Shown here: in pieces, positions 1 to 20,726 of the stretch
Numbering within the stretch: the stretch's first letter is position 1
How the letters are laid out: each line of letters opens with the position of its first letter
Origin: a virus
Virus record (IMG/VR): IMGVR_UViG_3300044612_003035
Location: 1 to 20,726 of that record
Strand: one strand, 5' to 3'
DNA: 20,726 bases
The notes under the pieces: generated by a model
Told to the model about the DNA's origin: nothing
The model's input: the letters and a program-made list of their open reading frames with translations, nothing else
The model's database searches: none
Translations under genes and position numbers: made by a program

Positions 1-180
1 CTTGAACTCTCCCCACGACAGCTTGATGCTTTGTTCGGCGTGGGTGCTCAGGTGAGCATCGAAGCCTTCGCCGTTGTGCCATAGGGACACTTCGATGAAG
101 TCATCGGGCTTGGCAAGGTGGTCAAACGTGCGCAACTGTGCAAATGCAGCGTCGAGTTTGTAGCGGGTGATTTCAGTCAT
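1..180 (-). CDS. Partial small phage protein, GEGFD family (3' end missing)
   Basis: The gene starts at 180 and is open to the window edge, giving 60 residues. The visible part contains DFIEVSLWHNGEGFDAHLS followed later by LSWGEF. This matches a small family I recall from many phages and prophages (FIEV.....GEG.DV.....L..GE). No function is known to me. Its ATG overlaps the TGA of the upstream gene by four bases (ATGA), so the two are probably translationally coupled. The C-terminus lies outside the window. The family call is from memory and needs a profile search; the reading frame itself is well supported by the overlap and by coding continuity. Confidence 0.8.
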   Translation of the reverse strand, partial: MTEITRYKLDAAFAQLRTFDHLAKPDDFIEVSLWHNGEGFDAHLSTHAEQSIKLSWGEFK

Positions 181-665
181 CGCTCGGCCTCCTGGTTAAG
201 CATCCAAGCGGCGTCACCACCAGTGTTTTCGTCAAGCCACAAGGCCACCTCGCGGATTGCAGCACGGGCTTCGTCGTTGTAATCATCGTCATCGCCATTG
301 TTAAAGATGGCTTTTCTTACCCGCTCCACCAGCGAACTCCTAATTTGGGAGGAATTAGGAGATGGCCTGGAGCCAGGTCGTAGCAATGCGTTCAACTGTT
401 CCTGTTGTATTGCTGTGAGTTTTAGCGGTTTGCTGATTTCGTAAACCTTTGAGGCTTGACGTTCAGCAGCTTCCAGCGACTCGACTCGGCTTGCCAAAGC
501 CACGATGTTGGAATTGGTTTCAACGATATGCTTGTGAGCAGCATTCTCTAGTGTTTCAATCCTGGCGCGGAGTTCAAGAATTGCAGAGCAATCAGAGCTG
601 CCAACTACATCGGCGCATTTCTGAACTTGATTCCATTGATCGGACGTTGCTTTGTAATCAGTCAT
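177..665 (-). CDS. Coiled-coil protein, MTDYKAT family
   Basis: The 162-residue protein begins MTDYKATSDQW, a start pattern I recall from small proteins of picocyanobacteria and their phages, usually followed as here by an ELRARIETLE helix. Residues about 30-75 look like a coiled coil, the middle is polar, and the C-terminal part (after a DDDD acidic patch) reads EARAAIREVALWLDE. I chose the internal ATG at 665 because it gives this conserved start; it overlaps the end of the upstream gene by 8 bases. No catalytic motif is visible and the function is unknown. A hairpin-forming repeat at 334-361, shared with the intergenic site at 1652-1682, lies inside this coding region. Confidence 0.8.
   Translation of the reverse strand: MTDYKATSDQWNQVQKCADVVGSSDCSAILELRARIETLENAAHKHIVETNSNIVALASRVESLEAAERQASKVYEISKPLKLTAIQQEQLNALLRPGSRPSPNSSQIRSSLVERVRKAIFNNGDDDDYNDEARAAIREVALWLDENTGGDAAWMLNQEAER
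334..361. repeat. Inverted repeat, copy 1 (inside a gene)
   Basis: The 12-base word GAACTCCTAATT (334-345) is followed by a 7-base spacer and AATTAGGAG (353-361), giving a 9-bp perfect stem. The same 12-base word, with the same spacer length and a full 12-bp stem, occurs at 1652-1682. Here the repeat is in frame inside the 162-residue gene, so it is either a decayed copy of an inserted element or a shared binding site. Confidence 0.75.
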
Positions 666-987
666 TGAGAGCCTCCAGGGCGCGGCGGATGGTGTCAACA
701 GAGTCGTTGGTGAGGATTGTCTCACCAGTCATGTACTGCGTCAGCACAGCAAGCGCCTGCTCCTTCAAGCTCAACGGCTTGGGGCGGCGGTAGTTATAGA
801 ACTCAATCACATCTTCTTCCTCCCACGCAGCGCACTGCTTAAGGTAATTTCCACAAGCTAGTAACTCTTGGTCAGCGCCCCATTGGGCGGCCTTCTTAAT
901 GACTCCTCTGATGGAGTACTCGGGTTCGCATAGCCAATCTTCGACCAGCTCCTCCGGCGGGGTGATGGGGTGTTGTTGGTCAGTCAT
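658..987 (-). CDS. Conserved small phage/cyanobacterial protein, ITPPEELV family
   Basis: The 109-residue protein starts MTDQQHPITPPEELVEDW and contains KKAAQWGADQELLACGNYL, then RRPKPLSLKEQALAVL and a C-terminal DTIRRALEAL. This order matches a family I recall as frequent in picocyanobacterial genomes and phages (ITPPPELV, ARWGADQELEA, RRPKPPSLKEQAL, DTIRRAL). It appears soluble, with no catalytic motif, and the function is unknown. It lies 26 bases downstream of the HTH gene and overlaps the next gene by 8 bases, consistent with a shared transcript. Family recognition is from memory. Confidence 0.82.
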   Translation of the reverse strand: MTDQQHPITPPEELVEDWLCEPEYSIRGVIKKAAQWGADQELLACGNYLKQCAAWEEEDVIEFYNYRRPKPLSLKEQALAVLTQYMTGETILTNDSVDTIRRALEALND

Positions 988-1013
988 TAGTTGTTTTCAC
1001 TAATAGGTGTAAG

Positions 1014-1466
1014 TTAGAACGGAATTTCGTTTGTCGGTTGATTAAGATCAATCTTCTCCCTGGGGATCGAACCTTTGCCATTGTCCAGGTGTGGCGCTAC
1101 GGCTGCCATGAAAGCATTTTCGAAATCACGCATCGGATCGATCTTAGGCAACTGATTCAACATTTGAACCATTGCTTTACTGGCACTGACAGCAGCAGTT
1201 CTGTTGCCATCTGCTCGCGCTTCCATACGATCAACCTGGAGACCAGTGAAGACCTGGGCGAAGAGGGCGGCACGGTTCTCAACTCCGATGGATTCAATCA
1301 GAAGTTTACGGCCTTCGCGAACGTAGCTGCGGGCTTGTTGTGGTGTCACGTCAAAGCGTTTGGAGAGTTGATCAACGACAGCGTGGCCAGGCCATCCTTC
1401 CGCCAAGAGGTTGGCAGCCTGTTCATTTCTGTCGAGGAGTTCTTCTTTGGTGGAGCGGTGAGTCAT
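1014..1466 (-). CDS. HTH protein, small-terminase-like or regulator
   Basis: Using the ATG at 1466 the product is 150 residues. Residues about 16-55 (EQAANLLAEGWPGHAVVDQL through VTPQQARSYVREGRKLL) form a clear helix-turn-helix. Residues about 60-107 are helical (RMEARADGNRTAAVSASKAM followed by VQMLNQLPKI) and resemble the pattern after the HTH in some small terminase subunits and phage regulators. An upstream in-frame ATG at 1535 would translate the CA repeat as HTHTTT and is less likely. The gene is far from the large terminase and on the other strand, so a DNA-binding regulator is equally possible. Its leader is an almost pure CA repeat without a Shine-Dalgarno sequence. Confidence 0.72.
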   Translation of the reverse strand: MTHRSTKEELLDRNEQAANLLAEGWPGHAVVDQLSKRFDVTPQQARSYVREGRKLLIESIGVENRAALFAQVFTGLQVDRMEARADGNRTAAVSASKAMVQMLNQLPKIDPMRDFENAFMAAVAPHLDNGKGSIPREKIDLNQPTNEIPF

Positions 1467-1489
1467 GGTGGTGGTGTGTGTGTGTGTGT
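1467..1489 (-). promoter_or_regulatory. CA-repeat leader without Shine-Dalgarno
   Basis: On the minus strand the 23 bases before the start codon are only C and A, a run of CA dinucleotides ending CCACCACC directly before ATG. Similar C/A-rich leaders ending ACC before ATG precede the genes starting at 3491, 3784 and 4017. They should be unstructured, consistent with Shine-Dalgarno-independent initiation. Confidence 0.55.
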
Positions 1490-1565
1490 TCAGTGATGTT
1501 GTGCTTTGGAGCACAGCGTGGTCATCATACCTCAATCAAAATGCGGGTAGGTACAAATGACTACT

Positions 1566-1661
1566 ATGTTTTACCCTTACTTTGATTTTGGTCCGTGGTT
1601 GTTCTTTTGCTTCTGTGCTGGCATGATTTATCAGTTCTACCGGAATGAAGTGAACTCCTAA
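1566..1661 (+). CDS. Possible 31-residue membrane micropeptide
   Basis: A short plus-strand frame encodes 31 residues with an aromatic, hydrophobic core (FGPWLFFCFCAGMIYQFY) and a polar tail. It sits alone in the 224-base gap between minus-strand genes, opposite to their direction. No good Shine-Dalgarno is seen close to the ATG and the stop codon lies inside the inverted repeat at 1652-1682. The amino-acid order looks membrane-spanning, but such a short frame could arise by chance in T-rich DNA. Confidence 0.28.
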   Translation: MFYPYFDFGPWLFFCFCAGMIYQFYRNEVNS

Positions 1662-1682
1662 TTAGGAGAAAATTAGGAGTTC
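1652..1682. repeat. Inverted repeat, copy 2 (intergenic hairpin)
   Basis: GAACTCCTAATT (1652-1663) and AATTAGGAGTTC (1671-1682) form a perfect 12-bp stem with a 7-base loop. A further TTAGGAGTT follows at 1684-1692. It lies just after the stop of the 33-residue membrane peptide gene, where it could end transcripts, but it lacks a clean T-run. Copy 1 is at 334-361. Confidence 0.8.
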
Positions 1683-1690
1683 GTTAGGAG

Positions 1691-1792
1691 TTACTCGTTG
1701 CTGGCGTAAATCAAAAGAGCAATGATGATATACGTAACAGCAGCCAAACAAAAACCGAGCAATCCAATCACATCCCAGGGGATTGTATCCAT
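1691..1792 (-). CDS. 33-residue single-TM micropeptide
   Basis: The frame from 1792 encodes 33 residues: a short polar start (MDTIPWDV), a hydrophobic stretch of about 22 residues (IGLLGFCLAAVTYIIIALLI) and YASNE. It is almost entirely one membrane helix. It lies 15 bases after the upstream gene in the same direction, so probably belongs to the same transcript. The sequence immediately before the ATG, GTGTAACA, is the TGTAACAATG word that recurs in the promoter cassettes near 6291, 7951 and 8641. Inner-membrane location is predicted from hydrophobicity; the role is unknown. Confidence 0.55.
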   Translation of the reverse strand: MDTIPWDVIGLLGFCLAAVTYIIIALLIYASNE

Positions 1793-1807
1793 TGTTACAC
1801 TTTCAGA

Positions 1808-2146
1808 TCAGAAGTAGATCCTACTGCCACCAGGGCAATAGTTATCATCATCGTAATCAGAACAATCGTTTATTATCGGCTTCCATTCTGCATTAACCAA
1901 TAATTGGTACCGGTTCACATATTCTTCCAACTCTGAAGTAGTCTTACCTTTAAATTCTAAGTGATCGGGTAAAGCTTCCGGATAAATTACAGTCTCACAT
2001 CTTGCTGGTGCAAACTCCGGTGCATCATAAAAAGACAGAGGGACGGTGCATTTGCCCATGTTTTCGATGATGGCCGTGACGACCAGATTGCCGTCTCTAT
2101 CAACATCAAAATCTTCGATGAGAACGATGTCGTAGTAGTAGCTCAT
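1808..2146 (-). CDS. Hypothetical acidic protein
   Basis: From the ATG at 2146 the product is 112 residues, starting MSYYYDIVLIEDFDVDRDGN and ending with an acidic, Cys-containing tail (NDCSDYDDDNYCPGG). I chose this start because its ATG overlaps the TGA of the upstream gene by four bases; an earlier in-frame ATG at 2182 lies deep inside that gene. The N-terminal half looks like beta strands (LVVTAIIEN, CTVPLSFY). No family is recognised. The tail has two Cys and a run of acidic residues, which might bind a metal, but this is only suggestive. Confidence 0.72.
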   Translation of the reverse strand: MSYYYDIVLIEDFDVDRDGNLVVTAIIENMGKCTVPLSFYDAPEFAPARCETVIYPEALPDHLEFKGKTTSELEEYVNRYQLLVNAEWKPIINDCSDYDDDNYCPGGSRIYF

Positions 2147-2340
2147 GATGGTTTGGTTGGTGTGAAGGTCCAGTGTGTGCAACGAAAATCAAAATGCATT
2201 TCGCTGGCCGAGAGGTAACTCTCTGTCATCCAGCCATGGAGCGGAGAGAAATACAGAACTGTTCCGTATTCATCTGCTTGTTCTTCAGTTGGATAATCTG
2301 CAGGTTCGTTGAGGAAGAAAACGTTTTCGGGTAAAACCAT
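2143..2340 (-). CDS. Hypothetical protein, 65 residues
   Basis: The likely start is the ATG at 2340, ten bases after the stop of the upstream gene, giving MVLPENVFFLNEPADYPTEE at the N-terminus and FRCTHWTFTPTKPS at the C-terminus. An in-frame ATG at 2415 would add 25 residues inside the previous gene and is less likely. The sequence is rich in aromatic residues (VLYFSPLHGW, HFDFR) and has no recognised motif. It overlaps the next gene by four bases. Function unknown. Confidence 0.68.
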   Translation of the reverse strand: MVLPENVFFLNEPADYPTEEQADEYGTVLYFSPLHGWMTESYLSASEMHFDFRCTHWTFTPTKPS

Positions 2341-2350
2341 GCGTTGAAAT

Positions 2351-2593
2351 CTAAAGAAATAGTGAAGGGATGTCGTACTGCTTAGGAGATGATTCATCCC
2401 CTTCAGCTTTACCACCGATGCTGTTGATGTATTCAGTTTCTTCTTCCAATCGTTCTAACACCATTTCAATCATTGCCGAAATTGTATCGGCGACACTGTC
2501 ACCAGAATCTTCAGCAATCGCATGGAGAGTGTTCCAATCTTCAGTTGATAAAGCAACGCAGACGAGAGACTTGATGTAGGTTGAAGGCATCAT
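2351..2593 (-). CDS. Ribbon-helix-helix-like small protein
   Basis: From 2593 the product is 80 residues. Residues about 10-48 (SLVCVALSTEDWNTLHAIA then EDSGDSVADTISAMIEMVL) fit the strand, helix, turn, helix order of CopG/Arc-type ribbon-helix-helix DNA-binding proteins; the rest is acidic. This suggests a dimeric DNA-binding repressor, by fold pattern only. The start is coupled to the stop of the preceding 19-residue frame by a TGATG overlap; a second ATG at 2590 and an earlier one at 2602 are alternatives. A second protein with this pattern is encoded at 3527-3784. Confidence 0.68.
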   Translation of the reverse strand: MMPSTYIKSLVCVALSTEDWNTLHAIAEDSGDSVADTISAMIEMVLERLEEETEYINSIGGKAEGDESSPKQYDIPSLFL

Positions 2594-2652
2594 CAGAGGC
2601 ACAGAAGGAACATCAAAGCAACAGCGATGATCGTGTTGAGGGTGGTTTTCAT
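2593..2652 (-). CDS. 19-residue hydrophobic micropeptide
   Basis: A frame of 19 residues, MKTTLNTIIAVALMFLLCL, sits exactly between two genes. Its ATG overlaps the upstream TGA (ATGA) and its own TGA overlaps the next ATG (TGATG). Such perfect coupling on both sides supports real translation. It has one basic residue followed by a fully hydrophobic stretch, like a minimal membrane peptide. No homologue is recalled. Confidence 0.55.
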   Translation of the reverse strand: MKTTLNTIIAVALMFLLCL

Positions 2653-2927
2653 GGCTTAAGAGCTGGCGCAGGACCCTTCAGCTGTGCGCGAGATACGCAT
2701 TGGAAGGAGGGCCCAACAGCCGTCGGGTGTTCAACAATGACAGAAATAGATTTAGGGCAATCAATCTCTACCTTCTTGTTGATTTCTTTCTGGATAAACA
2801 CAGCGACCAGAGCAACAACACCAAGAGAAAGAATTGCTGGTGTGAGCTTCGCTAAATTCTCAGCCGCATCAATTGTTGCGAGGGCAAGATGTTGAGCAGC
2901 TGTTAGTTTCCGTCGTTTGGAGATCAT
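2649..2927 (-). CDS. Small single-TM protein
   Basis: The ATG at 2927, five bases after the previous stop, gives 92 residues starting MISKRRKLTAAQHLALATID. After a basic N-terminus there is one membrane helix at about residues 30-46 (LTPAILSLGVVALVAVFIQ), then a polar C-terminal domain with two Cys (VEIDCPKSISVIVE, PSFQCVSRAQ). Positive residues before the helix suggest the N-terminus stays in the cytoplasm and the Cys-containing part faces the periplasm, where they could form a disulfide; this is inference. No family recognised. It overlaps the downstream micropeptide by four bases. Confidence 0.7.
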   Translation of the reverse strand: MISKRRKLTAAQHLALATIDAAENLAKLTPAILSLGVVALVAVFIQKEINKKVEIDCPKSISVIVEHPTAVGPSFQCVSRAQLKGPAPALKP

Positions 2928-2931
2928 GATG

Positions 2932-3189
2932 TCACCGATGTTCAGTAATGTGTGCAACCCAGTGTTCGATGTAGTCGATCACATCGTCCAGCTTTGCAAT
3001 AGCTTCGCTTCTTTCAAAGCGAGCATCTTGATAAGCATGATCACCCTGGGGATAGAAATCGCGGGCGTTGCAGGTAGAGGAGAGCAATACCTCCCTTGCA
3101 GACTTGAGTGCATGCCAGGCGTCGGTGTATTCCCTGGAGAGGGTATCACCACCGGTGCCATTGAGATGGATGGTAGGCAGTGTGTACAT
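2932..3189 (-). CDS. Conserved phage protein, LPTIHLNGT family
   Basis: The 85-residue product starts MYTLPTIHLNGTGGDTL and continues with a long helical region containing NARDFYPQGDHAYQDARFER and AKLDDVIDYIEHW. This matches a small family I recall from many phages and prophages (LPTIHLNGTS, then PN.RDYY.QG..A...A). No biochemical role is known to me. Start and upstream stop overlap by one base (TGATG), so translation is probably coupled to the preceding gene. Confidence 0.87.
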   Translation of the reverse strand: MYTLPTIHLNGTGGDTLSREYTDAWHALKSAREVLLSSTCNARDFYPQGDHAYQDARFERSEAIAKLDDVIDYIEHWVAHITEHR

Positions 3190-3491
3190 CAGATTTTGTA
3201 AGAGCGGTTGAAAGGATAGAACACTGGCATTTCACAGTCGTCATCTTCATCTTCATTCTCGTCTTCAATTGCATCCCAATCAGTGTTGAAGTAGTTGTTA
3301 GCCCACCTGATTAGATTTTCATCTGACCAAAAGCAGGTCATGGGAGCTCTGTAGTCTTTATGGGCAATGTCAACCCAGTGAGAGATCTCACCGAGACCAC
3401 CGTGTTGTGTGCGCGTCATCATTCCTGCTTCTTCACAGGCCTGAAAGACTTCTGCAACGGTGGAGAATGTACGGGTGGTTGTTGTTTCCAT
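3189..3491 (-). CDS. Hypothetical protein with acidic run
   Basis: This 100-residue product starts METTTTRTFSTVAEVFQACE and has an extended acidic segment (DAIEDENEDEDDDCEM) at about residues 74-89 followed by a hydrophobic and basic tail (PVFYPFNRSYKI). The middle is rich in Trp and His (ISHWVDIAHKDY, CFWSDENLIRWANNYF). No known family is recognised; the acidic run recalls DNA-mimic or chaperone-like proteins, but nothing more than charge supports that. Its leader is C/A-rich (ACATCACACCACACC directly before ATG) and has no Shine-Dalgarno. Confidence 0.75.
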   Translation of the reverse strand: METTTTRTFSTVAEVFQACEEAGMMTRTQHGGLGEISHWVDIAHKDYRAPMTCFWSDENLIRWANNYFNTDWDAIEDENEDEDDDCEMPVFYPFNRSYKI

Positions 3492-3526
3492 GGTGTGGTG
3501 TGATGTTGGGTTAGATGCTGATTCGA

Positions 3527-3784
3527 CTATTGCTGCATTGGAATCTTTGCAAACTCCTCAATCAGCTGTTGCTCAGAATAGTTTTCATATTGAGGTTGAT
3601 TTGTTTCGCAATGCTCGGGCTTCTTCTTGATGCAAACGCTTTCGTTATCAACAAAGTAATAATGCAAGCCTTCTGCTGCGAGCATGGTGAAACAGTTACC
3701 GATAGTTCGATACTGTTGGCGAGCCATTTCTTTGAGCAGATAATACTGATGCTCGGTGAGTTTGATGCTGATGGCGTAGTCCAT
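3527..3784 (-). CDS. Ribbon-helix-helix-like DNA-binding candidate
   Basis: In this 85-residue product residues 3-42 (YAISIKLTEHQYYLLKEMA, then RQQYRTIGNCFTMLAAEGL) match the strand-helix-helix pattern of ribbon-helix-helix regulators: an alternating strand with Ser/Lys, a helix ending in a basic turn, and a second helix. The remaining half is polar (KKKPEHCETNQPQYEN). A role as a small repressor or antitoxin-like protein is inferred from the pattern alone; no toxin partner is recognised next to it. The leader is C/A-rich with hardly any G. Confidence 0.68.
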   Translation of the reverse strand: MDYAISIKLTEHQYYLLKEMARQQYRTIGNCFTMLAAEGLHYYFVDNESVCIKKKPEHCETNQPQYENYSEQQLIEEFAKIPMQQ

Positions 3785-3819
3785 GGTGTTTGTGGTGTGT
3801 GTGGGCTATGTGTTTATGT

Positions 3820-4017
3820 TTAGAGAGGCATTACCTCTCGCGGTTGCTGGAATCGGCCGGCAGGTCCGAACTCGACGAGCAGGTGAGGGAATGCATCCCA
3901 GATCCGTTGCCGATTGCTGGGATCAGCACAGCGGAGAGCAGCGGCCAGGCTTTTGACAAAGGATCCGCCGAAGCGCTCCATGCAGAGCAGCGTGGCCTGA
4001 AATTCGTTAGGTGTCAT
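3820..4017 (-). CDS. Conserved small phage protein, GGSFV family
   Basis: The 65-residue product MTPNEFQATLLCMERFGGSF...VKSLAAALRCADPSNRQRIWDAFP matches a family I recall in many unrelated phages (F..AL...GGSFV..LA.A...AD..N..RL..AFP). It should be a compact helical protein. No molecular function is known to me. Its start follows a C/A-rich leader (CACACCACCGCACCAACACC) without Shine-Dalgarno. Confidence 0.85.
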   Translation of the reverse strand: MTPNEFQATLLCMERFGGSFVKSLAAALRCADPSNRQRIWDAFPHLLVEFGPAGRFQQPREVMPL

Positions 4018-4069
4018 GGTGTTGGTGCGGTGGTGTGTGCGTTGGAAGTCTACCGGATTTTGGATGGGC

Positions 4070-4345
4070 TCAATCCTTTGTTGCGCTTTCTAACATTGCA
4101 AGAGAAGATGAAACCGCAGCGTGCATGTCCTTGAGCCATGCAATGCGCTGATCTTTCCCATCTGTTCTAAGTGCCATGTTGTGGACATAACACAGGATTG
4201 CACCTCGAAGTACATCTGGTGGAACACCTTCAATGCTTAGTATTTCATTTGTACTGTGATCATTGAACATGATCTCTTCGTCAGCGTTGCAGATGTGCAT
4301 GCTGCAAGAAGCGATGCTATATGTGGTGATTGTTGATTTGTTCAT
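4070..4345 (-). CDS. Hypothetical protein, 91 residues
   Basis: The product starts MNKSTITTYSIASCSMHICN, with a Cys-rich N-terminal third, and continues through IEGVPPDVLRGAILCYVHNM to a helical C-terminus. Nothing in it is a family I recognise. It follows the 4354-4557 gene by eight bases in the same direction and starts after CTAATCATCACC without a Shine-Dalgarno. Coding is supported by tight packing and absence of competing frames. Confidence 0.72.
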   Translation of the reverse strand: MNKSTITTYSIASCSMHICNADEEIMFNDHSTNEILSIEGVPPDVLRGAILCYVHNMALRTDGKDQRIAWLKDMHAAVSSSLAMLESATKD

Positions 4346-4353
4346 GGTGATGA

Positions 4354-4557
4354 TTAGATCGATTCAATGAAACCAAGTTGGAGATCATGGAGGGGACCGA
4401 AGTCCCCCCGTGGCTTGAGCTGATACCAGTTGAGATCCCAGCCATTGGCCAGGCGGTCTTCTTTGATCAGCGTTTCGATGTCGCGAACATCATCAATCCC
4501 ACCAGAGACAGAGATCCTGATCTTGTTGGGGTTGCGGTCGCGGCGTGTGTCAGACAT
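4354..4557 (-). CDS. Hypothetical protein, 67 residues
   Basis: The product starts with a basic segment MSDTRRDRNPNKIRISVSGG and continues DDVRDIETLIKEDRLANGWD to a C-terminal LQLGFIESI. The order strand-helix suggests a small alpha/beta fold. No family recognised. It lies 26 bases downstream of the zinc-finger gene at 4584-5126 and is the last gene before the style of leader changes from CCACCTAG elements to C/A-rich leaders. Confidence 0.72.
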   Translation of the reverse strand: MSDTRRDRNPNKIRISVSGGIDDVRDIETLIKEDRLANGWDLNWYQLKPRGDFGPLHDLQLGFIESI

Positions 4558-4583
4558 GGGCGAAGGTTAAGAAAAGATTAAGG

Positions 4584-5126
4584 TCAGAGCAGCTCAAAGA
4601 GCTCCTCCATGGGCTTGTTTTCGTCAGCCACTGGCCCACCAGGGAACGCAGCAGCTGGCATGTACCGCTCCTGTGGTGCAGTGCCGTACATGGCCGATTG
4701 CCAACGAGCACGACCGGCAGACCGGTGGCCTGTCAGGTGTTCAGCGAGCATCTCAGCCGCCACTTCGAGCAGATCCTTGTAGGGATCAGCAGCGATGTCC
4801 ATTTGCGCCGCCATGGGCAGGCAAACATCGGCACCAGTGTGGAACCGGGCCATGCGCCAGATGAAATAGGCGCGGGTGTCATCGGGCCGCTTCGAGCGCA
4901 GCTTGCCTGGCTTGCGTCCCTTGACTGCCTGCACCAGAGCAGGGATGTCCGGCTTGGTGAAATGGCCAACGCCATCACACCAGATGCAGGTCTGCTCCCG
5001 GCGCGGGTAGTGCTTCCCTTCCATCGAAGTCCAGGCCTCATGGATGGTCAGCTTTGACCCCTGGCACTTGACGCAGGGCAGCGTCTCGGTGTTGATCTGT
5101 TGCTGTAGCTTGTCAGCGGTGGTCAT
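4584..5126 (-). CDS. Zinc-finger phage protein, ARFHTGAD family
   Basis: From the ATG at 5126 the protein has 180 residues. CVKC (18-21) and CIWC-DGVG (47-54) form a four-Cys zinc site similar to DnaJ-type CxxCxGxG modules. Then follow LRSKRPDDTRAYFIWRMARF (77-96) and HTGADVCLPMAAQMDI. This order is a family I recall from many phages and bacteria (C..C.G.G, RP.......YVWR.ARFH.GADV); its function is not known to me. The start at 5126 rather than the in-frame 5186 is chosen because a CCACCTAG leader copy (5132-5147) lies just before it. Possible roles include nucleic-acid binding, inferred only from the finger. Confidence 0.85.
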   Translation of the reverse strand: MTTADKLQQQINTETLPCVKCQGSKLTIHEAWTSMEGKHYPRREQTCIWCDGVGHFTKPDIPALVQAVKGRKPGKLRSKRPDDTRAYFIWRMARFHTGADVCLPMAAQMDIAADPYKDLLEVAAEMLAEHLTGHRSAGRARWQSAMYGTAPQERYMPAAAFPGGPVADENKPMEELFELL

Positions 5127-5131
5127 TGGTT

Positions 5132-5147
5132 TGTCCGTACTAGGTGG
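5132..5147 (-). promoter_or_regulatory. CCACCTAG leader element
   Basis: On the minus strand CCACCTAGTACGGACA lies a few bases before the ATG at 5126. It is identical over 16 bases to the elements at 5376-5391 and 5634-5649. The GGA inside may act as a weak ribosome binding site. Confidence 0.7.
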
Positions 5148-5148
5148 G

Positions 5149-5373
5149 TCAGTAGAGAGGGAGAATCGTTGGCGTAAACGATCCAACCCGATTGCCGTTG
5201 CTGTCGTTCAGGGTCGGATACTGACCATAACGGGGGTCCAGATAACGGCTGTCTGCTTCCAGTCTGTCTGCCAGGTCGCGAAGGATCCGGCCGACTTCCT
5301 GGGCCTGCTCATCATAGGTGTCGCCAAAGGCGGCATTGTCGACCAGCAGTGTGATGTTGATGCAATGGTCCAT
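5149..5373 (-). CDS. Conserved small phage protein, NAAF...NGNRVG family
   Basis: The 74-residue product reads MDHCINITLLVDNAAFGDTY, then EVGRILRDLADRLEAD and LNDSNGNRVGSF. This fits a small family I recall as very frequent in phages (I.I.ID.DNAAF..DP..E.ARIL..LA.R........L.D.NGN.VG). It appears to be a beta-alpha-beta protein with no catalytic motif, and I know no function. It starts directly after a CCACCTAG leader element and is 22 bases upstream of the zinc-finger gene. Confidence 0.87.
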   Translation of the reverse strand: MDHCINITLLVDNAAFGDTYDEQAQEVGRILRDLADRLEADSRYLDPRYGQYPTLNDSNGNRVGSFTPTILPLY

Positions 5374-5375
5374 GT

Positions 5376-5430
5376 TGTCCGTACTAGGTGGGGAGAGGGA
5401 TGAATCCCTCAGTGGGAGCCTAAGCCCCCA
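5376..5430 (-). promoter_or_regulatory. Intercistronic hairpins plus CCACCTAG leader
   Basis: In minus-strand order this gap holds a 7-bp hairpin (5413-5430, one G-T pair), a second hairpin GAGGGA/TCCCTC (5395-5410) and the leader element CCACCTAGTACGGACA (5376-5391). The gap between genes is 66 bases, exactly as at 5629-5694, with the same order of parts. There is no T-run, so these are not typical terminators; RNA processing or protection of the downstream cistron is possible. Confidence 0.7.
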
Positions 5431-5439
5431 GGGAGAGAA

Positions 5440-5628
5440 TCAGAGCGGGAGTTGCACCATCATGGGCACGTCATGGATGCGACGCAGCAATGTACGGCGC
5501 TCCCGTAACAATCGATCAGCAGCATCGCCAGACAGGCGAGGCAGGATCTTCTCGATGATGCGAACCCTAGCCTGCCAGGCAGGAACGTTGGGGTCGTTGA
5601 CGACAGGCAGATGTGAAAGGTCGAGCAT
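5440..5628 (-). CDS. Hypothetical basic helical protein, 62 residues
   Basis: The product starts MLDLSHLPVVNDPNVPAWQA and has an Arg-rich helical C-terminal half (RLSGDAADRLLRERRTLLRR). Nothing in it is a recognised domain. The Arg-rich helix could contact nucleic acid or a partner protein, which is only a guess from charge. It begins 21 bases after the CCACCTAG core, with the same leader as two neighbouring genes. Confidence 0.75.
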   Translation of the reverse strand: MLDLSHLPVVNDPNVPAWQARVRIIEKILPRLSGDAADRLLRERRTLLRRIHDVPMMVQLPL

Positions 5629-5633
5629 TGGTC

Positions 5634-5684
5634 TGTCCGTACTAGGTGGAGAGAGGGAGAATCCCTCAGAGGGGCGGATGCCCC
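5634..5684 (-). promoter_or_regulatory. Intercistronic hairpins plus CCACCTAG leader
   Basis: In minus-strand order: GGGGC/GCCCC hairpin (5671-5684), GAGGGA/TCCCTC hairpin (5653-5667) and CCACCTAGTACGGACA (5634-5649). The layout repeats that at 5376-5430. Confidence 0.7.
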
Positions 5685-5694
5685 TGGGAGAGAA

Positions 5695-5847
5695 TCATAG
5701 CAGCCAGAGAATGGTCACTGCTCCCAACATGATCAACAGAATAGTCTGCTGCTGTTGGAGAGCATCGATCCGCTCTGCCTGGGTTGAGGTTAACTCTACA
5801 GCCGCATCGATGATGTCGGCTTTGGAGCTGCGCTCGTTGATGTTCAT
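5695..5847 (-). CDS. Small C-tail-anchored membrane protein
   Basis: From the ATG at 5847 the product is 50 residues: a polar helical part with a short Gln run (TQAERIDALQQQQ) and a terminal membrane helix (TILLIMLGAVTILWLL) that ends the protein. An upstream in-frame ATG at 5931 would add an atypical N-terminus and lies beyond the CACCTAGAACC leader, so 5847 is preferred. The form, a coiled stretch followed by one helix, resembles small phage membrane proteins including Rz/i-spanin-like or holin partners, but nothing specific identifies it. Confidence 0.7.
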   Translation of the reverse strand: MNINERSSKADIIDAAVELTSTQAERIDALQQQQTILLIMLGAVTILWLL

Positions 5848-5858
5848 GGTTCTAGGTG
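5848..5858 (-). promoter_or_regulatory. CACCTAG leader element, short form
   Basis: CACCTAGAACC lies directly before the ATG at 5847. It keeps the core and the A after the two variable positions but lacks GGA. Confidence 0.55.
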
Positions 5859-5971
5859 CGGTGGCGGTTTCTATGTCCGCCGTGATCTGACTGTAGAGCA
5901 CCGAGGGGCGGAATCCCTGGCGATGAAACAATTGTTTAAAGTGTTAACAGAAGTACATAAATCCCGATTAA

Positions 5972-6057
5972 ATGCATGACCATGTACTGATGCAAAAGTA
6001 CACAACCATGCACCTAATAGTGCAAACCTATGTACTTAATAGTGCAAACTCATGCAC
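5972..6057. repeat. Array of four 16-bp palindromes (operator or iteron)
   Basis: Four related 16-bp units of the form GTRCA-N6-TGYAC lie at 5972-5987, 5998-6013, 6020-6035 and 6042-6057. Examples are GTGCAAACTCATGCAC and GTGCAAACCTATGTAC. The last three start 22 bp apart, about two helical turns, so bound dimers would line up on one DNA face; the first is 26 bp away. The spacers between the last three are CTAATA and TTAATA. Repressor operators or replication iterons both fit. Confidence 0.75.
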
Positions 6058-6165
6058 TTGCATTAATACATTATTCCACAGGTCCTGCCGAACCACCCAA
6101 AAAACCGCACGAATCATCAGGCCCCTTCCTTGAGAAGCGCTGCGGCGCAAGGGATCTCAGAGGGA

Positions 6166-6189
6166 TGTGACAGTGTGTAAAGTGTCACA
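6166..6189. promoter_or_regulatory. TGTGACA-N10-TGTCACA inverted repeat
   Basis: Perfect 7-bp arms (6166-6172 and 6183-6189) separated by 10 bases. Inside it, 6174-6189 reads TGTGT-N6-TCACA, one base from the CRP-family consensus TGTGA-N6-TCACA used also by cyanobacterial SYCRP1. A binding site for a dimeric regulator is inferred. Confidence 0.5.
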
Positions 6190-6209
6190 AGTACATGTAT
6201 TACGTACTT
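6189..6209. repeat. AAGTAC...GTACTT palindrome
   Basis: AAGTAC (6189-6194) and GTACTT (6204-6209) form a palindrome around an AT-rich centre and abut the preceding inverted repeat. The GTAC words are shared with the nearby 16-bp palindrome array, suggesting a related binding site. Confidence 0.5.
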
Positions 6210-6309
6210 AACTAGGGTGATTTTGGGCGGTTCCGAGCTTAGCATAGGTGATTTTACGTCAAAATTGTGTGACGATTTATGAATTGGCACATTGTTACAG
6301 GTTGTTGCG

Positions 6310-6344
6310 CACTATCAACATGTAAATCACTATCAACTATCAAC
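6310..6344 (-). promoter_or_regulatory. GTTGATAGTG repeats after terminator
   Basis: On the minus strand GTTGATAGTTGATAGTGATT is followed by a second GTTGATAGTG. The same word occurs after the terminators at 7431, 7953 and 8644. TTGATA could be a -35 box, and TGTAACAATG follows here at about 6291-6300. Confidence 0.5.
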
Positions 6345-6364
6345 AAAAATGCCCCTTGCGGGGC
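6345..6364 (-). terminator. Intrinsic terminator
   Basis: On the minus strand GCCCC-GCAA-GGGGC (6351-6364) with a GNRA-type loop is followed by ATTTTTG. It ends the unit of genes 7274 to 6378, starting 13 bases after the stop codon. Confidence 0.85.
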
Positions 6365-6377
6365 AAAATCGTTAATT

Positions 6378-6512
6378 TCAGCCAAAATAGAGTCCGTCGT
6401 CGGGTGATTCATCGGTTTCATAGCCGATTTCATCGTCTTCGGGCAGGCCATCGGCTGGTTCTTGCCATTCAAGCGGGACAATCCAGCCAAAATAAGGTGA
6501 ATCGTAGGTCAT
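6378..6512 (-). CDS. 44-residue acidic peptide
   Basis: A frame of 44 residues starts MTYDSPYFGWIVPLEWQEPA and is strongly acidic afterwards (LPEDDEIGYETDESPDDG), ending LYFG. It begins 14 bases after a CCACCTAG leader with CGGAT, and it ends 13 bases before a clean terminator, so both borders support expression. No homologue is recalled. The high acidity and small size could suit a DNA-mimic or inhibitor peptide, but that is only a possibility. Confidence 0.75.
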   Translation of the reverse strand: MTYDSPYFGWIVPLEWQEPADGLPEDDEIGYETDESPDDGLYFG

Positions 6513-6513
6513 G

Positions 6514-6553
6514 ATCCGTTCTAGGTGGGTTGGATGGGGCCCCGCAGGGCCCC
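6514..6553 (-). promoter_or_regulatory. Intercistronic hairpin plus CCACCTAG leader
   Basis: Minus-strand order: perfect 7-bp hairpin GGGGCCC-TGCG-GGGCCCC (6536-6553), then CCACCTAGAACGGAT (6514-6528) before the ATG at 6512. Confidence 0.7.
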
Positions 6554-6560
6554 GATTGCG

Positions 6561-7274
6561 TCAATTGTAGCTGATTTGGGCAGCTTTGACGCCGTGGGCG
6601 TTGATCACCACGTTTGCAGAGTCGCCGTCGCACAGTGTGCAACGCTCGCAAGTGGTTTTGGCACCACGCTCGACGCTGGCGGCACAGTGAACCGTGCCAG
6701 ATGGAGCGGGTTCGGCGGCTGGCTTGACCAGAAAGGTCCGCCAACCATGCGCCGTAGCCTCAAGATAGTCTGCCATGCCATCACAGGATGCCTGGCAGAT
6801 GCCCTTCAGGTGCTGCGCCCAGGGCTGACGCCACTGATGGGTGTAACCCGTGTGGATCCCGCAATATTGCAGAATATTGTCCCAAACCTGAGCCGGGACC
6901 ATGGCAGGATCGCCAGCGGCACCGAATCGGACGCTAGCATCGCTGAAAATGGGCCAAGCGTAACCAATATGAGGGTAACCGCCACGCTTGTAGCACTGCC
7001 ACACGCTAAGCGGGGCCTGATACCAGCGAACGTAGCAAGTTCCGTTGTTGTATCCTGCATGACCGCAGTCACCGCAGACGCTGCGGCCCCGGCCATCTTT
7101 GAAAGCCTCGTTAGGCTTGCAATCTTGGCGCAGAATCCAGATCTGCAGCATCGATCCTGTCTTGCCATTGGCAGACCTTTCGGTCAGACCCGTGACAATG
7201 CAAACGATCGGGGCCCCGTCAATCGGGCTCAGGCCCTCCCACAGGATGCGGCCGTTCATGTTGGGCTTGGTCAT
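6561..7274 (-). CDS. Conserved Cys-rich protein, HTGYTHQW family (probably DUF7227)
   Basis: The 237-residue product is the largest of the left arm. It shows WEGLSPIDGAPIVCIVTGL (12-30), RSANGKTGSMLQIWIL (33-48), CGDC (67-70), GTCYV (78-82), QAPLSVWQCYKRGGYP (86-101), GDPAMVP (121-127), HTGYTHQWR (141-149) and further Cys at 197, 209, 212 and 215. This order matches a family I recall in phages, plasmids and bacteria and believe is named DUF7227; the name should be checked. The Cys pairs suggest metal binding. Its function is unknown to me. The start at 7274 follows CTTAGAACGCG, a variant of the leader element. Confidence 0.87.
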   Translation of the reverse strand: MTKPNMNGRILWEGLSPIDGAPIVCIVTGLTERSANGKTGSMLQIWILRQDCKPNEAFKDGRGRSVCGDCGHAGYNNGTCYVRWYQAPLSVWQCYKRGGYPHIGYAWPIFSDASVRFGAAGDPAMVPAQVWDNILQYCGIHTGYTHQWRQPWAQHLKGICQASCDGMADYLEATAHGWRTFLVKPAAEPAPSGTVHCAASVERGAKTTCERCTLCDGDSANVVINAHGVKAAQISYN

Positions 7275-7326
7275 CGCGTTCTAAGAGCGAGTGAACTGCC
7301 GAGCTCGTTGCCCGACCCACCAATCC

Positions 7327-7426
7327 TAGACCATCGGCCACCCCATGGCACCGAACTTTACAATCGTTGACAATGTAACGCTCTCTTGCTCACTATCAAC
7401 AACAAACTTCATAAATCACTATCAAC
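7327..7426 (-). promoter_or_regulatory. Promoter/leader cassette C
   Basis: On the minus strand this holds two GTTGATAGTG words (7391-7400 and 7414-7426), TTACATTGTCAACGATTGT, AAGTTCGG and a leader with a short GCCA/TGGC hairpin (7337-7349). ACAATCGTTGACAAT (7360-7374, plus strand) is identical to 8591-8605 in cassette A. It feeds the gene starting at 7274. TTGATA-N15-TTACAT could be the promoter, but spacing differs between cassettes. Confidence 0.6.
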
Positions 7427-7430
7427 TATC

Positions 7431-7454
7431 AAAAAAATGGGGGCCGAAGCCCCC
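7431..7454 (-). terminator. Intrinsic terminator with UUCG loop
   Basis: On the minus strand GGGGGC-TTCG-GCCCCC is followed by A and seven T. It lies five bases after the stop of the gene at 7460-7837. Confidence 0.9.
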
Positions 7455-7459
7455 TAACC

Positions 7460-7837
7460 TCAGTACCGATAAGCCCAGCCCAGCATCCGGCAAATCCGAA
7501 GCCAGCTGGCATCGGTTATGTCACGCGGGCGATGGACGTAAACCGTCATCCCGATCACGTCATCCTGACCCATAAACCGCCACGCCGACCAGCTGTCGGG
7601 CCTGATCAGGTGATCGTCCGACTGACCCTCAAAGGTCAACCAGTCAGGGCAGCGGCCGCCAGAACCCTCGGGCCTCCGGCCTGCCATCTGGGCCAGAACC
7701 TCGCGCAGATCCCAGGATGCATGGTCAGAGTCATCCCAGAGCCTGCCCAGACAATCGACGTATCCGCGCTCTGCCGCGTCGCCATGCTCGGCTGATTCAG
7801 CCGTCATCACGTCAGCAATGCAAAAGAGCTCAGCCAT
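7460..7837 (-). CDS. Hypothetical acidic protein, 125 residues
   Basis: The product starts MAELFCIADVMTAESAEHGD and ends DITDASWLRICRMLGWAYRY. It has many Asp and Trp residues (CLGRLWDDSDHASWDLREVL) and a C-terminal beta/alpha segment (DVIGMTVYVHRPRDITDASW). No domain recognised. The start is well fixed by AAGGAGG seven to eight bases before ATG, the best Shine-Dalgarno of this arm. It is a one-gene unit: cassette B lies directly upstream and a terminator directly downstream. Confidence 0.8.
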   Translation of the reverse strand: MAELFCIADVMTAESAEHGDAAERGYVDCLGRLWDDSDHASWDLREVLAQMAGRRPEGSGGRCPDWLTFEGQSDDHLIRPDSWSAWRFMGQDDVIGMTVYVHRPRDITDASWLRICRMLGWAYRY

Positions 7838-7864
7838 GTCGCCTCCTTGGAGCGAACTACCCCA

Positions 7865-7953
7865 TCACTGTAGCCCATCGGCCAGCCCCTGGCGCCGAAC
7901 TTTACACTTATATATAATGTATCTCCCTGTAAATCACTATCAACATTGTTACA
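7865..7953 (-). promoter_or_regulatory. Promoter/leader cassette B
   Basis: On the minus strand: TGTAACAATGTTGATAGTG (7932-7953, identical to cassette A), then TACATTATATATAAGTG as a -10-like region, AAGTTCGGCGCCAGGGG and a leader hairpin GCCAG-GGG-CTGGC (7881-7893), then GATGGGCTACAGTGA. It serves the gene at 7837. Confidence 0.65.
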
Positions 7954-7977
7954 AAAAAAGACCCCCTTTCGGGGGCC
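7953..7977 (-). terminator. Intrinsic terminator with GAAA loop
   Basis: On the minus strand GGCCCCC-GAAA-GGGGGTC (one G-T pair) is followed by seven T. It lies six bases after the stop of the 50-residue gene at 7984-8136. Confidence 0.9.
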
Positions 7978-7983
7978 TGGTGC

Positions 7984-8136
7984 TCAAGCCTCACGATATC
8001 CGTCAAACCACTCCCCGTCCTTGCGGGTCTTAGGATTGCGGCAGTGGGCCTGGGCCTGCTCAAGCGTTACATTGCGTTGGATAACGCGGCTGCGCTTTTC
8101 AAGGTGGGGAGCGTAAAACCGAACGATTTCGTACAT
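7984..8136 (-). CDS. Small conserved phage protein, MYEIVRFY family
   Basis: The 50-residue product starts MYEIVRFYAPHLEKRSRVIQ and continues RNVTLEQAQAHCRNPKTRKD to GEWFDGYREA. I recall this as a widespread family of tiny phage proteins, also in actinobacterial phages (Y.I.RFY....SR.I.RGLTLEEAQAHC..P......G.WFDGY). Function is unknown to me. I prefer the ATG at 8136, with AAGGA eight bases upstream; the ATG at 8142 is only one base from the GGA and would add two residues. Confidence 0.85.
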   Translation of the reverse strand: MYEIVRFYAPHLEKRSRVIQRNVTLEQAQAHCRNPKTRKDGEWFDGYREA

Positions 8137-8143
8137 GGTCATG

Positions 8144-8180
8144 TCCTTGCTAGGTGGGTTGGAAGGGGGCCGCAGCCCCC
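8144..8180 (-). promoter_or_regulatory. Intercistronic hairpin plus CCACCTAG leader
   Basis: Minus-strand order: perfect hairpin GGGGGC-TGCG-GCCCCC (8165-8180), then CCACCTAGCAAGGA (8144-8157), which includes the ribosome binding site of the next gene. Confidence 0.75.
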
Positions 8181-8186
8181 GTATGA

Positions 8187-8504
8187 TCAGTCTGCCTCAG
8201 CGGTCAGGCAATTGCCAGGGTGAGCGTTGCAAAACTCTATGTGAGCGTGGATGTCATCCACCACAGGAGCCAGCAGCTCCTGCCACCGGGCGGCGCTCAG
8301 CTTGCGGTCAAAGGCCTGGTTTAAAAATCGAACCGGGCTGGTTGCCGGGCGGAACGTCATCCCTTTGACTGCCAGCCCCAGCAGCCTGTAGGCGGCCAGA
8401 ACCTGTACAGCGTAGAGCGTCACATCCCGGCCGTCCTTATGCCAGCCCTGCGATGCAGGGAAAGCAACGGGGATGGCGGTGGGGTCGATCACGGTTGCAG
8501 TCAT
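8187..8504 (-). CDS. Hypothetical protein, 105 residues
   Basis: The product starts MTATVIDPTAIPVAFPASQG, has a helical middle (LYAVQVLAAYRLLGLAVKGM) and ends IEFCNAHPGNCLTAEAD. The middle helix is moderately hydrophobic but interrupted by Arg and Lys, so it is probably soluble. No family recognised. GAGAGGT lies four bases before the ATG and fixes the start. It is the first gene of a two-gene unit with the 50-residue gene downstream, driven by cassette A. Confidence 0.78.
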   Translation of the reverse strand: MTATVIDPTAIPVAFPASQGWHKDGRDVTLYAVQVLAAYRLLGLAVKGMTFRPATSPVRFLNQAFDRKLSAARWQELLAPVVDDIHAHIEFCNAHPGNCLTAEAD

Positions 8505-8551
8505 GAAACCTCTCTAAGCGGTTGAATCCCGAACCTCTCGGCTCGGTTCCC

Positions 8552-8644
8552 TCACTGTAGCCCATCGCCAACCCCCTGGCGCCGAACTTCACAATCGTTG
8601 ACAATATAACCAACTCTTCATGAATCACTATCAACATTGTTACA
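8552..8644 (-). promoter_or_regulatory. Promoter/leader cassette A
   Basis: On the minus strand: TGTAACAATGTTGATAGTG (8623-8644), then GGTTATATTGTCAACGATTG, AAGTTCGGCGCCAGGGG with a leader hairpin CGCCA/TGGCG (8566-8581), then GATGGGCTACAGTGA. TTATAT is a reasonable -10, but TTGATA lies about 19 bases from it, longer than usual. Most of the cassette is shared with B and C. Confidence 0.65.
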
Positions 8645-8665
8645 AAAAAGGGGCCCGAAGGCCCC
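8644..8665 (-). terminator. Intrinsic terminator with UUCG loop
   Basis: On the minus strand GGGGCC-TTCG-GGCCCC is followed directly by six T. It ends the first two-gene unit, five bases after the stop of the gene at 8671-8931. Confidence 0.92.
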
Positions 8666-8670
8666 TGGTG

Positions 8671-8931
8671 TCAAGCATATGCTGCAACAATAGTCTCGTA
8701 GCAGTTGTCACAGGCCAGGTCCCGATCTTCATAGTTGACGGCCAGGTGGACGACGTTCCAGCCGTCTGATCCTGTTGTTGTGCCGATCTGATCCCGCTCA
8801 GTCTTGCAACAACGATGGCAGAGGCAAGCGCCGTCAGACGTGACAGCGTAACGAGGATAGAAGCCGGGCCAGGAGAACGGTTCGCGGGCCAGGGTATCGG
8901 CCAGGCGCAGGGATTTCGATTGCGTGGTCAT
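8671..8931 (-). CDS. Zinc-ribbon-like conserved phage protein
   Basis: The 86-residue product has CHRC (38-41) and CDNC (74-77), two Cys pairs about 36 residues apart as in a zinc ribbon, with extra Cys at 36 and 42. The surrounding sequence (GFYPRYAVTSDGACLC, SDGWNVVHLAVNYED, LACDNCYETIVAAYA) matches a small family I recall in many phages (YP.AV..DG..LC..C......I......DGW.P......ED....CD.C...I.SAY). Metal binding is inferred; the role is unknown. Its start follows a CCACCTAGCAAGGAA leader. Confidence 0.83.
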   Translation of the reverse strand: MTTQSKSLRLADTLAREPFSWPGFYPRYAVTSDGACLCHRCCKTERDQIGTTTGSDGWNVVHLAVNYEDRDLACDNCYETIVAAYA

Positions 8932-8936
8932 GGTGG

Positions 8937-8980
8937 TTCCTTGCTAGGTGGATGGATGGATGGGGCCCGTTGCCGGGCCC
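8937..8980 (-). promoter_or_regulatory. Intercistronic hairpin plus CCACCTAG leader
   Basis: Minus-strand order: perfect 7-bp hairpin GGGCCCG-GCAA-CGGGCCC (8963-8980), a short CATC tandem, then CCACCTAGCAAGGAA (8937-8951) before the ATG at 8931. Confidence 0.75.
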
Positions 8981-8994
8981 GTTGTCAGTGTAGC

Positions 8995-9243
8995 TCAGCA
9001 GGACCGCAGGAACGCCACAGTCTGGCTTCCCACTGGCCGCAGCTGATACCAATCGCCACAGTCGACTGTCTCGCAGCGAACGCCGGTCAAGCCCAGCGCC
9101 GCCTTGCCGGCAGCAACCACAACACGCTGGCTGGCGCCAGCAGGAGCCGAGAACTCGACCCTGCGAACCCAACTGTAGTTAGCCTCGCCACCAAACGTAT
9201 CGGTGAACTCAGCCAGCCAAACCCAAGTCTTTGAAGTGGACAT
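8995..9243 (-). CDS. Conserved small phage protein, DTFGGEANYSW family
   Basis: From the ATG at 9243 the product is 82 residues. DTFGGEANYSWVRR (15-28) followed by a helix (RVVVAAGKAALGLTG) and CGDWYQLRP matches a family I recall from phages and prophages (ETDTFGGEANY.WV, AK..LGLTG....D.GD...L.P). Function is unknown. The upstream in-frame ATG at 9372 is rejected because CCCTAGATGCG, a variant of the leader element, sits directly before 9243. It is the first gene of the leftward arm. Confidence 0.83.
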   Translation of the reverse strand: MSTSKTWVWLAEFTDTFGGEANYSWVRRVEFSAPAGASQRVVVAAGKAALGLTGVRCETVDCGDWYQLRPVGSQTVAFLRSC

Positions 9244-9473
9244 CGCATCTAGGGCGAACGACTCTGTCAATCTAGCACCCCACCCCACCCCCTGCCAACT
9301 GTTACAACATATAACTTCTTTTTTTCCTACATCGTAAACTTTTGTGAACGGGCCGCCTGATGCCTGCCGCAAAATTTTCCCAAAATCGACCTTTTTAATG
9401 GGCCGGTAGGGTGTAACAAATCCTCGTATTTATACGCCCTAAAATCATTTATAACGTCAAAAGTACAAATAAG
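9244..9473. other. Divergent intergenic region
   Basis: This 230-base gap separates leftward from rightward genes and should hold promoters for both. Two copies of the recurrent word face each other: TGTTACA at 9299-9305 and TGTAACA at 9412-9418. On the minus strand TTTACG-N18-TTATAT is a possible promoter for the gene at 9243. On the plus strand the 60 bases before 9474 are AT-rich (TATTTATACG, TTTATAACG), but no convincing -35/-10 pair or Shine-Dalgarno is visible. A C-rich run lies at 9273-9295. Confidence 0.55.
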
Positions 9474-11030
9474 ATGCCTGTCTCTCCGCAGGATTTTGCA
9501 CTCTGGTCCCGCATGACCGGAAACCCGTATCCTCAGTCCCCCGCAGAGAGGATGGCACTGGCGCCAGAAGTTTATAGCTATACGCGCAATATTGGCCGTC
9601 AAGGCGGTCCTACTATGAGTCCAATTAGACGCGCCGTCGATGTTGCAGGTAAGGTTGCATTAGGTGCTGGTTTGCTGGCAGGAGCAAGTTATTTAGCAAC
9701 AAAAGGGTACGAAAAGCTGGAGTTAGATAACGAACCTGACATTGTTCCAACTGTTGTTGAAGAGATTCCCGACCCCAATTCTCAAGTTGCCAAAGCATCT
9801 GCAGATGTAACTCCACCTACAACGTCTGATTATTACAATCAAGATGTTGTCCCTCGTCAGACTTCTGTTGTTCAAGCATTGAGTGGCACCACAGCACAAA
9901 AACCAACCTCTGGCCCTATTGAGCAAAAGACTGCAACACAAAGTGAAGTTATTGGTTCCCAACAACATTTCACTCCAGGCACAGAAGAACAACAACTTGC
10001 AAGTGCAGCTCAACCCTCTCCTTCAATTCGTGATCAAGCTGAAGAATTGATTGGGCGAGTGTCTGCAAGTCAAGTTGCAAAATTTCGTCAATCGCCTTCT
10101 TATGCTGCAGCTGTGAAATCTGCAGGTACGGAAGAGTTGATCGGGGATACCACCCCTTATGTTGAGCCCTCTCCGCAACCTGCTGTCATTTCTGGTCCTG
10201 TCAGGATGACTCCACAGACTCGAGTTTCTGTTGTTAAAGAAGAAAGCCCGATTGCAGAAATGGCAACAGTAGCCACTCCTGCAACTGTCACAAGCCCCGC
10301 CCCTCAACGCAAAACTTCGGAGCAAATGGAAGATGAGCGTCTTGCTCGGATGGCTTTTGGCAACATGCCAATGGAGCAGGCCACTGCACTTTTAGCGGCA
10401 GCACGCGCACAAAAAGGCAGTAAAACTGTTGGTGCTCCAGAAGAAGCACCTACCCCCATTATCACAACCCGTCAACCACAACCGGTTCGCGTTGCTTCTG
10501 CAGTTTCCGCTCCAGAAGCTAGAATCAGCCCAAATGAATTCTTAAGCGCTATGAGTCAGCAAGTTGGTCCTGTTGCTACTTACGACATTCCTGCCGACAG
10601 GAGCAAAGCTGTTCGTGGATTGGCCTTCTACCCTGGCGGCGAAATTGGCGTGCAAATGGGCAAACGTAAAGGTGGTCCAACTGAATATGCCTACGCTACT
10701 TCTGATCCTTATCGTTTAGCTTTGTCTGATTACGCAGAAGAAGGTTTTCCTGCAGGGATGGGTAACATTGGCGGCATCGTTGCTGATAAAGCCCTTGCGC
10801 ATCAAATGGGACTTCAAAAAGCTGTTGAGCTTGGTGGAACCATTCGTGAAAAGCGTCAACCTGTTTACGCCGGTTTAATGAGTGATGCAGACATCACATC
10901 AGCAGGAATGGGTAAATCCGGAAGCAGCCGTGCAAAAGCAATGGAGCAAGCAGAGCGCCACTTTGAAACAAAACAAATTATGCAAGCACTTGAAGAAAAG
11001 GCTGCTCGTAAAAGGGCAGGTGTTGTGTAA
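9474..11030 (+). CDS. Putative virion protein with KTSC-like domain
   Basis: The 518-residue product begins MPVSPQDFALWSRMTGNPYP, has a hydrophobic Gly/Ala segment at about 57-75 (VAGKVALGAGLLAGASYLA), then a long Pro/Thr/Ser/Gln-rich stretch to about 350. Residues about 375-434 (RSKAVRGLAFYPGGEIGVQM, TEYAYATSDPYRLALSDYAE, GFPAGMGNI) follow the pattern of the small KTSC domain: a Ser-led strand pair, a Y.Y motif, a helix and a Gly-rich end. The C-terminus is helical and charged. It is the first gene of the rightward arm, before small structural-type genes, so a virion role, possibly DNA ejection, is inferred. No Shine-Dalgarno is seen before the ATG. Confidence 0.72.
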   Translation: MPVSPQDFALWSRMTGNPYPQSPAERMALAPEVYSYTRNIGRQGGPTMSPIRRAVDVAGKVALGAGLLAGASYLATKGYEKLELDNEPDIVPTVVEEIPDPNSQVAKASADVTPPTTSDYYNQDVVPRQTSVVQALSGTTAQKPTSGPIEQKTATQSEVIGSQQHFTPGTEEQQLASAAQPSPSIRDQAEELIGRVSASQVAKFRQSPSYAAAVKSAGTEELIGDTTPYVEPSPQPAVISGPVRMTPQTRVSVVKEESPIAEMATVATPATVTSPAPQRKTSEQMEDERLARMAFGNMPMEQATALLAAARAQKGSKTVGAPEEAPTPIITTRQPQPVRVASAVSAPEARISPNEFLSAMSQQVGPVATYDIPADRSKAVRGLAFYPGGEIGVQMGKRKGGPTEYAYATSDPYRLALSDYAEEGFPAGMGNIGGIVADKALAHQMGLQKAVELGGTIREKRQPVYAGLMSDADITSAGMGKSGSSRAKAMEQAERHFETKQIMQALEEKAARKRAGVV

Positions 11031-11066
11031 TTAATCGTTGTAGACTTTTCTTATCGGGGATTAGTC

Positions 11067-11462
11067 ATGACTTTCTTAGAACCAATTATCGCCGCTGTCG
11101 TTGGTGCTGCAGCTGCTGCTCTTGCAATGCTTCTCCGCAATAGTGGACAAGCTCAAGCATTTTTAAAGTATGGCGGAATTGTAAAAAGAGCTTACGACAT
11201 TATCGACCCGGTCCTGGATCAGAATTTACACAACTGGAAAGGCTCGCAAGTTGATATGGCTTTTGAATTAGCCATTTCTTCTGTTGCCGACGGTGCCTTG
11301 AGTTCGGAAGAAATTAAGAAGCTTGCTTTTTACATGGCACAAGCTTGGCTTCCTGGGAAAGCTGCAGATAAAGTTCGCCAATTAGAAGCTATGTCTAGCC
11401 CTGCTCCTGAGCTGATGAAAGCTTCAGAAATTGCAACACAAGTCAATAATGCTGCTGCTTGA
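11067..11462 (+). CDS. Single-TM protein, holin-like or virion
   Basis: The 131-residue product has one N-terminal membrane helix (about 5-24, EPIIAAVVGAAAAALAMLLR) followed by a soluble helical domain (SQVDMAFELAISSVADGALS, SSEEIKKLAFYMAQAW). This layout, N-out helix then long amphipathic tail, resembles LLH-type holins, but also small ejection proteins of the neighbouring genes. GGGGA lies about eight bases before the ATG. Position among putative virion genes and lack of a lysin nearby leave the holin option weak. Confidence 0.72.
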   Translation: MTFLEPIIAAVVGAAAAALAMLLRNSGQAQAFLKYGGIVKRAYDIIDPVLDQNLHNWKGSQVDMAFELAISSVADGALSSEEIKKLAFYMAQAWLPGKAADKVRQLEAMSSPAPELMKASEIATQVNNAAA

Positions 11463-11486
11463 TAAAATAGTACTTATTAGTTAATC

Positions 11487-11690
11487 ATGGCTAAAGACGG
11501 CAAGTGGATTCAGGAAGCAACTAGTGAGCATCCAGGCGCTTTTTCTAAGAAAGCTAAAGAAGCAGGAATGAGTACAGAGGAATATGCAGCCAAGGTCACC
11601 GCTAACCCATCTGAGTACGATAAACGCACTGTCAAACAGGCGAATTTAGCTAAAACGTTAACTAAACTACGCAAAAAGAAAGGTAAGTGA
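11487..11690 (+). CDS. Small basic virion-type protein, KWIQ family
   Basis: This 67-residue protein starts MAKDGKWIQEATSEHPGAFS and ends with a strongly basic helix (QANLAKTLTKLRKKKGK). The pattern KWIQ-A...PGA-........ANLAKTL resembles a small basic protein I recall in many phages (KWIQKAI.KPGALH...G......ARLAKTLKK), found near structural genes. Packaging or binding of nucleic acid in the particle is a possible role based on charge. It lacks a Shine-Dalgarno and lies 24 bases after the preceding gene. Confidence 0.8.
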   Translation: MAKDGKWIQEATSEHPGAFSKKAKEAGMSTEEYAAKVTANPSEYDKRTVKQANLAKTLTKLRKKKGK

Positions 11691-11698
11691 GGAATTGA

Positions 11699-12157
11699 AT
11701 GGCATTTAGCAGAGATTACACTAACCCACAAGAGCGTGAATGGCGGGCAGGTAAGAGCCCATATGAAAAAACCCTGGGGCCAAACCGAGAATCAGCAAGT
11801 GACCCAGCCTCATTCAGGAGTGGTTTTGTTGCATCATTAAAAGATAGCCCTAGGTTTAACAGTTTTTACAGTGAGGGTACATTCCCGATTGATGCGGCTG
11901 ATCGTTCACAAGAAAAAATCAACCAAGCATCTAAAAGCGTCTGGGCTAATTTTAAAAATCCAGAAGATAATAAATTTGCCGATGACTTCCTCGCGAAATA
12001 TTCGCAAGGTGTTGTTCGTGGGATAATTACAGAAGAGGATGCTGTGGATCCTAAAAATTTAGATTACTTGGTTTCAGAACCTGCACCAGCTGGTTCAAAT
12101 GAAAAAAGTCAATCAACTGTAGGTAAATTTCCAAATCAAGGAGTGCAAGTAGGATGA
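11699..12157 (+). CDS. Hypothetical virion-module protein, 152 residues
   Basis: The product starts MAFSRDYTNPQEREWRAGKS, is polar throughout and has no membrane segment. It includes DKFADDFLAKYSQG-like helical sequence (NKFADDFLAKYSQGVVRGII) and ends FPNQGVQVG. No family is recognised. GAGGAA lies before the ATG, and the gene overlaps the next by four bases (ATGA), so it is part of a continuous translation unit from 11487 to about 13307. The last residues, QVG, recur at the end of the 14160-14732 product (QYIQVG), possibly by chance. Confidence 0.78.
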   Translation: MAFSRDYTNPQEREWRAGKSPYEKTLGPNRESASDPASFRSGFVASLKDSPRFNSFYSEGTFPIDAADRSQEKINQASKSVWANFKNPEDNKFADDFLAKYSQGVVRGIITEEDAVDPKNLDYLVSEPAPAGSNEKSQSTVGKFPNQGVQVG

Positions 12158-12735
12158 CTGCTTCTGTTGTAGGCTCAAGAGTTGCTGGAAAAGTTTTAGG
12201 AGACTTTTTGTCTCTTGCAGGTAAAGATTTATTTGGCGCTGCCAAAAGTTTAGGTTCGGCAACGACAAAAGCTGTAGCAAATATTCCCCTTGTTCAACAG
12301 ATTGGGGCTGGCACCGCTGAAGAAGCAGCAAAAGCAATCGTAGCAAATCCATTGCTTAATCGAGCGGCTGCCGTTTTACCCACCTCTGTTCCGGCTTGGC
12401 AAGCAGGTGCCGCTGCGATCCCCCAAGTGGCAGGGGGATTGACCATTGCTGCTGGTGGGCTAGGAAGTTACAAACTTTTATCAGAGTTGTCTAGAAGCGC
12501 GGATACTTCAATGTCAAGAACTGCACCATTTGCTACTCAACAATACATTCCAGGCACTCTTTCCATGACAAATGAACAGGCCGGAGATTATTTTTTAAAT
12601 CAACAAAGATATATGCATCAATTAAATTTAATCGCGGCTCGTCAACATGCGAGTCAACCGCAAGCAGCGTCAAATTATAGGAACTCTTCTGATGCAATTT
12701 CTCAAGCTTGGTCGCAACCTGTTAGCTACGGATAA
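12154..12735 (+). CDS. Hydrophobic Gly/Ala-rich virion candidate
   Basis: The 193-residue protein has amphipathic and hydrophobic N-terminal segments (VVGSRVAGKVLGDFLSLAGK; AGAAAIPQVAGGLTIAAGGL at about 84-103) and a polar C-terminal third with QYIPGTLSMTNEQAGDYFLN and NQQRYMHQLNLIAARQHAS. The latter pattern, PGT..MTNEQ followed by a Gln/Arg-rich helix, seems familiar from cyanophage structural proteins, but I cannot name a family. It is translationally coupled to the gene before it. A role as a membrane-active ejection protein is inferred from composition and place. Confidence 0.75.
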   Translation: MTASVVGSRVAGKVLGDFLSLAGKDLFGAAKSLGSATTKAVANIPLVQQIGAGTAEEAAKAIVANPLLNRAAAVLPTSVPAWQAGAAAIPQVAGGLTIAAGGLGSYKLLSELSRSADTSMSRTAPFATQQYIPGTLSMTNEQAGDYFLNQQRYMHQLNLIAARQHASQPQAASNYRNSSDAISQAWSQPVSYG

Positions 12736-12740
12736 GTAAT

Positions 12741-13307
12741 ATGGGCTTCTACGATAATTTACCTGGATATAAAAATCCTTTAGGTGATAAGACGCCTTCT
12801 TGGGGAGGGTCAAATAATATTCCTTCTTGGGGAGGGTCAAATAATATTCCTTCTTGGGGAGGGTCAAATAATATTCCTTCTTGGGGAGGGTCAAATGGTT
12901 CTGTGGATTGGAAGGGTGGTTATGGAGTTGACAACAGTGGATTATGGGATAAATCATTTGGTCGATACAATGATCCCTCTCAAAGCTATTTAAATCAAAC
13001 AAAAAATAAATTATTTGATACGGCAGACAGAAAGCGACGAGATCAGGATTCTGGTAGAAGTGGTGGAAGTAGTAGTAGTGGTGGGGGTGTCGCCTCTCAT
13101 AGCGGAGAAGTCCTTCCTGGTTTCGGAGTTTATGAATCCGGCAAATTTGCACCTGTTGTGATTAACCCTCCAGAAAGAGGTGGCGGTAGGTTTGGACAAC
13201 TTGGCGGCATGGCAGGAGCTTTGGGTACTGGGCTTGGGATCTTTGGCCCACTTGGTAGCCTAGGTGGTTCCCTTGTTGGTGGAGTTGCAGATGAAATTTT
13301 TGGTTAA
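12741..13307 (+). CDS. Gly-rich virion candidate with PSWGGSNNI tandem repeats
   Basis: In this 188-residue protein residues about 19-53 are four copies of the nonapeptide PSWGGSNNI (the last truncated), encoded by nearly perfect 27-bp DNA repeats. A low-complexity SGGSSSSGGG linker follows. The C-terminal 40 residues are Gly-rich and hydrophobic (FGQLGGMAGALGTGLGIFGP, LGSLGGSLVGGVADEIF), a pattern with many GxxxG steps that favours helix packing in membranes. No family recognised. It begins five bases after the previous stop. Copy number of the repeat may vary between isolates or be altered by assembly. Confidence 0.78.
   Translation: MGFYDNLPGYKNPLGDKTPSWGGSNNIPSWGGSNNIPSWGGSNNIPSWGGSNGSVDWKGGYGVDNSGLWDKSFGRYNDPSQSYLNQTKNKLFDTADRKRRDQDSGRSGGSSSSGGGVASHSGEVLPGFGVYESGKFAPVVINPPERGGGRFGQLGGMAGALGTGLGIFGPLGSLGGSLVGGVADEIFG
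12795..12896 (+). repeat. 27-bp perfect tandem repeat, 3.8 copies
   Basis: The unit begins CCTTCTTGGGGAGGGTCAAA and ends TAATATT. Copies lie at 12795-12821, 12822-12848, 12849-12875 and a 21-base part at 12876-12896. The bases are identical between copies, so the expansion is recent. The length is a multiple of three, keeping the frame. Confidence 0.95.
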
Positions 13308-13351
13308 AAATTACTTCCTCTAAAATAACAACTAAGACGAATTACTAAATC

Positions 13352-14158
13352 ATGGTTTTAGCAGCTGCCGCACCAGCGCTTCTCGCCGGAATGAAATATT
13401 TACCCCTCGGCCTGGCTGCTGCAGCGGGCGTTCCCAAGTTATTAGAAGGTAAACCCCTTGAAGCTCTTGGTAGTGCAGGTCTTGCTTATGCAGGTGGTCG
13501 GCTTGTTGGTAAAGGAGTAGCCAATCCTGCTGTGTATGGTGCCACTATTCCAGGTACCGGGAAAACCGCAATTGGATTTGCTGGAATGGCTGGCCAAAAG
13601 CTGGGTTTAAGCCCTTCACAGATGTTAGGTCTCGGTGCTGCAACAACCGCCGGACTGGCAATTCCCAGTGTTGCCCAAGCAATTACATCTGGTGTTGGCC
13701 GAGCCGTGCGTAACGTGGCTGCTCCAGTTGCTAATCCTGCTCAGGCTGCCGCGCAAACAGCACTTGGATATGGTGCTTACCGCCAAACCCCAGCAGATTA
13801 CGGTGCCAACCTTCCATATGCATATGATCAATCTATTGATCAATATGGTGGCATTACGCCCTCAGGGACCCCTGGTGATGTTTTAGGTCCCATGGGATTA
13901 GGTAGGTCATTAGAGGCTCAGCGCCAAGCCCAAGCCCAAGCCGAAGCATTGCGTATTTTGAAGCCAATTGAAATGGGGTATATTGATGCTATGCGTCGTC
14001 GCGACTTCACTCGTCAAGCAGCAATGAAGGGCATTGCTCAAAACATTGAAACTAGCGCTAACATGTTGCAAAATGCTCAAGTAGCATCAATGAATCTTGG
14101 CCAAACTACGGGTGAAGGCATTAGCCGTGCTCTTGGTCAAGTGTACCAATATCAGTAA
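13352..14158 (+). CDS. Hydrophobic Ala/Gly-rich virion candidate, 268 residues
   Basis: The product starts with a hydrophobic run (MVLAAAAPALLAGMKYLPLG, LAAAAGVP) and has several more Gly/Ala segments to about residue 130 (GSAGLAYAGGRLVGKGVA; MLGLGAATTAGLAIPSVAQA). The second half is polar and Gln-rich (LEAQRQAQAQAEALRILKPI) with Met and Asn toward the end. The composition resembles internal or ejection proteins of podoviruses, which insert into the host envelope, but no homologue is recognised. No Shine-Dalgarno is seen; the next gene starts two bases after its stop. Confidence 0.77.
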   Translation: MVLAAAAPALLAGMKYLPLGLAAAAGVPKLLEGKPLEALGSAGLAYAGGRLVGKGVANPAVYGATIPGTGKTAIGFAGMAGQKLGLSPSQMLGLGAATTAGLAIPSVAQAITSGVGRAVRNVAAPVANPAQAAAQTALGYGAYRQTPADYGANLPYAYDQSIDQYGGITPSGTPGDVLGPMGLGRSLEAQRQAQAQAEALRILKPIEMGYIDAMRRRDFTRQAAMKGIAQNIETSANMLQNAQVASMNLGQTTGEGISRALGQVYQYQ

Positions 14159-14159
14159 T

Positions 14160-14732
14160 ATGGCAAACAGCACCTTTTACAGTGGGTTTCCAGTACCCAC
14201 GGGAATGGACTTCAGCCCAAATAGACCAGGTATTTTTGGTAGGGATATCAAGTTAAATTTTTCGCCTAAAGATTTTTCCCCGGCGTTTACCCCAGCCAAA
14301 AAAGATTCTGCGTTTGTTCCTACTCCACTATCGACTGGTGTCGAGGGAACATCTTCCACTGAGGGAGCCTACCCAGAGCTAGAGCAACAATTGGCTTTTG
14401 AACGTAAGTATTTTCCTATTTATTTGGAAAAGATGAAAGCTGCGGCTGAGTTGCAAGCACAGCTTAGTCAACGTCAGTTATATGAGTCTTACCCCCTTTT
14501 GAGTGCTGCCGCAAGGGAAAATAGGGAAGGTAACCTGGCGGCTAGCAAAGCTTATCGGGCGTTTGCAGAAGGTATACCTTCAAACGTTCAAAATATCATG
14601 GCATCTAAGCAAGCACAAGCAACTTCAGCTGCAGCTGGAGAAGCAGAGCGTGCTCGTGCAGTTGCAGCCCAGCAAGACGCAGCTAAGAATTACGCTGGCC
14701 GTTTCGCTGGTCAGTACATCCAAGTCGGTTGA
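14160..14732 (+). CDS. Hypothetical virion-module protein, 190 residues
   Basis: Starting at 14160, directly after the previous TAA, the product reads MANSTFYSGFPVPTGMDFSP, a Pro/Phe-rich first third, then a long helical part (YPELEQQLAFERKYFPIYLE, KMKAAAELQAQLSQRQLYES) and an Ala/Gln-rich C-terminal helix (AAAGEAERARAVAAQQDAAK). The in-frame ATG at 14097 would overlap the previous gene by 62 bases and is rejected. The helix with ELEQQLAFERKY resembles rod-like segments of virion proteins; function unknown. Confidence 0.77.
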   Translation: MANSTFYSGFPVPTGMDFSPNRPGIFGRDIKLNFSPKDFSPAFTPAKKDSAFVPTPLSTGVEGTSSTEGAYPELEQQLAFERKYFPIYLEKMKAAAELQAQLSQRQLYESYPLLSAAARENREGNLAASKAYRAFAEGIPSNVQNIMASKQAQATSAAAGEAERARAVAAQQDAAKNYAGRFAGQYIQVG

Positions 14733-14763
14733 GTTAAACTTAATTAAGAAGACCTGTTGACCC

Positions 14764-15411
14764 ATGGGCGGATCACCACCACCTCCTACTATTGTTTATT
14801 CTCCGCCGCCGCCGCCCCCAGCGCCGCCGACTCCGGTCCCAACTCAATCATTGCAATCGCAAGTTGCGTTGAATGAGACCAGCGCCGCGCAGCAACGGCT
14901 CAACATGGAGCTTGGTGCGCAACTTGATCGCACCAATGCAGAATTTTTTGCTGGTCAAGACGTTCGTCGTTATCAGGCGCAGGGATCAGAGCAGCGGCTT
15001 ACATACGCCACGATGGGCGAGCAAGAACGTGCGACTGTAGCCTCTCGTGGTGAGCAAGAGCGCAAAACTGTTGCTGCCACAGGGTATGAACAGCGCTTAG
15101 GGGTTGCTGCAACTGGTGAGCAAGAGCGTCAAACCCAGGCTCAACGCTTCGCTGGTGAAACCGGTTTAATTCAAACCAAAGGTACTGAGGAACGTCTTGG
15201 TATTGCGGCAACGGGTGAGCAACAGCGACAAACGCAAGCTCAACTTCTTGCTGGACAAGAGAGGCAGATTGGGTTAACTGGCCAGGAGCAACGTGCAACT
15301 CTTGGTAAGTCGGGAGAAGAAACCCGTCTCACCGACTTGCAACAAGAGATGTTTAGACGCTATAAAGAGAGTCGAGATTACGAGCAAGCTCAACAGCAGT
15401 ACCGAACATGA
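14764..15411 (+). CDS. Poly-Pro plus 11-residue repeat protein
   Basis: In this 215-residue protein residues 5-26 are almost all proline (SPPPPTIVYSPPPPPPAPPT). From residue 74 to 194 the sequence repeats every 11 residues in unbroken register, with a Gly usually at position 1 (74, 85, 96, 107, 118, 140, 151, 173, 184) and a typical unit GEQERKTVAAT or GEQERATVASR. Units starting at 129 and 162 have lost the first Gly but keep the spacing. An 11-residue period fits a continuous helix with a slightly right-handed stripe, as in hendecad coiled coils or apolipoprotein-like helices. I take it as a rod-like virion or scaffold component; the end overlaps the next gene by four bases. Confidence 0.8.
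   Translation: MGGSPPPPTIVYSPPPPPPAPPTPVPTQSLQSQVALNETSAAQQRLNMELGAQLDRTNAEFFAGQDVRRYQAQGSEQRLTYATMGEQERATVASRGEQERKTVAATGYEQRLGVAATGEQERQTQAQRFAGETGLIQTKGTEERLGIAATGEQQRQTQAQLLAGQERQIGLTGQEQRATLGKSGEETRLTDLQQEMFRRYKESRDYEQAQQQYRT
14983..15345 (+). repeat. 33-bp diverged coding repeat, 11 units
   Basis: This stretch encodes the eleven 11-residue units of the preceding protein (residues 74-194). DNA copies have diverged, unlike the perfect 27-bp repeats at 12795-12896, so this array is older and kept by selection on the protein. Confidence 0.85.
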
Positions 15412-15893
15412 CGGAATGGATTCAGGTTTTAACCGATAAAGACCGCGAATCCTTTCTTGCCTTTTGTAAACGCACCAGCTCTCCAATACAAATGTACCTG
15501 TATGCCCGGTTTCTCGGGTTTACAGGTAGCATTGTGCAGTGCGACGAATGGTCCAAGAAAGAGTTTAAAAAACGCAATTTCAATGCCTTGCTGGAGGATG
15601 AAATTGATTCCATGCAGCAAGATATTGCTAAATTGCGAGATGCAATTGATATGGGCATAGTGAAGCAGGACATGGGAACTTCCAGAATTGCCATGCTTCA
15701 AAAAGAATTGCGTGGCTCGATTAAACAGCTTAATGACGAAAAAGTTTTATTAGACAAACAAGGTTTAATTCTTGCTGGTGCTGACCGAGCTTTACGGGAG
15801 ATGATTTCTATCTTCCGCGATGATCCCATTGAGGGACCACTCCAGGAAGCTTCCATGGGCGTTTGGACTAAGATCCTGTCAGAAGAATCGTAA
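15408..15893 (+). CDS. Small terminase subunit candidate
   Basis: The 161-residue product lies directly before the large terminase gene, the usual place of a small subunit. The N-terminal part (SSPIQMYLYARFLGFTGSIV then CDEWSKKEF) reads as a helix-turn-helix-like DNA-binding region. Residues about 58-130 form a coiled coil (EIDSMQQDIAKLRDAIDMGI; AMLQKELRGSIKQLNDEKVL), consistent with oligomerisation. Small terminases recognise packaging sites and form rings; here that role is inferred from position and layout. The start overlaps the previous stop (ATGA). The HTH gene at 1014-1466 is a rival candidate by pattern but is far away. Confidence 0.7.
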   Translation: MTEWIQVLTDKDRESFLAFCKRTSSPIQMYLYARFLGFTGSIVQCDEWSKKEFKKRNFNALLEDEIDSMQQDIAKLRDAIDMGIVKQDMGTSRIAMLQKELRGSIKQLNDEKVLLDKQGLILAGADRALREMISIFRDDPIEGPLQEASMGVWTKILSEES

Positions 15894-15917
15894 GGCTAAT
15901 TGCGCTAAGCTACGGGC

Positions 15918-17441
15918 ATGGTAGCAACTAGCATCTATTCTGTATATCGGCGGACTGCTCGTGCTGCGGCACAAAAGCGTGTCGTAAAACAAACAAGTAC
16001 TGTCGACATTGAAAGAGCCAGGGCAGATTTTGGTTATTTTTGTGAAGTTGTTGGCGATAAACCCCCGGCAGATCACCACAAGGAGTGGCACAAATATCTT
16101 TGTACTGACGAGAACAGCGAATGTTTAATTGGTATTGCCGGACCCAATGTAGATATTTTGGCACCAAGGGGTAGTGCCAAATCCACGGTTTTAGGTCTAT
16201 TCACTGCCTGGGCAATTGGAATACACGCTTTACACAAAAAACCTCTCAAAATTCTGTATATCTCTTACACCGTTGACGTTGCTCGTCCAAAAAGTGCAGC
16301 TATTAAACGAATCATTGAAGAAAGCAAAATTTACGGAGAAGTTTTTCCAACCGTAAAAATTGCAAAAGGTATCAACTCCAACGAATATTGGAGCATTGAC
16401 TGGAAATTTGCAGGGATTAAATCTACCGGTGAAGAGGAATTTACTGTATGTTGCGCAGGTTTGAAAGGCGCCGTGACCTCAAAGCGTTCACATCTTTGCA
16501 TTATTGATGACGCGATCAAATCTGCTGATGACATCAAAAACAGAGACATTCGTGCCGCGATGGAAGATAACTGGAATTCAGTTATTGTTCCTACGATGTT
16601 TGAAGGTGGCCGAGCAATTTGTCTTGGCACCAGATTTAGACATGATGATATTCATAACACCACTTTCATCCCGGCAAATGATTGGATTCAAATTGTTCAA
16701 TCAGCCATCACAATCGATGAGCAAGGGGAGGAGCTGTCTTATTGGCCTGCACTTTGGTCTTTGGATTATTTGAAAGATCGTCGTAGGCAGGCCCCAATCG
16801 CATTTAGTTTTCAATATCAAAATCAAATTGTACAAACCAGTGAGCTATCGCTGTCTCCCGATTTAATTGTTAAAGGTACAATTGCCACCCAATTTGATTC
16901 TTTGGGTGTCGGCGTTGATTTGTCGGCAGGCATTCGAGAGCAGAATGACTATACCGTGTTTACGATGGGTGGTCGTGTTGGCGACAGAATTCACATCATC
17001 GATTGCAAACGAATTCGAATGATGGGGAACCTAGAAAAACTTGAGGCATTAATGGAAATGATGGAAGAGTGGGGTGTCGTTCATAAAGACAACAATCGTT
17101 ACTTCCCCACTGGCAGTAATATTGACATCTGGTCTGAAGCGGTTGCATATCAAGCTTCGCTTGAGGCAGACTTCAAACGGATTTGCCTTGGGGACCACGG
17201 ACTTTATAACATGAATTGGCACGCGATCAAGGGATTCCGTGGTGACAAAGTGGCCAGGTTCCGTGGCATCATGGGTTTGTTCGAGCAACGGAAAATCATT
17301 TTTAACAAGTACAGACGCTTCGGGTATTTGCACGATGAGATCGTCAATTTTGGCGTCAGCTCTCACGATGACTGCGTCGATTCACTGGTTTGGTTGTGCA
17401 ATGGTTTAATGACCAGAGGGAAACTCCAGCTGGAGTTCTAA
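15918..17441 (+). CDS. terL: Terminase large subunit
   Basis: The 507-residue packaging motor pumps DNA into the procapsid and cuts it. The ATPase half shows a Walker A loop LAPRGSAKST (81-90), Walker B LCIIDDAI (193-200) and a coupling motif LGTRF (236-240). The nuclease half shows acidic motifs VGVDLS (331-336, D334), IDIWSEAV (402-409, E407) and HDDCVDSL (483-490, D484, D485, D488), as in RNase H-like terminase nucleases. Length is normal for the family. ISYTVDVARPKS after the ATPase core and FSFQYQNQ before the nuclease are also typical. The start at 15918 is 24 bases after the preceding gene. Confidence 0.95.
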   Translation: MVATSIYSVYRRTARAAAQKRVVKQTSTVDIERARADFGYFCEVVGDKPPADHHKEWHKYLCTDENSECLIGIAGPNVDILAPRGSAKSTVLGLFTAWAIGIHALHKKPLKILYISYTVDVARPKSAAIKRIIEESKIYGEVFPTVKIAKGINSNEYWSIDWKFAGIKSTGEEEFTVCCAGLKGAVTSKRSHLCIIDDAIKSADDIKNRDIRAAMEDNWNSVIVPTMFEGGRAICLGTRFRHDDIHNTTFIPANDWIQIVQSAITIDEQGEELSYWPALWSLDYLKDRRRQAPIAFSFQYQNQIVQTSELSLSPDLIVKGTIATQFDSLGVGVDLSAGIREQNDYTVFTMGGRVGDRIHIIDCKRIRMMGNLEKLEALMEMMEEWGVVHKDNNRYFPTGSNIDIWSEAVAYQASLEADFKRICLGDHGLYNMNWHAIKGFRGDKVARFRGIMGLFEQRKIIFNKYRRFGYLHDEIVNFGVSSHDDCVDSLVWLCNGLMTRGKLQLEF

Positions 17442-17493
17442 ATCAGATTATGTGGTATAAAGTATTTTGGACCTAGACTTATAAAATCACCCA
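17442..17493 (+). promoter_or_regulatory. AT-rich gap with two TATAAA boxes
   Basis: TATAAAGT and, about 25 bases later, TATAAAAT lie between terL and the next gene. They could be -10 or phage late-promoter-like elements; no good -35 partner is present. Confidence 0.3.
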
Positions 17494-17676
17494 ATGTCCA
17501 CCAGCTATTACAACGTCGAACTTGAACAGGATGTCTACGGCTCTGCCGTAATCCCGCTTCCCGACGAATTGTGTCACGACATGGCACTTCAACCAAACGA
17601 GCGTTTTGAACTCGAGGTTGAAGATGACGTAATTACACTAAAACGCATTGCTGTTGGCTACGATATTGACGAGTAA
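17494..17676 (+). CDS. AbrB/MazE-like swapped-hairpin protein
   Basis: In this 60-residue product residues about 19-52 (VIPLPDELCHDMALQPNERF, then ELEVEDDVITLKRI) match the SpoVT-AbrB/MazE pattern: a strand, LP.EL helix, ..L..G(N)ERFELEVED..I.L. Proteins of this fold bind DNA as dimers and include transition regulators and antitoxins. The Gly usually before the E/D-rich strand is Asn here. It is acidic overall, unusual for a DNA binder, and no toxin gene is adjacent. Position between terminase and portal suggests a conserved phage function such as late regulation or packaging; function unproven. The first strand carries little basic charge. Confidence 0.68.
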   Translation: MSTSYYNVELEQDVYGSAVIPLPDELCHDMALQPNERFELEVEDDVITLKRIAVGYDIDE

Positions 17677-17689
17677 TCCTTAACAACCC

Positions 17690-19963
17690 ATGAGCGACGG
17701 AAATAAAACTGCCCTCGATGACATTCTTAAGGCAGTCATAACTCGCGATGGTAGCGGCACAGCAGACACGATGCTGGTCAATGCGCATCTCGGCCAGATG
17801 CGCATGTTCGGGATCCGGCAAGGTGTTGAATTTTATCCAGAACAAGACAACCTCGGAACCCAACGATTTGATTTTATTCAACAGGTAATCAAATTTAACA
17901 AGCTGGATGCCCGTTTAGATTCAATTTGGGACCGGTTTTTGTGCTACGGAAAAGGACTGTTTTATATTCGCCCCACTAAAAAAACGTATCGTCTGTACTG
18001 GTTTGATAAAGATTCGTATCGCACCTATTACTCTCCGGATGGCGATCTAGAGGAAGTCATCATTATCTATCCGTATAAAGTTCGCTCCACCCGTGGTTTT
18101 CAGGGTGTTGGACTAAATACGGATAAGCGGTATATGAGACTTCGGATTACCGCTACGGAGATCGAAGAGTTTCATAGCGAGCAAGAAATTACGTTTGATA
18201 TGCCAACAATGGAGTTTGGCGTATTTGACAAAAAGACAGTTGTCAACACCATGGAATTTATTCCCTGTGTTGAGGTCTTTAACAACCCCGATGCTTTTGG
18301 TACTGAAGGGGCTGGTGAATTTGATTGGATGTCAAACCAAATCATCGCACACGATGAGATGGTTAAAAATATTCGCGCCAACCTGTCCTTCTTCGGTAAT
18401 CCCACTCTCCTTTCATCCAGGCCCAAGCAGGACATTGTCGAAAGCGGAGATACTGATGTTGCTCAACGTCCAAGCATTTCAAGCCAGTCAGGATTTCAAT
18501 CTGAATTTTTCTTATCAAGTTCCACGTACAAACAAGATAACGTAAACCGACAGCCTCCTGGGTACATCGGCAAACCAGGAAGTGGCATGAGGGTTCCTCG
18601 GGTTATCGCCAACCTGGAGCCAACTGATCGTGTCGGTTTTATTACACCGAATGCTGTAAGCACTGATCAGGCTAGGTACGCAGAGCAGTTGAGAAGTGAG
18701 ATCCGACTGGCGTTGGGCGGTATTGATGACTTGAGTATCACAAATGTTACTGCCACTGAAGTTAAATCTGCCTACGGTCGTGTCGGCGCGACGGCAAGGA
18801 AAAAATGTTTGCAACTTTATACGTATGGAATTTGTAAGTGTTTTGAATTAATGATTTTTCAAGAAGAGCAAATCTTCAGGAAATCATTGGCTTACGCTTC
18901 CGGAATTAAATACCCAGCTCCTCCCGAGAATCCGGATGATGAAGTTGCTGTTGTGAAATATGAAAAGCAAAAATCAACTTACGAAAAGAAACTTCAGAAA
19001 GCTATTGATACGGCATTAGAGACAAAAGAAATCCCTGATGGTGTTCTAGGTTTGGCCCCTGATGGGGATCGCTCTGTAGCCTGGCGTTGGATGGGTCCTG
19101 TTTATGAGGATAGCGCACAGGATAAATTAAACCAGTCTATTTTTACCCGAAACCTACAAGAGTTAGGGGTTGATAGCATTGAAGCACTGAAGTATTTGTT
19201 CCCTTCAAAAACGGATGACGAAATCGCGGGCATGCTCTCGGGGTTCCCATTCCGGATGGTGGGGGAAGTACAGAGGGCCTACTCCGCATTTATTGACCTT
19301 GTCAATTTAGAAATGCGGACACCACATCCGCAGCAACCGAATTTACCGATGGCTGCGGATCCAAGACTTGATCTTACCCCCTTCCTTTACCGAACTCTCG
19401 AAAGCCTACAAAAAGAGGTAACCTATGCAGGCCGATACCGCAATGCCGACCCAATCGGCACCCCAAGTATCCCCGACCCAGCCGACCAGCTACGCGGCTC
19501 CAATGACCCAGACGGCGGCCCAAGCTCCGGCGGTGGCGACCAACTCTCAATGGGTGGCGCCTTACCAGCAGATGGTGGCCCCCGCCCCGCAAACCCAGGC
19601 CCAGATGGGGGTCCCCAGCTACCCATCAGCCCCTACAGCGTTTTACCCCCAAGCACCCCAGGCAGCCCCACAAGCGGCACCTCAGGCGGAGAATCCTTAC
19701 AAGGAGGCGTTCAATCGGGTGGTGGGGCTCCTGAGTTCGCCCGTCCAATTCCCCTTCCAGGGTCAACAGTCGGCAGTGACTCAACCGGTAAACCCGGCCA
19801 GTTACGCTTCCCAACAGGCTCCCCAGTACAACAACGCGGGGATGCCGACCTCTATGCCTGGGACCAGCAACAACCAGGCTTACTCCAACGCTTATTCCCA
19901 ACCTTCACAGGAAATCAGCCAGGACCAGCTTCTGGCAAACGGAGTAAGTCCGCAAAGTCTTGA
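17690..19963 (+). CDS. Portal protein with long disordered tail
   Basis: The 757-residue product sits two genes after terL and has the character of a portal: an N-terminal part with FIQQVIKFNKLDARLDSIWD and LCYGKGLFYIRP, a middle with FNNPDAFGTEGAGEFDWMSN and NIRANLSFFGNPTLLSSRPK, and a helical part with VTATEVKSAYGRVGATARKK. Portals form the dodecameric ring at one capsid vertex and bind the terminase. From about residue 579 the tail becomes Pro/Gly/Ser-rich and ends in a basic GKRSKSAKS. These last 179 residues are encoded in a different frame of the DNA that also encodes the N-terminal half of the scaffold-type gene. The portal call rests on recalled sequence pattern and synteny. Confidence 0.88.
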   Translation: MSDGNKTALDDILKAVITRDGSGTADTMLVNAHLGQMRMFGIRQGVEFYPEQDNLGTQRFDFIQQVIKFNKLDARLDSIWDRFLCYGKGLFYIRPTKKTYRLYWFDKDSYRTYYSPDGDLEEVIIIYPYKVRSTRGFQGVGLNTDKRYMRLRITATEIEEFHSEQEITFDMPTMEFGVFDKKTVVNTMEFIPCVEVFNNPDAFGTEGAGEFDWMSNQIIAHDEMVKNIRANLSFFGNPTLLSSRPKQDIVESGDTDVAQRPSISSQSGFQSEFFLSSSTYKQDNVNRQPPGYIGKPGSGMRVPRVIANLEPTDRVGFITPNAVSTDQARYAEQLRSEIRLALGGIDDLSITNVTATEVKSAYGRVGATARKKCLQLYTYGICKCFELMIFQEEQIFRKSLAYASGIKYPAPPENPDDEVAVVKYEKQKSTYEKKLQKAIDTALETKEIPDGVLGLAPDGDRSVAWRWMGPVYEDSAQDKLNQSIFTRNLQELGVDSIEALKYLFPSKTDDEIAGMLSGFPFRMVGEVQRAYSAFIDLVNLEMRTPHPQQPNLPMAADPRLDLTPFLYRTLESLQKEVTYAGRYRNADPIGTPSIPDPADQLRGSNDPDGGPSSGGGDQLSMGGALPADGGPRPANPGPDGGPQLPISPYSVLPPSTPGSPTSGTSGGESLQGGVQSGGGAPEFARPIPLPGSTVGSDSTGKPGQLRFPTGSPVQQRGDADLYAWDQQQPGLLQRLFPTFTGNQPGPASGKRSKSAKS

Positions 19964-20438
19964 GGTTATTAATTATTTTGGCGCGGACGTTCCCGCCATC
20001 CTTAATAGCTATGCTTGCCAGCTGGAAGATGCGCTGATTCAAACCAATCAGCAACTCATGGAATCTGTGGGTCTTCTTCAGGAGCTTTCGAATGAGCACC
20101 GTGCTTATGAGACCATCCTGACCGATCCCGATGTCCTTGCCGACTATACCTGTGAGTTCTTCGGTGAGAATGGCCCCTATCCGATTCCCGATTCGGAAAT
20201 TGGTTATGCCCCCGCTCAACAAGGTCAAGCTGTTGGTCAACAGTACCAGCGTCCGGCCGCTCCTCAGCGCCCTGAGATGCCTGTTCCTCCTCAACCTCAA
20301 GCGCAAGGCAATCCCATGGATTTCTGGAATAGCTTCGGCTCTCTGGCTGATCGGGATCCTTCGAATGCTTGGCGCTATCTGAATGCTGCTCAGTCCAATC
20401 CCGAAGTCTTCCGCCAGAAGCTTCTGGTGATGGAGTGA
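19425..20438 (+). CDS. Scaffold / capsid assembly protein candidate
   Basis: The 337-residue product starts at an ATG preceded by AAGAGG with good spacing, inside the portal gene in the +1 frame. Residues 1-89 and 105-165 are Pro/Gln/Ala-rich and probably disordered, with a conserved-looking helix NPYKEAFNRVVGLLS at 90-104. The C-terminal half is helical and acidic (INYFGADVPAILNSYACQLE; DALIQTNQQLMESVGLLQEL) with a final helix near SNPEVFRQKLLVME. Position after the portal, low-complexity N-terminus and helical C-terminus fit a scaffolding protein that guides capsid assembly. The overlap with the portal gene is 539 bases. Codons in this frame mostly end in G or C, unlike the AT-rich genes upstream. 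Confidence 0.8.
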   Translation: MQADTAMPTQSAPQVSPTQPTSYAAPMTQTAAQAPAVATNSQWVAPYQQMVAPAPQTQAQMGVPSYPSAPTAFYPQAPQAAPQAAPQAENPYKEAFNRVVGLLSSPVQFPFQGQQSAVTQPVNPASYASQQAPQYNNAGMPTSMPGTSNNQAYSNAYSQPSQEISQDQLLANGVSPQSLEVINYFGADVPAILNSYACQLEDALIQTNQQLMESVGLLQELSNEHRAYETILTDPDVLADYTCEFFGENGPYPIPDSEIGYAPAQQGQAVGQQYQRPAAPQRPEMPVPPQPQAQGNPMDFWNSFGSLADRDPSNAWRYLNAAQSNPEVFRQKLLVME

Positions 20439-20492
20439 TTATCGGTATTCTGAATAAACGCCATTTATCAGAAAAATAAGTAAATGTAAAAT

Positions 20493-20523
20493 AAGGGGTA
20501 GCAACAGCTGCCCCTTTTATTTG
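20493..20523 (+). terminator. Intrinsic terminator after the scaffold gene
   Basis: AAGGGGTAGC (20493-20502) and GCTGCCCCTT (20507-20516) form a 10-bp stem with one G-T pair and an AACA loop, followed by TTTTATTTG. It is the only clear terminator of the rightward arm and sits nine bases before the next start codon, so it may also attenuate transcription. Confidence 0.88.
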
Positions 20524-20531
20524 TAATATTT

Positions 20532-20726
20532 ATGACTGCTAAAAAGGAGAGCGCTGGTAAACGAACTGAGCAGTTTTTGGCGAAGATTGGCACCGCTGGC
20601 GGCCCAATTGGCTCTCCATTTCTTTTTAGTTTTGGTGCCGGTAATCTAATGCAACAAGTGCAAGCCGGTATGGTCGACGAGTATGCACCAATTAGAGCGC
20701 GTGGTGTCGCCCCTAAAATTGGGAAT
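20532..20726 (+). CDS. Unidentified gene, 3' end outside window
   Basis: An open frame starts at 20532 and runs to the window edge (65 residues), beginning MTAKKESAGKRTEQFLAKIG. It continues with a Gly/Pro/Phe-rich segment (TAGGPIGSPFLFSFGAGNLM) and MVDEYAPIRARG. It lies where a capsid gene would be expected, yet I do not recognise a capsid N-terminus. No Shine-Dalgarno is visible and a terminator ends just before it, so expression would need readthrough or a promoter within the 90 bases before it; TGTAAAAT at 20485-20492 is a possible extended -10. Confidence 0.7.
   Translation, partial: MTAKKESAGKRTEQFLAKIGTAGGPIGSPFLFSFGAGNLMQQVQAGMVDEYAPIRARGVAPKIGN

Follow-up and report, generated by a model that had tools for sequence, protein, structure and literature searches.

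What purpose is served by a regularly spaced array of short palindromes in a non-coding gap of a phage genome? The window (the whole stretch of DNA analysed, 20,726 nucleotides, or 20.7 kb) is a viral fragment of an S-EIV1-like freshwater cyanophage, in which small leftward genes occupy the part left of ~9.4 kb and the structural genes run rightward, and its large terminase and portal could both be assigned to PHROG packaging families. Synechococcus phage S-EIV1 (KJ410740) is the nearest isolate and the sole named relative identified by the window portal (51% identity), with a TerL that is 61–68% identical and a structural gene order shared with the window; unlike the window, it lacks the array, the 27-bp core and the heptad operators described below, and a search of S-EIV1 for a degenerate core found none. 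S-EIV1-like phages are widespread in metagenomes, and the window terminase matched 591 metagenomic stretches. Positions 4500–9250 form a GC-rich block (52–61%, high GC3) between flanks of ~45%, and since its genes have no detectable homologue in S-EIV1, the block appears to be an accessory module. Further along the same arm, a related contig (G004) carries DNA polymerase A and ThyX genes. Several other peculiarities of this lineage were recorded, e.g. an intein-like insertion of ~0.5–1.1 kb that splits terL in frame in some relatives (L084 21102–23618, the S-EIV1 terL; G002 28690–31359; L034 6733–8761) and is missing from the window terL, a perfect 27-bp tandem repeat of 3.8 copies at 12795–12896 inside ORF 12741–13307, which is probably a variable-length protein repeat, and a standard-leader-like 14-nt repeat (minus-strand CCACCTAGTACGGA) that immediately precedes start codons on the minus strand (5134, 5378, 5636, 6515, 8144 and 8938).

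The non-coding gap spans ~530 bp (5848–6379), if ORF 5695–5931 begins at the conserved ATG at 5847. Three exact copies of GTRCA-N6-TGYAC are located within it, at 5998..6013 (GTACACAACCATGCAC), 6020..6035 (GTGCAAACCTATGTAC) and 6042..6057 (GTGCAAACTCATGCAC), separated by the linkers CTAATA and TTAATA, and the 22-bp period originally proposed for them is exact. The original prediction had counted four such units; the fourth, at 5972..5987 (ATGCATGACCATGTAC), is degenerate, with one mismatch and a position 26 bp before unit 1, and its half-site on the promoter side (minus-strand TGCATTTAATCGGG) occupies a position conserved in relatives. The exact motif is expected by chance 0.10 times per window in 100 dinucleotide shuffles (maximum 1), and 0.08 times in 500 shuffles (maximum 2). 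Tandem Repeats Finder (TRF) reports a 22-bp repeat at 6006–6059 (2.5 copies with 81% matches; score 80). The units therefore share a history of duplication and do not count as independent matches. GC content is 36% at 5958–6080 and 41.5% over the gap, with most neighboring genes at 50–61%. Of the features of a lambda-type iteron origin, at least three inverted repeats of ~16–20 bp at regular two-turn spacing and an AT-rich neighbor are present here.

Across six gap-bearing contigs (~190 kb including the window), all 12 exact copies of the motif fall inside this gap (three each in the window and G001, two each in G002 and G003, and one each in G005 and L078), in agreement with the expectation that the motif would not be common elsewhere. 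Five further gap-bearing relatives (G004, G006, G007, G008 and L324) have no exact unit, the exact 27-bp array word gave 0 matches in viral contigs, blastn of the gap against named phages returned no match, and an Rfam search found nothing. The nearest relative (G005/L085, 98% identical) is shorter by exactly 44 bp, corresponding to two units, with unchanged flanks, and more distant relatives have one palindrome or half-site (TGYAYTTAATMGGG) left at the promoter-proximal position, from which we conclude that a conserved site persists while the array gains and loses units around it. Such a copy number, ranging from 0 to 4 among relatives and differing by exactly 44 bp between near-identical contigs, would also be produced by recent tandem duplication of an ordinary site, in which case the number of copies would be functionally meaningless. 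We consider this very improbable, as R/Y changes occur on both sides without disrupting the palindromic arms, and G001 carries a version of its own with three exact units despite different N6 and linker sequences, which suggests selection on the arms.

What is conserved across relatives is the arrangement (core, spacing, DnaA-like box and array) and not the copy number, so that the anticipated conservation of the array holds for the palindrome of the gap, its DnaA-like box and their spacing, and fails for the number of units. Read 5' to 3' on the minus strand, the gap shows a terminator hairpin (6350–6365), followed by TTGATAG heptads, a −10-like element and a TGTGACA inverted repeat, then by the 27-bp core, 51–53 nt of spacing, TGTGGAAAA/TGTGGAATA and the array, and lastly by TTAATCGGG...GTTAACAC, a second −10-like element and the first gene. 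The core (6132..6158, minus strand, GAGATCCCTTGCGCCGCAGCGCTTCTC) is a near-palindrome with the consensus GARAYCC-N-TTGCG-C-CGCAA-N-GGRTYTC, is found in this gap of every gap-bearing relative with C or G at its center and symmetric arms, and is apparently undescribed. The DnaA-box-like site of the window (6072..6080, plus strand, TATTCCACA) has one mismatch to TTTTCCACA, the cyanobacterial DnaA box (PMC4674748), to which TGTGGAAAA/TGTGGAATA is the complement. Each of the 11 gap sequences that were compared has a box of this type 51–53 nt past the core, exact in six and with one mismatch in five (including the window); the gap holds one box and no cluster. The inverted repeat TGTGACA...TGTCACA (6166..6189), 7 nt from the core and kept in close relatives, and a GTAC-rich palindrome (about 6190–6208) had both been noted earlier and are both real.

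The two putative −10 elements, identified by eye from the alignment, are on the minus strand at 5890..5895 (TACAGT; TAGGAT, TAGGTT, TACATT or TACCAT in relatives), for the leftward-arm promoter, and upstream of the core at 6241..6246 (TATGCT; TATGAT, TAGGAT or TAGGCT in relatives). Since the array precedes the first leftward-arm gene and has conserved −10-like elements downstream, it could be an operator, through which a cooperative phage or host regulator would control the leftward early promoter at ~5890 and the long minus-strand arm, and an array of the same format does stand upstream of a small HTH-like gene elsewhere (L113/L124/L127). We find this reading improbable, however, given that relatives differ in how far the array-side half-site is from the putative −10 at 5890–5895 (~55–77 nt, counted by eye), that L078, for all its different neighboring genes, retains the motif on the opposite side of the core, and that the arm already has a conserved candidate operator in the TTGATAG heptads at four promoters. 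These TTGATAGT direct repeats, at 6310..6344 behind the terminator hairpin in the gap, recur on the minus strand behind hairpins ahead of each small gene or operon (6310–6344, 7390–7432, 7930–7945 and 8621–8637), have a 7-bp period where tandem, persist also in relatives in which the array is not conserved, and resemble an operator common to these genes, possibly one bound by a ribbon-helix-helix (RHH) protein. In L078, the left arm is otherwise different and has no heptads; the core, an exact box and one exact palindrome are kept, the last on the opposite side of the core compared with other relatives, which indicates that the element travels as a unit, independently of neighboring genes.

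The core is not confined to this lineage. Its left half was detected in at least 120 stretches of a viral scan, mostly intergenic and in very different contexts, and among the matches listed the core recurs in dozens of unrelated viral contigs. Outside S-EIV1-like phages, DNA up to 300 bp from the core shows a 123-fold enrichment of TTTTCCACA (Fisher p = 2.9e-10; 9 in 32.8 kb vs 1 in 449 kb, from 60 non-redundant core loci of other phages), a figure that is probably an overestimate because the control DNA is mostly coding and the core surroundings mostly intergenic, and a test whose independence is lowered by kinship, as the box-bearing loci form about five unrelated groups. When all 1260 permutations of its letters were compared near cores, TTTTCCACA ranked first (8 loci vs 3 for the next), and since permutations have equal composition and were counted in the same places, this control is less exposed to the coding/intergenic bias. 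Moreover, DnaA boxes are clustered at the core loci L248, L257 and L295, and at L225 two cores flank a box.

A large group of core loci belongs to cos-type siphophages, with terminases nearest to those of Synechococcus phages S-CBS3/S-CBS1. Among the matches listed, terS is found within ~250 bp at 37 of 86 core loci, with terL next to it; many cos-type loci have, near the core, the word GGGTCCT/GGGTCCC, which corresponds to lambda cosQ, or past the cut side its reverse complement AGGACCC; and many core-bearing contigs end exactly 56–57 or 61 nt past the core. S-CBS-like contigs with all of these cos features include L185, L209, L216, L223, L230, L236, L250, L268, L279, L299 and others. In these cyanosiphophages the core adjoins cos and terS and apparently has no DnaA box nearby, and its best named match is to Synechococcus phage Syn5, in the direct terminal repeat, so that the core is not exclusively an origin mark. 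All of this raises the possibility that the gap of the window is itself a packaging site (cos/pac), with the array as cosB-like TerS sites and the protein encoded at 1014–1535 as a candidate TerS, since that protein consists of helices throughout, has an HTH-like N-terminal part and is present in all five relatives of the set whose contigs cover that part of the arm. The array resembles lambda cosB in having three repeated binding sites, which in lambda are the TerS sites R3, R2 and R1 (PMC4669245). Unlike the S-EIV1-like gap, however, a lambda-type cos has a cosQ, a neighboring terS and contig ends at the expected point: the gap of the window has no GGGTCCT, only the one-mismatch words AGGTCCT and GGGGCCT; three of the S-EIV1-like contigs checked end <430 bp from the core, none of them at the predicted position; and TerL is ~10 kb away, with the nearest TerS candidate (1014–1535) at 4.5 kb and without a match to a TerS family. 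In addition, S-CBS1 and S-CBS3, the cos-type relatives, have no core in the stretches read, and an association with DnaA boxes is unexpected of a packaging site. The core was at first read as a cos subsite, an interpretation that we lowered on account of these last two observations, and we now regard packaging as unlikely to be the role of this gap.

The format of the array can be compared with known origins. When pairs of GTRCA-N6-TGYAC units at a distance of 22 bp were sought in an unbiased scan, 17 stretches outside the contig of this lineage were identified, and among representative arrays five are inside initiator-like genes, one is upstream of the small HTH-like gene mentioned above, and two are unclear; the five same-format (16+6-bp) arrays are hosted by genes with matches to O-like, HTH_36 or DnaD-like initiators. 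Bacterial genomes show the pattern mostly in dispersed repeats, with none seen in a cyanobacterium in that scan, so the format alone is no proof. One Paraprevotella metagenome-assembled genome (JAGBCQ01; loci L146, L147, L151, L160, L163, L171, L173, L176 and L183) has many dispersed GTACA-N6-TGTAC arrays with 22-bp periodicity, which apparently form their own repeat family. The O protein binds the lambda origin at iterons that are 19-bp inverted repeats and number 4 or 6 (PMC7466680), and the gap shares with such lambda-type/Stx origins near-identical inverted repeats of 16–19 bp, spaced by about two helical turns beside AT-rich DNA, as well as a variable iteron copy number. It differs in that lambda-type iterons are inside the initiator (O) gene, whereas the array here is intergenic, and in the additional cyanobacterial DnaA-box-like site and 27-bp palindrome at fixed spacing. 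With the cyanobacterial oriC it has in common the DnaA-box sequence TTTTCCACA, present as an exact box in six relatives and with one mismatch in the window; in contrast to oriC it has a single box and no dnaN neighbor, and adds the phage-specific iterons and the palindrome core.

No protein of the window stands out as the partner of the array. An O-like initiator (phrog_270 and PF13730) was not found above cut-off in the window, in eight related contigs, which are fragments, or in the complete S-EIV1. The original proposal that two RHH-like proteins bind here found no support: the model of 3527–3784 is of low confidence (pLDDT 68), with an insignificant match to AtaR as the best among RHH proteins, and 2351–2602 has no confident family match. 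We infer that the 7-bp tandem repeats (TTGATAGTTGATAGTG) near the array are a likelier target for an RHH protein than the array. The minus-strand gene at 1014–1535, which the original prediction had overlooked, encodes a candidate initiator, regulator or small terminase that matches no family; a TerS assignment found no support in Pfam, PHROG, PDB sequence or fold searches.

Weighing these observations, we hold with moderate confidence that the gap is a cis-acting DNA replication origin of an S-EIV1-like cyanophage, with the array as its phage-specific iterons, a preference that is mainly due to the enrichment of DnaA boxes near the core in about five unrelated groups. A change by two units between close relatives is compatible with iterons, which tolerate changes in copy number, and of the two options first offered for the array, cooperative repressors or iterons, the latter is now better supported and the former less so. 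At such an origin, dimers of a candidate initiator would occupy adjacent units of the array along the same helical face, host DnaA at the neighboring box would aid the initiator in opening the DNA, and the opened AT-rich DNA would then admit the phage primase and polymerase. Against an origin we count the mismatched box of the window and its being single, the lack of an O-like initiator in the searches above, the missing array and core in S-EIV1, the five gap-bearing relatives without an exact unit, and GC skew, which had been suggested as a check and gave no signal, with no cumulative minimum at the gap and likewise none in GC3 skew. A cumulative GC-skew maximum near 7 kb was rejected as an origin, as it is absent in GC3 and follows differences in base composition.

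We also propose, tentatively and with less confidence than for the gap itself, that the 27-bp palindrome, host-type DnaA boxes and lineage-specific iteron arrays make up an origin signature that S-EIV1-like phages share with unrelated cyanophage lineages. A literature search combining cyanophage, origin of replication and DnaA box found no paper. If the signature is true, virulent cyanophages would recruit the host initiator DnaA, and the presence of the palindrome beside genome ends (cos siphophages, Syn5) would link replication and packaging sites. The palindrome core would then provide a sequence handle for origin or terminus regions in uncultured cyanophages, and with a 0.5-kb candidate that carries a host-type DnaA-box-like site, it becomes testable whether cyanophages use their own initiator, that of the host, or both.
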